NCBI RefSeq assembly: GCF_900129725.1
Contig: NZ_FQWQ01000001.1
Span: 1,302,001 to 1,366,000, forward strand
Reading direction: 5' to 3'
Length of the DNA: 64,000 bases
Origin: Chryseolinea serpens
GTDB taxonomy: Bacteria > Bacteroidota > Bacteroidia > Cytophagales > Cyclobacteriaceae
Part shown: piece after piece, positions 1 through 64,000 of the stretch
Layout of the letters: each line of letters begins with the position of its first letter
Numbering within the stretch: position 1 is the first letter of the stretch
The notes under the pieces: generated by a model
Database searches by the model: none
What the model saw: only the letters and a program-made list of their open reading frames with translations
Told to the model about the DNA's origin: nothing
Translations under genes and position numbers: made by a program

Positions 1-1279
1 CCGACAGCAATACCGTCTCCGACATACGCAGGAGCTGGCTGGTCTCCTGGATGTAGACCGACCGTTTGATCGGGTCCGGGATCAGCGAAATGGTGGTGAC
101 GATATCACGGATGGCCTCGGCTTTCTTGATGGGATCTTGACCCGCTTCTTTGGCGTGAAGGTCGATCTTGAAGGAGATGAAGTCCTGCGTGTGATCTTTC
201 AGGTATTGCTTGAACGCCGTGCTTCCCATCTTGCGCGAGAAGCTGTCGGGGTCTTCGTTGTCGGGGAAGAGCAGCACGCGCACGTTCAGACCGCCTTTCA
301 GGATCAGGTCGATCCCGCGCAACGCCGCCTTCACGCCGGCAGCATCGCCATCGAAGAGCACCGTCACATTTTCGGTGAAGCGGCGGATGAGTTTGATCTG
401 TTCTTCCGTCAGCGCCGTACCCGACGAGGCCACCACGTTGTCGACATCCGCCAGGTGCATGGAGATCACGTCCGTGTAGCCCTCTACCAGATAGCAGGAG
501 TCTTCGCGGCGGATGGCGTTCTTGGCCTGGAACATGCCATAGAGTACCTGGCTCTTGTGGTAGATCTCCGTTTCGGGAGAGTTGATGTATTTGGGCTGAT
601 CTTTTTCTTTGGTGAGGATGCGCGCTCCGAAGGCGATCACCTTTCCGGCCAGGTTGTGTACCGGGAAAATTACCCTTCCGCGAAAGCGGTCATAGAAACG
701 GCCGTCGTCGCGTTTGATGATGAGACCGGCTTTGTCCAGCATCTCTTCGCGATAGCCCTCTTGCAGTGCCCGTTTGTTGAAATCGTCCCAGGCGTTGATG
801 GCATAGCCCAATTCGAATTTCTCGATCGTGCGGTCGTTGAACCCGCGTTCGCGGAAATAGCTGAGACCGATGCCGTTACCCTCCTCGGTGTGGAGCAGGC
901 GCTGTTTGTAGTGCTCCTTGGCATAATTCATCACGATATAGAGACTGTCGCGCTCGGTGGCCTGGAGGGCATATTCCTGCGACTGGGCCTCTTCCTTGAT
1001 CTCGACACCGTATTTCTTGGCGAGATAGCGGATGGCCTCCATATAGTTCATCCCCTCGTGTTCCATCACGAAAGTGATGCCGTCGCCGCCTTTGCCACTG
1101 CTGAAATCCTTGAAAATCCCCTTGGAGGGAACCACGTAGAAAGACGCGGTTTTTTCGTTCGTGAACGGGCTGAGGGCCTTGTAGTTCTGGCCGGAACGCT
1201 TGAGCGTCACAAAATCGCCGATCACATCGACAATGTCGACACGGTTTTTTACGTCGTCTATGGTTTCGCGGGAAATCAC
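1..1279 (-). CDS. dnaG: DNA primase DnaG, N-terminal 426 codons (3' part cut by window edge)
   Basis: DnaG makes the RNA primers for DNA replication. The start is GTG at 1279: an in-frame TAA lies two codons upstream, so no longer form is possible. Order seen: N-terminal zinc-finger-like fold (residues 1-100), catalytic core, then a TOPRIM domain with Glu266 in EGYTDV and Asp310/Asp312 in FDGDAAG. The four zinc ligands of the canonical finger are all replaced: aligning with the CPFH and CFGC motifs gives Ser37, Thr40, Asp58 and Ser61. The surrounding fold is conserved (NEKT, GIFKDFSSGKGG), so the gene looks functional; I believe loss of these ligands is common in Bacteroidota primases. The reading frame is open to the window edge and lacks the helicase-binding C-terminus only because of the cut. 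Confidence 0.95.
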   Translation of the reverse strand, partial: MISRETIDDVKNRVDIVDVIGDFVTLKRSGQNYKALSPFTNEKTASFYVVPSKGIFKDFSSGKGGDGITFVMEHEGMNYMEAIRYLAKKYGVEIKEEAQSQEYALQATERDSLYIVMNYAKEHYKQRLLHTEEGNGIGLSYFRERGFNDRTIEKFELGYAINAWDDFNKRALQEGYREEMLDKAGLIIKRDDGRFYDRFRGRVIFPVHNLAGKVIAFGARILTKEKDQPKYINSPETEIYHKSQVLYGMFQAKNAIRREDSCYLVEGYTDVISMHLADVDNVVASSGTALTEEQIKLIRRFTENVTVLFDGDAAGVKAALRGIDLILKGGLNVRVLLFPDNEDPDSFSRKMGSTAFKQYLKDHTQDFISFKIDLHAKEAGQDPIKKAEAIRDIVTTISLIPDPIKRSVYIQETSQLLRMSETVLLS

Positions 1280-1427
1280 CTTTTATCGTTGCTTGCGGGG
1301 AAGTAAAAAAATAAGGCCTTCTCCTCAAACTTTGCGTCAAAGATAGGGGTTCGGATAATACGCGAATAACTTTTAACCATTAACAGTTTACCGCTAACTT
1401 GCGGCCACTTTAACACGACGGAATTAG

Positions 1428-2522
1428 ATGAGTTTTACCCAAGCCGACATTCTCAAAGCCCTTTCCACAGTAGAAGACCCCGATTTCAAGAAAGACCTGG
1501 TGACCCTGGGCATGATCAAGGACGTGACCGTAAGCCCTGAGAAAGTGAGCTTTACGGTGGTTTTAACCACCCCGGCATGCCCCCTCAAAGAGAAAATCCG
1601 CCAGGATTGCGAGGACGCCGTCGACAAGGTGGTGGGCGACAAGGTGGCCATCGACATCAAGATGACCAGCTCGGTGACGACCCTGCGCGACAACGCTCCC
1701 CTGCTGCCGGGTGTGAAAAATATCATTGCCATCGCCTCCGGCAAAGGCGGCGTCGGCAAATCGACCGTAACGACCAACCTGGCCGTGGCACTGGCGCAAT
1801 CCGGAGCCAAAGTGGGGTTGATCGACGCCGATATTTCCGGCCCCTCCATCCCGGTGATGTTCAATTGCGAGTTTGAGCAACCCTCTGTGAAACAGGTAAA
1901 TGGGAAGAATATCATCATTCCCATCGAGCAATATGGCGTGAAACTGATCTCCATCGGCTTCCTCACCCCACCCGACAGCGCGGTGGTGTGGCGCGGTCCC
2001 ATGGCCAGCGCCGCCCTGAAACAGTTCTTTAGCGACGCCGATTGGGGCGAATTGGACTACCTCCTCATCGACCTCCCTCCCGGCACCAGCGACATTCACC
2101 TCACCCTGGTACAAACCGTGCCCGTGACCGGCGCCGTGATCGTGACTACGCCCCAAAAAGTAGCCCTCGCCGACGCCAACAAGGGCATGTCCATGTTCCG
2201 TCAGCAGCAGATCAATGTGCCCATTCTGGGTGTTATTGAAAATATGGCCTACTTCACCCCGGAAGAATTGCCGGATAACAAGTATTATATCTTCGGAAAA
2301 GGCGGCGGACAGAACCTCGCCGACAAATACAATGTTCCCCTGTTGGGCCAGGTGCCCCTGGTGCAGAGCGTCCGCGAAAGCGGCGACAGTGGGCTCCCGG
2401 CCGTGTTGAAGGAAGGCCTTACCGCCGATGTATTTAAAGACCTGGCCAAAACATTGGCGCGTCAAATTGCCATAAGAAATGCTAACTTTACACAAACGCA
2501 ACGCGTTGAACTGAAAGTCTGA
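1428..2522 (+). CDS. mrp: Mrp/ApbC family P-loop ATPase, Fe-S cluster carrier
   Basis: 364 aa. Mrp proteins carry and transfer Fe-S clusters in the cytoplasm. Residues 1-85 are a MIP18/DUF59 domain (EDPDFKKDLVTLGMI, TTPACPLKE). The ATPase domain follows with the deviant Walker A motif SGKGGVGKST at about 104-113, switch region DADISGPSIP and DLPPGTSD. Near residue 275, where many Mrp proteins have a CxxC pair after the ENM(S/A)YF motif, this one reads TPEELPDNKYYIFGK with no cysteine. The stop overlaps the ATG of the next gene by one base (TGATG-type junction), so it is probably cotranscribed and translationally coupled with the NifU-domain gene, which supports the Fe-S role. Confidence 0.93.
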   Translation: MSFTQADILKALSTVEDPDFKKDLVTLGMIKDVTVSPEKVSFTVVLTTPACPLKEKIRQDCEDAVDKVVGDKVAIDIKMTSSVTTLRDNAPLLPGVKNIIAIASGKGGVGKSTVTTNLAVALAQSGAKVGLIDADISGPSIPVMFNCEFEQPSVKQVNGKNIIIPIEQYGVKLISIGFLTPPDSAVVWRGPMASAALKQFFSDADWGELDYLLIDLPPGTSDIHLTLVQTVPVTGAVIVTTPQKVALADANKGMSMFRQQQINVPILGVIENMAYFTPEELPDNKYYIFGKGGGQNLADKYNVPLLGQVPLVQSVRESGDSGLPAVLKEGLTADVFKDLAKTLARQIAIRNANFTQTQRVELKV

Positions 2523-2782
2523 TGAGCACGATAGAAGAACTTACCCAGAAAATTGAATCTTCACTCGATTCCATCCGTCCCTATCTCAAGGCCGACGGTG
2601 GTAACGTGAAGGTCAGTCATGTCTCGGACGACCATGTGGTGCAGTTGGAGTTTGTGGGTGCCTGCGGCAATTGCAGCATGTCTACCATGACCTTCAAAGC
2701 CGGTGTGGAAGCAGCCATCAAGCGCGACGTTCCCGAGATAAAAGCCATCGAGGTGATCAACCTTACCCCGGTAAACCATTAG
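2522..2782 (+). CDS. NifU C-terminal-domain protein (Fe-S scaffold/carrier)
   Basis: 86 aa, consisting of a single NifU_N-terminal-less, NfuA-type C-terminal domain. The cluster-binding motif C-G-N-C is at Cys48 and Cys51, in the usual context VGACGNCSMSTMT. The family binds a 4Fe-4S cluster between two monomers and delivers it to apo-proteins. The start codon overlaps the last base of the mrp stop codon, so the two form one Fe-S transfer operon. The length is normal for the stand-alone domain. No terminator is evident after it before the next gene, whose own promoter-like -7 box starts about 115 bases downstream. Confidence 0.93.
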   Translation: MSTIEELTQKIESSLDSIRPYLKADGGNVKVSHVSDDHVVQLEFVGACGNCSMSTMTFKAGVEAAIKRDVPEIKAIEVINLTPVNH

Positions 2783-2895
2783 GCGTTGTCGTCATTTCCC
2801 CGCCAATGATCAATTTCTTTCCGGCATTGGTCTACGCATACATATTACTTTCTGCCCGGGCAGCGTTACGCTGTTACAAAAGGGTTACTCTTTAC

Positions 2896-2903
2896 TATAT
2901 TTG
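2896..2903 (+). promoter_or_regulatory. Bacteroidota-type -7 box upstream of the M43 protease gene
   Basis: TATATTTG is a perfect match to the Bacteroidota -7 consensus TAnnTTTG and sits 36 bases before the GTG start of the protease gene. The expected TTTG at about -33 is degenerate (GTTA-like sequence near 2874), so only the -7 element is convincing. Confidence 0.45.
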
Positions 2904-2939
2904 AAAGATTAATGATGCAGGTATTTAACCAGGATCTTT

Positions 2940-5900
2940 GTGCGGATTGACTCCTCTTATTTCAAAATTGCATTGCTTCAATGCCTCCTCGTCGTGGTCT
3001 CCTGGACCGCATTTTCGCAGGAACGCTGCGGCACCGTAGAATACAACAACAAACTGCTGAGCGACAAACTGAAGCTCGAAAACAACCCGCAGTTTGAAAA
3101 GTGGCTGCAACAAAAGATCAGTGCCCGGGCCCGCACCCAAAGCACGCAGCGCGACCAGACCATCACCTACACCGTGCCCGTCGTGGTACACGTGATCCAC
3201 TACGGCGAAGCGCTCGGCGCGGGCCGCAACATCCCCGACGCCCAGATCCTTTCACAGATCGACGTGCTCAACAAAGACTATCAACGCCTCAACGCCGATG
3301 CGTCTCAAACGCCGGGCGAATTCCAGCCGGTGGCCGCCAGCTTTAACGTGCAGTTCGTTTTGGCGAAGCAAGATCCCGAAGGATTGGCTACCACAGGCAT
3401 CAACCGCGTGAAGGGCACCAAGACCTCGTGGACCATCAACGACAACTATGAACTGAAAGCGCTGAGCTATTGGCCGGCCGAAGATTATCTCAACATTTGG
3501 GTATGCGACCTCACCTCCCTCTTGGGCTACTCGCAGTTTCCCGTGTCGGATCTCGACGGTCTCGAAAATTCTTCTACCAACCGGCTGACCGACGGCGTAG
3601 TGATCGCGTATGATGCCTTTGGTTCCAATGACTATGGCAGTTTCAACCTGCTGGCCAACTTTGCCAAAGGCCGCTCGGCCACCCACGAGATCGGCCACTT
3701 CTTTGGCCTGCGCCACATCTGGGGCGACGACGGCACCGACTGCAGCGGCACCGACTACGTGGACGACACCCCGAACCAAGCCGGCAGCACCAGCGGTTGC
3801 CCCTCGCAGCCGCACGTAACGTGTAGTGTAGACGCCATGTTCCAAAACTACATGGACTATACCAACGACGTGTGCATGAACCTGTTCACCCAAGGCCAGG
3901 TGGCCCGCATGACCACCGTGATCGAGAACAGCCCGCGCCGCCTGAGCCTGCTCACCTCGCACGGCCTGAACGATCCCGCACCCGTCCTGAACGACCTGGG
4001 CATAAAGACCGTGCTCGCCCCCTTGTCGGGAGAATGCAGCACGCCTGTGCTGCCCACGATCGAGGTACGGAACTATGGCTCCAACAACATTTCATCGGCC
4101 CGCATCCGGATCAGCCAGAACGGTGGCGCGGTCGAAACAAAAGATTTTACCTTTGCCCCGGCGCTGACCGCGTTGCAGAGCACGACCGTGAGTTTCTCGT
4201 CGCTCATTTTCCCGGTTGGCTCCAGCCTCGTCACCTTCGATGTGCTGCAAACCAACGGTACCACCGATGGCCAGGCCAACAACAACAATGGACAACAAGT
4301 GGTGGAAGTGCCCTACAGCATCGCGCTGCCTTTCCTGGAACAATTCAACACCGTACCCAGCACCTGGAAGATCCTGAACCCCGATCAGAAGGTGACGTGG
4401 GCATTGGCCTCCACGCCGGCGAACGGCTCGAACAAAGCCATGGAGATGGACTTCTTCAACTATGAAGACAACCTGGGCGAAATCGATCCCCTCCTGACCC
4501 CAACCTTCAGTCTCATCACCGCCCCCGCGGCCCTGCTCAAATTTGACGTAGCCTATGCACGCTTTCAATCCAGCAACGACGGCCTCAAGGTCGTGGTGCT
4601 GACCAACTGCAGCGCAGACATCACACAAGGCACCGTCGTCTATGATAAGTCGGGCGCTACGCTCTCGACCACGACCAGCACGGGCAACGCCTTCGTGCCC
4701 ACGGCCGACCAATGGCGCACCGAACAGATCGACCTGAGCAGCTACGTGGGCCAGCAAAACCTGCAGATCGCTTTTGTAGGGGTGAACGACTGGGGCAACA
4801 ACCTGTACATCGATAACGTGTCGCTCACCACCACGCCGGTGCATGACGCCACGTTACAAAAAGTGATTTCCCCTTATCCCGTCACCTGCCTGGAAGGAGC
4901 GGTCCCGGTGTTGCGCGTGAAGAACTCGGGCACGCTGATCAATTCCCTGAAAGTGACCAGCACCGTCAACGACCATGCCTACACGCAGGTGATCACCGGC
5001 CTGTCGATCGACGGCGGCACGACCAAAGACATTACCTTAAACTCGTTGCCCCTGGCCGATGGAGAAAACACCATCCACTTCGAAGTTTCCGAACCGAACG
5101 GGCAACAGGATTTCAACACCGCCGACAACGCCCTGGATATAAAAACCGTCGTCAACAAATCGACGGACTTTATTCCCCTGCGTCAGAATTTCGAGGGAAC
5201 GTTCACACCCCAGTGGACCAGTGTGAATCCCACGGACGGCATGATCTGGCGTCCCTTCGACCTGACTGGAAACAAGGCCATCTACTTCAATGCCTTCGAC
5301 AACACGGTGGCCAACGATGAGGCATGGCTGGCGAGCCCCGTGCTCGACTTTAGCGACGCCACAGAAGCGAGTCTTTCATTTGACGTTTCCTATTCTGCGA
5401 ACAGTACCAAGAACGACGTGCTGCGCATCCTGGCTTCCCGCGACTGCGGCAATACTTACCAGGACACCCTGTTCACGGCCAACAGCGCCGCGTTGGCCAA
5501 CGGCCGCGCCACCACTTCCGGCTGGAAGCCCACCACTTCTTCGGACTGGACGTCAAAGACCACCGTGCTGACCACCCTGGCCGGCGAGCCCGAAGTGCGC
5601 ATTGCCTTTGTGGTGACCAACGGCAACGGCAACAACCTGTACCTGGACAACATCGAATTCTTCGTCTCCGAAACGCACATCAAGGCCACGGAGCCCTTCA
5701 CGGTCTATCCCAATCCAGCGGCCGGCGGCAACACCAACATCACCTTCAACATCTCGCAAAAAGGACCGGTAGAGTTGGAAGTGGTGGACACCATGGGCAA
5801 GACCCTGGTCTCGCAGACCCTGCCGGATGTGCTCAACCAAACCTATCCCCTCTCGCTTTCTTCCGTGGCCACGGGTGTTTACCTGGTGCGGGTGACGTCG

Positions 5901-5942
5901 GGATCGGAGACGCATTTGAAGAAGCTCATCGTCATCAACTAG
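2940..5942 (+). CDS. Secreted M43 (pappalysin-like) metalloprotease with T9SS sorting domain
   Basis: 1000 aa. GTG start; an in-frame TGA at 2913 rules out a longer form. A signal peptide (hydrophobic core LLQCLLVVVSWTAF, cleavage after SQ) is followed by a catalytic domain with the metzincin zinc motif HEIGHFFGLRH (His249, Glu250, His253, His259) and a Met-turn in NYMDY near residue 305, as in MEROPS family M43. The middle holds CARDB-like segments and two cleaved-adhesin/MAM-like modules (about 460-630 and 735-910, each with NNLYIDNV or NNLYLDNI near its end). The last 80 residues, from FTVYPNPAAGG to KKLIVIN, are a type A T9SS sorting domain, so the enzyme should cross the outer membrane through T9SS and be released or anchored on the surface. 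Substrate cannot be told from sequence. Confidence 0.93.
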   Translation: MRIDSSYFKIALLQCLLVVVSWTAFSQERCGTVEYNNKLLSDKLKLENNPQFEKWLQQKISARARTQSTQRDQTITYTVPVVVHVIHYGEALGAGRNIPDAQILSQIDVLNKDYQRLNADASQTPGEFQPVAASFNVQFVLAKQDPEGLATTGINRVKGTKTSWTINDNYELKALSYWPAEDYLNIWVCDLTSLLGYSQFPVSDLDGLENSSTNRLTDGVVIAYDAFGSNDYGSFNLLANFAKGRSATHEIGHFFGLRHIWGDDGTDCSGTDYVDDTPNQAGSTSGCPSQPHVTCSVDAMFQNYMDYTNDVCMNLFTQGQVARMTTVIENSPRRLSLLTSHGLNDPAPVLNDLGIKTVLAPLSGECSTPVLPTIEVRNYGSNNISSARIRISQNGGAVETKDFTFAPALTALQSTTVSFSSLIFPVGSSLVTFDVLQTNGTTDGQANNNNGQQVVEVPYSIALPFLEQFNTVPSTWKILNPDQKVTWALASTPANGSNKAMEMDFFNYEDNLGEIDPLLTPTFSLITAPAALLKFDVAYARFQSSNDGLKVVVLTNCSADITQGTVVYDKSGATLSTTTSTGNAFVPTADQWRTEQIDLSSYVGQQNLQIAFVGVNDWGNNLYIDNVSLTTTPVHDATLQKVISPYPVTCLEGAVPVLRVKNSGTLINSLKVTSTVNDHAYTQVITGLSIDGGTTKDITLNSLPLADGENTIHFEVSEPNGQQDFNTADNALDIKTVVNKSTDFIPLRQNFEGTFTPQWTSVNPTDGMIWRPFDLTGNKAIYFNAFDNTVANDEAWLASPVLDFSDATEASLSFDVSYSANSTKNDVLRILASRDCGNTYQDTLFTANSAALANGRATTSGWKPTTSSDWTSKTTVLTTLAGEPEVRIAFVVTNGNGNNLYLDNIEFFVSETHIKATEPFTVYPNPAAGGNTNITFNISQKGPVELEVVDTMGKTLVSQTLPDVLNQTYPLSLSSVATGVYLVRVTSGSETHLKKLIVIN

Positions 5943-6035
5943 AAATTTCGCTCTCACCGACGCTTTTCTTCGCTCAACGGCACGCGTTCCTTCCTCTATA
6001 ATTCACTATCTTTCGGCATTGAAAACCTCGCCTTC

Positions 6036-7121
6036 ATGCCAAAAAAGAAGAAAGTAGCCATCCTCTATGGCGGCCGCTCCGTGGAGCACGCCGTATCGGT
6101 CAATTCGGCCCGCAACATTTTTGAGTTCCTCGACAAATCCAAATTCGAACCCCTGCCCATCGGCATCAGCAAAAGCGGCCAGTGGTTTCTCACCGAAGGC
6201 GTGAGCAAAGACATCCAGAAAGGACAAACGCTTGGGCTTTCGCTCAATGCGGGCAAGCCCACATTCCTGCTGGAAAAAAGCGGAGAAAAGTTTTCCGTCG
6301 ACGTCCTGTTCCCGGTGCTGCACGGTACCGACGGTGAAGACGGCAGCATCCAAGGCCTGATCAAAGCGATGGACCTTCCCATGGTGGGTACCGGCGTGCT
6401 GGGCTCATCCCTGTCCATGAACAAGATCGTAGCCAAGCGCCTCATGCGCGAAGCCGGTTTGCCGGTGACAGACTTTGTCACGTTCCGCTACGACGAAAAA
6501 GATAAGATCAGCTTCACCGCGTTGTCGAAAAAACTGGGACTCCCCTTCATGGTGAAGGCCGCCAGTCTCGGCTCGTCTGTGGGGGTGGCCAAGGTGAAAT
6601 CGAAAAAGGATTTTGCTGCTGCCGTGGAAGAAGCCTTTAAATACGACGACGAGATGTTGGCCGAACAATACATCACCGGACGCGAAATTGAATGCGCCGT
6701 ATTGGGCAACAACCCGCCGGAAGCTTCGCAGCCCGGTGAGATTGTGATCAGCAAAAACTACGAGTTCTATACCTTCGATGCCAAATATGTGGACCCCGAT
6801 GCCGTGCGCATCGACGTGCCCGCCAAATTGCCAAAGAGCATTGCCGAAAAGATCCGGAAAGCCTCGGTGAAAGCCTACGAGGCCTTGCACTGCAAAGACT
6901 TTTCGCGCATCGATCTGTTCCTGGATAAAAAAGGAAATATCTACATCAACGAGATCAACACCATCCCCGGTTTTACCAATTCCAGCATGTATCCCATGAT
7001 GTGGAAAGAGCGCGGCGTGAGCTTTGCCGAACTGATCACCAAGCTGCTCACCCTGGCCCAGGAGCGTTACGACCGGGGCAAACGCATCGAGCGCGATTTT
7101 CAGTCGTCGCTCAAATTCTGA
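6036..7121 (+). CDS. ddl: D-alanine--D-alanine ligase
   Basis: 361 aa, ATP-grasp fold. Joins two D-alanines for the peptidoglycan stem peptide in the cytoplasm. Seen: N-terminal ILYGGRSVEHAVSVNSA, the HGTDGEDGSIQG substrate loop, central ATP-grasp VKAASLGSSVGVAKV, and the C-terminal metal-binding and product motif NEINTIPGFTNSSMYP. The length is that of DdlA-type enzymes. It is followed after 88 bases by two PASTA-domain membrane proteins, a gene neighbourhood centred on peptidoglycan that I recall from other Bacteroidota. Confidence 0.96.
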   Translation: MPKKKKVAILYGGRSVEHAVSVNSARNIFEFLDKSKFEPLPIGISKSGQWFLTEGVSKDIQKGQTLGLSLNAGKPTFLLEKSGEKFSVDVLFPVLHGTDGEDGSIQGLIKAMDLPMVGTGVLGSSLSMNKIVAKRLMREAGLPVTDFVTFRYDEKDKISFTALSKKLGLPFMVKAASLGSSVGVAKVKSKKDFAAAVEEAFKYDDEMLAEQYITGREIECAVLGNNPPEASQPGEIVISKNYEFYTFDAKYVDPDAVRIDVPAKLPKSIAEKIRKASVKAYEALHCKDFSRIDLFLDKKGNIYINEINTIPGFTNSSMYPMMWKERGVSFAELITKLLTLAQERYDRGKRIERDFQSSLKF

Positions 7122-7209
7122 AGTGTATATTTGTATAGTGCGGATACCCTAAACATTAAAACCCCCGGATGCCGTCTACTTTTGTCGCCGCAGCGGGATA
7201 TAGAGAAAT

Positions 7210-7821
7210 ATGAGATTCGATTTCCTGAAATACAAACGCGATACGTTGGGCGGCATGCTTCTTCAGCTGTTGTTGGCGTGCTCGGCGCTTGTGGTGATCG
7301 CCCTCTTGTTTTTTTATGCCTATTTGCCTGCCGCTACCAATCACGACCGGACCATGACCGTGCCTGAATTGGAAGGCAAAAGCGTCGGCGAGCTCGACGA
7401 CTTTCTCGGGGAGAGAACGCTTCGCTATGGGTTGCAGGATTCTGCTTTCTCATCGAAGTATCCCGCCCATACGGTCCTGGATCAATATCCGGCCGCCGGC
7501 GCCAAGGTGAAGGTGGGCCGGGAGATCCTTATTTCTGTGAATCGCGTCTCTCCTCCCCTCGTCACGGTACCCAACGCGATCGATGGTTCGGTCGTGCATG
7601 CTGAAGCAATACTGCGCAGCAATCAACTGAAGCGCGGAAGGATCATCTATGTACCGGGACTCTTCCCTGTAGTCATTGAAATGAAATGCGAAGGTCGCAC
7701 CCTCGCTGTAGGGGAACGCATACCGATGGGCTCCACCGTTGACCTGGTGGTTACGGATGGCAAAGGCACGTCGCAGGAAGCGCCGGACTCAGCAGCATCC
7801 GAAGTAAGAGAAATGAAATAA
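7210..7821 (+). CDS. PASTA-domain membrane protein, copy 1 (shorter paralogue)
   Basis: 203 aa. Short cytoplasmic N-terminus (MRFDFLKYKRDTLGG), one membrane helix at about 17-40, then extracytoplasmic PASTA modules: MTVPELEGKSVGELDDFL with DQYPAAGAKVKVGREI, and a second module from VTVPNAIDGSVVHAEAIL to PMGSTVDLVV. It ends in a charged tail instead of the third PASTA module found in the next gene. PASTA domains elsewhere bind uncrosslinked peptidoglycan or beta-lactams. There is no kinase or transpeptidase domain, so this is a binding or scaffold protein at most. Downstream of ddl and paralogous to its neighbour. Confidence 0.85.
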   Translation: MRFDFLKYKRDTLGGMLLQLLLACSALVVIALLFFYAYLPAATNHDRTMTVPELEGKSVGELDDFLGERTLRYGLQDSAFSSKYPAHTVLDQYPAAGAKVKVGREILISVNRVSPPLVTVPNAIDGSVVHAEAILRSNQLKRGRIIYVPGLFPVVIEMKCEGRTLAVGERIPMGSTVDLVVTDGKGTSQEAPDSAASEVREMK

Positions 7822-7877
7822 CGACTAAACCTCCGGATGCCCATCGACAGCGTTGTGGCAGCCGCATATAGAAGAAC

Positions 7878-8672
7878 ATGAAATTCGACATCCTCAAATT
7901 CAAACGCGACACTCTGGGCGGCATGCTGATCCACCTGCTGCTGGCCTTCGCGGCACTGTTGCTGATTGCCATCCTGTATTTTTATGCCTACCTGCCCAGC
8001 AGCACCAATCACGGCATGAGCATCACCGTTCCCGATGTGGAAGGTATGCAGATCAGCCAGCTGGAGGATTTTTTGGTGAAGCGCAATCTCCGCTATGAAG
8101 TGAACGACTCGTCCTACTCGTCGGAATATCCGCCGCTCACCGTCCTGCGACAATATCCGCCGGCGGGCGCCAAGGTGAAGGAAGACCGGAAGATCCTTAT
8201 TTCCGTGAATCGCATCGACCCTCCCACCGTTCCCGTGCCCACCCTCGTGGACGGATCGGTCGTGAATGCCGACGCCGTGCTGCGCAGCAATGAACTGAAG
8301 CGGGGACGGATCGAGCTGGTGGCGGGCCCCTTCAACGTCGTGAAAGAAATGAAATACAAGGGCCACACCGTAACGGCGGGCGAACGCGTTCCCAAGGGAT
8401 CGACCATCGATCTCGTTGTCATGGATGGCGGAAACAACGCCTTCGAGGTGCCCGATATGCTGGGCAGAGACCTGGAAGATGCCAAATTCCTCATTCTGGG
8501 GTCCAACCTGAGCCTGGGAAGTATCTTTGTTGTGGGCGATACAACCGGGGGCACCGGGGTGGTCCTGAAACAAAAACCCGACGTCAATGAAAAGGTAAAG
8601 GTGGGTGACGTCGTTGATGTGTGGATAGGCCAACTTGGGACCGAAATACCCGATGAAAACGGTGAGAATTGA
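7878..8672 (+). CDS. PASTA-domain membrane protein, copy 2 (three modules)
   Basis: 264 aa. Same architecture as the preceding gene: N-terminal MKFDILKFKRDTLGG, membrane helix at about 17-40, then three PASTA modules beginning near residues 48 (ITVPDVEGMQISQLEDFL), 115 (PTVPVPTLVDGSVVNADAVL) and 192 (FEVPDMLGRDLEDAKFLIL), the last ending KVGDVVDVWIGQ. The final 20 bases overlap the start of the T9SS protein gene, so expression is probably coupled. Role likely peptidoglycan recognition on the outer face of the inner membrane; no enzymatic domain is visible. Confidence 0.88.
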   Translation: MKFDILKFKRDTLGGMLIHLLLAFAALLLIAILYFYAYLPSSTNHGMSITVPDVEGMQISQLEDFLVKRNLRYEVNDSSYSSEYPPLTVLRQYPPAGAKVKEDRKILISVNRIDPPTVPVPTLVDGSVVNADAVLRSNELKRGRIELVAGPFNVVKEMKYKGHTVTAGERVPKGSTIDLVVMDGGNNAFEVPDMLGRDLEDAKFLILGSNLSLGSIFVVGDTTGGTGVVLKQKPDVNEKVKVGDVVDVWIGQLGTEIPDENGEN

Positions 8673-10704
8673 AACACTAAAAATAATCACAAGTCTCCCT
8701 GGCGGGCGATGGTCTTTATGTTTAAAGACCATCCTGGTATGCGCTGCGCTGATGGTGCTCTTTGAACCCGTCGCGCAGGCCCAATGGCAAACCTTTCCCT
8801 TGCCAAAGACAACAAACGCATCCACAAAAAAACACCGACCCAATGCCACGGCACGCCCGCAGGTCGCGGAGCCGCTGACGCTCCCTTTCTTTGATGATTT
8901 TTCCTTTACAACGCTCGATGATCCAAACGACACCCTGTCCAACGTCGCGTTGGACTCGCTGTGGCAGAACGTGGTGAACGACAGCACCTACAACATGACC
9001 GTGTGGGTCAACAATGGGATGGCCATCAATCCCCCGTCCATCAATGTCGCGACTTTCGACGGGTTGGATGGCAAACACGTGAAGTACTCCGAAGTGGTCA
9101 TCAACAACGGGTTGCGCGACAGCCTCGTGTCGCAGCCCATCAAGTTGGGTGAACCCAGCGTGGCGGTCGGGGAACGCAGCACCGTCTATCTCAGTTTCTT
9201 TTTCCAGGTGGCCGGCAATGGCGAACGCCCGGATGCGACCGACTACCTGGCGGTGGAATTCAAGAACAACGCAGGCGTCTGGAAGCCCGCCATGACCATC
9301 TACCCCACCTCCAGCATGCAGGCCACCGTCTTCTATGACACGCTGGTGAAAGTGGACGGTGACGAATTCTTTCACGACGATTTCCAATTTCGCTTCCGGA
9401 ACTACGGCCGCTTGTCGGGACCGTACGACACCTGGAACCTCGACTATGTTTACCTCAACAAAGGCCGCAACGAGAACGACACTTCATTTCCCGACCGTCC
9501 CATTGCCAGCCAGCCCACCAGCCTCCTTGGCAACTATAGGGCTATACCTTACGACCATTTCAAGCTAGTTAATACCATTCAGGCGCCGAAATTTGATATA
9601 GTCAACCTATTGGAATATTATCCCGACGATCATGCTCCAGGTTTTACCACGGTTAGTTTCGAGACCCAAAACACCTTCATCAACTATGTGGATGGAACTG
9701 CCAATATCACTAGCACCCCAGCCGAACAAGCCCCGATCAACTGGGTGGATAACAACGACGTGATCGGACCGTTGGAGCGGAGAACCGTCACCGTAAAATA
9801 TCTTCCGGACGGAGCTGATCCAACTCAGTTCGATCCGGGCGCGGATTCGGTCCGGGTAAAGCTCAATATACGGTTACTGACGGGCGACACGTTCAAGAAA
9901 AATGGCACTTACGCTGATGACTACACCCCAAATTTTATCCCCATCGATTTCCGTTTGAATGATACGCTGACCGTACAGTATTTCATGAAAGACTACTATG
10001 CGTACGACGACGGCGTGGCCGAGTATGCCGCCGGCCTCACCCAAGCCGGCAACCGCGCCGCATTTCAGTATGAAATGGTGACGGATGATCCCGATACGTT
10101 GATCGGCATCGACCTGTATGTGCCCGACTACGGCCTGACCAGCAACCTCACCGTTGACTTCTTTGTGTACAGCGACACCGATGGCTTGCCCGGACAGATT
10201 TTATATACCCTCCCCGCCGTCACCATTCAGCGCAAAGGACTGAATGTCTTTCAACGCGTGCGTATTGTCGAGCCTTTCCTGGTGGATAAGAAATTCCACA
10301 TTGGCTGGAAGGCGCCCGTGGGCGGCACACTGAAAATAGGGCTCGACATGAGCAGCAGCCACGGCGACAAGATCTCGGTGAACACCGGCGGTTCCTGGGC
10401 CCCGGGCGACATCGATGGTTCCCTGATGATCCGCCCCGTATTCGGCAACGGCGACGTGAAAGTAGGGGTTCCGGAAGCTTTGGACGCGTTCAGCGTCTAT
10501 CCCAATCCCAATAGCGGCGAGTTTTATATTCAGGGACGGTACGATAAACTCACCGTGCTGACCATCACCGGCCAGACGGTGCCGCATATTGCGCAACCCA
10601 GCGGCGACCGCCAGAAGATCGTGGTAAGCACGGCGTCCGGGTTGTACATCCTGAAGATCCAACAGGGTGGCACGGTCATCACACGCAAGATCATGGTGCG
10701 ATAA
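8653..10704 (+). CDS. Secreted protein with T9SS type A sorting domain, function unknown
   Basis: 683 aa from the ATG at 8653, chosen over an upstream in-frame TTG at 8635 because it directly precedes a normal signal peptide (TILVCAALMVLFEPVAQAQ). It overlaps the PASTA gene by 20 bases. Early in the mature protein FFDDFSF resembles the start of beta-sandwich (MAM/lectin-like) modules seen in T9SS cargo; another beta-rich region lies at about 440-590. The C-terminus, from FSVYPNPNSGEFYI to TRKIMVR, is a type A sorting signal, so it is exported to the cell surface. A patch of lower GC and unusual codons covers roughly 9540-9990. I do not recognise a catalytic domain. Confidence 0.85.
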   Translation: MKTVRIETLKIITSLPGGRWSLCLKTILVCAALMVLFEPVAQAQWQTFPLPKTTNASTKKHRPNATARPQVAEPLTLPFFDDFSFTTLDDPNDTLSNVALDSLWQNVVNDSTYNMTVWVNNGMAINPPSINVATFDGLDGKHVKYSEVVINNGLRDSLVSQPIKLGEPSVAVGERSTVYLSFFFQVAGNGERPDATDYLAVEFKNNAGVWKPAMTIYPTSSMQATVFYDTLVKVDGDEFFHDDFQFRFRNYGRLSGPYDTWNLDYVYLNKGRNENDTSFPDRPIASQPTSLLGNYRAIPYDHFKLVNTIQAPKFDIVNLLEYYPDDHAPGFTTVSFETQNTFINYVDGTANITSTPAEQAPINWVDNNDVIGPLERRTVTVKYLPDGADPTQFDPGADSVRVKLNIRLLTGDTFKKNGTYADDYTPNFIPIDFRLNDTLTVQYFMKDYYAYDDGVAEYAAGLTQAGNRAAFQYEMVTDDPDTLIGIDLYVPDYGLTSNLTVDFFVYSDTDGLPGQILYTLPAVTIQRKGLNVFQRVRIVEPFLVDKKFHIGWKAPVGGTLKIGLDMSSSHGDKISVNTGGSWAPGDIDGSLMIRPVFGNGDVKVGVPEALDAFSVYPNPNSGEFYIQGRYDKLTVLTITGQTVPHIAQPSGDRQKIVVSTASGLYILKIQQGGTVITRKIMVR

Positions 10705-10815
10705 CCCTTTGCCCTTCGGCGAATTCCTGGCGGCAAGGCATCCTCATCCATCGAACATACAAGTTCTGGCGAAAGTAATATCTTAGCGTTTTAAGGAAAC
10801 GGAACACTTGTATAC

Positions 10816-12117
10816 ATGGCCGAGATCATCCCCATTCGCCCCTGGCGCTATAACCCCGAAGTCACTCCCCCAATCGATACGTTAACCTCGCCGTTGTTTG
10901 ATGTGGTGTCGGAAAAGCAGCGTAAAGGGCTCTACCAAAACCCGCTCAACAGCATCCACTTGTCCGTACCCGAACCCCCTAACGCCTCCGATCGTGCCGC
11001 GGCGTTGCTCAAGGCCTGGAAAACCCAACATGTGCTGTTACAAGACAAGCTCCCGGCGATCTATGTCTACTACCAATACTTCAAGCTTGCCGGCTCTCCA
11101 AAAGAATATTGCCGCAAAGGTTTTATCGCACACATCCGCACCTACGACTGGGAGGATAATGTGATCCTGCGCCACGAGAACACCATCCCGAAGGCCGTGA
11201 ATGACCGCATCGAGCTGTTGGAGAAAACAGAATTCCACGTCAATCCCACGCACGGCCTGTTTACCGACCCGGATTTTACCCTGGAGAAATACATGGACGA
11301 AGCCATCCTTTTCCCCCTCTATGAAACAGAGGACTATCAAGGGGTGCGCGATGTGATGGCCGTGATCCACGACGGTGCCATCATCCGCCGGTTCATGGAC
11401 ATAATGGCCAGCAAGACCATCATTTTAGCGGACGGTCATCATCGCTATGAGGGATCGCTGATCTATAAACACAAACAGATGGCGGCGAACCCGCATCACC
11501 AGGGGAACGAAGGCTACAACTTCCACCTCATGTACTTCACCAACACCGAGGCCGGCGACCTGCGCATCCTGCCCACACACCGCGTCATCACCGGCCTGCC
11601 GGGTTTCGATGAAGCGGAAATCATGCGAAAGCTGGAAAAATATTTTGTTGTCACGCCCGCCGACGACCCCTGCAGCCTCGACGAACTTATCATGGGCAAG
11701 CCGCATGCCTTCGGATTGCTGTTCCGCGACAGTGCTTACAAGGTGCGGCTCCGCCCCGAAGCGCTCGCTACCATGACGTGGCCGTTCCCCGACCCGATCA
11801 AAACGCTCGACCTCACCGTGATGCACTATTTCATCATCGAAAAGGTGCTGGGCATTCCCGGCAGAGAGCAACGCGCATCGGAATATATCGACTTTGACCG
11901 GAGCTTCCCCGATTGCCTCAAGCGCGTGGTGAAGGGCGAAGCGGATATGGCCATCATTACCAATGAGGTTTCCATAGAAGAGGTGAAGGAGGTTTGCCAC
12001 AGCGGTTACACCATGCCCCAGAAGTCCACCTACTTTTATCCCAAAGTGGTGGGCGGATTTTTATTCACTTCCATCCGGCCAGGAGAATTTGAACTGCCTG
12101 TTTATGGGCCGTTCTGA
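10816..12117 (+). CDS. DUF1015 family protein
   Basis: 433 aa. Family recognised from the N-terminal IIPIRPWRYNPE with PLFDVVSEKQ, the internal ADGHHRYEGSLIYK motif and the C-terminal PQKSTYFYPKVVGGFLF. DUF1015 proteins are cytoplasmic, widespread, and of no settled function; they are often found near serine biosynthesis genes, which are not seen here. The frame runs to normal family length. The next gene (maf) starts 27 bases later on the same strand, so a shared transcript is likely. Confidence 0.9.
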   Translation: MAEIIPIRPWRYNPEVTPPIDTLTSPLFDVVSEKQRKGLYQNPLNSIHLSVPEPPNASDRAAALLKAWKTQHVLLQDKLPAIYVYYQYFKLAGSPKEYCRKGFIAHIRTYDWEDNVILRHENTIPKAVNDRIELLEKTEFHVNPTHGLFTDPDFTLEKYMDEAILFPLYETEDYQGVRDVMAVIHDGAIIRRFMDIMASKTIILADGHHRYEGSLIYKHKQMAANPHHQGNEGYNFHLMYFTNTEAGDLRILPTHRVITGLPGFDEAEIMRKLEKYFVVTPADDPCSLDELIMGKPHAFGLLFRDSAYKVRLRPEALATMTWPFPDPIKTLDLTVMHYFIIEKVLGIPGREQRASEYIDFDRSFPDCLKRVVKGEADMAIITNEVSIEEVKEVCHSGYTMPQKSTYFYPKVVGGFLFTSIRPGEFELPVYGPF

Positions 12118-12144
12118 TTATATTGAAGAGAAATTAACCCGATC

Positions 12145-12714
12145 ATGAACCCTTTCACCCGCAAACTCGTGCTGGCGTCAAGCTCGCCCCGGCGACAATA
12201 CCTGATGAAAGAATCCGGCTTTACCTTCACCACCGAGAAGCCGGATGTAGACGAAACCTTCCCCGACACCTTGCCCGTGGAGCAAGTGGCCCGCTACCTG
12301 GCCGAGAAGAAAGCCGAGTTTTTCCGCCTGAACATGAAAGACGAGATCATCCTGGCGGCCGATACGGTAGTGATCCTCGACAACACTATCATCAATAAAC
12401 CCGAAGACCGCGCCGAAGCCATTCGCATGCTCACCGCCCTGTCGGGAAGAACCCACCGCGTGATGACCGGGGTTTGCATTATCTCGAAAGAAAAAGAAGA
12501 GAGCTTTGACGAAACCACAGAAGTTACTTTCCAAACGCTCACGCCACAAGAGATCGAATATTATGTCGACCACCACAAACCCTATGACAAAGCCGGCGCC
12601 TATGGTGCCCAGGACTGGATTGGGATGGTGGCCATTCAAAAAATAATAGGTTCCTATTTCAACGTGATGGGACTGCCGATCCATAAAGTCTATCAATACC
12701 TCCGGCACTGGTAA
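12145..12714 (+). CDS. maf: Maf family nucleoside triphosphate pyrophosphatase
   Basis: 189 aa. Hydrolyses non-canonical or excess NTPs (dTTP/UTP and modified bases in the YhdE branch) to NMP and pyrophosphate. Diagnostic N-terminal LASSSPRRQYLMKESG, then KPDVDE, the catalytic AADTVV motif and INKPEDRAEAIRMLTALSGRTH, ending in YFNVMGLPI. Full length for the family. Lies between DUF1015 and a membrane protein on the same strand with short gaps. Confidence 0.94.
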   Translation: MNPFTRKLVLASSSPRRQYLMKESGFTFTTEKPDVDETFPDTLPVEQVARYLAEKKAEFFRLNMKDEIILAADTVVILDNTIINKPEDRAEAIRMLTALSGRTHRVMTGVCIISKEKEESFDETTEVTFQTLTPQEIEYYVDHHKPYDKAGAYGAQDWIGMVAIQKIIGSYFNVMGLPIHKVYQYLRHW

Positions 12715-12755
12715 TGCACAGCCTCGATTTTCCCTTTTTATTTTAAGTCTTTCGC

Positions 12756-13685
12756 ATGAAGAAGATCTGGAAATTTCTGGTGCATCATGTGAAAGAGGAT
12801 TTCAACGCGCGGGCGTATGGGCTCATCTTCCTGTTCCTCGTCGCCTCGGTGTTAGTGAACTACCTGTTTGATTTCGAGGACACGTACCTCGATCCGCTAA
12901 AAGGATTCCCCAAGTTTTTTGCGTATTTCCTGTTCTATGGCTTCGCCTATTTTTCGGCATTGCTGATCCTGCATTTCACACGGAAGGAAAATACGTTTTT
13001 TAAAAAGCGTGACTTCTGGATCCGCAGTCTGCTGGCGATCGGGTTGCTGAGTTTGGATGGAAGCCAACCCTTTCTACACGAGGCAATCAATGCATCGTTC
13101 AGCGTGCAGATCCAGTATTGGGCCTATAAAGTGCTGACCAATCTTGTCGGGCTATTTTTTGTGATGCTGCCCCTTCTCGCCTTCCATCGTTACTACGACA
13201 ACAATGAAAATTACTATTACGGGTTGCGGCCGCATCAATTTGACACGCGTCCTTATTTTCAATTGTTGTTGCTGATGTTGCCCCTCATCATCGGGGCCTC
13301 TTTCAATGACGCCTTTCTACAGCAATACCCCATGTACAAAGTCACCCAGGCCTATACCGTGCTCGGAGTGCCCGAGTGGGTGACGGTGGCCGCGTATGAA
13401 GCGGTATACGGCATGGACTTTATCAATGTCGAACTTTTGTTCCGCGGCTTCCTGGTCATTGGCATGATCGCGGTATTGGGACGGCAGGCCGTGCTGGCCA
13501 TGGCGGTGGCCTATTGCTATCTGCACTTTGGCAAGCCCGCGGAGGAAGCGATCAGTTCGATTTTCGGTGGCTATATTCTCGGGGTGGTGGCGTTCGAAAC
13601 GCGTAGCATCTGGGGTGGTGTCATCGTCCACATGGGCATCGCCTGGTCGATGGAGTTGGTGGCGTTTATTCAAAAATCCCTGTAA
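12756..13685 (+). CDS. CPBP-family-like intramembrane protein
   Basis: 309 aa with about eight hydrophobic segments. The second half resembles CPBP (CAAX protease and bacteriocin-processing) proteins: VELLFRGFLVIGM matches the EExxxRG region, and HFGKPAEEAISSIFGGYILG and IWGGVIVHMGIAWSMEL match motifs 2 to 4. The first Glu of EExxxR is Val here, so proteolytic activity is doubtful, although the second Glu, Arg and the His of motif 2 remain. The N-terminal half (QYWAYKVLTNL, LRPHQFDTRPYF) appears lineage-specific. It ends 52 bases from the convergent glycosyltransferase gene. Confidence 0.72.
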   Translation: MKKIWKFLVHHVKEDFNARAYGLIFLFLVASVLVNYLFDFEDTYLDPLKGFPKFFAYFLFYGFAYFSALLILHFTRKENTFFKKRDFWIRSLLAIGLLSLDGSQPFLHEAINASFSVQIQYWAYKVLTNLVGLFFVMLPLLAFHRYYDNNENYYYGLRPHQFDTRPYFQLLLLMLPLIIGASFNDAFLQQYPMYKVTQAYTVLGVPEWVTVAAYEAVYGMDFINVELLFRGFLVIGMIAVLGRQAVLAMAVAYCYLHFGKPAEEAISSIFGGYILGVVAFETRSIWGGVIVHMGIAWSMELVAFIQKSL

Positions 13686-13737
13686 TGTAGGGTGGCATTT
13701 CATCGCAGGCTTCCCATCCCGGTGATGTTGAAAAGCA

Positions 13738-14865
13738 TCACGCCACGTAAAGCGCCATGATGTTCCGCGCGATAATTTCCGGATTGAATTGCGTTGTAAA
13801 TTTTTTTCCTTCCACGATCATTTGATGCCGCAACGTCTTGTCCACCACCACCCGGCTCAGCTGGAAGGCCAGCTCTTCGCGGTTCGTTGGATCGATGTAC
13901 AACGAACCCGGTCCTGCCGCTTCGCTGAAACACGAGTCCACGGAAGTGATGACCGGGATACCGGACTCGATGGCCTCCACGAGCGGAATACCAAACCCCT
14001 CAAACCGCGAAGGGTACACAAACACCTCCGCACCCTGGTACAAAGCCGGAAATTCATGAAAGGGAACCTGGTGTAAAAAGATGATGGAATCCGCTACACC
14101 CAATCGCTCCGCCTCTTCCACCACTTGTTTTTTATAGGCTGTTTCCTTTCCTACAACCACCAGGGGCAACCGCGTGTCTGGCGACAACAAGGCCAGCGCC
14201 TGCACGATCAACATCACGTTCTTCCGCGTTTCTATGGTCCCCACATTCAAAATATAATGCTGGGGAAGTTTGTATTTGTTTTTGATCGCATCGATCGCGT
14301 CCGGGGAGACCGTTTGTTTGAATTGTGGGTGACAACCCTGATACACCACCGTGATCTTTGACACGGGCACCTGTAGAAAATCATCGAGGTCCTCGGCGGT
14401 CTGCTGACTGATGGCCACCACCGTATCGGCTTGTTTACAGGCCGCTTTCATCTTGGCCTTGTAGATGGCCACATCGATGCGGTTGTACAATTTTGGAAAG
14501 CGAAGAAAAATAAGATCATGAACCGTAACGATCTTCTTCACCGACGGTGGAAGGTTTGCCGGCAGCTCCTGGCTCAGGCCATGAAACACATCCAGCTTTT
14601 TTGTTGTCGGTTCATTTGCAATGCCCCAGGTGCGCCAGAGACTGGTGGCTTTGAAGAACGTATACAATGGCGGCGGCGTGATCACCTGCACCTGTGGCCG
14701 TTCGACAATAGGCGTCACCTCAGGATGGTTCCTGACCTTTGGCGAATAAAGAAGATAGTGATGCTCCGGCTCGAAATCGCAAAGGGCGTTCACCACGAAG
14801 CGGCTGTAGTTTCCCAGCCCGGTGAAATTGTTGAACAGCCGCTTGGCGTCGAAGCCTATGTTCAC
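13738..14865 (-). CDS. Glycosyltransferase family 4-like (GT-B fold)
   Basis: 375 aa from a GTG start that overlaps the TGA stop of the pyrophosphatase gene (GTGA junction), so the two are translationally coupled. N-terminal nucleotide-like [19 protein letters not shown] and the C-terminal donor-binding region [25 protein letters not shown] with the E-x7-E pattern are typical of GT4 enzymes. It probably adds a sugar to a surface polysaccharide or glycolipid in the cytoplasm; donor and acceptor cannot be inferred. The middle section [12 protein letters not shown] marks the start of the C-terminal domain. Confidence 0.88.
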
Positions 14866-15398
14866 TTGCGATAGGTCTTTTGATAGAGTTCGATGCTCTG
14901 CTGGATGATCTCCATGGCTTTGGCTTTCGAATCGAATTCGTCTACCACCACCTTTTTGTTTTCCAGCGTCTTATAGTTTTCGAAGAAGTGTTTCAACTCC
15001 ATGCGGAAATATTCCGGAAGCTGATCCACGTCATTGATGTGGCTCACACTCACATCCTGTTCGGCCACGGCAATGATCTTGTCGTCGGCCTCGCCGCGGT
15101 CGATCATGCGCATCACGCCGATCACTTTGGAAGGGATGAGACAGCGGGGCACCACCGTTACCTGTGTGAGCACCACAATGTCGAGGGGATCGTGGTCTTC
15201 GCCCAGCGTTTGGGGGATGAAGCCGTAGTTGAGGGGATAGTACATGGAGGCGTAGAGCACGCGATCCAGCTTGATGAGACCGCTGTCTTTGTCGATCTCG
15301 TATTTGGCGCGCGAGCCTTTCGGAATTTCAATGATGCCGTTTACATGTTCCGGCGGATTGTCGCCAATCGATACTTCGTGCCACGGGTGCTTTACCAT
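14862..15398 (-). CDS. ppa: Inorganic pyrophosphatase (family I)
   Basis: 178 aa from ATG at 15398; a longer reading frame upstream lacks homology and would run through the terminator of the next operon. Splits pyrophosphate to phosphate in the cytoplasm. Motifs: [29 protein letters not shown] and the metal-binding [10 protein letters not shown], then [21 protein letters not shown]. Length matches hexameric bacterial enzymes. Coupled by a 4-base overlap to the downstream glycosyltransferase gene. Confidence 0.95.
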
Positions 15399-15416
15399 AA
15401 GAGTTCGTTTTGCCCG

Positions 15417-15458
15417 TAAAAATAAATAAAAAAGCCCCCCGATCATTACCGGGGGGCC
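15417..15458 (-). terminator. Rho-independent terminator after the MacA-like gene
   Basis: On the minus strand a GCCCCCC / GGGGGGC stem (15434-15440 with 15451-15457, 10-base loop) is followed by a T-rich run TTTTTTATTTATTTTT. It lies just past the stop of the adaptor gene and ahead of ppa, so it ends the tolC-macA transcript. Confidence 0.88.
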
Positions 15459-15471
15459 TTGTCTGGGGCAA

Positions 15472-16857
15472 TTACTTGTCTTTTTTCTCGGGCTCTTTCT
15501 TCTCCATCTTCCGCACCTTTTCACCCTCCTTCAACCGTTTGGATACGGCCAGGAAGGGCCCGGTGATCACTTCCGTGCTGTCGGCCACACCCGACAGGAT
15601 CTCGATGTTGTCGTAATCGCTGATGCCGGTCTTCACCTCTACCATTTTCGCTACGCCTTTGTCGTTCACAAAGATCACGGTCTTATCCTCCTTTTTCTTT
15701 TCCTTCTTCTGGTCGTTCACCACCTGGCGCTCATTGTTGTTGGGGGGACCGTCCTGGGGTTTGTCTCCACCGTCCTTCATCTCATCCGGGTTTCGGGTGG
15801 TCACTGCGGCCAGGGGAACCGACAATACGTTGGTCTTGGTGCTGGTCTGGATGTCGACGCTGGCCGTCATGCCGGGGCGGAAAGGGAACTTGTTGCCGGC
15901 CTTTACCAGGTCCTCGTAGGATGAACTGAGGATGAGGATACGCACCTCAAACTCGGTGATGGCATCCGTCGACACTTTGTCTTTTGCCGTGTTGGCGATG
16001 AGGGTCACCACACCTTTAAATTCTTTCTTCTGGTTGTTATAGGCATCCACATCGATCACCGCGGTGTCGCCCAGGTGCACGCGCACGATGTCGTTCTCGT
16101 TCACATTCACGCGGACTTCCATTTTGCGAAGGTCGGCGATGCGCAACATCTCCGTTCCGGCCATCGTTGCCGTTCCCACCACGCGTTCGCCGTTTTTGAC
16201 GATGAGCTTGGATACCACGCCGCTCATGGGCGCTACTACCGAGGTCTTCCGGAGATTTTCTTTTGCTTCATTCAATGATGCCTGCGTGCTACGGGTTCCC
16301 GAACGGGAAGCCTCCACGGCTTGTTCTGCCGCAGCAACGTCGTTCTTGGCGACCTCATAGTTTTGCTTGGCCAATTGCCAGTCTACATCGGAGATCACCT
16401 TTTCATTGAAAAGTTTTTCATTGCGTTTATATTCCGCCTCTGCACGGATCAACGTGGCTTGCGAACGCAGCAGGTTGGACTTGGATTGCTCCAGGTTAGC
16501 ACTTTGCTGGCCCAGACCGGCTTCGGCACGTTGCAGTTGGCTCGCCAAAATGTCGGGGCGAATGCGTACCAGGGTGTTACCTTTCACGACAGAGTCGCCT
16601 TCTTCGATGAGCAGGTCGATGATCTCACCCGAAACTTCCGGGGCGATCTTCACTTCCGTTACGGGTTGTACAGTACCGGAGGCGCTCACTTTTTCCACGA
16701 TCGTCACACGCTTGGCCTTTGCCAATTCAACTTCTATCTCCTTCGGCTTGCCGATCCAACCCATCGATTTGGCGGCGAATAAAAAAATTATCAGGAATAC
16801 GACGGCCCCGATGAGCCAATAAATCATTTTGTTTGACTTGCGTTTTTGCTGTGCCAT
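15472..16857 (-). CDS. MacA/HlyD-family periplasmic adaptor protein
   Basis: 461 aa. Membrane-fusion protein that links an inner-membrane transporter to a TolC-type channel. One N-terminal membrane helix (about 10-30), then a split barrel-sandwich domain ([19 protein letters not shown] ... [18 protein letters not shown]), a coiled-coil hairpin at about 95-200, a beta-barrel domain ([16 protein letters not shown]) and a C-terminal extension very rich in Lys and Glu with a [14 protein letters not shown] linker. It follows the TolC-like gene by 12 bases. No MacB or RND permease gene is adjacent; transcription ends right after this gene. Confidence 0.9.
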
Positions 16858-16869
16858 TGCGTGGTTTTA

Positions 16870-18342
16870 TTAATATTCGAGTGGTTTGCCTTGGTAGAAG
16901 TCGAGGACTTTCTTCTTGAAAATAAAATCATATTTCGCCCGCGACAGATCGGTTTGTGCCTGGAACAAATTGTTCTGGGCGATCTGGTATTCGAAAGAGG
17001 TTGCCGCTCCCGCGGAATAACGTTGCTCCATCATCCGGAAGGCTTCCGTCCGGGCCGCTACCTGGCGCAGCGATGAGTTGTAGGTCTTTGACGACGAGAT
17101 GGCATCGTTATAGGCCGTCTCTACATTCTGACGGAGCGTTTGTTCGATTTCCTGCGCATTGATCTTGGCCTGTTGGTTCTGCACGATCGAACGTTGCACG
17201 GCCGCGCGGGAAGTGAAGCCGTTCAGGATGGGGATGGTCAACTGTAATCCGAGTGTCTTGTAAATATTGTCTTGGAATTGATTGCCCACGCCATAGGTCT
17301 TGCGGTATTCACCATTCGGCGACACCGTATACACAGGCATGCCCGTATCCTTGTTCACATAGCCTACGGGGTTGGTGCCATAGCGAAAGGTGTTATCGGG
17401 ATAAAACTGCGCTTCCTGCGTGCTAGAATAGTTGGTGTTCATACCACCGTTCAAGCTCAATCTCGGATACAGGTTTCCGCGAGCGGCCCTTACCGCATAC
17501 TGTGAGCTTTGAATCTTGAACTCCGCGGCGCGTACCTCCGGCATAGTTTGGCGTGCCACACTGTAAATTTCGTCGCGGCTTTGATCGATCACCAATTCTT
17601 CGGGCGTCAGGTTGGGAATTTCCACATCCAGGTCTTGCGTGGCGGGAATGCGCAACGCTTGTTTTAGACGCAGGATCGATAACGCCAGCGCATTTTCCTG
17701 CTGGATCAAGGTCACTTCGTTTGTTGCGACCTGTGCATCAAGGTTCAGTTGCTCCGATTTGGGGAGCGCGCCGGCGGCCACTTGCTTGGTGGTTCGCTCC
17801 AATTGGTGTTGACTGGATTCCAATTGAAAGCGGGCGTTGTTTACCAATTCCTTGTTGAAGACGACGTTGATAAAAATATTCGCCACGTTCAGGATCAGGT
17901 CGTTCTTTGCCTTGGCCAGGTCCTCGGCAGAACCCGCATAAGCATTTTGATATTGTTTGATCTGGTTGTTGACCCGAAAACTATTGAAAAGCAGCAGTGA
18001 CGAGTTGGTCGACAGGTTGGAAGACTTGATCTCCTGCGACACGAACTGGTTGCTTACGGGGTCAAGACCGCGACCCCAGCTATAGCCATAGGAAGCGCTA
18101 CCATTCAGTGTAGGCAGTCGCGAATATTTCGATTGGCGCAAATCCACCTCGCTGCTCTCCACGTTGTAGGCACTGCGTTGCACGGCCAGGTTGTTGGACA
18201 ACGCATAGTCTATGCACTGCTTCAGGGACCATTTCGCGCCGGCGGGCACAGCCTGGGCTTCCTGTTTCAGGGTGTCGATTTGAGCCCAGGTGGTGGCACT
18301 ACCGGCCATGAGAATCAAAAATGCTAGTACGGTTCTTTTCAT
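16870..18342 (-). CDS. TolC-family outer membrane efflux channel
   Basis: 490 aa from ATG at 18342, preferred to a TTG 18 bases upstream because it starts a clean signal peptide (TVLAFLILMAGSATTWAQ). Two outer-membrane efflux protein repeats are present: SLKQCIDYALSNNLAVQRSA near the N-terminus and DEIYSVARQTMPEVRAAEFK near residue 280, each followed by long helices. It forms the outer-membrane exit duct for the adaptor encoded next. The stop of sdaAB lies 7 bases upstream of the start, so one transcript is likely. Confidence 0.92.
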   Translation of the reverse strand: MKRTVLAFLILMAGSATTWAQIDTLKQEAQAVPAGAKWSLKQCIDYALSNNLAVQRSAYNVESSEVDLRQSKYSRLPTLNGSASYGYSWGRGLDPVSNQFVSQEIKSSNLSTNSSLLLFNSFRVNNQIKQYQNAYAGSAEDLAKAKNDLILNVANIFINVVFNKELVNNARFQLESSQHQLERTTKQVAAGALPKSEQLNLDAQVATNEVTLIQQENALALSILRLKQALRIPATQDLDVEIPNLTPEELVIDQSRDEIYSVARQTMPEVRAAEFKIQSSQYAVRAARGNLYPRLSLNGGMNTNYSSTQEAQFYPDNTFRYGTNPVGYVNKDTGMPVYTVSPNGEYRKTYGVGNQFQDNIYKTLGLQLTIPILNGFTSRAAVQRSIVQNQQAKINAQEIEQTLRQNVETAYNDAISSSKTYNSSLRQVAARTEAFRMMEQRYSAGAATSFEYQIAQNNLFQAQTDLSRAKYDFIFKKKVLDFYQGKPLEY

Positions 18343-18349
18343 GTTGCTA

Positions 18350-19027
18350 TCAGCGATCAATATCCGGTATATAAATAATTTGTTTTACCCAGCTAAGACT
18401 CCTTAAGTACGCTAATGTTACATCCTTGAGTCCGGAATCCATTTCGATGACCAGGCCGGCCAGGTCGTTCTTTCCCTTGCGGGAAACCGACATGGTGGCA
18501 ATGTTGCAATCGTCATGGGCCAGCACATCCGCGATGAAGGCCACACTGCCTTTGACGTCGGCGGCGGTGATGATGAGGGTGTGCAGGTTGGCGCTGAAGT
18601 CGGCCTTGAAGCCGTTCACTTCGGCGATGTTGATGAGCCCTCCCCCCCGGCTCTCCCCCACCACTTCCAGGGACTGATCTCCTTTTTTGATATTCAGTTT
18701 GATGGTGTTGGGGTGCATCGTCGACGCGTTTCCTACCGATTTGAAATGATAGGTAAGCCCTTGCGTCTTGGCGATGTCTAAGGCATCCTTGATGCGGGTG
18801 TCGTCGGTTTTGAAATCCAGCAAACCGGCGATGATGGCGCGGTCGCTGCCGTGCCCTTCGTAGGTACGGGCAAAGGAATTATAAAAGGTGATGTCGGCCG
18901 TGTCGGGGATCCCGCCCAGCAGCTTCACGGCGGCGCGGGCAATGCGCACCACACCCGCTGTATGGGAACTGGAAGGACCGATCATTACGGGTCCGATCAT
19001 ATCAAAAACACTACTTTTCTCCGCCAT
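18350..19027 (-). CDS. sdaAB: L-serine dehydratase, beta subunit
   Basis: 225 aa. With an Fe-S alpha subunit the enzyme deaminates L-serine to pyruvate. N-terminal DMIGPVMIGPSSSHTAG is the classic motif of this subunit, followed by FYNSFARTYEGHGSDRAI and TMHPNTIKLNI. The C-terminal 75 residues (LIITAADVKGSVAFIADVLA, then a second beta-alpha-beta unit) are an ACT domain for amino-acid sensing. The alpha subunit is not next to it, so it must be elsewhere if the enzyme is active. It precedes the tolC-macA genes. Confidence 0.9.
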   Translation of the reverse strand: MAEKSSVFDMIGPVMIGPSSSHTAGVVRIARAAVKLLGGIPDTADITFYNSFARTYEGHGSDRAIIAGLLDFKTDDTRIKDALDIAKTQGLTYHFKSVGNASTMHPNTIKLNIKKGDQSLEVVGESRGGGLINIAEVNGFKADFSANLHTLIITAADVKGSVAFIADVLAHDDCNIATMSVSRKGKNDLAGLVIEMDSGLKDVTLAYLRSLSWVKQIIYIPDIDR

Positions 19028-19116
19028 ACTGGGTTAGAATACGCAATCTGTCGCCAAAAAGATGAAATAGTTACAACAAATCAGTTGCGGAGTACAAAAA
19101 GATGCGGACGCCGAAA

Positions 19117-19911
19117 TCAGACGGCAATGGGTGCCTTTATGGAGGGATGCGCCTGGTAATTCACGATCTCGAAATCCTCGAACTGGTAATCAAAGATCGA
19201 CGCCGGCTTGCGCTTGATCTTCAATTGCGGCAGCGCATAGGGCTCCCGCGAAAGCTGGAGTTGGGCCTGCTCGAGGTGGTTGCTATAGAGGTGAACGTCG
19301 CCACCGGTCCACACGAAGTCGCCGGGGGCCAGGTCGCATTGCTGGGCGAACATATAGGTCAGCAACGCATAGGAAGCAATGTTGAAGGGCACGCCAAGGA
19401 AATAATCCGCACTGCGTTGATAGAGCTGGCACGACAGCTTGCCGTCGGCTACATAGAATTGAAACAACGCATGGCAAGGCGGCAGGGCCATCTTGTCCAC
19501 CTCGGAGGGATTCCAGGCGGTCACGATGTGGCGGCGCGAATCGGGTTTGGCTTTTATCTGTTCGATCACCTGCGTGATCTGGTCGATATGGCGGCCGTCG
19601 GGGGCGGGCCAGCTGCGCCATTGGTGGCCGTAGACAGGGCCCAGTTCGCCGTTGGCGTCGGCCCATTCGTCCCAGATGCTCACACCATTGTCTTTCAGGT
19701 ATTTAATGTTGGTGTCGCCGTTCAGGAACCACAGCAGCTCATAAATGATCGAGCGCAGGTGTAGTTTTTTTGTGGTCACCAACGGAAAGCCCTCCGAAAG
19801 GTCGAACCGAAGTTGCCGTCCAAAGACCGAAAGCGTACCGGTGCCGGTGCGGTCGGTTTTGCGCGCGCCGTTCTGGAGGATATCGTTCATGAGGGCGAGG
19901 TAGGGCTTCAT
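19117..19911 (-). CDS. thyA: Thymidylate synthase (ThyA)
   Basis: 264 aa from ATG at 19911, the same length as the E. coli enzyme; an upstream in-frame start would add 12 residues without homology. Methylates dUMP to dTMP using methylene-tetrahydrofolate. The catalytic cysteine is Cys146 in [11 protein letters not shown], the E. coli numbering exactly. Other motifs: [18 protein letters not shown] near the N-terminus, [20 protein letters not shown] and the C-terminal [10 protein letters not shown]. Minus strand, 89 bases ahead of sdaAB. Confidence 0.97.
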
Positions 19912-20092
19912 CGGGATATGGGGTTTTCCGGGTGCAAGGTAATGCATCTGGTCGCGGCGGCCAATAAGAAGCGGCGTCGAAAATAAAGTGTTTTTTGAAG
20001 AATTGGCTTATGCCGTTGACCTTCGGAGAATGGCGGCCGGGCTCGCTCTACAACAAACAGTCACTCGCATTTTACATGGGGAAAATTGCCCA

Positions 20093-20127
20093 ACAAAAAA
20101 GGCCGCCTCAAATTTGAGACGGCCCTT
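20093..20127 (-). terminator. Rho-independent terminator after the lipoprotein gene
   Basis: Minus strand: GGCCGTCTCAAATTTGAGGCGGCC forms a stem of about 12 base pairs, with one G-T pair, followed by TTTTTTG. It starts 36 bases past the stop of the lipoprotein gene. The opposite strand also has a short T-run, but no plus-strand gene ends here. Confidence 0.88.
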
Positions 20128-20163
20128 TTAATTATGACTGGATTAGAAAAAACTCGTTTCTGA

Positions 20164-21051
20164 TCAGTTCACGGTCAAGCTCCGGGTAACACCGTTGACG
20201 GTGATCACCACGGATTTATCGCAATTGCCATCACCATAATCAATGGTGACCTCCTTGCTGCCGTCGATGAGGTATTTCTTGATGCCTTCTACGGCAATGC
20301 CACAGAAGCGCTTGTATTTCAGGGCTTTCGACAAAGAAACGGCGTAAGTTCTTCCGCCGCGGGTCTTGCCGCTGGCCGTGCTGGATTGATCGATCAACAG
20401 GTAATCTTCCAGGGGATTGGCCGCTCTAACCCATTGCCAGGTGATGTTGGATTCGCGTTCGGCCACCGTGCCGTCGGCTATGAACGTGGCTTTGCCGTTG
20501 GAGAGCACCGCATTGAATTTGGGCGCCTCCGAGGTGCTGCCCGATACGTTGGTAAGGGTTCTGACACCTTCCAGTTTCACACCGTTGATGGTATAATTGT
20601 CGGTGGTGGTCACGATGGTAGAGCCGGGTTGGAAACGACGGCCGTTATAAGTAAAGATCAGCTTGCCAGTACGAACATTGCCTTTGTTATCGGCGCAGGC
20701 AGTGGTTCCAAAATCAACAGTGAGCACGCCTTTGGGCACGTCGGCTGTGGAGCCGGCGGCGGGTGTAACGGTGATCACTACACCGGCGCAATCCAGACGG
20801 TCATCATCCACCGTGATGGTATATGTAGTCTCCGTGCGTCCACCGGAATACTGGCCATCGGAAGGCGTGCTAACCGACACACCCGCCATGTCGTCCATAT
20901 CCTGGTAGTACGAATCGGTGACGGCTTCCTCCGTAATGTCCTGCGTGTCGGCAACCGTGAGCTTGTCTTCATCCTTACAGGAAAAAACGAAAGCAAACAT
21001 CCCCAAAAGGGACATCGACGCAATTTTTCCAAATCGATTATTGGTTTTCAT
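20164..21051 (-). CDS. Predicted lipoprotein, function unknown
   Basis: 295 aa. The N-terminus ends in a lipobox (LGMFAFVFSC, Cys25) followed by KDEDK, so it is a lipoprotein; the rest is beta-rich, with repeated TITVDDDRLDCAGVVITV / VTIDYGDGNCDKSVVITV-like segments at the start and end. Four later cysteines may pair in the periplasm or on the surface. I do not recognise a named family. It is monocistronic: its own terminator follows, and it is divergent from the DUF4159 gene. Confidence 0.75.
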   Translation of the reverse strand: MKTNNRFGKIASMSLLGMFAFVFSCKDEDKLTVADTQDITEEAVTDSYYQDMDDMAGVSVSTPSDGQYSGGRTETTYTITVDDDRLDCAGVVITVTPAAGSTADVPKGVLTVDFGTTACADNKGNVRTGKLIFTYNGRRFQPGSTIVTTTDNYTINGVKLEGVRTLTNVSGSTSEAPKFNAVLSNGKATFIADGTVAERESNITWQWVRAANPLEDYLLIDQSSTASGKTRGGRTYAVSLSKALKYKRFCGIAVEGIKKYLIDGSKEVTIDYGDGNCDKSVVITVNGVTRSLTVN

Positions 21052-21099
21052 AAGGTAATTGGTGGTTTCTGATTTAAATTCGACGGCTTAGACCGGCCT

Positions 21100-21132
21100 T
21101 TTGTATAAAGGTTTAAGGACAAAGTAAATTTT
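21100..21132 (+). promoter_or_regulatory. Putative sigma-A promoter for the DUF4159 gene
   Basis: TTTG at 21100-21103 and TAAATTTT (7 of 8 to TAnnTTTG) at 21125-21132, 21 bases apart, about 30 bases before the ATG. Spacing is within the range seen for Bacteroidota promoters. Confidence 0.45.
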
Positions 21133-21162
21133 TTTCCACCTTTGGATCATTAAAACCACGCC

Positions 21163-21834
21163 ATGGTAACAACCCGTGTAAGATTTGCGCTCCTGTTTCT
21201 TGTTTCCCTGGGCACTTTTGGCGTTCAGGCCCAATTGCGCATGAAAGTGGCCAAACTAAAATACAACGGGGGTGGCGACTGGTATGCGAACAAGACGGCA
21301 TTACCCAATCTGATCAAGTTTTCCAATACCGAGATCGGTACCCTGCTCGACCCTGAAGAAGACGATGTCGAAGTGGGCAGCCGCGATATTTTTCTTTATC
21401 CCTACATCTACATGACCGGCCACGGCAACGTGGTGTTCTCGGATGCCGAAGCCGCCAACCTGCGCAAGTACCTTACGGCAGGAGGCTTCCTGCACATCGA
21501 CGACAACTACGGACTCGACAAATTCATACGCCTGGAATTGAAAAAAGTGTTCCCCGAACTGGAGCTCATCGAGCTGCCATTCGACCACCCCATCTATCAT
21601 CAGAAATTCGATTTCCCAAAAGGCCTGCCGAAGATCCACGAGCACGACGGCAAACCCGCCCAGGGCTTTGGCCTGATCTATGAAGGACGGCTCGTCGTTT
21701 TCTATTCCTATGAATGCGACCTGGGCAACGGCTGGGAAGATCAACGCATCCACAACGACCCCGAAGAAAAGCGAACGCAGGCCTTGCGCATGGGGGCCAA
21801 CATCCTCAGCTATTGCTTTACCCACTCGATGTAA
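21163..21834 (+). CDS. DUF4159 domain protein, secreted
   Basis: 223 aa. Signal peptide FALLFLVSLGTFGVQAQ, then a DUF4159 domain over nearly all of the rest: KLKYNGGGDWYAN, LYPYIYMTGHGNVVFSDAE, LHIDDNYGLDKFIR and the C-terminal YSYECDLGNGWED. The fold is related to glutamine-amidotransferase/ThuA-like domains found in some larger membrane proteins; here it stands alone in the periplasm. No catalytic role is established. The heme-c/FG-GAP lipoprotein starts 13 bases later on the same strand, so they are probably cotranscribed. Confidence 0.88.
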   Translation: MVTTRVRFALLFLVSLGTFGVQAQLRMKVAKLKYNGGGDWYANKTALPNLIKFSNTEIGTLLDPEEDDVEVGSRDIFLYPYIYMTGHGNVVFSDAEAANLRKYLTAGGFLHIDDNYGLDKFIRLELKKVFPELELIELPFDHPIYHQKFDFPKGLPKIHEHDGKPAQGFGLIYEGRLVVFYSYECDLGNGWEDQRIHNDPEEKRTQALRMGANILSYCFTHSM

Positions 21835-21847
21835 AAGTGCGCCACCC

Positions 21848-23341
21848 GTGAAGTCCACCACCCGCTTACTCCTGGCCGCAGCCGTGGTTTGGATCACCAC
21901 CCTTTCGTGCACCAACCAAAACCAACACGAGGAACAATTGGCGCGACAATATTGTGGCAGCTGTCATCTGTTTCCCGAACCTTCCCTCCTACCCAAACAC
22001 GTGTGGGCCGAAACGGTCTTGCCACAGATGGCCCTGCGCATGGGGGTTGATTTTGGAAAGATGGTGGAGATCCCGGAGGCCGATCGACCGTATGTACTGC
22101 CTTCCCTACCCGCATCGGCGATGGTGTCTGAAGAGGAATGGAAGTCCATCCAAAATTATTTCCAACGCATGGCCCCGGATTCGCTCAACGCACCCTCTCC
22201 GGTCATAGCCGATACGTTGCAGCAGTTTGATGCGGCCACTTTTTCCCTTGCCATCAACGGCCACCCCACCACCACCATGGTGAAGGTGGACACCGTGAAG
22301 GATCGCATCTTCATCAGCGACCGGCGCGCCGTGTTGCACGAGTTCGACACGAAGTTTCAATGGAAGGCTTCTCACCCGCTCAGCAGCCCGCCGTCACAAT
22401 TGTTGTTGTCTGGAAAAGAAGATCCCCTCCTTGTACAGATGGGCATCATGGACCCCAATGACCAGGCGCTGGGTTCGGTTGCTCAGTGGCATGAAGGAAC
22501 GCAAACCTTCACCACCCTCATCGATTCCCTGCAACGGCCCGTCTACCTCGAACACGTGGACATGAACCAGGATGCGAGAAAAGATTTCGTGATCTGCTCC
22601 TTTGGAAATTATACCGGCTCGCTAAACGTCTATGAGACGCTGGACAGCGGAAAATATAAACGCCACATTCTTCAAAATGTGCCCGGCGCCCGCAAAGTGG
22701 TGGTGCGCGACTTCGACAACAACGGCCTCCCCGATGTGATGGCCCTCATGACACAAGGCGACGAGCGGATCATCCTACTGCTGAACCAGGGCAATTTCCG
22801 GTTTCGCATCATCACGCTGCTGCGCTTTCCTCCCGTGTATGGATCGAGTTACTTCGACGTAGTGGATTTCAACCACGACGGCAAAATGGACATCCTCTAT
22901 GCCAACGGCGACAACGCCGACTACTCCGTGACGCTCAAACCCTATCATGGGCTGCGAATCTTTTTAAACGACGGCTCGAACCGTTTCACAGAATCCTGGT
23001 TCTACCCGCTTAACGGCGCATGCCAGGCCAAAGCCGCCGACTTCGACAAAGACGGTGACCTCGACATTGTGGCCACCGCCTTCTTTGCCGACTATCAACA
23101 CCACCCGGAACAAAGCTTTGTTTACTTTGAAAACACGGGTCATGACTTTAAACCTTCCGTCACCCGCCTGGCCGCACAAGGCCGCTGGATCACCATTGAA
23201 ATAGCAGACCTCGACCACGATCGCGACGACGATGTGGTGATGGGCGCCCTGGATTTCCCCGCCACCATTCCCAACGACCTGGTGGCCCAATGGATGAAAC
23301 GCGACACCTGGGTTCTTCTTCTCCGAAATAAACTGCATTGA
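21848..23341 (+). CDS. Lipoprotein with c-type heme motif and FG-GAP/VCBS repeats
   Basis: 497 aa. I place the start at GTG 21848, 13 bases after the DUF4159 stop; the longer frame upstream only antisenses that gene and has no homology. From this start there is a proper lipobox (VVWITTLSC, Cys19). A heme-binding CGSCH follows at Cys36-Cys39-His40, with PQM downstream as a possible axial Met. The rest is a beta-propeller-like region with calcium-type D-x-D/N-x-D-G-x-x-D loops: DMNQDARKD, DFDNNGLPD, DFNHDGKMD, DFDKDGDLD, DLDHDRDDD. It may be an electron-transfer or sugar-related periplasmic protein; no enzyme activity can be claimed. Confidence 0.8.
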   Translation: MKSTTRLLLAAAVVWITTLSCTNQNQHEEQLARQYCGSCHLFPEPSLLPKHVWAETVLPQMALRMGVDFGKMVEIPEADRPYVLPSLPASAMVSEEEWKSIQNYFQRMAPDSLNAPSPVIADTLQQFDAATFSLAINGHPTTTMVKVDTVKDRIFISDRRAVLHEFDTKFQWKASHPLSSPPSQLLLSGKEDPLLVQMGIMDPNDQALGSVAQWHEGTQTFTTLIDSLQRPVYLEHVDMNQDARKDFVICSFGNYTGSLNVYETLDSGKYKRHILQNVPGARKVVVRDFDNNGLPDVMALMTQGDERIILLLNQGNFRFRIITLLRFPPVYGSSYFDVVDFNHDGKMDILYANGDNADYSVTLKPYHGLRIFLNDGSNRFTESWFYPLNGACQAKAADFDKDGDLDIVATAFFADYQHHPEQSFVYFENTGHDFKPSVTRLAAQGRWITIEIADLDHDRDDDVVMGALDFPATIPNDLVAQWMKRDTWVLLLRNKLH

Positions 23342-23365
23342 TAAACGGAGGAAAATCCTCTCGTA

Positions 23366-25507
23366 TTAGTTCTCCCGGTTCACCTTCTCGGTGATCTGCC
23401 GGATATCGCGCACCAGCGAATAGATAATGGAGAGTGGGTTCAAGGCTTGGTTAGCCATCACCGGATTATGCGCCACGGCCTCCACTTCAAGATCGTATTT
23501 ATTTTTTTTCTCCGAAAGCCGCGCCGCATGCTCCAACTCGCTCTCAATAGCACGCGCTAGCCCTTCCAATTCCTGCCGGTTCACCGTGACATTGAAGGCC
23601 TTGTCGGTTGCCAGCGAAGTGATGTGACCCGTAAGCATATGGTTGGCGATGACAAACTGGTGGATGTGCGTGGACTGGTCCAGCGTTTTGGGTTCGGCCA
23701 GGATGCGTTGGAAATTGTCGGACAAGTTGGTGAGGTTCACCAAGGCTTCTTGTCGCGCGGTCTTGTAGGCACTGCGTGAAGAGGTGGGGTTCAAAAGAAA
23801 TTGCCAGGTGGCGGTGAAGAAAGCCTCGTTGGCCAACAGCATTTCGCGCATGTTCTTATCAATTTCCTGTCGCCCCCACGTGGGCAAAACATAGCGCGAG
23901 GCGATGGCCGCGATGACGGACCCGATCACCGTATCCAACATCCGCTCCTTTACCAGCGTATTGAGGTCAACGGGATAGAGGAAGTGAAACGTGATCACGA
24001 TATAAATGGTGAGGAACAACACAAACCCAAAATAATTGAGCCGGAGCAAACTGTAGCTCACCAGCATGCAAAGGATCATAATGACCAGCAACGCCGTGTT
24101 GCCCCGGATCACGAAGAGGATACCCGTCGCCACGATCGCGCCGCCCAATGTCCCCAACAGGCGCTGCGCGTTGCGCTTCCGCGACACGGTGTACACCGGT
24201 TTTAGAATGGTGACGATCGTTAACAAAACCCAGTAGGTATGTTGCAACGACAAAAAGGCGGACACACTGAATCCCACCAGGATGGCTAGCGTGAGCCGCA
24301 CCGCATGGCGGAAGTCGTTGGATTGCAGCGTCAGGTTCTCGCGAAATGTTTGCCAGTCGATGGGGTGTCCCACGATGGCCCTGTCGCTTTCTTTTCCCGT
24401 GTCCGTCTTGTTGATCTCTACTTGCAGGCGTGTGTACATGACCAGCCGGTGCAGGCGGTTCACAATATTTTGAATGTTGAAAAGTGTTTTCTCCAGCGCA
24501 TGCAGGCTGGTCTGTACCTGCGGGTCGACGGTGCTTTGCTGGTATTCGCGCAGGGCATCCTGCAGCGTGCCCGTAATAGAAACCAGGTCAAGCTCGCGCC
24601 GCACCGTGGCGCCTCGCTGAATGGTGATGCCGATGTACTCCATGGCGGCGGCCACTTGCAGGATAGCGCCATAGAACTTGTTGAGCAGCCCGGTGCCATC
24701 GAGATTTTTGTGAAGCTCACCATAGTCCTGGTACGATGAGATCGAATGCTCGAAAAGATCCACGGCATCGAGAAAGATCATCATGAGGCTGCGGCTTTTC
24801 GGGCTGGCGTCCATCACAAACTGGCGGGTCTTGAAGAGCAGTTCGCGGGTCTGGTCCTGGCTCTTCATCACCTTGATCTGTTCTTCCATCACCAACGTGA
24901 AGCTGCGGCGAACGTCGGCGCCATCTTTATAGAGCGCGCCGCGGGCACGGATGAAGTCGGCCACGGCGATGAGCATTTCTCCAATGGCTTGCTCGGCCAG
25001 TCGGTAGGGCCGCAGCCGGTAGAGCAACAAACTGAACAGTGTGTACCAGATACCGCCTGCGGCGATCAGGGCAGCCACAAAGAAGCTGTCCTGCGGCACG
25101 TGGCCCGGCACGAGGTTCAATAATAGAATGATCAAGGCCAGCGTCCCTACAGCTCCGGCGCGGGCGCCATAGACTCCCAACAGCGAATAGAGAAAGCCAA
25201 GCACCGTCACCTCTATTAGCAACAGTGCCTGATGCTCGCGCAGCAACAGCGTGACCAGTGCTGTGAACGCGTTCAGGGCCGTGGATGCCAACAGGCCGTT
25301 GCGCCGGTGGTGGATCGGCCCCGGGGCGTCGGTGAGGCTGGCGAAAAGGGCGCCCCACAGAAAGGGCAGGCCGGCGATCAGCCAATCGTTTTCGGCAAAG
25401 ATCAGTGTGGGCACCATTACCCCGGCCGTGATGCGCACGCCGGTGCTCCAGTATTGGCTGGTGGTGAACTTCTGTACTTCCTTTAAATAGTCGTTGCCGT
25501 TGAGCAT
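23366..25507 (-). CDS. FUSC/YccS-family inner membrane protein
   Basis: 713 aa. Two blocks of about five to six membrane helices (roughly 25-165 and 400-530), separated by a cytoplasmic helical domain and followed by another at the C-terminus. This duplicated layout, with the central RLTLAILVGFSVSAFLSLQHTYWVLLTIVTILKP-type helices (positions about 24190-24300), is that of FUSC, YccS and YhfK proteins. E. coli relatives are transporters of aromatic acids (AaeB) or of unknown substrate. It is divergent from the BlaI-like gene and converges on the FG-GAP gene with a 24-base gap. Confidence 0.88.
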   Translation of the reverse strand: MLNGNDYLKEVQKFTTSQYWSTGVRITAGVMVPTLIFAENDWLIAGLPFLWGALFASLTDAPGPIHHRRNGLLASTALNAFTALVTLLLREHQALLLIEVTVLGFLYSLLGVYGARAGAVGTLALIILLLNLVPGHVPQDSFFVAALIAAGGIWYTLFSLLLYRLRPYRLAEQAIGEMLIAVADFIRARGALYKDGADVRRSFTLVMEEQIKVMKSQDQTRELLFKTRQFVMDASPKSRSLMMIFLDAVDLFEHSISSYQDYGELHKNLDGTGLLNKFYGAILQVAAAMEYIGITIQRGATVRRELDLVSITGTLQDALREYQQSTVDPQVQTSLHALEKTLFNIQNIVNRLHRLVMYTRLQVEINKTDTGKESDRAIVGHPIDWQTFRENLTLQSNDFRHAVRLTLAILVGFSVSAFLSLQHTYWVLLTIVTILKPVYTVSRKRNAQRLLGTLGGAIVATGILFVIRGNTALLVIMILCMLVSYSLLRLNYFGFVLFLTIYIVITFHFLYPVDLNTLVKERMLDTVIGSVIAAIASRYVLPTWGRQEIDKNMREMLLANEAFFTATWQFLLNPTSSRSAYKTARQEALVNLTNLSDNFQRILAEPKTLDQSTHIHQFVIANHMLTGHITSLATDKAFNVTVNRQELEGLARAIESELEHAARLSEKKNKYDLEVEAVAHNPVMANQALNPLSIIYSLVRDIRQITEKVNREN

Positions 25508-25637
25508 GTCCCCTTAAAAATACAAGAAAGAAATCTTTTGCGAAGACCGCACGGCCGTGTTGGGTTGAATTAGGTTGGGCGGCGGTCTACGCGCCGGAAT
25601 GGCCTTATCGGGCAACGAAAAAATATTTCTGCGAACC

Positions 25638-25669
25638 TTTGCAATTTCACAACTAAGACTTTAGTTTTA
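25638..25669 (+). promoter_or_regulatory. Promoter of the BlaI/BlaR-like operon
   Basis: TTTG at 25638-25641, 20 bases, then TAGTTTTA at 25662-25669, matching 7 of 8 of the Bacteroidota -7 box TAnnTTTG. It lies about 20 bases before the blaI-like ATG, so the leader is short. The palindrome at 25651-25666 overlaps the -7 box. Confidence 0.65.
25651..25666. promoter_or_regulatory. Putative BlaI-type operator palindrome
   Basis: AACTAA-GACT-TTAGTT is an inverted repeat with 6-bp arms and a 4-base centre. It sits inside the promoter between spacer and -7 box, where a bound repressor would block polymerase. That the adjacent BlaI-like protein binds it is inferred from position and from autoregulation in the BlaI/MecI family. 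Confidence 0.55.
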
Positions 25670-25687
25670 TACCTAAATACATAGTCA

Positions 25688-26053
25688 ATGAAAGATATCA
25701 AGGAACTGACCAAAGCCGAGGATCAGGTGATGCAGATTTTGTGGAAACTCGAAAAAGGGTTTGTGAAAGACATCGTAGAAGAGATGCCGGAACCCAAGCC
25801 CGCCTACAACACCATCTCCACGATCGTGCGCATCCTGGAAACGAAGGGCTTTGTCGACCACAAGGCGTATGGGAAAACGCATGAATACTTTCCGCTGATC
25901 ACCAAAGAGAAATACACCAAGTTCTATTTGAACAATCTGCTCAAGGGCTATTTCAACGGATCGTTTCAAAACCTCGTGTCCTTCTTCGCGAAGGAAAATA
26001 AACTCGATGCCAAGGAGATTGAAAAGATCCTCCATGAATTAAAAAATAAATAA
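25688..26053 (+). CDS. BlaI/MecI/CopY-family transcriptional repressor
   Basis: 121 aa. N-terminal winged helix with the family pattern LTKAEDQVMQILWKLEKGFVKDIV and YNTISTIVRILETKGFVDHK (recognition helix and wing), then a C-terminal dimerisation and cleavage region. BlaI proteins repress their own operon until cut by the partner sensor protease, which here is encoded 7 bases downstream. No beta-lactamase gene is nearby, so the target is more likely an envelope-stress or other operon than drug resistance. Confidence 0.93.
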   Translation: MKDIKELTKAEDQVMQILWKLEKGFVKDIVEEMPEPKPAYNTISTIVRILETKGFVDHKAYGKTHEYFPLITKEKYTKFYLNNLLKGYFNGSFQNLVSFFAKENKLDAKEIEKILHELKNK

Positions 26054-26060
26054 CCACGTC

Positions 26061-27845
26061 ATGAGCGGCTACATCAACTACCTGCTGGAAGCCAACTTCG
26101 GGTTGCTACTCTTCCTGCTCCTCTATATTTTACTGTTGAACGGGGAAACCGATTTCTCCTTTAAGCGAAAGTATCTGCTGGTCAGTTTGATCGTATCGGT
26201 CTTGTTTCCCCTGTTGAAGATCGGCGACGAGCAGGGTGCCATTCCTTCCATCAGCCAATTGATCCCCACGTATTGGCTCCCGGAAATTGTGGTCACCGAC
26301 GGACTTCCGCGAGCGAGCACTGAAGTGACGCCGCTGAATTTTTGGCTGATCCTTTTCTGGGTCTACCTAGCGGGTATGGTGTTCTTTGCCTTGCGGCTGA
26401 TCGTGCAAGGCTGGCAGTTGGTGCGATATATCCGGCGTGCCAATGTCAATCCTAAATCTGGTAAATACCGGATTGTTGAACTGCCGGAAGCGTTTCCCTC
26501 CTTTTCATTTTTCCACCACATCTTCATCGGGCATGCCGGTGAACTCACGGCGGAAGACAAGGCGTTGATCATCCGCCACGAAAGCGTGCACGCGGACCAT
26601 TTTCATTCCGTTGATGTGTTGCTGCTCGAAGGGCTGCGGATCGTTTTCTGGTTCAACCCCCTCCTCCTGCTCTATAAAAAGATGTTTATCAATCTTCATG
26701 AATACCAGGCCGATGCCGAGGCTGTGGAAAATCATGATGTGAACCAATATTGCAACCTCCTGGCGAAGGTTGCCTTGATGTCGGCCGACTTCAAACTCGC
26801 CAATCATTTTAATCATTCACTCACCTTAAAACGAATTATCATGATGAAATCCATCAAAAAGAAAATGCGTGTGTGGAAAGTAGCGGCCGTTGCACTGATC
26901 CTGGCCGGCTTCTTCTTCATGGTGGCCTGTCAAGACCAGGTCATCAGCGAAGCCACTGATATAGCCAAGTTATCAACCGTGGCCCTGGAGGTCCCCAAAG
27001 AGGTTCAGGACAGGTTTGATCAATTGCAAAAAGAGAAACCCAATGCCAAGTTTGTCATCATCGAACTGGACGACGCCGGGCAGGCCAAACTGGAAAGCAT
27101 GAAACCGGTGATGGAAGAACTGATGCGCAGTGGCGACAAAACCATCGCCTCTCTAAATGTCATGAAGCCCACTGCCCCACCTTCCCAGCCTGTGAGAAAT
27201 TTTGTGATCGTGGAGTACAAGCCCGGATTTGAACAGATCAGCGAGAACTCCAAGAATGGCGATATCTATACCGTCGTGGAAGAGTCAGCTACCCCGGTCG
27301 GCGGACTGGAAGTCGTCGCCCGGACCATTTCTTCCAATTTGCAGTATCCGGCCGAAGCCGCGAAGAAGGGGATTGAAGGAACGGTATTCATCTCGTTCGT
27401 GGTCAACAAAGACGGTTCGCTATCGGACTTCGAGCTAAAAAAAGGTGTGGATCCTGTGATTGACAAAGAGGCGCTTCGCGTGGCACAGATGCTTCCCGCC
27501 TGGAACCCGGGCAAACAAAATGGCATGGCCGTGCGTCAACAATTTGTGCTGCCGGTCGCATTCCGGGTATCGCGAGATATACCAAAGGACGCCGCTCAAA
27601 TCGAGCCCATCGATCAGCCTCTCAAAGTGTCGACCAAACTCGTCCAGGAACAAGGCAAAAGCGTTGTTAAGGGAACGGTTACCGATGCTTCCGGAAATCC
27701 GCTGCGGGGCACCAATATTGTTGTCATGGGCACTACAATCGGCACCTTGAGTGACAGCCAGGGAAATTTCAGCCTGGAAGTAGTCTCCTCGGGGCAGCTT
27801 GCCGTTTCGTTTGTTGGATTTAAAACGGAGCTTGTTTCATTCTGA
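26061..27845 (+). CDS. BlaR1-like M56 sensor peptidase fused to TonB C-terminal and carboxypeptidase-regulatory-like domains
   Basis: 594 aa. Several N-terminal membrane helices surround an M56 zinc protease domain with HESVH (His173, Glu174, His177) and a downstream NLHEYQADAEAV that supplies the third ligand. A further helix at about 270-290 is followed by a periplasmic region: a TonB C-terminal-like domain at about 410-505 (LQYPAEAAKKGIEGTVFISF ... PAWNPGKQNG) and a CarboxypepD_reg-like beta-sandwich at about 530-594 (GTVTDASGNPLRGTNIVV). The penicillin-binding sensor domain of true BlaR1 is absent. It likely senses an envelope signal and cleaves the BlaI-like repressor. Confidence 0.9.
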   Translation: MSGYINYLLEANFGLLLFLLLYILLLNGETDFSFKRKYLLVSLIVSVLFPLLKIGDEQGAIPSISQLIPTYWLPEIVVTDGLPRASTEVTPLNFWLILFWVYLAGMVFFALRLIVQGWQLVRYIRRANVNPKSGKYRIVELPEAFPSFSFFHHIFIGHAGELTAEDKALIIRHESVHADHFHSVDVLLLEGLRIVFWFNPLLLLYKKMFINLHEYQADAEAVENHDVNQYCNLLAKVALMSADFKLANHFNHSLTLKRIIMMKSIKKKMRVWKVAAVALILAGFFFMVACQDQVISEATDIAKLSTVALEVPKEVQDRFDQLQKEKPNAKFVIIELDDAGQAKLESMKPVMEELMRSGDKTIASLNVMKPTAPPSQPVRNFVIVEYKPGFEQISENSKNGDIYTVVEESATPVGGLEVVARTISSNLQYPAEAAKKGIEGTVFISFVVNKDGSLSDFELKKGVDPVIDKEALRVAQMLPAWNPGKQNGMAVRQQFVLPVAFRVSRDIPKDAAQIEPIDQPLKVSTKLVQEQGKSVVKGTVTDASGNPLRGTNIVVMGTTIGTLSDSQGNFSLEVVSSGQLAVSFVGFKTELVSF

Positions 27846-27856
27846 TGATCACATGA

Positions 27857-27895
27857 AAAGGACTGGTTGTCTACTTCAACCAGTCCTTTATTTCT
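27857..27895. terminator. Bidirectional terminator between convergent genes
   Basis: A 13-bp perfect stem (27857-27869 with 27877-27889, arms including GGACTGGTTG / CAACCAGTCC, 7-base loop) has A-runs on its left and T-runs on its right, so it can end transcription from both sides. The minus-strand stop codon of the DUF3298 gene (27871-27873) lies in its loop. Confidence 0.85.
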
Positions 27896-28635
27896 TCGTA
27901 GGGAATTAATATTTCTGTAGGGCCCGTGGCAAAGGCTGCGATCTCGTAATTGTTGTAATAAAATACGATCCCCTCTTTCTTAAAACCGTAGTTCTGGTTC
28001 AACTGAAACTTGTCGTCGGCGAATTCAAAATAGTTGGCGTTTAGTGAGGCGGTGTCGGCCAAGCTGCGCACGTGACGAAATGCTTTCTCGCCTGCTTTAA
28101 GTAACGCCTCCTGGTAGCCGTGGCGAAGGAGATGGCTTAGTGTGAACTCCGCACCTGTCCGGGGATTCACATTGATGTAGTAAACGCCGTAGCTGCCATG
28201 TGCAGCACCTGCATAATATTCTTCATGGACGGACAGGCTCAACAAAGTATCGATCAATGTCTCTACGGTCACATGGCCCTTGTAGTACCATCCCCCCGGC
28301 ACATCGGGCGATTCCTTTCGGAAATCTTCATAATCCTGGACAAACTCTGCACCGATCTGCTCCATGGCCTTTCCCTCAGCCTCGGGGTTGCCCATGCTCA
28401 CTGTGCCGTCGATGTCCCGCTTGAGTTGGATCGCTACGGCGGTGTCCAGTCCCGTAAAGACGGGGTAGGTCACTTCGTAAAAAGCGCATTGCAGCGAGTC
28501 GGTCTTGCACCCTCCCGGCGACTCCACCCGAAAAGTCTTATTCTGGAACGTGATGACACGCCCCGTTTTCTCTCCCTTTTTTGTACACGCCACCGCGATG
28601 AGGGCAAGCGCGACGGCGGGAACAAGGTGCCTCAT
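27871..28635 (-). CDS. DUF3298/RsiV-type lipoprotein
   Basis: 254 aa. Lipobox ALIAVAC gives a lipidated Cys17. The C-terminal half is a DUF3298 domain (YAGAAHGSYGVYYINVNPRTGAEFTL-like region, positions about 28140-28220 on the minus strand, and FYYNNYEIAAFATGPTEILI). In RsiV this domain binds lysozyme and triggers regulated proteolysis, but there is no membrane anchor or sigma-binding part here, so function is open. The TlpA-like gene stops 7 bases upstream of its ATG; the two share a transcript ending at the hairpin described above. Confidence 0.85.
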   Translation of the reverse strand: MRHLVPAVALALIAVACTKKGEKTGRVITFQNKTFRVESPGGCKTDSLQCAFYEVTYPVFTGLDTAVAIQLKRDIDGTVSMGNPEAEGKAMEQIGAEFVQDYEDFRKESPDVPGGWYYKGHVTVETLIDTLLSLSVHEEYYAGAAHGSYGVYYINVNPRTGAEFTLSHLLRHGYQEALLKAGEKAFRHVRSLADTASLNANYFEFADDKFQLNQNYGFKKEGIVFYYNNYEIAAFATGPTEILIPYEEIKDWLK

Positions 28636-28642
28636 CCTAATC

Positions 28643-29884
28643 CTACTTCGGAGTGTTGAATATTTCGTTCAGTTTTCTCTCCAACGCCGGTCCGCGCAAA
28701 TTCTTGGCGATGATCACGCCCTTGGGATCCAGCAGCACCGAGAAAGGAATGCCGGTGATGTTGTAAGTCTTGGCCGCTTCCGACTGCCAGTATTTCAAAT
28801 CCGACACATGCGTCCAGGTGAGGTTGTCTTCTCCGATGGCCCGCATCCAATCTTCTTTGCGGCGGTCCAAAGACACGCCAAACACAGTGAAGCCTTTGTC
28901 TTTAAACTTGTTATAGACCCGTACCACGTTGGGGTTCTCCTGGCGGCAGGGGCCGCACCATTTTGCCCAGAAATCCACCAGCACATATTTACCTTTCATG
29001 GACGACAACTTCACCACCTGGCCAGTAGTATCCGGAAGCGCTATTTCGGGCGCGGGTTGACCAATGGCGATGGTCTTCATGGTATTCACCAAGGTGACGA
29101 ACGCCTTGGCGTGGTCGTAGTTGGGCCATTCTTTTTTCAGTTTGTTGGCCACGTCGAGATAGACATCAAAGTATTGATCTTTGTCGAGCACCGTTCCACC
29201 TTGCAGCAAATTGATCACGCCCAAAGAGGGCGGTTCGTTGCGCAGCAGTTCGGCCACCTGGTCGCGGCTCTTTTTAATGAGCTGCATATACGTGTCCTGG
29301 AGGGCCGCCATTTTCTTTTCATCGTGCGCCTGTACGGCAACCTGGAAGTCGCCATTCAGTTTGGCAATCTCCGGCGACGATTCGCCACTGCGCAGGATGC
29401 CTTGGGTCTTGCGGATCACCTCGATCTCGGGCGAACCTTTCACTTCGGCAAACCCGTTCGGGTCATTACCATCCACGTTCACTTCGACATTGCTTTTATA
29501 GAGGATCAGGTCGATGGATTGCTGGCCATAGAAGCTGATCTTGTAATAGCCCGGTTGCGACAGGGGTACCTTTTTGGAGAATGTATAGTTGCTCTTCAAC
29601 TGGATGGTATCCTGCCAGCCACCGCCGTTCTTCATTTCCTGGATCACGATCTGGCCGGTCTGGGGGAAGCCCACCTTACCGCTCACGGTCACCGTCCACG
29701 TGTCGCCAGCGACAGCATTTGCTTCAGCATTCTGCTTCGAAGAGAACGAGCAGGAGAGTGAAATCGCAAAGAGCAGAAAAAAGAATGCCGACCGCTTCAA
29801 CCGCGGGAGGTTCGATGCACCCTTTTTTACGGGGTGGTTTTTATTTTCGGCGATGGGGTCCATCGCGTTGGGGGTCGTTGTCAT
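28643..29884 (-). CDS. TlpA-like thioredoxin protein with N-terminal DUF4369-like domain
   Basis: 413 aa. The ATG overlaps the gatB stop codon (ATGA), so translation is coupled; a second ATG 8 codons in is possible. A hydrophobic segment at about 33-46 (FFFLLFAISLSC) is a membrane anchor or lipobox. A beta-rich DUF4369-like domain covers about 55-150, then a helical linker, then a thioredoxin domain with active site Trp309-Cys310-Gly-Pro-Cys313 and the cis-Pro region TGIPFSVLLDPKG. It probably reduces or isomerises disulfides, or reduces cytochrome c precursors, in the periplasm. Confidence 0.9.
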   Translation of the reverse strand: MTTTPNAMDPIAENKNHPVKKGASNLPRLKRSAFFFLLFAISLSCSFSSKQNAEANAVAGDTWTVTVSGKVGFPQTGQIVIQEMKNGGGWQDTIQLKSNYTFSKKVPLSQPGYYKISFYGQQSIDLILYKSNVEVNVDGNDPNGFAEVKGSPEIEVIRKTQGILRSGESSPEIAKLNGDFQVAVQAHDEKKMAALQDTYMQLIKKSRDQVAELLRNEPPSLGVINLLQGGTVLDKDQYFDVYLDVANKLKKEWPNYDHAKAFVTLVNTMKTIAIGQPAPEIALPDTTGQVVKLSSMKGKYVLVDFWAKWCGPCRQENPNVVRVYNKFKDKGFTVFGVSLDRRKEDWMRAIGEDNLTWTHVSDLKYWQSEAAKTYNITGIPFSVLLDPKGVIIAKNLRGPALERKLNEIFNTPK

Positions 29885-31338
29885 ACCTCTTCCAGTTTTT
29901 TAGTTATCAATGCATTGGCCACTTTCGGGTCGGCCTTTCCCTTACTGCGCTTCATCACCTCGCCCATGAACATGCTGACGATGTTTTTTTTGCCTTTCTT
30001 ATATTCTTCCACCTTCAGCGGAAATTCTTTGATCACTTCGTCGATGATGGGGAGTATAGCATCCTGGTTGCTGTCCTGGATCACATTCAATTGTTGTGCC
30101 ACCTGCAGCGCCCCCTTGTTCGGATTTTTAAATAGTTCGGGGAAAACCCGTTGTGAGGCTATAGAGAAGCTGATCGTATTATCGTCCACCAGGTTCATAA
30201 GCTCTACCAGCACGTGTGGCGGAATGGGGAATTCATCCGCAGACAGGGTAAGCTCGTTCAAATACGATTTCACCGGGCCCATCACCCAGTTGGATGCGGC
30301 CTTATAGTTCTTGGTGAGCTTGCACACCTCCTCGAAATAGAGCGCCACGTCTTTTGAATCGGTCAACACCTGGGCATCGTATTCGGAGAGGTGGAATTCC
30401 TTTGTGTATTTGTTGTACAGATCGCGGGGAAGTTGGGGCATCGAGGCCTTGATCTTGGCCAGCCATTCTTCCGAAACTTTGAGCGGGCTGAGGTCGGGAT
30501 CGGGGAAGTAGCGATAGTCGTTCAGCTCTTCTTTCGTACGCATGCTATACGTGAGTCCATTGCTGGCATCGAACGTGCGGGTCTCCGAGAAGATGACGTT
30601 GCCTTTTTCGGTTTCAATGATCTGGCGTTCGATCTCGTGATCGATGGCGCGCTGCACGTTGCGGATGGAGTTCATGTTCTTTACCTCCACTTTCTTTCCG
30701 AACTCTTTTGCCCCCACCCGCATGACGGAAATGTTGGCGTCACAACGCAGTGAGCCTTCTTCCATGTTGCCGTCGCAAATGTCGAGGTAACGGACCAGTT
30801 TGCGGACTTCCGTGAGATAAGCGTAAGCCTCGTCGGAGGTTTTAATGTCGGGTTGAGTCACGATCTCGATGAGGGGAACACCTGCGCGGTTAAAATCCAC
30901 CAGCGTATCGGTCTCCAGGGCCAAGTGCATGGACTTGCCGGCATCCTCTTCGATGTGGATGCGGTGGAGCTCGATGTTGCGCTCTCCTTCTTTTGTATTG
31001 ATCGTCACATAGCCGCCCACGCAAATGGGGGTACGATCTTGTGTGATCTGATAGCCTTTGGGAAGATCGGGATAGAAATAGTTCTTCCGGTCGAAGATGT
31101 TGAATCGCGTGATGGTGGAGTGGCAGGCCAACCCCATTTTGATGGCATACTCTACCACGGTCTTGTTCAGCCGCGGCAAGGTGCCGGGGTGTGCCAAGGT
31201 AACGACCCCCACGTTTGTGTTTGGCAAGCTTCCGTATTCTGCCGAGTCGCTGTTGTAGATTTTACTTTTGGTCAGCAACTGCGCGTGTACCTCGAGGCCG
31301 ATCACGGCGATATACTTATCTCTGATTGACTTATCCAT
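29881..31338 (-). CDS. gatB: Asp-tRNA(Asn)/Glu-tRNA(Gln) amidotransferase subunit B
   Basis: 485 aa from ATG at 31338; an in-frame TTG 21 bases upstream is less likely. GatB binds the mischarged tRNA and activates it for amidation by the GatA ammonia supply, in organisms lacking some tRNA synthetases. Motifs: VIGLEVHAQLLTKSKIYN, zinc-site-free LPNTNVGVVTLAHPGTLP, the kinase-like YFYPDLPKGYQITQ and DFNRAGVPLIEIVT, and the C-terminal YqeY domain (GKADPKVANALITKKL). gatA and gatC are not in the window. Located downstream of alaS and two coiled-coil genes. Confidence 0.96.
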   Translation of the reverse strand: MDKSIRDKYIAVIGLEVHAQLLTKSKIYNSDSAEYGSLPNTNVGVVTLAHPGTLPRLNKTVVEYAIKMGLACHSTITRFNIFDRKNYFYPDLPKGYQITQDRTPICVGGYVTINTKEGERNIELHRIHIEEDAGKSMHLALETDTLVDFNRAGVPLIEIVTQPDIKTSDEAYAYLTEVRKLVRYLDICDGNMEEGSLRCDANISVMRVGAKEFGKKVEVKNMNSIRNVQRAIDHEIERQIIETEKGNVIFSETRTFDASNGLTYSMRTKEELNDYRYFPDPDLSPLKVSEEWLAKIKASMPQLPRDLYNKYTKEFHLSEYDAQVLTDSKDVALYFEEVCKLTKNYKAASNWVMGPVKSYLNELTLSADEFPIPPHVLVELMNLVDDNTISFSIASQRVFPELFKNPNKGALQVAQQLNVIQDSNQDAILPIIDEVIKEFPLKVEEYKKGKKNIVSMFMGEVMKRSKGKADPKVANALITKKLEEV

Positions 31339-31377
31339 GTCTTCTCTTTTACCATCCAAGCTTTATAGCCTGGCATT

Positions 31378-31776
31378 TCATTTCTTAAATACAGCCTTCT
31401 CTAACCGGTCGATCCTTTCGGCATTATCTGCCAATTTCATGAGCGCTCGTGAATTTTCAGCCGACACCAGGTTTAGCTTGATCACTTCCCCATTTAGGTC
31501 CTTGACGTCAGATTTAAGATCGCTAACATCCAATTTCAAGTTTCCGATCTCAGCCTCAACGCGATCCATTCTGTCGACCAGCCCGTCCACTTGTCCGGTC
31601 AAATGATCCACGCGTTCCGTCAAATAATCAACACGTTCAGTCAAATGGTCAACACGTTCAGTCAAATGATCAATACGCTTGTTTAACCCCTCAATCTGAT
31701 CCGAAATACGATCCGACTTCCTGAGCGACTCCGCCAGCAATTCTTCAATCCTCGATTGATTCTCCATAACATACAT
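31378..31776 (-). CDS. Small coiled-coil protein, heptad-repeat paralogue
   Basis: 132 aa (123 if it starts at the second ATG, 31767). The protein is almost wholly predicted coiled coil. After MENQSRIEELLAESLRKSD come four to five near-identical heptads of type D-H-L-T-E-R-V, then longer runs with the same hydrophobic spacing (LKLDVSDLKSDVKDLNGE). It has no Cys, no signal peptide and no membrane helix, so it is probably a cytoplasmic oligomer. Its first 20 residues match the start of the upstream gene, so the two are paralogues. Function unknown. Confidence 0.72.
   Translation of the reverse strand: MYVMENQSRIEELLAESLRKSDRISDQIEGLNKRIDHLTERVDHLTERVDYLTERVDHLTGQVDGLVDRMDRVEAEIGNLKLDVSDLKSDVKDLNGEVIKLNLVSAENSRALMKLADNAERIDRLEKAVFKK
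31599..31682. repeat. 21-bp tandem repeat, four copies
   Basis: Four consecutive 21-base units starting at 31599, 31620, 31641 and 31662, each beginning TCAAAT and differing at few positions; the middle two differ at one base. Each unit codes for one heptad of the coiled-coil protein on the minus strand. A fifth, degenerate unit precedes them. Confidence 0.9.
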
Positions 31777-31826
31777 AGTTTTAAAATTTACAACTTGTTA
31801 TTTTATGAGGATCAAAAATCTTGGTT

Positions 31827-32057
31827 CTACTCTCTTAACTCTTCGACCCGGCTGCTGAGTTCATCAATCCGGGTCGCCAATATCGCTAGCGTTGTTATGA
31901 CACCGTCCACTTTTTTTGTCAGTCCATCGAGCCGGGTACCGAAGTAGCCGATTCGCGTGGTCAGCAAATCCCTTTCGTTCGTGGGCAGTTCAAATTTTTT
32001 CAGTAACTCTGTTAGCAATTCTTCTATCCTCGCCTGGTTTTCCATAACGTTTATCAT
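31827..32057 (-). CDS. Small coiled-coil protein, shorter paralogue
   Basis: 76 aa (72 from the second ATG at 32045). N-terminal MENQARIEELLTELLKKFEL mirrors the next gene downstream, then a short coiled coil (LDGLTKKVDGVITTLAILAT) without the D-H-L-T-E-R-V heptads. It starts 57 bases after the alaS-side boundary (the alaS stop is at 32114) hence is read after alaS, and 50 bases separate it from its paralogue. Likely a cytoplasmic partner that could pair with the longer protein through the shared N-terminus. Function unknown. Confidence 0.62.
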   Translation of the reverse strand: MINVMENQARIEELLTELLKKFELPTNERDLLTTRIGYFGTRLDGLTKKVDGVITTLAILATRIDELSSRVEELRE

Positions 32058-32113
32058 TTAGGTTTAATGTGCTATGCATAACGAGGATCAAATCAAGTAT
32101 CAAAAACAGGGTC

Positions 32114-34861
32114 TTATTTCATTATCAATTTACGTGCTTTTTCAGTAACGGCATCCAATCCGCTTAAGTTCTTTCCACCGGCTGTCGCGAAAAAGGGTTG
32201 ACCTCCCCCACCGCCGTCGATTTCCTTGGCCAATTCCTTCACGAGGTTGCCGGCATGGTAAGTGTTGGTCTGAGCCAGCTTCTCGCCGATCATCACCGCC
32301 ACCTGCGGTTTGCCATCCACATCGGCCGCCAACACCAACAAGAGATCGTCGAATTGGTTGCGCAAGCCATAGGCGATGTTTTTCAACACATCGGCTGTGG
32401 GAACGGAGACCTTTTCAAGGATGAGGTGATAACCATTTTGCTTTACGGCTTTCAACGCCAATTTATCTTTCAACTGGTTGGCCTGTTCCTGCTGATACAC
32501 CTCCAGCTTTTTCTCCAGGGCATGCTTTTCGTCCAGGAGATTCTTTGTCGTGGCAATGAGGTCCTTCGGATTTTTCAAAAGGCTTTTCACCTGGTCGAGG
32601 ATATCCACCGACTCCCGTACAAAACGCTCGGCCTCCTCGGCGGTGATGGCTTCGATCCGGCGAACCCCTGCCGCTACCGAACTTTCGGACACGATCTTGA
32701 ACAACCCGATCTGACCTGTGGACGACACGTGCGTACCGCCACAAAGCTCTACCGAAAATTTCGGATCAAAGGTAATGACCCGGACAAAGTCACCATATTT
32801 TTCGCCAAACAAGGCCATGGCCCCCAGGGTTTTGGCTTGTTCGATGGGCACGTTTCTTCTTTCGTCCAGCACGATGTCCTCCCTCACTTTCCGGTTCACG
32901 ATGTCCTCCACCTTGCGAATTTCTTCCGGTGTCATGGCGGTAAAGTGCGAAAAGTCGAAGCGGAGGATTTTGTCGTTTACCAACGAACCCTTTTGCTCCA
33001 CGTGCTTGCCCAACACCTGGCGCAGCGCGGCGTGCAGTAAGTGTGTAGCCGAGTGGTTGTCCATGCTCAACTGTCGTTTATGACGGTCGACCACGGCATG
33101 AAAAGTAGCCTCCATGTTCACCGGCAGCTTGTCGGCAAAATGGACGATGAGCTCGTTTTCTTTTTTTGTATCGGTAATAAAAATTTTCTCGTTCGCGCTT
33201 TCGATGTATCCCGTGTCACCTTCCTGTCCGCCACTTTCAGCATAGAATGGGGTGCGGTCAAATACCAATTGAAAAAGCTCTTTATTCTTCTGCTTCATCT
33301 TGCGATACTTCACCACGTTCACTTCCGATTCCAGGTGGTCATAGCCAATGAACTCGGGTTTCTGATCGTCGCCTACCAATACCCAATCACCGGTCTCTTT
33401 TGCAGCGTCGGCTTTGGAGCGGCTCTTCTGTTTCGCCATCTCTACCTTGAAGCCATCTTCGTCAACAGAAAAACCTCTCTCCCGTGCGATCAACGACGTG
33501 AGGTCGAGCGGGAATCCGAAAGTATCGTACAGTTCGAAGGCTTGTTCGCCGGTCAGGGTCTTGTTCGCAAGTTCCCCTTCGAGGCTCTCAATGCGTTTCA
33601 ATCCTTTATCGAGTGTTCTCAGGAACGCGTTCTCTTCTTCAAAGATCACTTTGCTGACATAGTCTTTTTGCGCCTCCAATTCCGTGAACACGTCTTTCAA
33701 TTGATTCGATAACACGGGTAGCAGCGAATAGAGGAAAGGCTCCTTAAAATTCAAGAACGAATATCCATAGCGCACGGCTCTTCTCAGGATGCGGCGGATC
33801 ACATAGCCGGCACCGGTGTTGGAAGGAAGCTGCCCATCGGCAATGGCAAACGACACCGCGCGAATGTGATCGGCGATGACCCGCATGGCGATATCCGTTT
33901 TCTCACTGCTGCCCTGACGTGGGTTGGTCAGATACGTTGTGTCCTGGTAGGCAATGTTCGATTGTTCGGAGATGAAACGGATGAGCGGTGTAAAAACATC
34001 GGTGTCGTAGTTCGAGCTCACCAAGTTGATGGCACGACACAACCGTTCGAAGCCCATACCCGTATCCACGTTCTTGTTGGGAAGGGGCTTGAGCAGGGTT
34101 AGGTTGGAGCGCAGCTTTTCGCGGGCGGCTTTCTTGTCGGCTCCTTTATAGTCGAGGTCGAATTTCAACATTTCGCCGCTGCCTCCCTTTTGGGGATTCC
34201 AATAGCGCTCGAATTCCATGAACACAAGATTCCATATTTCAATGACCTGGGGATGGTCGTTGTTGACCAACTCCCGGCCGGGCACGGCTTTTCTTTCGGC
34301 ATCCGATCGCAAATCGACGTGGATTTCCGAACAGGGTCCACAAGGCCCGAGATCGGCCATCTCCCAAAAATTATCCTTTTTACTGCCTTGGATGATGCGG
34401 TCTTCGCTCACGAACGACTTCCAGAGGTCGAATGCCTCCTGGTCGAAGGCCAGGTTATCGTCTTTGTCGCCGCCAAACACGCTCACGTAGAGCCGGTCTT
34501 TGGGCAGTTTGTATTCCACTGTCAACAGTTCCCAGGCCCATTCGATGGCTTCTTTTTTAAAATAGTCGCCAAAAGACCAGTTTCCCAGCATTTCGAACAT
34601 GGTGTGGTGGTAGGTATCGATCCCCACCTCTTCCAGGTCGTTGTGTTTTCCGCTCACTCTCAGGCACTTCTGGGTGTCGGCAATGCGCGGGCTCTTCGAA
34701 ATCGCGTTCCCGAGAAAAAAGTCCTTGAATTGCACCATACCAGAGTTGGTGAAAAGCAAGGTAGGGTCGTTTTTCAGCACCAGAGGTGCAGAAGGGACGA
34801 TAGTGTGGCCTTTTGAGGCAAAAAAATCTAAAAACTTACGTCTGATCGAACCCGAGTCCAT
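32114..34861 (-). CDS. alaS: Alanyl-tRNA synthetase
   Basis: 915 aa, slightly longer than typical. Charges tRNA-Ala. Order: class II catalytic domain (RRKFLDFFASKGHTIVPSAP, LLFTNSGMVQFKDFFLG), tRNA-recognition domain, editing domain with zinc ligands in HSATHLLHAAL and CGGTH, and the C-Ala/DHHA1 domain with GGGGGQPFFATAGGKN. The gene is divergent from the M23 pair and heads a minus-strand run through coiled-coil genes, gatB, the TlpA-like gene and DUF3298, which ends at the bidirectional terminator. Confidence 0.97.
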   Translation of the reverse strand: MDSGSIRRKFLDFFASKGHTIVPSAPLVLKNDPTLLFTNSGMVQFKDFFLGNAISKSPRIADTQKCLRVSGKHNDLEEVGIDTYHHTMFEMLGNWSFGDYFKKEAIEWAWELLTVEYKLPKDRLYVSVFGGDKDDNLAFDQEAFDLWKSFVSEDRIIQGSKKDNFWEMADLGPCGPCSEIHVDLRSDAERKAVPGRELVNNDHPQVIEIWNLVFMEFERYWNPQKGGSGEMLKFDLDYKGADKKAAREKLRSNLTLLKPLPNKNVDTGMGFERLCRAINLVSSNYDTDVFTPLIRFISEQSNIAYQDTTYLTNPRQGSSEKTDIAMRVIADHIRAVSFAIADGQLPSNTGAGYVIRRILRRAVRYGYSFLNFKEPFLYSLLPVLSNQLKDVFTELEAQKDYVSKVIFEEENAFLRTLDKGLKRIESLEGELANKTLTGEQAFELYDTFGFPLDLTSLIARERGFSVDEDGFKVEMAKQKSRSKADAAKETGDWVLVGDDQKPEFIGYDHLESEVNVVKYRKMKQKNKELFQLVFDRTPFYAESGGQEGDTGYIESANEKIFITDTKKENELIVHFADKLPVNMEATFHAVVDRHKRQLSMDNHSATHLLHAALRQVLGKHVEQKGSLVNDKILRFDFSHFTAMTPEEIRKVEDIVNRKVREDIVLDERRNVPIEQAKTLGAMALFGEKYGDFVRVITFDPKFSVELCGGTHVSSTGQIGLFKIVSESSVAAGVRRIEAITAEEAERFVRESVDILDQVKSLLKNPKDLIATTKNLLDEKHALEKKLEVYQQEQANQLKDKLALKAVKQNGYHLILEKVSVPTADVLKNIAYGLRNQFDDLLLVLAADVDGKPQVAVMIGEKLAQTNTYHAGNLVKELAKEIDGGGGGQPFFATAGGKNLSGLDAVTEKARKLIMK

Positions 34862-34884
34862 TACCTGTTGTGTGGTTTAAAAAT

Positions 34885-34913
34885 TTTGAACGTTACGATT
34901 TTTACTATCTTAG
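34885..34913 (+). promoter_or_regulatory. Putative promoter of the M23 peptidase pair
   Basis: TTTG at 34885-34888, 17 bases, TATCTTAG at 34906-34913 (7 of 8 to TAnnTTTG). It would give a leader of roughly 110 bases before the first M23 gene. It lies in the 170-base gap shared with divergent alaS. Confidence 0.4.
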
Positions 34914-35031
34914 CCCGCAAAAAAATACGGCAAGCCACAAAATTAAGCGCATATGACGGAGAATAAGCAGGTATCGGGGATTTTTTTATGGCTTGGATCA
35001 CCTTTAAACGCTTAATGTTTTCCCGGACCTG

Positions 35032-36006
35032 ATGTCGAACTTCAAGTACCACTACAATCCGAAAACCTGCCAATACGAACGCGCCCGCTGGGATGTGAAG
35101 GAGATTTTGTGGTATGTCGCCGGATTGGTTACACTCGGGCTCCTGTTTTGCGGGGCCATGATCTTCGCCCACGACTCGTTCATCGAAACAGAGACTGAAA
35201 GAATACTCCGAGCGGAGAATCAGGTGCTTGAAAAACACAAACCCGTGCTCGAAGAACAACTGACCACCGTGGAAGCCACGCTGGTGAGCCTGAAAGAAGA
35301 CGATAAGGCGCTCTACACCAAGGTATTCAACAGCGACCTGCCCCAATCGGAAACCTCCGCCTCTACCCTCACCAAAGAAAAAATTCTCCTCGCCGACGCC
35401 GCTGGTTTCAAGGACATGATGGAAATCCTGAAGTCCAAGTCGGAAGCGCTGCAAAAAACCTCTGCTAAAAGCAATGCCTTTTTTGGCAACACCACCCACA
35501 TCACCAAAGACCAGTTCGACATCATGGGTTCCATACCCTCCACGCAACCCGTGGCAAACACACAATTGGATCTGTTGGTGTCGGGCTTTGGCGAACGCAT
35601 CAATCCTTTTCACAAAGGCAACTATAAACATCCCGGTGTTGACTTTGCAGCTGCGCGCGGCACGGAAGTGTCGGTCACCGCGAATGGCAAAGTGATCACG
35701 GTCAGCCGGACTACGCTGCAAGCGGGCTATGGCAACTACATTGACGTAGACCACGGCCACGGCTTCGTGACCCGTTATGCACACTTGGAAGAGATCAAGG
35801 TGCAGCGCGGACAAAACGTTTCGAAGGGCACCGTGATCGGCACCGTAGGCAGCAGCGGCGGTTCCACCGCGCCACACCTTCACTACGAAGTGATCCGTGA
35901 GGGCGAACCCGTTGACCCTGCACGTTACCTGATGGAAGGATTGTCGAGCGAGCAACACATGAAGTTGCTGAAACTAAGTTCCAAACAAAACCAGTCACTG
36001 GACTAA
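35032..36006 (+). CDS. M23 (LytM) peptidase, first of a pair
   Basis: 324 aa. Short cytoplasmic N-terminus FKYHYNPKTCQYERARW, membrane helix at about 26-47, coiled coil at about 55-85, then an M23 metallopeptidase domain with zinc ligands His200 and Asp204 (HPGVD) and His282-x-His284 (HLHYE). All four residues of active LytM enzymes are present, so it should cut peptidoglycan cross-bridges in the periplasm or act as an amidase activator. The C-terminus has a short hydrophilic tail. It overlaps its paralogue by one base (TAATG). Confidence 0.93.
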   Translation: MSNFKYHYNPKTCQYERARWDVKEILWYVAGLVTLGLLFCGAMIFAHDSFIETETERILRAENQVLEKHKPVLEEQLTTVEATLVSLKEDDKALYTKVFNSDLPQSETSASTLTKEKILLADAAGFKDMMEILKSKSEALQKTSAKSNAFFGNTTHITKDQFDIMGSIPSTQPVANTQLDLLVSGFGERINPFHKGNYKHPGVDFAAARGTEVSVTANGKVITVSRTTLQAGYGNYIDVDHGHGFVTRYAHLEEIKVQRGQNVSKGTVIGTVGSSGGSTAPHLHYEVIREGEPVDPARYLMEGLSSEQHMKLLKLSSKQNQSLD

Positions 36007-36971
36007 TGGGAAAAGTTAAATACCGATACAATCCGAAGACCTGTAAATACGAGCCCTGGTATCTGAGAGGAAAAGCGCTGCAAGATCAAGCCGCTATCTT
36101 CATCGGATTGTCGTTCCTCCTGGGTGGACTCTTTTATTTTGGCTACACGCGCAACTTCGATTCACTGGAAGAACAGTTGCTGAAAAAGAAGAACATCACT
36201 TTAAAAGTAGAGTGGCAAATCCTGGAAGACCGCATTCAGGCGGCCACCGCCGACTTGAATACGCTGGTAGAACGCGACGACAAGAACTATCGCGTCATCC
36301 TCGACTCCAGCCCGCTGGCACCCGAGATCCGCGAAGGCGGTGTAGGGGGTAGTGAAAAATTCAGCACCGAAGGATTGAAGGATTATCCCACGGTGATCTC
36401 CGACTACGCCATCCTGGAAAAACTGAGAAGTAAAGTCGACGTGGAGGTGCAATCCTATAAAGAACTCAACTCCATTCTCACCGAACGCATAGAAATGTGG
36501 GCATCGCGCCCTGCCATCCAGCCGATCAACAACAAACAACTGGAACGGCTACACATGAGTTATGGGGCGCGTTTTCACCCCATCTACCATCGCTACATGG
36601 AACACAAGGGGCTTGACTTTTCGGCTGCCAACGGCACGCCTGTATACGCCACGGGCGATGGAAAAGTGATCATGGCCCACTACTCCAGTTCCTATGGCAA
36701 TGTGATCTACCTCAACCACGAGCACGACTATGAAACCCGCTATGCCCATCTCTCCCGCTTCGCTGTGAAGGAGGGCGACGTGGTGAAGCGCGGCCATGTG
36801 ATCGGCTATGTGGGCAACACCGGAACGTCGGTTTCGGATCATTTGCATTATGAAGTGCTGTTCAAAGGCCAGCACGTGAATCCCATCAATTTCTTCCAGC
36901 GCGATCTGAACAACAAAGAGTACGAACGCCTCATTGAAGCCGGCAGCACCGACGCCAAAGTGCTGGATTGA
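36006..36971 (+). CDS. M23 (LytM) peptidase, second of a pair
   Basis: 321 aa, paralogue of the preceding gene with the same order: YRYNPKTCKYEPWYLRG at the N-terminus, one membrane helix (IFIGLSFLLGGLFYFGY), a coiled coil, and an M23 domain with HKGLDFSAANGTPVYA and DHLHYEVLFKG. The zinc-binding residues are complete. The start ATG uses the last base of the upstream stop, so both are made together and may act as one complex in cell-wall remodelling or division. A terminator follows. Confidence 0.93.
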   Translation: MGKVKYRYNPKTCKYEPWYLRGKALQDQAAIFIGLSFLLGGLFYFGYTRNFDSLEEQLLKKKNITLKVEWQILEDRIQAATADLNTLVERDDKNYRVILDSSPLAPEIREGGVGGSEKFSTEGLKDYPTVISDYAILEKLRSKVDVEVQSYKELNSILTERIEMWASRPAIQPINNKQLERLHMSYGARFHPIYHRYMEHKGLDFSAANGTPVYATGDGKVIMAHYSSSYGNVIYLNHEHDYETRYAHLSRFAVKEGDVVKRGHVIGYVGNTGTSVSDHLHYEVLFKGQHVNPINFFQRDLNNKEYERLIEAGSTDAKVLD

Positions 36972-37000
36972 TTTCCGAATAAAATAATGCACAGTCCATG

Positions 37001-37040
37001 AGCCTCTTGAACGAACCAGGAGGCTTCCTTTCGTTTTTTG
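37001..37040 (+). terminator. Rho-independent terminator after the M23 pair
   Basis: AGCCTCTTG pairs with CAGGAGGCT (9 bp including one G-T), 7-base loop, followed by a pyrimidine tail ending CGTTTTTT. It is 30 bases past the second M23 stop. Confidence 0.75.
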
Positions 37041-37097
37041 CTTGTAGCTTTATGAAATCTCCGTTTCTTTGTATTCCGTTCTACAAATCCCTTTCGC

Positions 37098-38192
37098 ATG
37101 CGCCCCTTATTCCTGTTCATTTTCATTTCGATCTCCACTGCACTAACCGCCCAGGTGGTTGACAGCACGGTGGTGGATAGCACTGCGGCCAAACCACCCG
37201 CACCCCGTGTGGTGAAAGACACCGTGACGCTGGTCGGCGTGGGCGACATCATGATGGGCACAAACTACCCGGAAAGCATGCTTCCGCCAGATGACGGTGC
37301 GTTCCTCATGAAAGACGTGGAGCCATACCTGAACGATGCCGATGTCACCTTCGGCAACCTGGAAGGCACGCTGCTCGACACCGGCGGAACCCCAAAAACC
37401 TGTCGCGATCCCAAAGTGTGTTATGTCTTCCGGACGCCCGTCCGGTTTGTAAAGAATTTGAAGAGCGCCGGGTTCGATATGATGAGCCTGGCCAACAACC
37501 ACGCCGGTGATTTTGGCGAAACAGGCCGTCAAAGCACCATGAAAACCCTGAACGCAGAAGACATCAAACATGCCGGGCAAGTGGTTCAGAAATACGTGTT
37601 GCTCACCAAAGACAGCCTCACCTACGGCCTCGTGGCTTTCGCTCCCAACAGCGGCTGTGTGAACCTGAACGACCTGGAAGGCGCCAAACAATTGGTGGCC
37701 CACCTGGATTCGATCTGCGACATCGTGATTGTATCATTTCACGGGGGCGCTGAGGGTGCGCAATATCAAAATGTGCCCCGTACCCACGAGCTCTTCCACG
37801 GCGAGGACCGCGGCGACGTCTATAAGTTCTCGCATATCCTGATCGACGCTGGCGCCGATGTGGTGTTTGGACACGGACCGCATGTTACGCGTGCCGTTGA
37901 GGTGTATAATGAGCGGTTCATTGCCTATAGCATGGGTAACTTTTGTACCTACCGGGGCATTAGCGTATCGGGGGTGAATGGCCTCGCCCCCATTATCAAG
38001 CTTTATACCGATGCACATGGCAAGTTTTACAAGGGTAAAATCACACCCACCTATCAAACTTATGGCGGCGGCGTGAAAGTTGATCCTCAAAATCAGGTAA
38101 TTAAGAGGATACAGGAGCTTACAAAAAAAGATTTCCCGGAATCAAAAATTCAGATTGCCGAGAATGGTTTAATTACTTACCTTGCTCAATAA
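37098..38192 (+). CDS. CapA/PgsA-type poly-glutamate synthesis-like protein
   Basis: 364 aa with a signal peptide (LFLFIFISISTALTAQ). The body is a calcineurin-like CapA domain: VGDIMMGTNYPE, FGNLEGTLLD, SLANNHAGDFGETG, FHGGAEG and FGHGPHV with conserved Asp, Asn and His residues. CapA proteins serve poly-gamma-glutamate capsule production in Bacillus, but many homologues have no polyglutamate genes and neither does this neighbourhood. Its stop is one base upstream of the MerR gene start, so they may share a transcript. Confidence 0.88.
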   Translation: MRPLFLFIFISISTALTAQVVDSTVVDSTAAKPPAPRVVKDTVTLVGVGDIMMGTNYPESMLPPDDGAFLMKDVEPYLNDADVTFGNLEGTLLDTGGTPKTCRDPKVCYVFRTPVRFVKNLKSAGFDMMSLANNHAGDFGETGRQSTMKTLNAEDIKHAGQVVQKYVLLTKDSLTYGLVAFAPNSGCVNLNDLEGAKQLVAHLDSICDIVIVSFHGGAEGAQYQNVPRTHELFHGEDRGDVYKFSHILIDAGADVVFGHGPHVTRAVEVYNERFIAYSMGNFCTYRGISVSGVNGLAPIIKLYTDAHGKFYKGKITPTYQTYGGGVKVDPQNQVIKRIQELTKKDFPESKIQIAENGLITYLAQ

Positions 38193-38193
38193 C

Positions 38194-38532
38194 ATGGCGT
38201 ATAAGGAAAAGGAAATCGAGAAACTTTACTACTCCATTGGAGAAGTTGCAGAAATGTTTAGCGTGGCTCCCTCACTCATTCGTTTTTGGGAATCGGAGTT
38301 TGACCTCATTAAGCCGAAGAAGAACCGCAAAGGAAATCGTCAGTTCACCAAGGAGGACATTGATCATGTCCGGACGATCTACCACCTCGTAAAAGAAAAA
38401 GGCTTTACCCTGCAAGGTGCCAAAGAGATGCTGCGCAACGACACCCAGGCCGTGCGCGACAAAATGGAGTTTATGGACTCACTGAAAAAAGTTCGCAGCT
38501 TCCTGGTGGAGCTCCGCGAGAAATTGCATTGA
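38194..38532 (+). CDS. MerR-family transcriptional regulator
   Basis: 112 aa from the ATG at 38194; the longer TTG form would overlap capA. N-terminal helix-turn-helix with wing: YSIGEVAEMFSVAPSLIRFW, then NRKGNRQFTKEDIDHVRTIY, followed by a short dimerisation helix. There is no effector-binding C-terminal domain and no cysteine, so metal sensing as in MerR itself is unlikely. Bacteroidota genomes carry several of these short forms. The start follows the capA stop by one base. Confidence 0.88.
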   Translation: MAYKEKEIEKLYYSIGEVAEMFSVAPSLIRFWESEFDLIKPKKNRKGNRQFTKEDIDHVRTIYHLVKEKGFTLQGAKEMLRNDTQAVRDKMEFMDSLKKVRSFLVELREKLH

Positions 38533-38627
38533 TCGTTTCCTTTCATTCTTTCATCACGATGTCGTAAACAAGCGAAGAAAACCCTTCGCCCGTCTTTTGT
38601 TCGATCCTCCCTTATTTTTTTACCCGC

Positions 38628-39737
38628 ATGGATCAGAACAGGCTGTCATTGCTCGCCCTTCACTTTATTCCCGGCATCGGAAATCACCTGGTCCGCCAGT
38701 TGATCAGCTATTGTGGCTCCGCTGAAAAAGTGTTCCGCACACCCCGTGGTAAACTCTTGAAAATCCCCGGCGTGGGCATGGTCACGGCCGAGAGCATCCT
38801 CTATGGTCATCCCTTCAAGCTCGCGGAAGCCGAGATGGTTCGCGCTGAAAAAGAAAACGTGCAACTCATTTTTTTCACCGACAAAAATTATCCATCAAGG
38901 CTAAAGCAGATCAACGATGCACCCTCGTTGCTCTATGCCCGTGGCAACATCGATTTTGAGATCCCCAAAACGGTGGGCATCATCGGCACCCGAAGGGCCA
39001 CACCCTATGGCAAACAATGCGTGGATGACCTGGTGACAGCCCTGGTGCCTCACACACCCCTCATCGTGAGCGGGCTGGCCTATGGCATCGACATTCACGC
39101 ACACCGGCAGGCGTTGAAAAACAATCTACCCACCGTGGGGGTCATGGGCAGTGGCATTGATGTGATCTACCCTTCGCTTCATATTGAAACGGCCCGGCGC
39201 ATGGAAGTCAAGGGCGGTCTCATCACCGAAAATCCTTTTGGCACCCGGCCCGACGCGCATAATTTTCCTGCCCGCAACCGCATCATCGCCGGACTTTCAG
39301 ACGCGCTCATTGTCGTGGAAGCGGCCGAAAAAGGCGGGGCGCTCATCACGGCCGAAATCGCTAATAGTTATAACAAAGATGTATTTGCTTTTCCGGGGAA
39401 TGTGGGCCAAAGTTTTTCGGAGGGATGCAACGTCCTGATCAAATCCAACAAGGCAAACCTGATCACCCACGTGAAAGACCTGGAGTATCATATGAACTGG
39501 AGCGCCGGTGTGAAGCCCCTGAAAAAGAGAATACAATTCGACCTCGGGGACTATGACGCCGACGAGCAGGAAGTATTGAAGCGGCTCCTGGAAAACAACC
39601 ACCAACTCACCATCGACGAGATCAGTTGGCGGACAGCCTTGCCAATCGGCAAACTGGCGTCTATTTTATTGGGGTTGGAATTGAAGAACATTGTAGCGGC
39701 CCTTCCCGGGAAAGTCTACAAGTTGTTGGTGGGATAG
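38628..39737 (+). CDS. dprA: DNA-processing protein DprA
   Basis: 369 aa. DprA loads RecA on incoming single-stranded DNA during natural transformation. An N-terminal helix-hairpin-helix-like domain (LRFIPGIGNHLVRQL-type start and KIPGVGMVTAE) precedes the Rossmann-like core: VGIIGTRRATPYGKQ, VSGLAYGIDIHAH, GSGIDVIYPS and PARNRIIAGLSDALIVVEA with EKGGALITAE. The last 60 residues form a winged helix. It ends one base before the stop of the convergent TPR gene. Presence does not prove competence. Confidence 0.95.
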   Translation: MDQNRLSLLALHFIPGIGNHLVRQLISYCGSAEKVFRTPRGKLLKIPGVGMVTAESILYGHPFKLAEAEMVRAEKENVQLIFFTDKNYPSRLKQINDAPSLLYARGNIDFEIPKTVGIIGTRRATPYGKQCVDDLVTALVPHTPLIVSGLAYGIDIHAHRQALKNNLPTVGVMGSGIDVIYPSLHIETARRMEVKGGLITENPFGTRPDAHNFPARNRIIAGLSDALIVVEAAEKGGALITAEIANSYNKDVFAFPGNVGQSFSEGCNVLIKSNKANLITHVKDLEYHMNWSAGVKPLKKRIQFDLGDYDADEQEVLKRLLENNHQLTIDEISWRTALPIGKLASILLGLELKNIVAALPGKVYKLLVG

Positions 39738-39738
39738 C

Positions 39739-40365
39739 TTATTGTCCCTGGTCCTTCTGGTTGCATTTTTCTTTGATCACCTCGTAGGCTTTCAAATCGC
39801 CCAGTTCGCCGGCTTTGCTCAGGTCGAGACAGCCGTTTTTCATGTCGCCGAACTCGATGCGCAGGATACCCCGCATATAGTAAGCATCCACGTTCTTGGG
39901 ATTGATCTGGATGATCTTGGAACAGTCGTTGATCGCATCTTCATAGGCTTGCAAAAACTGTTTGGCTTTGCCGCGGTTGAAGTAGGCCTCGATGTAGTTT
40001 TCGTTGATGGTGATGGCCGATGTGAAATCGGCAATGGCGCCGTAGTAATCCTGGAGCTTCATCTTCACATTGCCACGGGCAAAGAAAGCGTCGGCAAATT
40101 TCGGATTCTTTTCGATGGCGGTGTTGTAGTCCTTCATGGCACCGTGGCGATCATCGAAGTTGTCTTTGATATTGCCGCGGATGAAGTATGCCGGTGCATA
40201 GTTGGGGTCGATATCGAGGGCCTTGTTCAGGTTCAGCAGCGATTCCATGAACTCGTGTTTTTCATAAAGTTCACGGCCTCTTTGGGTGAGGTCCTTGGCA
40301 TTTTGTGCATGGGACAAGATCGAAAAAAGCAACAAGCCAAAAAGAATAAAACCGGGACGCTTCAT
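39739..40365 (-). CDS. Secreted TPR-repeat protein
   Basis: 208 aa. Start ATG at 40365 begins a signal peptide (PGFILFGLLLFSILSHAQ); the frame continues open upstream but only through the antisense of HMG-CoA lyase. About five tetratricopeptide repeats fill the rest, with repeated APAYFIRGN, ADAFFARGN, IEAYFNRGK and VDAYYMRGI motifs. Such proteins mediate protein-protein contacts in the periplasm. The C-terminus ends LKAYEVIKEKCNQKDQGQ. The two flanking genes give no clear functional hint. Confidence 0.9.
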   Translation of the reverse strand: MKRPGFILFGLLLFSILSHAQNAKDLTQRGRELYEKHEFMESLLNLNKALDIDPNYAPAYFIRGNIKDNFDDRHGAMKDYNTAIEKNPKFADAFFARGNVKMKLQDYYGAIADFTSAITINENYIEAYFNRGKAKQFLQAYEDAINDCSKIIQINPKNVDAYYMRGILRIEFGDMKNGCLDLSKAGELGDLKAYEVIKEKCNQKDQGQ

Positions 40366-40426
40366 AATATCGAATTTAAACAAAGTTAACAGATAAAGGT
40401 CAGGCCTCCGGCGAGAAGTAATATTT

Positions 40427-41278
40427 TCAATGCTTTGGGAATATTTCGTCCGCCATTTTCCATGCGGCGTTGAATTGGGTTGGATCAATGCCGGTGGCCA
40501 CGCCCTTTTCTTCCAAAAAGGCCAGGATGGTTTCGGTGGCCAGGTTGCCCACCAGGTCGTCGTTGGCCATGGGGCATCCGCCAAAGCCTTTGATGGCGCC
40601 ATCGAAACGGCGGCAACCCGCCTCATAGGCGGCTGCGATCTTTTCGCGGGCCGCTTGCGGCGTGGAGTGAAGATGAACACCGATTTCGGCTTGCGGATGG
40701 CGCGCCGATAGCGTGGTGAACAAGGACCGGATCGCGGCCGGCGTAGACACGCCAATCGTATCGGCCAGGGACGTGACATCGGAGCCGAGGACCATCAACC
40801 GGTCCACAAATTGCGCGACGCCGTCGGCGTCATACGGATCGCCATAAGGATTTCCAAAACCCATGCTGATGTAGGTCACCAATTTTTTCCCCGACCGCAG
40901 GCATATGTTCTTGATCGCCTCCAAAGTTTGTAAGGCTTCGGCAATGGACTTGTTAGTGTTGCGTTGCTGAAACGTTTCGGACATAGACAACGGGAAGCCC
41001 AGGTAAGTAATGCGTTCAAAGGTTGCCGCGTCTTCCGCTCCCCGGGTATTGGCGACGATGACCAACAGTTTGGAGGCCCCTCCATCCCAATCCAGCCGGT
41101 TCAATACGTCGGCCGTATCGTGCAGTTGAGGGATCGCTTTTGGCGATACAAAGCTTCCCGCATCGATTGTGTCGAAGCCTACTTTCAGCAACTGGTTAAT
41201 ATAATTAACTTTCAACATTGTGGGTATGAATGTGGACAGGCCTTGCATGGCATCGCGCGGACATTCGATCAGTTTCAT
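40427..41278 (-). CDS. Hydroxymethylglutaryl-CoA lyase
   Basis: 283 aa, TIM-barrel HMGL-like family. Cleaves HMG-CoA to acetoacetate and acetyl-CoA, the last step of leucine breakdown. Motifs: LIECPRDAMQGL at the N-terminus (usually PRDG[LF]Q), DAGSFVSPKAIPQL, the signature IKGFGGCPMANDDLVGN with the mobile-loop cysteine, and metal-ligand HLHS. The signature favours HMG-CoA lyase over isopropylmalate synthase. No other leucine-degradation gene is adjacent. 61 bases separate it from the TPR gene downstream. Confidence 0.9.
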   Translation of the reverse strand: MKLIECPRDAMQGLSTFIPTMLKVNYINQLLKVGFDTIDAGSFVSPKAIPQLHDTADVLNRLDWDGGASKLLVIVANTRGAEDAATFERITYLGFPLSMSETFQQRNTNKSIAEALQTLEAIKNICLRSGKKLVTYISMGFGNPYGDPYDADGVAQFVDRLMVLGSDVTSLADTIGVSTPAAIRSLFTTLSARHPQAEIGVHLHSTPQAAREKIAAAYEAGCRRFDGAIKGFGGCPMANDDLVGNLATETILAFLEEKGVATGIDPTQFNAAWKMADEIFPKH

Positions 41279-41472
41279 AGGCGATTATGATTTTTTTAGG
41301 GAAGCGGGGAAGGAAAAAAGCCGGATTAAACATACAACCGAAAGCCGGTAACTCGCAATGAAAGGCGAATATTTACAACCAACGGAGGCTAATGCGCTTC
41401 GTCCCCGATTTTTATAGTTTTACAAGAAAAGAAAGATTAACCGTCTATTGAAACCACTCTACCACTAACACT

Positions 41473-43212
41473 ATGCCTCTACCGGAATTTAGCGGCGCCC
41501 TGGGTATTAAACGAGCCGCCCATCTGTTACGACGGGCAACGTTCGGGGCGACCAAACAGCAGATCGATGTCTTTGCCGCATTGACCCCTGCACAAGCCAT
41601 CACTTCCCTCTTCCGGCAATCACTACCCGACCCTGCCCTACCCATCGACCCCAAAACGGGTCAGGTATGGGTGCTGACGCCGGTGACCGATGCCAACAGC
41701 ATGGACCTCGACAGTTTCCTCCGGAAATGGATCATCGGCCAGATGATCAGTGCCGGCGTGCCCTCGGGGATCTCACTCGCCTATAGCGCCCGTGAAAAGA
41801 TGGTGCACTTTCTGCACACGCATTTCACCACCATCATGTCGAAGGTGAGCAACAGCCGTTCGATCTATTACCAGAACCAGTTGTTCCGAACGTTTGCCCT
41901 GGACGCCTTGAATAGTAACCCCGCTATCAATTTCAAAAACCTTACCGTGAAGATCAGCGTCGACAACGCCATGTTGCGCGTGTTGGACGGCAACCTGAAC
42001 GTGAAGGGAAGCGAAAACGAAAACTACGCCCGCGAATTGCTGGAGCTTTACTCCATCGGCCGCGGTCTCGAAGGCACCCTGCCGCCAACGACCGAGCAAG
42101 GCGACTACGGTGTTTATAAGGAAGACGATGTGAAGGCCGCAGCCAGAGTGTTGTCAGGCTGGGATGTGGACGAAGACTTTGCCAACCTCGATCCGGACAC
42201 CAACCTGCCCCGGGGCAAAGTGAAAGGCTCGCCCACCAATGCCTCGTCGCACGACAACACCACAAAACAATTCAGCGTGCATTTTGGAAATGCCACCGTC
42301 CAACCCAACCCTGCGTTGCTGAACGGCGGCAATCCCACGGAAGCAAGCGCCCTGGACGAAATCAGTCAGTGGATCGATCTGATCTATTCCAGCCCCCAAA
42401 CGGCGAAGAACATTTGCTGGAAGATCTACCGCTTCTTTGTGTATGCACCGCATACGCCCGAAGAAAGCATCGTCATCGACGGCGCGATCATTGCCGAAAT
42501 GGCCAATACGTTTGCCGCCGGCGGCTTTAAACTGCAACCCGTCATCGAGAACTTGTTGCGCAGCCAACACTTTTATGAAGCCACGGCAGGCACGGTAACC
42601 GACGACAACTTCGGAGGCATCATCAAGTCGCCCATCGACCTGATCATCCCTACCTTGCGTTTCTTCGACATTACCGTACCCGGCATCACCGTTTCCACGA
42701 CTGACTTTTATGCGGCCACCGGCGAGATCGAAACGCAGGTGACGACGCAGGCCATGAAATTCTATGAGCCTTCGGATATTGCCGGATACGAATCCTATTT
42801 CCAATTTCCCATCTATCACCGCTGGTGGATCACGCCGAACACGTTGGCCAACCGTTACAACTTCATCCGCACGCTGATCACCACCATGGAACAAGGCATG
42901 TTCAAGGTGAACGTCTATGATTTTGTAAAGAACAACATCCCGGACGCCATCGCCGCCGATGCACGACTGCTCACCATGGAACTGGCCAAGTACCTGCTCC
43001 CGGTGACAGACAATTTAACTTTCGACGATGCAGCCGATGATACTTCCGGCCTGACCGCCAAGCGTCTCAACTATTTCAAGGAACGCTTCCTGCAAACTTT
43101 TGACGAAGCCTATTGGACCACACGCTGGAACGCCAACGAGCCCGATTTGCGCGACCAGTTGGAATACCTGTTCAACAGCATGCTGCAGTCGCCCGAATAT
43201 CAACTTGCCTAA
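41473..43212 (+). CDS. DUF1800 family protein
   Basis: 579 aa. Recognised from AAHLLRRATFGATKQQID near the N-terminus, a long helical body with MVHFLHTHFTTIMSKV and ENYARELLELYSIG, and the C-terminal YLFNSMLQSPEYQLA. DUF1800 genes are almost always followed by a DUF1501 gene, as here after 11 bases; the pair is widespread in Bacteroidota and Planctomycetes with no settled role. No signal peptide is obvious. It opens a four-gene run with a barrel protein and a lipoprotein. Confidence 0.92.
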   Translation: MPLPEFSGALGIKRAAHLLRRATFGATKQQIDVFAALTPAQAITSLFRQSLPDPALPIDPKTGQVWVLTPVTDANSMDLDSFLRKWIIGQMISAGVPSGISLAYSAREKMVHFLHTHFTTIMSKVSNSRSIYYQNQLFRTFALDALNSNPAINFKNLTVKISVDNAMLRVLDGNLNVKGSENENYARELLELYSIGRGLEGTLPPTTEQGDYGVYKEDDVKAAARVLSGWDVDEDFANLDPDTNLPRGKVKGSPTNASSHDNTTKQFSVHFGNATVQPNPALLNGGNPTEASALDEISQWIDLIYSSPQTAKNICWKIYRFFVYAPHTPEESIVIDGAIIAEMANTFAAGGFKLQPVIENLLRSQHFYEATAGTVTDDNFGGIIKSPIDLIIPTLRFFDITVPGITVSTTDFYAATGEIETQVTTQAMKFYEPSDIAGYESYFQFPIYHRWWITPNTLANRYNFIRTLITTMEQGMFKVNVYDFVKNNIPDAIAADARLLTMELAKYLLPVTDNLTFDDAADDTSGLTAKRLNYFKERFLQTFDEAYWTTRWNANEPDLRDQLEYLFNSMLQSPEYQLA

Positions 43213-43223
43213 AGACAAAAGAC

Positions 43224-44930
43224 ATGAACAAATCGAGAAGAGACTTTTTAAAGAAGCTTCCGTTGGCGATGAGCATACCCTTCGCGATCGGAGGCGTTCC
43301 CCTGCGTGTGTTGGGCGAAGGCAGCTCTTTGGCGCGCATGGCAGCGGCCAGCGGCAACGACCGCGTGCTGATCATTCTTCAATTAGCCGGCGGCAATGAC
43401 GGATTGAATTGCCTTATCCCCGTTGAAAAATACGACGAGTACCACACCCGCCGCGCCAACATCGCCATCCCTGCAAAAAACAGTTTACGCAAATACATTC
43501 CCCTGGACAGCACGTTGCCGTCAGACGCTCAAGTAGGGCTTCACCCCGACATGTTGGCGATGAAAGGCTTGTATGACCAAGGACGCGTTACCTTCGTGCA
43601 AGGCGTATCCTACAAGAACAACAACGGCTCCCACTTCCGGGGCCGCGACATCTGGTTCATGGGCGGTTCTGCCGATGACTACTACCAATCCGGTTGGGTT
43701 GGACGTTATTTGGAGGGAGAATTTGCTCCCAAGAAATATCCGCAAGATTTTCCCAATGCCGAAATGAAAGACCCATTGGCCATCGAAATGGGTAACGACG
43801 TGTCGCTCATTTTCCACCAGCAGGGAAACATCCCCACCTCCATCTCGATCAGCAGCCCTGAAGCATTCGCGAAACTGGTAGGCGAACTGGAGGGCTTCAT
43901 CGACGAAGAAGTGGATCCCCGCGGTTTGCCTCCCGAATATTTGCAAGGCTCTCCCTATTATAAAGAATTGGACTGGATCCTGAGCCTGGAAGATAAATCC
44001 AAGGACTATGCACAGCGTTTGGCCGAAGTGTATGAGGCGGGGGGCAAAACTTCCGTGACCTATCCGGAAAACTACCCTTTCAATGCGCCAAAAGGAAGTT
44101 TGAAAAACCCGCTGTCGGAACAATTAAGGTTGGTTGCCCAATTGCTCGCAGGCGGATGCCAAACTAAAGTATTCCTGGTGAAAGTAGGCGGTTTCGATAC
44201 GCACGCCGACCAGGTTGAAAAATACGATACCACCATGGGCGGTCACGCCGCATTGATGTATCACATCTCAACGGCCATGAGCGCGTTCCAGCAAGACCTG
44301 CGCTCGCGCGGCATGGAAGAGCGGGTGCTAAGCGTCACCACATCAGAATTCGGACGACGCATCCAGTCCAACGGCAGCTATGGCACCGACCACGGCACCG
44401 GTGGGCCGCTGTTTATTTTTGGTCGCGGCGTCCAGCCTGGGGTGGTCGGCAAGGTGCCGGACCTGTCGAAAGGCAACGTCGACATGCAATACGACTACCG
44501 GCTCGTCTATGGGAACATCATGAAAGACTGGATGCTGGTGGACGACACCCGTCTCAACGAGATCTTCCCCGGCCTGATGACCTCCACCGGAACGACAGAT
44601 GGTGTGACCTTCCAGGCATTACCGCTGGCACAGCAGATCATCACCGGCACGGAAGGATTTATCAGCAGCCGTTTCTCACTGGGCGAATGCTACCCGAATC
44701 CCGCCAAGGACAAAACGTCCCTGTCGTTTACATTGAACAACACCAACCAGGTGAATGTGGACCTGATGGACAACCAGGGAAAAGTGGTGAAGGCCATGGT
44801 GAATGGCGTATATGAACCGGGTGAGCATAAAATTGATGTGGAGCTCACCGGTTTGCCGACCGGCCACTATATTTATCAGTTCAAGACCGGATCTTATAAA
44901 GAGTCCAAGAAACTAGTGATCATAAAATAA
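43224..44930 (+). CDS. DUF1501 protein with Tat-like signal and T9SS sorting domain
   Basis: 568 aa from ATG at 43224. The N-terminus carries the twin-arginine motif SRRDFLK followed by a hydrophobic stretch (PLAMSIPFAIGG), a Tat export signal. The central domain is DUF1501, sulfatase-like: LIILQLAGGNDGLNCLIPV, NGSHFRGRDIWF, GGFDTHADQVEKYDT, TTSEFGRR with TDHGTGGPLF. The last 80 residues, from SLGECYPNPAKDKTSL to KKLVIIK, form a T9SS type A sorting domain, so the folded protein is sent across both membranes. It is cotranscribed with DUF1800 and two envelope genes. Confidence 0.92.
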   Translation: MNKSRRDFLKKLPLAMSIPFAIGGVPLRVLGEGSSLARMAAASGNDRVLIILQLAGGNDGLNCLIPVEKYDEYHTRRANIAIPAKNSLRKYIPLDSTLPSDAQVGLHPDMLAMKGLYDQGRVTFVQGVSYKNNNGSHFRGRDIWFMGGSADDYYQSGWVGRYLEGEFAPKKYPQDFPNAEMKDPLAIEMGNDVSLIFHQQGNIPTSISISSPEAFAKLVGELEGFIDEEVDPRGLPPEYLQGSPYYKELDWILSLEDKSKDYAQRLAEVYEAGGKTSVTYPENYPFNAPKGSLKNPLSEQLRLVAQLLAGGCQTKVFLVKVGGFDTHADQVEKYDTTMGGHAALMYHISTAMSAFQQDLRSRGMEERVLSVTTSEFGRRIQSNGSYGTDHGTGGPLFIFGRGVQPGVVGKVPDLSKGNVDMQYDYRLVYGNIMKDWMLVDDTRLNEIFPGLMTSTGTTDGVTFQALPLAQQIITGTEGFISSRFSLGECYPNPAKDKTSLSFTLNNTNQVNVDLMDNQGKVVKAMVNGVYEPGEHKIDVELTGLPTGHYIYQFKTGSYKESKKLVIIK

Positions 44931-44951
44931 AACCTAAGACCCTTACCCGTG

Positions 44952-45854
44952 ATGAAACGACGCTACCTGGTGCTGCTATGTTTTCTTATAGCCGCTACCG
45001 TCAACGCCCAGGAAAAAAAACGATCCGGTTCCGATAAAAAACGAAAATCGGCCGCCTACAACAAGAAGGCAAAAGAAGACGACAAATTTTTAGAGAAGCA
45101 ATGGTGGCTCGGCTTCAAGGCCGGTCCCAACTTGTCGAAGGTGTCGGTAGACAAAACCTATGCCGTGGTCTCTCCCACCAATTATGATGCGTCCAGCATC
45201 GGCAAGACCTACAAAAATTTCAGCCTGATGGGCTCACAAGCCACCCTCGAGGTATCGTTCTACTTTAAAGGATTCCTGATCAGCTTCCAGCCTACCTATC
45301 AGCGTAGCCGGTTTGAGTACAGCAATCAATTCAACTGGATGGATACCATCCCCGAACACAACGTGACGTTAAACTATCACCAAGAACAGAAACTAAGTTA
45401 TGCCGTTCTGCCCTTGCTGGTAAAATACGATTTCCTCCACGGCCGTCTGCGCCCCTACGTGCAACTGGGTATCTACTCCGCACTGTTGTTGGATGCCACC
45501 ACCATTGTCACCGTGAGTGGTGTGGATCAGGCCAGCGGGGGGGCCAACGAATTCAAAAATGAACCGATCATCGTAGGCTCGAAAGATCTGTTTGCCAAAT
45601 CGCATTGGGGTCTTCTGGGGGGCGTCGGATTGAACTATAACCTGGGCAATAACGTGCGTCTGAACTTCGATGTATCCTATAAATATGGCATGAGCAACAT
45701 CTCTTCCACCAAGAACCGGTACAGCAGCGACCGGCTATCGGGCGTGGGCGATGCAATGGACGACCTGACCCTGGACAACGTGGCCGTTACCCTGGGATGT
45801 CTGTTCCCGTTGCGTTTCCTCTCCAGTGGTTTTAAAACATTAGATAAAAAATGA
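44952..45854 (+). CDS. Outer membrane beta-barrel protein (PorT-like)
   Basis: 300 aa from the ATG at 44952 (GTG three bases earlier is an alternative). Signal peptide LVLLCFLIAATVNAQ, a very basic linker (KKRSGSDKKRKSAAYNKKAK), then a beta-barrel domain starting WWLGFKAGPNLSKVS with alternating hydrophobic strands and ending in FPLRFLSSGF. This matches the barrel family that includes PorT. Its stop overlaps the start of the lipoprotein gene by four bases (ATGA), so they are coupled, fitting the outer membrane partner role in the DUF1501 cassette. Confidence 0.85.
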   Translation: MKRRYLVLLCFLIAATVNAQEKKRSGSDKKRKSAAYNKKAKEDDKFLEKQWWLGFKAGPNLSKVSVDKTYAVVSPTNYDASSIGKTYKNFSLMGSQATLEVSFYFKGFLISFQPTYQRSRFEYSNQFNWMDTIPEHNVTLNYHQEQKLSYAVLPLLVKYDFLHGRLRPYVQLGIYSALLLDATTIVTVSGVDQASGGANEFKNEPIIVGSKDLFAKSHWGLLGGVGLNYNLGNNVRLNFDVSYKYGMSNISSTKNRYSSDRLSGVGDAMDDLTLDNVAVTLGCLFPLRFLSSGFKTLDKK

Positions 45855-47086
45855 TTTCTGTCATGCTAAAAAAATACTATTCGCTGCTGCTGTTTGTATT
45901 GGGCGTATCGCTCTTGTCCGGATGTTCGGAAAAATCAAACCCCTCATTCGATCAGCAAAATTTCGCCTCGATCTTTGACAACAGCAAGTTCGACGCGTCC
46001 TACTTCCCCATTGACATGCGCGAGACTCCTGATGGCGGGTACATCGTGCTCGGCGGCCGACGTCTGAGTGAGAACTCCGATTTTGCCGGCATCTATCTGT
46101 TGAAAGCCGATCAGTACGGAAAATTTGTAAAAGAGATCGAAGTTCCTGCCTCCACCGGCGTTTATCCCGTCGGCAAGCTCATGGAATACCAAACGAAGTA
46201 TTATTTCTTTTGCATGGATGCTCAGACCCTCCAGGCTCAGATCGCCAATGTGGATGCGTTGCTGGAAGCCGTGAGCGTCACGCCTGTGCAAGGGGACCTT
46301 ACGTATCCGGCGGCAGCATCGTTTGCCAACAACAACTTTATATTGCTCAGTTACAATAACAACGATAAGCTGTCGGTCATCTCTGTCCTGAATACAGACG
46401 GCGGCATCCTGAAGTCGAAAGGCTACGACATTGGCGTAGGCTCCGACGACGAGATCATCACTGAAAAATATGTCATCGAACATTACCTCCGTACCGGAAG
46501 ACAATGGCCGTTTGAGGCGGGCGTCATGGCCAATGGCGTGTACTATTTTAATGGATTCTATAACTACACGTTTTCCCTCGTGTTCACCGACGCTGCATCA
46601 GACGATCCGTCAAATGTAGCTCAGGGACAGAGCGATAAAGGCGGCCTGAGCGGTGTCTCCTACCTGGGGGCCAACAAGTTTGCCTTGTCGCGGTTCAGCT
46701 ATGGCAATAATTATTTCTTACCCGGCAAAGACATTCCCGGTGGCGACCCGGCGAGTTCTGACTTCGGTGGATTCACGCTTCCCGAACTGGTGCCCGACGC
46801 TCCGGTGAAGATCCTGCAAGCCAAGACCGACACGAAGAATGCGTTGGTCTATGCCAGCAACACAAAGTCGAAGCAGATCGGTCTGTACTTCTATGAACAG
46901 GAAACCGGAACGTTTATCAGCAGCCGCTACCTGGGATTTTCCAATCCTTATGAGATCTCCAGCCTCATCCAAACATCCGACGGCGGTCTGGCAGTGTGTG
47001 GCACCACCTATCTGGCGGGACGATTCCCCCGGATCTGCATCTTTAAAATTTCCAAAGACGAGTTGAACGGACAGCTCAGCAAGTAG
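45851..47086 (+). CDS. Lipoprotein of unknown function, fourth gene of the DUF1800/DUF1501 cassette
   Basis: 411 aa. A lipobox (LGVSLLSGC) follows either start; the ATG at 45851 overlaps the upstream stop, and a second ATG at 45863 is possible. The mature part is beta-rich with repeated motifs like TPDGGYIVLGGR, GGLAVCGTTYL and SIISVLNTDGGI that suggest a propeller of short blades. I do not recognise a specific family. The run ends at the terminator near 47110. Likely on the outer membrane surface with the barrel protein. Confidence 0.78.
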   Translation: MISVMLKKYYSLLLFVLGVSLLSGCSEKSNPSFDQQNFASIFDNSKFDASYFPIDMRETPDGGYIVLGGRRLSENSDFAGIYLLKADQYGKFVKEIEVPASTGVYPVGKLMEYQTKYYFFCMDAQTLQAQIANVDALLEAVSVTPVQGDLTYPAAASFANNNFILLSYNNNDKLSVISVLNTDGGILKSKGYDIGVGSDDEIITEKYVIEHYLRTGRQWPFEAGVMANGVYYFNGFYNYTFSLVFTDAASDDPSNVAQGQSDKGGLSGVSYLGANKFALSRFSYGNNYFLPGKDIPGGDPASSDFGGFTLPELVPDAPVKILQAKTDTKNALVYASNTKSKQIGLYFYEQETGTFISSRYLGFSNPYEISSLIQTSDGGLAVCGTTYLAGRFPRICIFKISKDELNGQLSK

Positions 47087-47109
47087 CATCCCTCTTCGCC
47101 ATCACGGGC

Positions 47110-47160
47110 ATTACCCCGGGGTAAAGGACCAACCTATATCCCGGGGTAATTACTTTTTTA
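47110..47160 (+). terminator. Terminator of the DUF1800-lipoprotein operon
   Basis: ATTACCCCGGG at 47110-47120 pairs perfectly with CCCGGGGTAAT at 47140-47150 around a 19-base loop, and a TACTTTTTTAT run follows. The left arm is also part of a 14-base self-palindrome TTACCCCGGGGTAA. Confidence 0.75.
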
Positions 47161-47185
47161 TACCTTGCCGGTGAATTTTTTGCGT

Positions 47186-48205
47186 ATGAATGTCCAGGAA
47201 AACATAGAGTTACTCCCCTATAACACCTTTGGGATCAAGGCCAGGGCAAAATATTTTACGGCGATCCGGTCCATCGCCGACGCACAGGCGTTGATCGCTT
47301 CCGATCTCTTCCGGAAAGAGAAGCACATCTTTTTAGGTGGCGGCAGCAATATTTTACTCACTAAAGATTACGATGGACTGGTCGTGAAGGTAGAACTTCA
47401 AGGCAAGGAGGTCGTTCAGGAAGACGACGATACGGTGACGTTGAAAGTCGGCGCGGGCGAAAACTGGCATGCTTTCGTCATGCATTGTGTGGCGCAGGAT
47501 TGGGGTGGCGTGGAGAACCTTTCCCTCATTCCGGGCACCGTCGGAGCCGCTCCGATGCAAAATATCGGGGCTTACGGGGTAGAAATAAAAAAAAATATTT
47601 TGACCGTCGAAGGGGTGGAAATCGGCAGTGGAACGGTGACTTCGATGAGCAACGAAGCATGCCGTTTCGGGTATCGCGAAAGCATCTTCAAGCATGAAGC
47701 AAAGGACAAGTTTTTAATCTCAAGTATTACTTTAACCCTCACCAAAAAAAATCACGCGTTCAACATCAGCTATGGCGCGATCGAAGAAACGTTGAAGCAA
47801 ATGGGACGCGAAAAGTTGTCGGTAAAAAACATTAGCGATGCAGTTATCCACATTCGTCAAAGCAAATTACCGGACCCCGCGCGCGTTGGAAATGCCGGAA
47901 GTTTTTTTAAAAATCCTTCAATACACGCTGATTTACACGATTTTCTGAAGAAGCGTTATCCTTCGCTCCCATCTTTTCCATCGACCGATAGCCTTGTAAA
48001 AATTCCTGCAGCATGGTTGATCGAGCAATGTGGATGGAAAGGAAAAACATTCGGAGCCATCGGTGTTCATCCGCTTCAACCCCTGGTGTTGGTGAACTAT
48101 GGAGGTGGTGAAGGCGAAAAAATATGGCAACTCGCCATGGACATTCAAGGCAGTGTGAAAGAAAAATTCGACATCATTCTTCAACCCGAAGTGAATGTTT
48201 TATGA
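47186..48205 (+). CDS. murB: UDP-N-acetylenolpyruvoylglucosamine reductase
   Basis: 339 aa from ATG at 47186; the TTG 21 bases upstream lies in the terminator region and adds nothing. FAD enzyme that makes UDP-MurNAc for peptidoglycan. NTFGIKARA and FLGGGSNILL form the flavin site; the catalytic Ser lies in GNAGSFFKNP; the C-terminal QPEVNVL carries the active-site Glu. Length is that of type I (E. coli-like) MurB. Part of the gene (about 47700-47980) is lower in GC than its ends. Confidence 0.95.
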   Translation: MNVQENIELLPYNTFGIKARAKYFTAIRSIADAQALIASDLFRKEKHIFLGGGSNILLTKDYDGLVVKVELQGKEVVQEDDDTVTLKVGAGENWHAFVMHCVAQDWGGVENLSLIPGTVGAAPMQNIGAYGVEIKKNILTVEGVEIGSGTVTSMSNEACRFGYRESIFKHEAKDKFLISSITLTLTKKNHAFNISYGAIEETLKQMGREKLSVKNISDAVIHIRQSKLPDPARVGNAGSFFKNPSIHADLHDFLKKRYPSLPSFPSTDSLVKIPAAWLIEQCGWKGKTFGAIGVHPLQPLVLVNYGGGEGEKIWQLAMDIQGSVKEKFDIILQPEVNVL

Positions 48206-48292
48206 GCGATGAAGGGATCAAAATCCGATCGATCATGCATCACTTGCACATGAAAAAAAATCTCGCTCAGAAAAAATTTTTCGCAAAAAATT

Positions 48293-48322
48293 TTTGTGTG
48301 TAAATATTTTGTTATAACTTTT
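48293..48322 (+). promoter_or_regulatory. Promoter of the 25-aa basic protein gene
   Basis: TTTG at 48293-48296, 18 bases, TAACTTTT at 48315-48322 (7 of 8 to TAnnTTTG), in a markedly AT-rich stretch. Start of transcription is expected about 25 bases before the ATG at 48353. Confidence 0.6.
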
Positions 48323-48352
48323 CGTATCGTTTAACAAAAAAATTAAAACGCT

Positions 48353-48430
48353 ATGGCAAAAACAGCGAAGAAAACAGCTAAAAAAGCAGCCAAGAAAACT
48401 GCTAAGAAAGCTGCTAAGAAGAAGAAGTAA
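48353..48430 (+). CDS. 25-aa lysine/alanine-rich, histone H1 tail-like peptide
   Basis: ATG GCA AAA at 48353 to TAA at 48430 codes for a peptide composed only of Met, Ala, Lys and Thr: MAKTAKKTAKKAAKKTAKKA then AKKKK. It is strongly basic, like the C-terminal tail of histone H1, and should bind DNA or RNA non-specifically. It is too short for standard gene callers but has its own promoter-like sequence, a regular start and a strong terminator, so I consider it a real gene. Its first four residues match those of the larger basic protein 320 bases downstream. Confidence 0.75.
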   Translation: MAKTAKKTAKKAAKKTAKKAAKKKK

Positions 48431-48457
48431 TTAGGCAAGGCCTAAGGAAACTTTGCG

Positions 48458-48496
48458 AAGGGAAGTAAATTAGATTTACTTCCCTTTCGTTTTTTA
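48458..48496 (+). terminator. Strong terminator after the 25-aa basic gene
   Basis: A 13-bp perfect stem (48458-48470 with 48474-48486, GGGAAGTAAAT / ATTTACTTCCC core) with a 3-base loop, then TCGTTTTTTT. It starts 28 bases past the stop. Confidence 0.93.
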
Positions 48497-48752
48497 TAAC
48501 AGTCTTGTCGCCATCAACGGGCCATCAACATCTGGTCACGCCCGCTGTCATCCGCCCGCACATCTTCCCCGATCGTCGTCTTTTTAATTCCATGGTTGCT
48601 TGAAATCTGTCGCGATGCAGGCCGGGTGTTAAACTTTTGCTTGAACTCGCCGCGTATTCATTCGGTTGCGTAAAATTTATAAATCAACTGCTTGTCTTCC
48701 CCGGCGAACGCACGTAACTTACTCACATCAAAACACTTTAACCCAACTGGTC
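48497..48752. other. Non-coding gap between the two basic-protein genes
   Basis: 256 bases (322 from stop to start) without a gene I can support. The frame ahead of the next ATG is open from 48666 but shows no homology or coding character. A TTTG at 48636 has no good -7 partner, so no promoter is claimed. Confidence 0.6.
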
Positions 48753-49088
48753 ATGGCAAAAACACCCGCTAAAACTCCGGCGAAGACGCCCGCAAAGAAA
48801 GCTTCCACTCCTGCCAAACCGAAGGCCGCCGCACCCAAAGCCGGCGTCGCCATCGACAAAGTTTGTGAAGAAGCCTTGAGCAAGTTGAAGGAACTCGGCA
48901 TCGACACACAACTTCAGGCCGATCTCGAATGGTGTCTGGGAAGTTATAAGGCCGATAAAAATCCTGCAGGTCTCTACGAAATGGCCGACCGCGCCCTGGC
49001 CGTCTTCAACACCGAGAAAGCCAAGAAGACCAAAGGCGTTACCGCCAAACTTACAGGCGATCTCGAAAAAGCATTGAAGAGCCGGTAA
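48753..49088 (+). CDS. Basic nucleoid-like protein with H1-type tail and C-terminal helical domain
   Basis: 111 aa from ATG at 48753. The first 40 residues are Lys/Ala/Pro-Thr rich with four KTPAK-type repeats, similar to histone H1 and AlgP-like tails. Residues 41-111 form a separate helical domain (AIDKVCEEALSKLKELGID, YEMADRALAVFNTEKAKK) that I do not recognise. Likely a DNA-associated, abundant protein. The preceding 25-aa gene shares the MAKT start and basic tail. No terminator follows; three small hairpins lie downstream. Confidence 0.8.
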   Translation: MAKTPAKTPAKTPAKKASTPAKPKAAAPKAGVAIDKVCEEALSKLKELGIDTQLQADLEWCLGSYKADKNPAGLYEMADRALAVFNTEKAKKTKGVTAKLTGDLEKALKSR

Positions 49089-49097
49089 GCCGCACCC

Positions 49098-49247
49098 TTT
49101 GTTGGCGTTCATCACCAACAAACCTCACCCGATCACCCTCCTTTTTTGTTGGCACTCCCCAACAACCTAAATCACTCGCCCCAATCTTAAAACTTACCAA
49201 GCGATTCAAAAGAATGCCACATCACGTATGTTGGTGTCCCACCAACA
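49098..49247. repeat. Cluster of three GTTGG/CCAAC hairpins
   Basis: Three small inverted repeats share the arms TGTTGG and CCAACA: 49098-49122 (8-bp stem, 9-base loop), 49146-49165 (7 bp, 6-base loop) and 49229-49247 (8 bp, 3-base loop). They fill the gap between two convergent genes. None is followed by a T-run on either strand. Confidence 0.75.
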
Positions 49248-49318
49248 AAATCTCTCCCTTTGTAATCCCTTTTTTAGTTTGTCCACTGAACGATCACCGT
49301 CACCCCAATCGCCTCACC

Positions 49319-49801
49319 CTAAATCATATGCGTAACGTTCGACAGTTGTCCCTGATACCGATCGACTTGCACACCGAACCGCTTTAAAAAGTCTACTCCC
49401 TCATCCGTGGGTATTCCTTTATATTCAGCATACGACCGCAGGTAGATCACCCGCCGGATGCCCATCGAAAAAATGATACGGGAGCAAGCCAGGCATGGCG
49501 ACAACGTGATATAGAGCGTGGCCCCTTCCACCGACGTTTTGTTTTTGACGGCATAGAGAATGGCATTTTGTTCGGCGTGTATGGCCAATGAGCATCCCCC
49601 CTTCGAATCGCGGGGGCAGCCGGTCTCGGGCCATTGTTCGTCGCAGTTGTGGGTGCCGGAGGGCGGGCCATTGTAGCCGATGGAGATGATGCGCGTATCT
49701 TTGGTGAGCACGGCCCCTACGTGCCGCTTGATGCAGTGGGAACGCTTGGCCAGGTTCACGGCCAACTCCATATATATATCGTCGAATGCGGGGCGCGTCA
49801 T
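49319..49801 (-). CDS. dCMP deaminase family protein (ComEB-like)
   Basis: 160 aa, zinc-dependent cytidine/deoxycytidylate deaminase fold. Converts dCMP to dUMP, which feeds thymidylate synthesis (thyA is also in this window, but far off). The zinc site is His75-Ala-Glu77 in IHAEQNAIL and Cys103-x2-Cys106 in SPCLACS; further motifs are GYNGPPSGTHNCDE and VIYLRSYAEYKG. Length is normal. It converges on the hairpin region; the divergent DUF2911 gene begins 92 bases upstream. Confidence 0.94.
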   Translation of the reverse strand: MTRPAFDDIYMELAVNLAKRSHCIKRHVGAVLTKDTRIISIGYNGPPSGTHNCDEQWPETGCPRDSKGGCSLAIHAEQNAILYAVKNKTSVEGATLYITLSPCLACSRIIFSMGIRRVIYLRSYAEYKGIPTDEGVDFLKRFGVQVDRYQGQLSNVTHMI

Positions 49802-49893
49802 AGTTGAAAATAAGTTTTTACAAAATCAGAATTCAGCATGGTTTATGCAAAGGAACACAAGGTTGTAGTCTAAATTACTATCTTTAAAACGCT

Positions 49894-50436
49894 ATGTGGG
49901 GTAAACGACTTCTAATTTCCGCCATGTTCCTATCCCTCCTGGCCCTGGTCACCACCCGGGCGCAGGAAGCCGCCAAGCCCCGGCCCAGTCCCATGGCCGT
50001 GACCACGGTAAAATATAAGGACGCCTACATCAAGATCACCTATTCGCAGCCCCTGAAACGGGGACGTGAGATCTTTGGAAGCCTCGTGCCCTATGGTCAG
50101 GTGTGGCGCCTGGGGGCCAATGAAGCAACGGAGATCACCGCGACAAAAAATATTTCGCTCAACGGCTTCCTGCTCAAAGCCGGTACCTACTCCATGTTCG
50201 CCATCCCTCAAAAAGATAAATGGACCATCATCATCAACAGCGAGCTGGGTTTGTGGGGCGCCTATAACTATAATTACCGGCTCGATGTGCTCCGTTTCGA
50301 CATCCCCGTTCAAACCACTACCGGCGCCATTTACGAACCATTCACCCTGCAATTTGACCAGCGAAACGACGTGGCCGACCTTTTGATACTCTGGGATAGG
50401 ATTAAACTTTCCATTCCTGTTAAGTTTATAAATTGA
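49894..50436 (+). CDS. DUF2911 family protein, secreted
   Basis: 180 aa. Signal peptide AMFLSLLALVTTRAQ, then the DUF2911 domain: VKYKDAYIKITYSQPLKRGREIFG, GQVWRLGANEATEIT, LKAGTYSMFAIP and WTIIINSELGLWGAYNY. The domain is common in Bacteroidota, found in the periplasm, and has no assigned function. Its stop codon shares one base with the start of the next gene, so the two are coupled. Confidence 0.92.
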   Translation: MWGKRLLISAMFLSLLALVTTRAQEAAKPRPSPMAVTTVKYKDAYIKITYSQPLKRGREIFGSLVPYGQVWRLGANEATEITATKNISLNGFLLKAGTYSMFAIPQKDKWTIIINSELGLWGAYNYNYRLDVLRFDIPVQTTTGAIYEPFTLQFDQRNDVADLLILWDRIKLSIPVKFIN

Positions 50437-50951
50437 TGAACATACGCGTAGTTACTGCCTTTCTATTTTTCGTTGTCGCTGCCCCCTGCCTGGGCCAGGA
50501 TACACTGGAGCTTGACAAACGAAACGGATTCAAAGACATCCATCTAAACGCCCCCATCGATTCGGTGACGGGTTCTAAACTCATCAAAGAATTCAAAGAG
50601 AAAGACGAATTCCCCGCCAGGCTCTATGAAGTGATCAATCCTTTGTATGAGAAGATCGGCGAAGTGAACGTGGAAAAAATAGAATTGAAGACCTACAAGG
50701 ATATGGTCTACGAAATCCGCGTACTCGCCGACAAAGATCCCCGCCTCATGAAAGCCTTGGAGTCGCTCTATGGCAAAGCCGACTACGACATAAAGAATGA
50801 AACCTACTTCTGGAAATCCGACAAGATGATCCTCAAGTTTCACGCCGCCGGCAAACACAAACTGGAGATGCTCTACATTTCCTATGGTCTCCACAAAATG
50901 ATGAAAGCCGACAAGGACAAAAAGGTAGACGACATTGCAAATGATTTTTAA
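50436..50951 (+). CDS. Secreted protein of unknown function
   Basis: 171 aa from ATG at 50436, which overlaps the DUF2911 stop by one base. Signal peptide VVTAFLFFVVAAPCLGQ is followed by a mixed alpha/beta region (IHLNAPIDSVTGSKLIKEF, EKIGEVNVEKIELKTYKDMVYEIRVL) that looks like a small soluble domain with a Lys-rich end (KADKDKKVDDIANDF). I do not recognise the family. Being cotranscribed with DUF2911 and DUF1080, it probably acts in the periplasm. Confidence 0.72.
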   Translation: MNIRVVTAFLFFVVAAPCLGQDTLELDKRNGFKDIHLNAPIDSVTGSKLIKEFKEKDEFPARLYEVINPLYEKIGEVNVEKIELKTYKDMVYEIRVLADKDPRLMKALESLYGKADYDIKNETYFWKSDKMILKFHAAGKHKLEMLYISYGLHKMMKADKDKKVDDIANDF

Positions 50952-50964
50952 CTCTATAAACCCT

Positions 50965-51723
50965 ATGACCAGGATCCATAAACCCGCATTGATCATCGCC
51001 GCTTTAACCTTGGGGGTTGGAGCCGCATTTGCCCAACCCAATCCAAAGGCCACGCCGGAATCGTCCGAAGTATGGGAACCTCAACCCAAGATCGTTACCC
51101 CCGGCGACAAGCCCAATGACGCTCCCTCCGATGCCCTCGTGCTCTTCGACGGAAAGAATCTCGACAACTGGGTGAGCATCGACGGTGGCGCGGCCAAGTG
51201 GCCTGTAAAGGATGGCGCCTTCACCGTGCTGCCCGGCGGCAAAGACATCAAAACGAAAAAAGAATTCGGCGACTTTCAATTGCATGTCGAATGGCATTCC
51301 CCCGCCGAAGTAAAGCCGGAACAAACCAGCCAGGGCCGCGGCAACAGCGGCATCTTCCTGCAGGAACGTTATGAAGTACAGGTGCTCGACAACTACAACA
51401 ACAAGACCTATGCAAACGGCCAGGCCAGCGCCATCTACAAGCAGCACATCCCGATGGCCAACGCCTGCAAAAAACCGGGCGAGTGGCAATACTATGATAT
51501 ATATTTTACGGCACCCCGTTTCGACAAAGACGGCCGTGTATTGCTTCCCGCTTATGTTACCGTCGTACACAACGGCGTGCTGTCGCTCAATCACGTAGCC
51601 ATCTGGGGACCGACAGAATACATCGGCTGGCCTGTATACAAACCTTATGAAACCGGCTCCATCCGTCTGCAAGACCACGGCAACCCGGTGGCCTACCGGA
51701 ACATCTGGATCCGCGAACTATAA
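50965..51723 (+). CDS. DUF1080 (3-keto-disaccharide hydrolase-like) protein
   Basis: 252 aa from ATG at 50965, 13 bases after the previous stop; the start used begins a signal peptide (LIIAALTLGVGAAFAQ). DUF1080 fold, lectin-like: LVLFDGKNLDNWVSIDGG, DFQLHVEWHSP, GRGNSGIFLQERYEVQVLD, IYKQHIPMANACKKPGEWQ and the C-terminal GNPVAYRNIWIREL. Some relatives hydrolyse 3-ketoglycosides. It likely cleaves or binds a sugar derivative in the periplasm. A terminator follows. Confidence 0.93.
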   Translation: MTRIHKPALIIAALTLGVGAAFAQPNPKATPESSEVWEPQPKIVTPGDKPNDAPSDALVLFDGKNLDNWVSIDGGAAKWPVKDGAFTVLPGGKDIKTKKEFGDFQLHVEWHSPAEVKPEQTSQGRGNSGIFLQERYEVQVLDNYNNKTYANGQASAIYKQHIPMANACKKPGEWQYYDIYFTAPRFDKDGRVLLPAYVTVVHNGVLSLNHVAIWGPTEYIGWPVYKPYETGSIRLQDHGNPVAYRNIWIREL

Positions 51724-51733
51724 TCTCCTTTGA

Positions 51734-51782
51734 CCTGGGTTGGCCGGTGCTTTGCAACATTCGGCCAGCCCGGGTTGTTATC
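51734..51782 (+). terminator. Terminator after the DUF1080 gene
   Basis: CCTGGGTTGGCCG (51734-51746) pairs with CGGCCAGCCCGGG (51762-51774) over 13 positions with two G-T pairs, loop 15 bases, tail TTGTTATCTC. The T-run is weak. Confidence 0.6.
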
Positions 51783-51825
51783 TCGTGTAAAGTTTTAACT
51801 TTACATAGACCGACATTTTTCTGCC

Positions 51826-52236
51826 ATGAAAAAACTCCTCATTCTCGCGCTGGCATCCCTCGCCCTCTTCCAATGCAAATCCTCTAAGACCACTACCGCG
51901 ACGACATTGGAAAATACCCGCTGGAAATTGGCGGAGATGAACGGTGTCCCGGTCATCACACCCGACAATGGCAAGGATGTCTACTTCCTGTTGAGCGATA
52001 AAAAAGTACAAGGCTTTGCCGGATGCAATACCATTACCGGCAGCTACACCCTTTCAGGTGAAAAGATCACTTTCAACACGGCATCCACGCGCATGATGTG
52101 CGGGAAGGAGCAGATGGAGATAGAAGATTTTTATACCTACGCATTGACACACGCCGCCTCCTATAAGATCGATGGTAATACATTGGAATTGTACGAAGGT
52201 GAAACGTCACTGGCAGAGTTTCAGGCAATGAAGTAA
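51826..52236 (+). CDS. META domain (HslJ-like) lipoprotein
   Basis: 136 aa. Lipobox LASLALFQC gives a lipidated Cys17. The META domain follows: LENTRWKLAEMNGVPV, KKVQGFAGCNTITGSYTL, ITFNTASTRMMCGKEQMEIED and LELYEG. HslJ in E. coli affects novobiocin resistance, but most relatives are uncharacterised. The two Cys of GFAGCN and MMCG are typical. TAACTTTA at 51796-51803 may be its -7 box. A large inverted repeat follows the stop. Confidence 0.92.
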   Translation: MKKLLILALASLALFQCKSSKTTTATTLENTRWKLAEMNGVPVITPDNGKDVYFLLSDKKVQGFAGCNTITGSYTLSGEKITFNTASTRMMCGKEQMEIEDFYTYALTHAASYKIDGNTLELYEGETSLAEFQAMK

Positions 52237-52257
52237 TTATATTGAACCGCCGAGACG

Positions 52258-52312
52258 CAAAGAGCGCAACGTCATCGCTGAGATTTTTTTTGCGATGACG
52301 TTGCGCTCTTTG
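52258..52312. repeat. Perfect 21-bp inverted repeat with 13-base loop
   Basis: 52258-52278 (starts CAAAGAGCGCAACG) is the exact reverse complement of 52292-52312; the loop is mostly T. It resembles short CGCAAAGAGCG-type palindromes that I recall as dispersed intergenic repeats in Bacteroidota genomes. It sits between the convergent META gene and the sorbosone dehydrogenase-like gene and can act as a transcription barrier for both. Confidence 0.9.
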
Positions 52313-52352
52313 TTTCTTCTTTGTTCGCCGAAGCTTTAGCGAAGGTGAGACG

Positions 52353-53525
52353 TTAACCTTTCTTATACGATATCCGATAGATCACGTTCGCCTGGTCATC
52401 CGAAACCAGCATCGATCCATCCGGCAGCAAAAGAACATCCACCGGCCGCCCCCACACTTTTTGCGTGGCGTCATCCATCCAACCGCTGGCAAAAACTTCG
52501 TGGCCGGTAACCTTATTGCCATTCAACTTCACCAAGCTCAGGTTGTACCCGCTCTTCTTGCTGCGATTCCACGAGCCATGCTCGGCAACGATCAACTGAT
52601 TTTTATAGGATGCCGGAAACATAGTACCGGTATAGAACTTCAACCCCAGCGGAGCCACGTGCGGCCCGAGCTTATCGGCAGGCGCCGTAAATTCCGAACA
52701 AGGTCGCTTGTCGCCAAACTCCGGATCCTTTATACCGCCTTCATGACAATACGGATACCCGAAATGCATCCCCGGTTTTGCCGCCAGGTTGAGCTCGCAC
52801 GAGGGCACATCATCGCCCAGCATATCGCGGCCGTTGTCGGTGAACCACAGCTCTTTGGTGACCGGGTGCCAGGTGAAGCCCACGCTATTGCGCACCCCTT
52901 GCGCAAAGATCTCGCGACCCGAGCCATCCTTGTTGAGACGCGTAATGCTGGCAAAGATCTCGTCCTTCGATTCACAGATGTTGCAGGGGGCGCCCACGGG
53001 CACATACAGCTTGCCATCGGGGCCAAACGCGATGTATTTCCAACCGTGATGGGTCTCTTTGGGATAGTCGTCTTTGATCACGACCGGTGCGGGCGGATTG
53101 TCGAGCTTGGATTCGATGGCTGGGAGCTTGGTGATGCGGCTCACTTCAGCAATATAGAGGTCGCCGTCGCGGAAGGCCACACCGTTGGGCATGTTCAGAC
53201 CGCTGGCCAGCACCCACTTCTTGTCGGCCTTGAAGTCGCCGTCGGTGTCCTTAAGGGCGTATACCTTGTCTTTATTTCTATTGCCCACGTAGACCACCCC
53301 CGAGGGGCTTATGGCCAGCGAACGGGCATCCTCCACTTCGGCATACACGTCGATCTTGAAACCGGCAGGGAGCTTTACTTTGTCCAGGGGCAAGGTGGCC
53401 GCGTAGCCGGTCAGGGCCGGTGCGCTGGCGTCGGCCTTGGATTCGGGTGGTCTCACTTCCGTGGAGTTGCCACAGGCCAGCATAACGACCAACAGGGCGG
53501 CAGGAATGGTTTTCAGGGTTATCAT
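52353..53525 (-). CDS. Sorbosone dehydrogenase-like (PQQ/beta-propeller) lipoprotein
   Basis: 390 aa from ATG at 53525, chosen because it starts a lipoprotein signal (IPAALLVVMLAC, Cys18); the open frame further upstream is not coding. Six-bladed propeller of the glucose/sorbosone dehydrogenase family: LPAGFKIDVYAEVEDARSLA, GVVYVGNRNKDKVYAL, ASGLNMPNGVAFRDGDLYIAE, YPKETHHGWKYIAFGPDGKL, NSVGFTWHPVTKELWFTDNGRD and AEHGSWNRSKKSGYN. Catalysis on sugars using PQQ is known for relatives, but not proven here. Divergent from the ABC-F gene. Confidence 0.93.
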   Translation of the reverse strand: MITLKTIPAALLVVMLACGNSTEVRPPESKADASAPALTGYAATLPLDKVKLPAGFKIDVYAEVEDARSLAISPSGVVYVGNRNKDKVYALKDTDGDFKADKKWVLASGLNMPNGVAFRDGDLYIAEVSRITKLPAIESKLDNPPAPVVIKDDYPKETHHGWKYIAFGPDGKLYVPVGAPCNICESKDEIFASITRLNKDGSGREIFAQGVRNSVGFTWHPVTKELWFTDNGRDMLGDDVPSCELNLAAKPGMHFGYPYCHEGGIKDPEFGDKRPCSEFTAPADKLGPHVAPLGLKFYTGTMFPASYKNQLIVAEHGSWNRSKKSGYNLSLVKLNGNKVTGHEVFASGWMDDATQKVWGRPVDVLLLPDGSMLVSDDQANVIYRISYKKG

Positions 53526-53674
53526 AGGTTTTTTTTCGGGTGAAAGTTGAAATTTAGAGCTTTCCGGTGTCATTAAACACCCTCCTTTTATGAATGGTTT
53601 AGGCTGGACCTGTGTTGTAAGTTTTAAAAATCGAAGGAGCCAGAATCCTGGCAATCCTTGATTATTTTTGCGCC

Positions 53675-55594
53675 ATGATCTCAGTTTCCAACATTTCGTA
53701 TTTTATCGGCGGCCGTGCCCTGTATGAGAACGCCAGCATGTTCATCAAACCCAAGGACAAGATCGGCCTCATCGGACTCAACGGCCGGGGGAAATCCACG
53801 CTGCTGAAGATCATCAACGGCGAACTCAAGCTGGATGCGGGCTCCGTGAGCAAAAGTGGCGACTGCACCATCGGGTTCCTCAACCAGGACCTGCTCTCCT
53901 ATCAAACTGAAGACTCTATCCTCACGGTGGCCATGGGCGCCTTCAAAGAGGTGGTGGACATCGAACGGGAAATGGAACATGTCATCAAAACCCTCGAAAC
54001 CGAATACTCCGACGCCCTGGTAGAAAAGCTCTCCAAGCTCCAGGAAAAATACGACCACCTCGACGGCTATACCATCCAATCCAAAGCAGAAGAAGTGCTG
54101 GAAGGGATCGGCTTTGCCACCGCCGACCTCCACCGCCCCCTGAAACAATTTTCCGGCGGCTGGCGGATGCGCGTCATGCTCTCCAAACTGCTCCTGGAAA
54201 AGCCGTCGCTGCTCATGCTCGATGAGCCCACCAACCACTTGGATCTTCCCTCCATCGAATGGGTGGAAAACTATCTGCGAAGCTATGAAGGCGCCGTCAT
54301 GATCGTTTCGCACGACAGAACCTTCATCGACAACGTGGTGAGCAAGATCGTGGACGTCACGCAACAACAGCTCATCACCTACGAAGGCAACTACAGCTTC
54401 TACCTGGAAGAAAAAGAGCTTCGCCAGGAGATCCAGCAAGGCGCCTACGAGAATCAACAACAAAAAATAAAACAAACCGAACGCTTCATCGAACGCTTCC
54501 GCTCCAAGGCCACCAAAGCACGCCAGGTGCAGTCGCGCGTAAAAGCGCTGGAACGAATGGACCTGGTCGAGGAAGTGGTGGACGACACGGCCGCCGTAAA
54601 CTTTAAATTCAAATTCAACCAGCAGCCCGGCCGCTTCATCGTCACCCTGAAAGATGTGTCCAAGGCCTACGGCCCGCTGGAAATATTGAAACATACCTCC
54701 ATCTCCATCGAACGGGGCGACAAGATCGCATTGATCGGCGCCAATGGAAAAGGAAAGTCAACCCTGCTGCGCATCCTCTCGAATACCGAGCCTGTCGATG
54801 GCGAACGCATCATGGGCTTCAATGTCATCCAGGCGTTCTTTGCCCAGCACCAATTGGAATCGCTCCACCTGGAAAACGAGATCCTGGAAGAGCTGAAGCA
54901 GGCGGGCTCCGGCAAATCCGAGCAAGAACTGCGCGGTGTGTTGGGATGTTTTCTTTTTTCGGATGAAGATGTCTTCAAAAAAATCAAGGTATTGTCGGGG
55001 GGAGAGAAATCGCGTGTAGCCCTGGCCAAGACACTTATTTCCGAAGCCAACTTCCTGTTGCTGGACGAACCCACCAACCACTTGGATTTTATCTCCGAAA
55101 ACATCCTGATCCAGGCGCTGCAACAATACCTGGGCAGCTTTGTGGTCGTGTCGCACAACCGTCACTTTGTTTCGCAGATCGCCAACAAGATCTGGTATAT
55201 CGAAGACAAACAGATCAAGGAATATCCCGGAACCTACGACGAATACGAATATTGGCGCAAGAAAAATGAAGCCAGTGGTTTGAAGAAGGTCGAGCCTCCC
55301 AAAGCCCAAAAGAAAGCCGACGAACCCAAACCCAAGCAAACCCACACGCCTTCTGTGGACGCCAAGCTGAAAATGTTGGAGAAGGATTTGAAAAAAGCCG
55401 AAGACCTCGTCACCCAACTGGAAGGCCGCAAGGCATCCATCGAGCAAGCCCTGGCCACCCCTGAGGTGTTCAGCAACGTGGAGAAATTGAAGAGCACCCA
55501 GGCCGATTTCAAAAAGGTGCAGGAAGACCTGGCACAAGCCAATAAAAAGTGGGAAGCCCTGGCCGAAGAGATCGACCAGATCAGTGCGCCGTAG
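53675..55594 (+). CDS. ABC-F family ATPase (Uup/EttA-like)
   Basis: 639 aa with two ABC domains and no membrane segments. First domain: Walker A GLNGRGKST, signature FSGGWRMRV, Walker B LLMLDEPTNHLD. Linker of about 80 residues, rich in basic residues (RFIERFRSKATKARQVQSR), the ribosome-contacting arm. Second domain: GANGKGKST, LSGGEKSRVAL and LLLDEPTNHLD. The C-terminal 95 residues are a coiled coil as in Uup. ABC-F proteins act on the ribosome or on replication-related DNA. Its end overlaps the terC remnant on the other strand by 14 bases. Confidence 0.96.
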   Translation: MISVSNISYFIGGRALYENASMFIKPKDKIGLIGLNGRGKSTLLKIINGELKLDAGSVSKSGDCTIGFLNQDLLSYQTEDSILTVAMGAFKEVVDIEREMEHVIKTLETEYSDALVEKLSKLQEKYDHLDGYTIQSKAEEVLEGIGFATADLHRPLKQFSGGWRMRVMLSKLLLEKPSLLMLDEPTNHLDLPSIEWVENYLRSYEGAVMIVSHDRTFIDNVVSKIVDVTQQQLITYEGNYSFYLEEKELRQEIQQGAYENQQQKIKQTERFIERFRSKATKARQVQSRVKALERMDLVEEVVDDTAAVNFKFKFNQQPGRFIVTLKDVSKAYGPLEILKHTSISIERGDKIALIGANGKGKSTLLRILSNTEPVDGERIMGFNVIQAFFAQHQLESLHLENEILEELKQAGSGKSEQELRGVLGCFLFSDEDVFKKIKVLSGGEKSRVALAKTLISEANFLLLDEPTNHLDFISENILIQALQQYLGSFVVVSHNRHFVSQIANKIWYIEDKQIKEYPGTYDEYEYWRKKNEASGLKKVEPPKAQKKADEPKPKQTHTPSVDAKLKMLEKDLKKAEDLVTQLEGRKASIEQALATPEVFSNVEKLKSTQADFKKVQEDLAQANKKWEALAEEIDQISAP

Positions 55595-55836
55595 GCAGAT
55601 CCGATTTCGGCCCTCCCTCCTTTTTCCGCACCACAACCGACGCCAGAATGGCCAACAGCCCATACTTGAGGTAAACAAAATATTTTACCACCGGCCGCCA
55701 CGAAATTCAGGGAGACCAGCCCGAGTATAGCGAACACGTTAGACGTGAAGACAATAAATGGGTCGTTGGAAATAGAGAGAATGGCCGGGATGGAGTCCAC
55801 GGAAAAAAGAAGACAACCGGTTAGCCTACCCGTCAC
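55581..55836 (-). pseudogene. Frameshifted remnant of a TerC-family membrane protein gene
   Basis: Minus strand. From near 55836 the frame reads FSVDSIPAILSISNDPFIVF and TSNVFAILGLVSL, the highly conserved core of TerC/Alx membrane proteins. Around 55686-55692 the frame then shifts by one: the next frame gives VVKYFVYLKYGLLAILASVV, the usual TerC C-terminus, followed by a stop at 55581. The N-terminal two thirds of a normal 300-residue TerC are missing; only FVTGRL before the core hints at the deleted part. So it is a decayed C-terminal fragment. Confidence 0.8.
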
Positions 55837-55853
55837 AAAAATCCCGGCAGGCG

Positions 55854-56462
55854 CTAGTGCCAGCCAAAGCCCATTTGCACAACAAAACGTTGCATGTCCT
55901 CCAAAACGGAATACTTTGGATATTCGTATGGAGTGCCATCGGGCGCAAAGACTTCCGGAAAGTTATAGTCGTAGGTGTATTTATTCCGCTGGAATTTATA
56001 GCCCAAGGCAACATAGATCCGGAACCGGTCGGCTTTGATCCGGTAGCCCAACATGGGATTGAACATCTTCCCACCACCATTTTCGATCCCGGCCGGTACA
56101 CCCATTCTATCCTCACCCGTATAGACGGCACGGCCATAGCCGCCGTTCATTTGGATAAAAAGGGCATCGTTCTTTATCCGGGCAAAATCAAACGACGCGC
56201 TGGCAAACATCGGGATCACTTTCCAATCGCCATAGGCATCCAAGCCCGCCCCCAACCCCACCGCCAGGCGTCCCAGGCGAATGCCATGGGTGGTAGCAAA
56301 TGAAAAAAACACTTCTTTGTGGTCTCCCCGAAGACCTCCCAAAAGGAAATTGTTCCAGTACCGGATCTTTCCGCCGGCATGCCCGACGCTGTCGGTCTGC
56401 GCAAACGCCTGGCAGGTCAGAAGTAAAAACAGGAAAAAGAAAAGACGAGGTTTAGTCGACAT
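55854..56462 (-). CDS. Putative outer membrane beta-barrel protein
   Basis: 202 aa. Signal peptide FFFLFLLLTCQAFAQ, then alternating short beta-strands with [33 protein letters not shown] and RIYVALGYKFQRNKY, ending in FVVQMGFGWH as barrel strands often end in aromatics. No closer family recognised. It starts inside the last 11 bases of the LVIVD lipoprotein gene, so the two are coupled. The terC remnant lies 17 bases downstream. Confidence 0.8.
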   Translation of the reverse strand: MSTKPRLFFFLFLLLTCQAFAQTDSVGHAGGKIRYWNNFLLGGLRGDHKEVFFSFATTHGIRLGRLAVGLGAGLDAYGDWKVIPMFASASFDFARIKNDALFIQMNGGYGRAVYTGEDRMGVPAGIENGGGKMFNPMLGYRIKADRFRIYVALGYKFQRNKYTYDYNFPEVFAPDGTPYEYPKYSVLEDMQRFVVQMGFGWH

Positions 56463-57795
56463 GCGGGACGATATCTATATGACTGAGCAACGTGATCTTG
56501 GAAGCATCAGAATAGTCATATTGATAGATGCCGTCCGTGCCGATCATCATCAGCACATCGTCGAAAGGAATAACATCGATGGCATTGATGTCTTTGTAAT
56601 GGGCCAGGAGGTGCTTGTCGATGGCGTTTATGTCCGAAGCGTCGAAGGCTTTGAGGCCGTCGTCTCCGTCGCAGATAAACAAGGTGGTGTTGTCAATGCC
56701 GAGGCCATGGGGATTCGTAAAGGGATAGACCTTCAGGATCTGGGGCGAGGCAAGGTTTTTAATGTCGATCACCTCCAACTGGTTGGTGAAGCCTTGACAG
56801 GTCGTTCCCGAACGGAGGGTGACGTAAGCATACTGGCCGTCCACTACCACCGGGTCGCAGCTCCGGATGTGCTCATAGGTGCTCACCTTCACCGGGGCCT
56901 CGGGCGAAGAGATGTCGAAGATATGCATGCCCGCTGTGGACCCCACAAAAATATTCTTGTCGTATGGAAAAATGGTTTCTATTCCCCAGGCTACGTTCAC
57001 CCGCGATTTGGCCATGGGACTGGTTTCCGTGGTCACGTCAACCACTTGCATATCAGGGCCGTCCAACAGATAGAGGTGGCCTGCGTTGAGGGCGAACCGG
57101 TTCAAAGAACCGCCCACTCCAGGGCCAGAGCCGGTCCCCGGAGTGATGGCGGCCTTTGCATTAAAGTTCGACGCGGCAGCGCTCGACAACGCGATACCGC
57201 GATCAAAATATACTCCACCCCAGGGCTGCAAAACCGTTTCACAGTCGGGTTCGGATAAATTCACCATTTTCTTTTTCTCCCAGTCGGTCACCACGCCGTT
57301 CTCATTAACGGTGAAACCGAGGGAGCCCACGTTTGTGAAGACATTTTCCAGTCGGGCGATCTCATGAATGTTGTTCAGGTCGCGGATGTCGAAGGCCACC
57401 AGGTCCACATAACTGTCCGTATAGAGCGTGTTGCCCTTTACCGCCAGTTCGTAGCTGCCGGGCACGCTCAAAAACTTCTGCGCCACGGGGTGGGCCGGGT
57501 CGGCGTTGTTGATGATGTGGATGCCGTTGCCGGGTTCATTCACAAACAGGGTCTCTCCTTTGTAGTAGATCTTTCCTACGGCTTCCAGCGCCTTCGGGGC
57601 CTCTACCTGGACGCTGTTGCGCAGCTCGGCTATCGGAGTGTAGACCGGCTCGTAATAGGCATACTCGCTGGTCAGTTGACATTTGTCGGAGCAGCCTTCC
57701 AGCAGAACGCTGATCCCTAAGAGTACCGTCAAAAAAAGCAAGGCATACAGAGATACATGTATCCGTCGCTGCAGTCTGTTCTCTAGTGTATCCAT
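56452..57795 (-). CDS. LVIVD-repeat lipoprotein
   Basis: 447 aa. Lipobox LGISVLLEGC (Cys35 after a long basic n-region). The rest is a beta-propeller with repeats of the LVIVD kind: GNGIHIINNADPAHP, VDLVAFDIRDLNN, DMQVVDVTTETSPM, AGMHIFDISSPEAPV, NQLEVIDIKNLASPQ, DGLKAFDASD. Such proteins bind others on the surface. It follows the sigma/anti-sigma pair by 61 bases and is coupled to the barrel gene. Confidence 0.9.
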   Translation of the reverse strand: MDTLENRLQRRIHVSLYALLFLTVLLGISVLLEGCSDKCQLTSEYAYYEPVYTPIAELRNSVQVEAPKALEAVGKIYYKGETLFVNEPGNGIHIINNADPAHPVAQKFLSVPGSYELAVKGNTLYTDSYVDLVAFDIRDLNNIHEIARLENVFTNVGSLGFTVNENGVVTDWEKKKMVNLSEPDCETVLQPWGGVYFDRGIALSSAAASNFNAKAAITPGTGSGPGVGGSLNRFALNAGHLYLLDGPDMQVVDVTTETSPMAKSRVNVAWGIETIFPYDKNIFVGSTAGMHIFDISSPEAPVKVSTYEHIRSCDPVVVDGQYAYVTLRSGTTCQGFTNQLEVIDIKNLASPQILKVYPFTNPHGLGIDNTTLFICDGDDGLKAFDASDINAIDKHLLAHYKDINAIDVIPFDDVLMMIGTDGIYQYDYSDASKITLLSHIDIVPHVD

Positions 57796-57856
57796 ATAAC
57801 GGTGGGTTTTTGGGTTTACGTGTTAGACACAACCATCCGTTAAAAGGTTGGACAGG

Positions 57857-59650
57857 CTAGCGAAAAATGTAGCGGAACCGAAGGCCCACATCAAAGGTGA
57901 GCGGAGTGGATTGAATACCGATGTCGGACTTGTATACGGAGTTGATGGGATAACGCAATCCCGGGTTCAAAGCAAGCCTATAACGATGTCCGAATTTGTA
58001 ACTCAATTCTGTTCCCATTAGACCGCTAAAATTCACCGACCGATACGGCGAATCGTCCCCTCTTCCCTGGGTTGTCTTATCTAAACTGCCACCCTCGGGA
58101 GTTATTGTATTCTGGAGGAACAAATCCGTCGACAATCCTGCGTTCAGCTGCAGTCCGAATTTCCGGTTGATCACCAGGTAGCCCGCCTGCACCGGCACAC
58201 TCATAAACTGGACGTTGTTGTTCACCGAATACGGGAAGGTCGGTGCACTCTTATTTCTGGCGTTTGCATCTGCCGACTGCGATTGTTGGGTGATGTCGCC
58301 ATACGAAGCATTGATGGACTCTGCCTTGAGCGACTGAAAATTGTCGGAAGCCACCACGCTGTTAGCGGTGTAGTTAGAGGACTGTGTCAGGTAGTTCACA
58401 CCACCTTGGATCAGCCACCGTTTCGAAAGTTTTGCTCCCATGCTCACACCGACGGAATAGGAAACACCCGATGCCTTGGCCTGCTTATCGGCCACATTGT
58501 TGCCATTGGAGGCCGGGCTATTGAATGCAGCTAAGCTTGCAGAGGTAGTAGGTGAAACACTGCTATTGAGCGAGTTAAACCCGCCAGCAGCAAAGCCCAC
58601 CGATGTCCACAACTTCTCCGACGTCTGTTGCTTTTCCTTCTTGTCCTCATCCGCGTAGGCCTTCTCTTTAAGCGCCAGCTCAGCCAAGAGCCGTTCACCT
58701 GGATCAATTTGATCACCCGGGAGTTTGAGCTTGGGAGAATTCATTTTATAGAATGGCGGCAGGTTCCGCGCCGTAAACACAAACGGCTTGTAACCATCCC
58801 ATTCCTCCTCCGAGGCAACCAACGGCTGGCTCTGCTGGGCAAAAGCGTCGCTGTTTGCGTTTTTTTCGGAGGTCGGTTTATCGTTCGTTAAATCCTTATA
58901 ATCAGATGTTTGAGTTGATTTAACTAAAGCCAAAGATGAAGATTTATCCGAAGAGACAGTACTTTCTCCTGTGATTTTGGAGGCATTCGCCTTAGTATCC
59001 GTCAACCCGGTTTTGGAATCTGCCACCCCATGATTTGCCTTTTGAGATGCTTCTGCACTTGCCAACGTGGGCTGTACAGGTTGAACCGATTCGGATGTTA
59101 TCTGCTCTTTATCGTTGATTATCTGTGACTTAACCGACGCCTGATGCGTCCCTGTTCCGTTTTTTGTGGAAGTATTCCTTTTTGCTTGAGCGATCAATAC
59201 ATCGCCATCGCGCGACGTTTCCGGTGTAAATGAAGCGTTACTCTCTTCGGTCGAAGTCAGCGAACCATTTCCGTTTTTATCGTCTAATTCAGATATATTA
59301 TTTTGATTATCAGGTATTTCAACCGATTTACTTATAGTTTCATTTGAGGAAAGCGTTTCTTCTGTGCCCAAAGGCCCTTGTGTGCTGTTGACGGACAAAG
59401 CATTGTCCCCTGCTCCGGATTCATTCTTCGTTACGGTGTAATAGCCAAGACCTGCCATACACATAGCAAAAGCAACCGAGGCGGCTGCCACCAGTTTATA
59501 GAAGACGATCCTGCGGCGCATCTTGTCGCCCTCAGCGCGTTCCAGGTCCAGCTCGATGTTCGTCCATACCGTTTCGGTCGGACTCGCCTCGGCTCCCGAA
59601 AATGCGTCTTTCACGGCATCCTCAAATTTTCGCCTCTCCATATCGTTCAT
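57857..59650 (-). CDS. Membrane anti-sigma-like protein fused to an outer-membrane barrel-like domain
   Basis: 597 aa. N-terminal cytoplasmic region (residues 1-50: MERRKFEDAVKDAFSGAEA), one membrane helix at about 51-72, a long Ser/Thr/Asn/Lys-rich linker at about 75-290 and a beta-rich C-terminal domain (VGFAAGGFNSL, GVSYSVGVSMGAKLSKRW, FGLQLNAGLST, RYRLALNPGLRYPI, ending VGLRFRYIFR). The start overlaps the ECF sigma gene by 29 bases, which makes the N-terminus the probable sigma-binding part. It spans the inner membrane; whether the barrel-like end reaches the outer membrane is unclear. Confidence 0.85.
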   Translation of the reverse strand: MNDMERRKFEDAVKDAFSGAEASPTETVWTNIELDLERAEGDKMRRRIVFYKLVAAASVAFAMCMAGLGYYTVTKNESGAGDNALSVNSTQGPLGTEETLSSNETISKSVEIPDNQNNISELDDKNGNGSLTSTEESNASFTPETSRDGDVLIAQAKRNTSTKNGTGTHQASVKSQIINDKEQITSESVQPVQPTLASAEASQKANHGVADSKTGLTDTKANASKITGESTVSSDKSSSLALVKSTQTSDYKDLTNDKPTSEKNANSDAFAQQSQPLVASEEEWDGYKPFVFTARNLPPFYKMNSPKLKLPGDQIDPGERLLAELALKEKAYADEDKKEKQQTSEKLWTSVGFAAGGFNSLNSSVSPTTSASLAAFNSPASNGNNVADKQAKASGVSYSVGVSMGAKLSKRWLIQGGVNYLTQSSNYTANSVVASDNFQSLKAESINASYGDITQQSQSADANARNKSAPTFPYSVNNNVQFMSVPVQAGYLVINRKFGLQLNAGLSTDLFLQNTITPEGGSLDKTTQGRGDDSPYRSVNFSGLMGTELSYKFGHRYRLALNPGLRYPINSVYKSDIGIQSTPLTFDVGLRFRYIFR

Positions 59651-60179
59651 AGTACGTTGATTCCTTTAATAACTTAGCCTGCAACAGGCTCTTCGCCCGC
59701 GCAAACTGCGACTTCGATGTTCCCTCCGATATCCCCAATGACTCTGCTATTTCTTTATGGCTGTAGCCCTCGATGGCAAAGAGGTTGAACACGATCTGGC
59801 ATCCCTGCGGCAGGGCTTGGATCATCTCCAGCAACTGGGTAAAGTGGATCCCGGAAATGCTCATTTCTTCTTCGGGCAGGTTGATCTCCGCCACGTCCAC
59901 CATCGGATAGAGGTATAGTTTTTTGCGCTGAACATTTAGGGCTGTGTTCACCATAATGCGCGTGATCCAGGTCTCCAGTTTTGCTTCCTGGCGGAAGTCC
60001 TTTATGCCCTGAAATACTTTTACAAACCCCTCCTGCAAGATGTCTTCCGCTTCGGCGGTTGTTTTCGAATAACGGAGGCATACTACCAGCATTTTTCGGC
60101 AATAGCGGTCATACAAAGCTTTTTGGAAAGCCCTGTTGCCTTTGCGACATCCCTCAATGAGTTCTTGTTCGCTGAGCAT
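59622..60179 (-). CDS. ECF-type RNA polymerase sigma factor
   Basis: 185 aa. Sigma region 2 with TAEAEDILQEGFVKVFQGI and region 4 helix-turn-helix with GYSHKEIAESLGISEGTSKSQFARAK; length and gap between them are those of ECF sigma factors. It controls an envelope-linked regulon when released from the membrane protein encoded next, whose ATG lies 29 bases inside its 3' end. The divergent T9SS plug gene starts 79 bases upstream. Confidence 0.95.
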   Translation of the reverse strand: MLSEQELIEGCRKGNRAFQKALYDRYCRKMLVVCLRYSKTTAEAEDILQEGFVKVFQGIKDFRQEAKLETWITRIMVNTALNVQRKKLYLYPMVDVAEINLPEEEMSISGIHFTQLLEMIQALPQGCQIVFNLFAIEGYSHKEIAESLGISEGTSKSQFARAKSLLQAKLLKESTYYERYGEAKI

Positions 60180-60258
60180 GTACCCTTATAATTCCGCCAT
60201 TTTACACATTAGACACCCGCATTAACGGAAAAGTTGGAAATGGTTATCTTTAACGCCA

Positions 60259-61536
60259 ATGAAGTATAGCTATCTTTTCCTGCTGTGTGCCAGCCTGACG
60301 GCCTGCACACCCATCTCACAAAGTTCGTCGAATTCCACCGGTAATACTAAAGTACTGAGGCTGTTGGACTTTGCCTACGAACCCCAGATCAAAACCATCC
60401 AGTTGGGCCCTACCGGCGCCCCCGCCGCACCCGCGGTGACGGCCCTCGGACAATGGAACCTGCTGCTTCAATTCGACGACCTGCGCCCCGAGCGCGACAC
60501 CTACTATGTAAAATTTGTCCACTGCAACCACGACTGGACCAAATCCGACCTGCAGGACCTGGATTTTCTAGAAACCTACAACGAGTTTCCCATCAATAAC
60601 TCCGAGTTCTCGGTCGATACCCACATTCCCTTTGTACACTACTGGGTAGGCCTGCCCGGGGTGAAGATCCCCGGCAACTATGTGGCTGTCGTCTACCGCG
60701 GGAGTGATAAGGGCGACATCGTGTTGAGCAAGCGTTTCATGGTGTTTGATTCGCAGGTGAGCTTCACCAGCAACGGCAACCTGCTGGGTCCGGGCACCGT
60801 GGCCAACCTGAACCAGCAGCTCAATTTCAGCATCAGCTATCAAAATCTCGACATCAACAACCCGCTGATCGACGTGCATGTGAACATCCGCCAGAACCAG
60901 CGGTGGGACAATATGGCCAGCGACATCAAGCCCAGTTTCGTTCATGACATTGAAAAAGAACTGGAATACCGCTTCTTCGACGAGTCTAAAATGTTCCGGG
61001 GCGGCAACGAGTTCCGTTTTTTTGACCTGCGCTCGCTCAACTATCCGGGCCGGAACGTCGCCTATGTGGACAAAAAGCAAAAGCCTTTCGACGCCTTCGT
61101 CGCCAAAGACAAAAGCCGCAACGGCGAATCCTACGCGCAATACAACGATCTCGACGGTGGCTACAACATCGACAATCTGGACTACAACAAGGAGCTGGCC
61201 TATTCCAACTATGTGAATGTGAATTTCTCGTTGTCCAGCCCGCCCGTGAGCGGCGACGTGTACGTGACGGGTGCCTTCAACTACTGGAACCTGAACCAGG
61301 AGAACAAGATGCATTACGACTCGGCCAAGAGCCAATATTCAGCCCGCGTTTTGTTAAAGCAAGGCTGGTACGACTATCAATACCTCGTGAAATCATCTAC
61401 CCTGCCCCCCTACTATTTTGAGGGCAGTCATTTTGAAACGGAGAATTATTACGAGATCCTGGTGTATTACAGACCCTTCCAGCCCCGTGCGGACCTGTTG
61501 ATCGGTTATATACGGTTGGATAAGAACCCGCGCTAG
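60259..61536 (+). CDS. DUF5103, type IX secretion system plug protein
   Basis: 425 aa. Lipoprotein-like N-terminus (YLFLLCASLTAC, Cys16), then the DUF5103 body: YYVKFVHCNHDWTKSDLQ, FVHYWVGLPGVKIPGNYVA, SYQNLDINNPLIDVHVNI, FFDLRSLNYPGRNVAYVD and GDVYVTGAFNYWNLN. In Flavobacterium the Plug protein closes the SprA translocon of T9SS when no cargo is present. Here it fits with the T9SS-sorted proteins in the window. A TATCTTTA at 60245-60252 may be its -7 box. It converges on the cas6-like gene with a 4-base overlap. Confidence 0.88.
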   Translation: MKYSYLFLLCASLTACTPISQSSSNSTGNTKVLRLLDFAYEPQIKTIQLGPTGAPAAPAVTALGQWNLLLQFDDLRPERDTYYVKFVHCNHDWTKSDLQDLDFLETYNEFPINNSEFSVDTHIPFVHYWVGLPGVKIPGNYVAVVYRGSDKGDIVLSKRFMVFDSQVSFTSNGNLLGPGTVANLNQQLNFSISYQNLDINNPLIDVHVNIRQNQRWDNMASDIKPSFVHDIEKELEYRFFDESKMFRGGNEFRFFDLRSLNYPGRNVAYVDKKQKPFDAFVAKDKSRNGESYAQYNDLDGGYNIDNLDYNKELAYSNYVNVNFSLSSPPVSGDVYVTGAFNYWNLNQENKMHYDSAKSQYSARVLLKQGWYDYQYLVKSSTLPPYYFEGSHFETENYYEILVYYRPFQPRADLLIGYIRLDKNPR

Positions 61537-62339
61537 GCGTAGTTCATGTCGTGCTGGGGCGCACGGTGGATGGAGTCGTTGTTGGCCACGTCCAGCATGC
61601 CGAAGCCTTTGTGCGTGAAGTAGCCCAATCCATTTTCATAGATGAACTGCTGCACTTCCTTGGCGGCGTATAGCGTGAACGGGAACGTGTAGCCACGCAC
61701 CTCGAACTTGACGTCGTTGTCGTATAACGGATAAATACGCGCAAATTTCTTATGTGAGGCCTGGATACGCTGGATGTAGTCGTGGTCGGCTACGATCTGG
61801 AATTTATAGAATGAGGCCAGTTGTTCGGCCGTGTACTTGCCGGTGGCTTCCATCCGCGAAAGCGTGGCGTCGTAGAGCAGATCGGAGAACTCGTCGCTTT
61901 CGGGCGATACGAATTTCTTGCCGCTCTCGTCGTTGAAGGTGGCCGGGATCACTACGATGGGTGAAATACAGAGAAAGCGCGATTCGTCGGTGATCGTTAC
62001 GGGCTCCTCCTCTTCTACCGATTCGGGCACCAGGTGCATGTTGCCGACGATGACTTCCTTTTGTTCAAAAAGGCGGGCCAGGAAATAGTCCATAAACGCC
62101 TTGTCGGAACAGGCGAACACGAGCGTGACCTTGGCGGAAAAATAATGAAGACCTTTGCGGCTTACTTTGGTCTGACCTTTCAGTCCGGAAAAGTTATACT
62201 GGTTGAATTCCACATAGCTTTTCTCGGGCCCGAATATGAGCAGCCCTTTGATCACTTGCGCCAGCAAGTATTGATGGTGAAATGGAACGTAAGCACCCCT
62301 GTTTTTCAGCGAAAAAATAATTCTGGTTCTCAAACCCAA
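61533..62339 (-). CDS. Stand-alone Cas6-like endoribonuclease (no CRISPR or cas genes nearby)
   Basis: 268 aa from TTG at 62339 (or TTG at 62333); an in-frame TAA lies upstream and there is no ATG or GTG, so a TTG start is forced. RAMP-type ferredoxin-like features: N-terminal IIFSLKNRGAYVPFHHQYLL, with His21/His22 placed like the catalytic His of Cas6; FNQYNFSGLKGQTKV, FSAKVTLVFAC, and the C-terminal glycine-rich GLGYFTHKGFGMLDVA typical of Cas6. In CRISPR loci Cas6 cuts pre-crRNA. No cas gene or repeat array occurs in this window, and the gene lies between the T9SS plug gene and ychF. Confidence 0.78.
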   Translation of the reverse strand: MGLRTRIIFSLKNRGAYVPFHHQYLLAQVIKGLLIFGPEKSYVEFNQYNFSGLKGQTKVSRKGLHYFSAKVTLVFACSDKAFMDYFLARLFEQKEVIVGNMHLVPESVEEEEPVTITDESRFLCISPIVVIPATFNDESGKKFVSPESDEFSDLLYDATLSRMEATGKYTAEQLASFYKFQIVADHDYIQRIQASHKKFARIYPLYDNDVKFEVRGYTFPFTLYAAKEVQQFIYENGLGYFTHKGFGMLDVANNDSIHRAPQHDMNYA

Positions 62340-62457
62340 AAAAGTTAAATGGGGTTAAAAAATTACCGTAGCAAAAAGCCTGCTTAATACTGAATATGAG
62401 CAGTTTATAAAACTAAGAAAAAAACAGAAAGGTTCTAATGAATTTTGAGGGAAAACT

Positions 62458-63555
62458 TTACACGTTGAACCGGAAGTGCATTATGTCACCATCCTCTACC
62501 ACGTATTCCTTGCCTTCAACGGACATTTTACCGGCCTCCTTACAGGCCTGTTCGGTCTTATATTTCTGATAATCAGCCAATTTAATGACTTCCGCGCGGA
62601 TAAAGCCCTTTTCAAAGTCGGTGTGGATCACTCCCGCTGCCTGGGGGGCCTTCCAGCCCTTTTGGATGGTCCAGGCCCGCACTTCTTTTTCGCCGGCGGT
62701 GAAATAAGTGATAAGATCCAATAAATGGTACGAGGCGCGGATGAGCTTATTGAGGCCGGATTCGGTCAGGCCATACTCCTGGAGGAATACTTCGCGGTCT
62801 TCCTGGCTCTCCAACTCGGCTATCTGTGCTTCGATTGCAGCACTGATTACGACCACCTCGGCATTTTCGTGTTGGACGTGGGCTTTCAGCGCATCGACAT
62901 GTTTGTTGCCGGTATGAATGGAGTCCTCCTCCACGTTGGCCACATAGATAACGGGCTTGGCGGTCAATAATTGCAGGTCGGCGACGGCAACTTTATCTTC
63001 CTCGCTCACCTGGAGGGCCCGGGCGTTCTTGCCGGCAAGCAAGGTTTCCCTGTATTGCTGGAGAACGGTCAGCTCTTTCTTCATTTTCACATCGCCGCTT
63101 TTGGCAGCGCGTTCAACGCGGTTGATTTTCTTGTCGATCGACTCCAGGTCTTTCAGTTGCAGCTCGGTGTCGATGATCTCCTTGTCGGAAACGGGATCGA
63201 CGCGGCCGTCAACGTGGACGATATTGTCGTTTTCGAAACAGCGGATCACGTGCACGATGGCATTCACCTCGCGGATGTTGGCCAGGAACTGGTTGCCCAG
63301 CCCCTCCCCTTTGCTGGCACCCTTCACCAGGCCGGCAATGTCCACAAACTCGATGGTAGTGGGTAGCACGCGCTGGGGGTTCACCAGCCCTTCCAGGATC
63401 TTGAGCCGGGGGTCCGGCACGCTGATAATGCCTACGTTGGGCTCTATCGTGCAGAACGGAAAGTTGGCGGCTTCCGCCTTATTGTTGGAAATGGAATTGA
63501 ACAGGGTCGATTTTCCAACGTTTGGCAATCCTACTATTCCGCACTGAAGTCCCAT
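62458..63555 (-). CDS. ychF: Redox-regulated ATPase/GTPase YchF (OLA1 family)
   Basis: 365 aa from ATG at 63555; the longer frame upstream is not conserved. Walker [22 protein letters not shown] (switch), [20 protein letters not shown] (G3), a coiled-coil insertion at about 130-180 and the C-terminal TGS domain ([40 protein letters not shown]). The G4 motif is the altered NxxE type (YVANVEEDS) that gives ATP preference. It binds the ribosome. 118 AT-rich bases separate it from the cas6-like gene. Confidence 0.97.
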
Positions 63556-63702
63556 AAAAAGTCTGTTTCGATAAATTTCAGGCCGCAAATATAACCGCCT
63601 GACGCATACCGGGACACCCCGGGCCCGATTAAATCCTAACGGCCTGCCAGTGGGCTCAAAATGCGGAAAAGAGGGATCCCGGCCAGGAATGTTGCAGAAA
63701 GG

Positions 63703-63738
63703 CCCAAAAACAAAGAAGCCCCCGATTGCTCAGGGGCT
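63703..63738 (-). terminator. Rho-independent terminator after the DUF3276 gene
   Basis: Minus strand: AGCCCC (63738-63733) pairs with GGGGCT (63722-63717) over a 10-base loop and is followed by TCTTTGTTTTTGG. It lies 45 bases past the DUF3276 stop and ahead of ychF. Confidence 0.8.
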
Positions 63739-63782
63739 CCTATGGATTTAGATTAGGTAGGTATGTGTCATTCAGAAAGGTT

Positions 63783-64000
63783 TTAGTCCCACTTGAGTTC
63801 TGTGTCCAGGCCGGGTGTTTTTGCCGTGGTGGTCTCGGCTTCGGCCTCTTCGCGTTCGTGCACGTGATCGAACTGGGTGAAGTCCACATTGGGCATCAGT
63901 TCGTGCTTCACATGGTTTACCGTGTTGTTCAATGCCTCTACGAATTTATTGAAGTCTTCTTTATACAAGAAAATCTTGTGCTTCTCATACGTAAATCCAT
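63783..64000 (-). CDS. DUF3276 (PUR-alpha-like) protein, C-terminal part
   Basis: The minus-strand frame is open to the window edge, so the gene starts outside; 72 codons are visible. The segment FTYEKHKIFLYKEDFNKFVE is the characteristic end of the PUR-like fold of DUF3276, which in Bacteroidota binds single-stranded nucleic acid, followed by an acidic tail (HEREEAEAETTTAKTPG). Stop TAA at 63783. A terminator follows. Confidence 0.85.
   Translation of the reverse strand, partial: GFTYEKHKIFLYKEDFNKFVEALNNTVNHVKHELMPNVDFTQFDHVHEREEAEAETTTAKTPGLDTELKWD

Follow-up and report, generated by a model that had tools for sequence, protein, structure and literature searches.

The Cas6-fold protein encoded beside ychF in Chryseolinea serpens is, at about even odds (a probability of roughly one half), a CRISPR-independent, Cas6-derived housekeeping RNA-binding factor that is vertically inherited in Cytophagales and some other Bacteroidota. 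Cas6 is the maker of CRISPR guide RNA, and the relative described here has probably taken on a job on the cell's own RNA. If this reading is true, the family would show plainly that a CRISPR nuclease can be converted into a cellular RNA factor; the gene is strongly constrained, often occurs where CRISPR is lacking, and is carried by roughly half of the genomes sampled from the order. The window, which means the whole stretch of 64,000 nucleotides that was analysed, corresponds to C10:1302001-1366000 of the host assembly (8.36 Mb, 99.3% complete).

Cas6 fold and genomic neighbours

The ORF read from the sequence spans 61533-62339 on the reverse strand and is initiated with TTG. The encoded protein matches Pfam PF01881 with 79.6 bits (cut-off, 23) and NCBIfam TIGR01877 with 67.2 bits (cut-off, 58.65), and both profiles match all 22 members of alignment A2 with E values of 0.001 or better. 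All 14 PADLOC matches of the protein are Cas6 models, the best of which is Cas6b (E 5.6e-27). A search of PDB sequences with the single window sequence gave 3ufc, which we take to be PF0393, as the best match (E 1.3e-7). The same entry was the best match of the solo-family profile (E 2.6e-20), and 3qjj was also found with this profile (E 9.4e-17).

An AlphaFold2 model was built from 37 aligned sequences (mean pLDDT 79.6, pTM 0.80). It has a helix at residues 21-33. Foldseek comparison with the PDB placed Cas6 structures at the top (TM 0.76 for 3ufc, 0.73 for 3qjj, and 0.70 for both 5yi6 and 3i4h). The protein carries the features of the Cas6 superfamily, namely a profile score above a curated cut-off and, in the model and the alignment, two RAMP-type domains and a C-terminal glycine-rich loop, and the window ORF is a Cas6-fold protein. 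A Cas6-like protein had been proposed at this place in an earlier, sequence-only reading; the Pfam, NCBIfam and PADLOC profiles, the PDB matches and the predicted fold all bear it out, so that profile search and structure prediction alike lead to Cas6.

The features are listed in Table 1. The C-terminal motif noted in that reading is present as GLGYFTHKGFG, presumably the RNA-binding loop of Cas6 proteins. The two neighbours had been named as a T9SS plug gene and ychF, and their matches to PF17116 and PF06071 agree with these names. The convergent overlap described for cas6 and the plug gene is real; their 3' ends share 4 bases (61533-61536).

Table 1. Coordinates of the features discussed (positions in the window).
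Feature	Position	Strand	Description and basis
T9SS plug gene	60259..61536	+	Convergent with cas6; PF17116, 107.2 bits
Solo Cas6-fold protein, 266 aa	61533..62333	-	Profiles, PDB sequence search, predicted fold; start by alignment
C-terminal glycine-rich loop GLGYFTHKGFG, residues 235-245	61599..61631	-	Alignment
His-His-Gln, residues 19-21	62271..62279	-	Start of helix 1; alignment and model
57-nt conserved element	62370..62426	-	ychF-cas6 gap; T-tract, TTAGYTTTATAAWC, then 4-bp stem; 24-locus alignment
ychF	62458..63555	-	Same direction, upstream of cas6; PF06071, 141.7 bits

Active site and family tree

We aligned 48 solo sequences with 12 comparison sequences, which were assigned as CRISPR-type by their residues and low solo-profile scores rather than by the surroundings of each gene. 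The solo locus L206 was missed by the motif, and the rows of L085 and L201 represent a single gene. The comparison row crispr_L129 is the second RAMP-like ORF of its locus and not the Cas6 of that locus. In the unrooted tree, a branch of length 1.64 with 100/100 support separates all solo sequences from the comparison sequences.

The positions of the catalytic residues should be noted. The catalytic triad of PfuCas6 consists of Tyr31, His46, and Lys52, according to the accessible part of PMC3652601. The column of the canonical His is a gap in all 48 solo sequences, whereas it is His in 10 of the 12 comparison sequences; the two exceptions are L109 and the L129 row. The canonical Tyr is likewise found in 10/12 comparison sequences and in 0/48 solo sequences. 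The whole LHExGY segment that holds the catalytic His is missing from each solo sequence, and the family has neither a His of the PfuCas6 His46 type nor a residue of the Tyr31 type. An N-terminal His pair of the kind expected of Cas6 had been pointed out in the window protein. The pair does exist (H19-H20, numbered from the conserved start codon), but it is not the usual catalytic His, whose segment is the missing one.

Among the printed columns, H20, S49, K52, D183, Y186, K195, R199, D248, and the loop glycines are invariant in the 48 solo sequences, and H19 is kept in 41 of them. Gly235, Gly237, Gly243, and Gly245 of the loop are also invariant in the 12 comparison sequences, whereas K52, K195, R199, and D248 are seldom or never found there (Lys at 52 in 1/12, Lys at 195 in 2/12, and Arg at 199 in 0/12). 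Four of the 12 comparison sequences have His at the H20 column, each together with the canonical His. This coexistence suggests that H20 may have a role in structure or in binding.

The invariant residues could also form a relocated active site. The protein would then be an active, sequence-specific endoribonuclease of host RNA, in which His20 in helix 1, with K52, K195, or R199, replaces the Tyr and His. The strict conservation of these four residues in the solo sequences, and the scarcity of the latter three in the comparison sequences, agree with such a site. In addition, the catalytic His of Cas6e and Cas6f sits in helix 1, and Cas6 active sites are described as plastic, in the part of PMC3652601 available. 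The His at the H20 column in sequences that keep the canonical His speaks against it, as do the closest structures, 3ufc and 3qjj, since the accessible text of the same source describes 3ufc as a non-catalytic P. furiosus Cas6. We regard the relocated site as possible but doubtful.

Loss of the canonical residues is no proof of lost cleavage, because the Cas6 of S. solfataricus (Sso1437) cleaves without the histidine. Like the solo family, Sso1437 is devoid of the canonical His, and it acts through basic residues (PMC3652601, accessible part). Its cleavage of CRISPR repeats has been demonstrated, whereas the solo family is known here from sequence and predicted fold. The solo protein is possibly still a slow RNase.

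The best fold and profile matches, 3ufc from P. furiosus and 3qjj from P. horikoshii (PH0350), resemble the solo family, which combines the Cas6 fold with the loss of both canonical catalytic residues, as expected of a non-catalytic paralogue of the 3ufc type. Their identities to the solo protein are only 18-20%. Furthermore, P. furiosus also encodes a catalytic paralogue of 3ufc, as stated in the accessible part of PMC3652601, whereas the solo gene is kept vertically in a bacterial order and occurs even where none of the cas markers searched is present. With canonical Cas6/Cas6b (TIGR01877, PF01881) the family has in common the profiles, the two-domain fold, and the glycine-rich loop, but differs in the lack of the catalytic Tyr and the LHExGY His (48/48), in the lack of recognised cas neighbours, and in its vertical inheritance.

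In the housekeeping reading that we prefer, an ancestral CRISPR Cas6 would have left its CRISPR system and become an old, vertically kept housekeeping family. The protein would bind a specific host RNA through the glycine-rich loop and the solo-invariant H20, K52, K195, R199, and D248. The bound protein may act as an RNA chaperone or regulator, and slow cleavage would be possible.

Distribution, selection and relation to CRISPR

Genomes were counted as solo-type at 200 bits or more against the solo profile, whose scores are bimodal; weaker genomes (68 in the phylum sample, 14 in the class sample, and 6 in the order sample) were set aside. The profile matches 150 of 291 genomes of the order, and 144 of these score at least 207 bits. 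In the class sample, 41 of 395 genomes match, 27 of them strongly. In the phylum sample, 77 of 395 match, but only nine strongly, all from the window's family (f1), and the rest score 96 bits or less. The weaker phylum matches with a readable N-terminus mostly keep the LHExGY segment, many being unreadable over the active site by the motif. Within the window's family, 51 of 60 genomes, the window's own included, carry solo cas6. The gene is not universal, given its absence from the other nine and from about half of the order sample.

In the samples drawn, the strong matches fall within a single class, and this narrow distribution inside the widespread Cas6 family favours derivation from CRISPR Cas6. 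The opposite direction, in which an ancestral non-CRISPR RAMP gave rise to CRISPR Cas6 and survives as the solo family, would be in keeping with the long and fully supported branch of the unrooted tree. The restriction to one class argues against it, and a deletion is the simplest explanation for the absent canonical segment. We consider this origin very improbable.

The gene order plug-cas6-ychF, which the sequence-only reading had asked to compare in related Cytophagales, is well conserved in the relatives. Among 55 loci, 53 have ychF upstream in the same orientation, 54 have the plug gene convergent downstream, and both hold in 53. Among 20 loci from 14 other families, one of which (L201) duplicates a genome already in the 55-locus set, ychF is adjacent in eight (L194, L195, L196, L200, L201, L202, L206, and L208), the plug gene is present without ychF in L203, and 11 have neither neighbour. 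Outside the order, ychF adjoins cas6 in four of 12 loci (L115, L121, L122, and L123) and is lacking in eight.

The identities of cas6 to the window gene follow those of its neighbours over 54 loci (Spearman 0.72 with ychF and 0.95 with plug). This parallel rise and fall fits vertical descent. In the 14 closest loci, the identities to the window are 80-96% for cas6, 71-90% for ychF, and 61-79% for plug. The means over the 54 loci are 69.5, 78.0, and 51.4, respectively, indicating that cas6 changes faster than ychF at longer range. We calculated dN/dS by the Nei-Gojobori method with our own script for 15 pairs, not all of them independent. The values for cas6 are 0.004-0.12 in nine pairs, and dS is saturated in the other six. 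For eight of these pairs, ychF gave similar values (0.006-0.13, six pairs measurable), and the plug gene gave values of 0.026-0.148 (four pairs measurable), above those of cas6 in all four. Purifying selection on solo cas6 is strong.

Solo Cas4 and solo Cas1 also lie apart from CRISPR loci; according to the accessible text of PMC5704561, they are inherited mainly vertically and their function is unknown. They set a precedent for solo Cas6, though the protein is different. The selection reported for solo Cas4 in the same text is near the genomic median; for solo cas6, the dN/dS in the measured pairs is similar to the values of ychF. Another source, PMC5294841, treats isolated cas loci with at least three genes, and the word cas6 is missing from its main text as far as that text was available. 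The solo Cas6 family was not found in the accessible parts of PMC5294841, PMC3150331, PMC8730458, PMC5379612, PMC5704561, and PMC8616872. No report of a solo Bacteroidota Cas6 family is among the matches listed in the full-text literature.

A stand-alone defence gene against phages or plasmids, built on the Cas6 fold, must also be considered. Cas6 proteins belong to defence systems, and every PADLOC match of the window protein is to a Cas6 model. Nevertheless, the inheritance is vertical, the neighbours are of the housekeeping type, and the very low dN/dS is unlike that of mobile defence genes. The patchiness of a mobile defence gene is not seen either, judging from the synteny and from the identities that track the neighbours, although the distribution is still incomplete (51/60 and 144/291). 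No defence partner was recognised by eye in the flanking ORFs of the 16 loci without ychF. A defence role is accordingly improbable in our view.

Concerning CRISPR itself, the window's genome gave no profile match to Cas1, RAMP-Cas7, or Cas9 (the Cas9 search placed none of its 14 control genomes over the cut-off). No Cas3 match exceeds the cut-off; the eight matches to the Cas3 core reach 40.9 bits at most (cut-off, 102.45). Such weak Cas3 matches occur in all 60 genomes searched and are taken to be other helicases. These four proteins make up the whole marker set. No CRISPR array was found in C10:1-1646000 (1.646 Mb, about 20% of the genome), where the two candidates have units that are about 95% alike. 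The array script found the 16-copy array in L130 and none in six other control loci. Among the 88 solo loci, array candidates appeared only at L123 and L204 and were judged to be tandem repeats. No cas gene was recognised by eye among the listed flanking ORFs of the solo loci. Over the markers and the region searched, therefore, the window gene is not placed near a cas operon or an array as a CRISPR-associated Cas6 would be.

As to CRISPR INDEPENDENCE in the 60 family genomes, Cas1 is present in 24 of the 51 carriers of solo cas6 versus two of the nine non-carriers (Fisher p 0.28). Cas3, Cas9, and RAMPs exceed the cut-offs in 11, 15, and 5 genomes, respectively, and every one of these also has Cas1, so that 27 of the 51 carriers have none of the four markers. 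Four genomes (G018, G020, G043, and G053) have a second Cas6, 20-26% identical to the first, within about 12 kb of Cas1. The presence of solo cas6 is independent of CRISPR in the genomes sampled.

These observations bear on crRNA processing in trans for arrays elsewhere in the genome. Since nearly half of the carriers (24/51) have Cas1, some of them could use the solo Cas6 in this way. On the other side, the window's genome is without the markers and, over the stretch scanned, without an array; carriage does not depend on Cas1; a different Cas6 lies near Cas1 in the four genomes named above; and the canonical catalytic residues are missing from the family. We judge trans processing highly unlikely. 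The sequence-only reading had considered such service to a distant array, and this proposal found no support. Its view of the gene as a solo one was upheld by the absence of recognised cas genes nearby and of Cas1, RAMP-Cas7, and Cas9 from the genome, and the role outside CRISPR that it envisaged gains from the 27 carriers without markers. The genome-wide scan that it had called for came out negative for these three cas genes in the whole genome, and for arrays in about 20% of it.

The name of the family in databases deserves attention. TIGR01877 is an NCBIfam equivalog entitled 'CRISPR-associated endoribonuclease Cas6' and matches the window protein over its cut-off, as well as the 22 aligned members, so automatic annotation probably assigns the solo genes a false CRISPR role. 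Surveys of CRISPR may count them as stray cas6.

Start codon and upstream element

The cas6 ORF contains two in-frame TTG codons, at 62339 and 62333, and the alignment identifies the second as the conserved start. In this single alignment column, TTG occurs in 60, GTG in 23, and ATG in two of 85 loci, a set that holds the same genomes from two collections; in the non-redundant set of 56, the numbers are 41, 14, and 1, respectively. In contrast, ychF starts with ATG in all 70 loci read (the motif was found in 70 of the 85), and control genes of the same loci also start with ATG (36/37 for ABC-F and 38/39 for plug). In the loci from other families, 17 of 20 were read, giving TTG or GTG in 11, ATG in five, and TTA with GTG just before it in one. 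The 12 cas6 loci of families f24, f41, f62, and f71 all start with ATG. The non-ATG start of cas6 is conserved in most Cytophagales members read. The TTG start had been regarded as forced and weak; a weak start is indeed what most Cytophagales members read have kept, and in the window gene it is the TTG at 62333 and not that at 62339. A TTG or GTG start would be predicted to keep the level of the Cas6-like protein low.

In E. coli, YchF makes contact with IF3 and with the small subunit of the ribosome and represses the translation of leaderless mRNA, according to the accessible part of PMC8138138. This role and the frequent adjacency of ychF make translation-linked RNA metabolism the first place to look for the function of solo Cas6; a functional link to YchF is suggestive by this analogy. 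A fuller version of the housekeeping reading can be put forward tentatively, though as a whole we rate it as rather unlikely: domestication of a Cas6 would have taken place early, in an ancestor shared by several Bacteroidota orders, and given rise to a slow-evolving housekeeping RNA factor that acts together with YchF on RNA linked to translation, with CRISPR catalysis lost, new residues made invariant, and its level in Cytophagales held low by a non-AUG start that IF3 and YchF could tune.

The 57-nt element in the gap between ychF and cas6 lies about 93 to 37 nt upstream of the cas6 start in the Chryseolinea-like clade. Its 4-bp stem has eight cells changed on both sides versus 2.7 in shuffles, but this support is weak, since sliding the partner by two columns still gives four doubly changed cells. 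The RNAalifold energy of the element is also weak (-1.0 kcal/mol). A covariance model of the element gave a single strong match in the window's genome, the source copy at 76.4 bits, the next match reaching 16.5 bits, and a repeated target site was therefore rejected. Promoter and terminator scans gave nothing in 62300-62480. In the last 100 nt before cas6, 34 of 100 columns have at least 90% identity (22 loci), compared with 15 of 82 in the control gap between the plug and sigma genes (21 loci). The control gap, less conserved as it is, holds a promoter-like site, suggesting that the element upstream of cas6 may be a promoter too. The element may be a promoter, a leader, or a terminator of ychF.

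Two other candidates in this region were rejected. An antisense small ORF over the element, with the pattern xE(R/Q)(F/I)IKL, seemed conserved in part, but it has no conserved start, and its upstream portion is broken by stops in many loci. A PreQ1 riboswitch match at 62384-62422 on the forward strand (21 bits; gathering threshold, 39) was attributed to chance, since only L001, the window's genome, matched in a search of nine loci. Other sub-threshold Rfam matches came up in the same nine-locus search.

Promoter-like sites and the ECF sigma gene

Two ECF-type promoter-like sites are found in the window, against a chance expectation of 0.00, and both read CCAACNTTT, then GTGTCTAA. A site of this type, judged by eye, is also discernible in most of the 21 gaps between the plug and sigma genes of relatives, suggesting from sequence comparison that the ECF sigma factor would be autoregulated and control a small regulon.

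ECF-type promoter-like sites in the window
Feature	Position	Strand	Location
ECF-type promoter-like site	60209-60237	-	before the ECF sigma gene 59622-60179
ECF-type promoter-like site	57823-57851	-	before the gene 56452-57795

Repeats and a second RAMP-like protein in other loci

At L130, a repeat array starting at 18854 comprises 16 copies with CRISPR spacing, and lies near the Cas1 and Cas3 genes of G053, where the solo cas6 is present as well. Short repeats whose units measure 73-115 bases occur at L123 9129, L204 8054, and, on the window's contig (C10), 639770 and 1087383. The units of these four repeats are 86-100% alike; their identity as CRISPRs was rejected, and they are read as tandem repeats.

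In L129, a 240-codon ORF adjoining the Cas6 of G018 encodes a second RAMP-like protein. The protein possesses the G-rich loop without the LHExGY segment and is similar to its counterpart in L109 (G342), and is possibly a further variant of Cas6 or Cas5.

Sub-threshold RNA matches, selection, and record names

A PreQ1 match (Rfam) at 62384-62422 (+) of the window is sub-threshold (21 bits versus 39) and lies on the strand antisense to the cas6 leader; among the nine loci searched, it is found only in the window's own genome. On the upstream side of ychF, a sub-threshold Rfam match to sRNA BjrC68 (26.2 bits versus 39; L001 3671-3722, -) coincides with a strong G+C hairpin and, after it, a run of T; this is probably an intrinsic terminator.

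Between the cas6 genes of L045 and L046, from two UBA genomes, dN is 0.003 and dS is 0.78, and dN/dS in this pair is 0.004 for cas6 versus 0.024 for ychF.

The cas6 genes of two MAGs labelled 'uncultured Bacteroides' (L033) and 'uncultured Chitinophaga' (L039) are 91% and 89% identical to that of the window, respectively. Both record names may be wrong, judging from the cas6 identity and gene order, which are consistent with the Chryseolinea-Ohtaekwangia group. The leader of L033 resembles that of Ohtaekwangia koreensis (L034).
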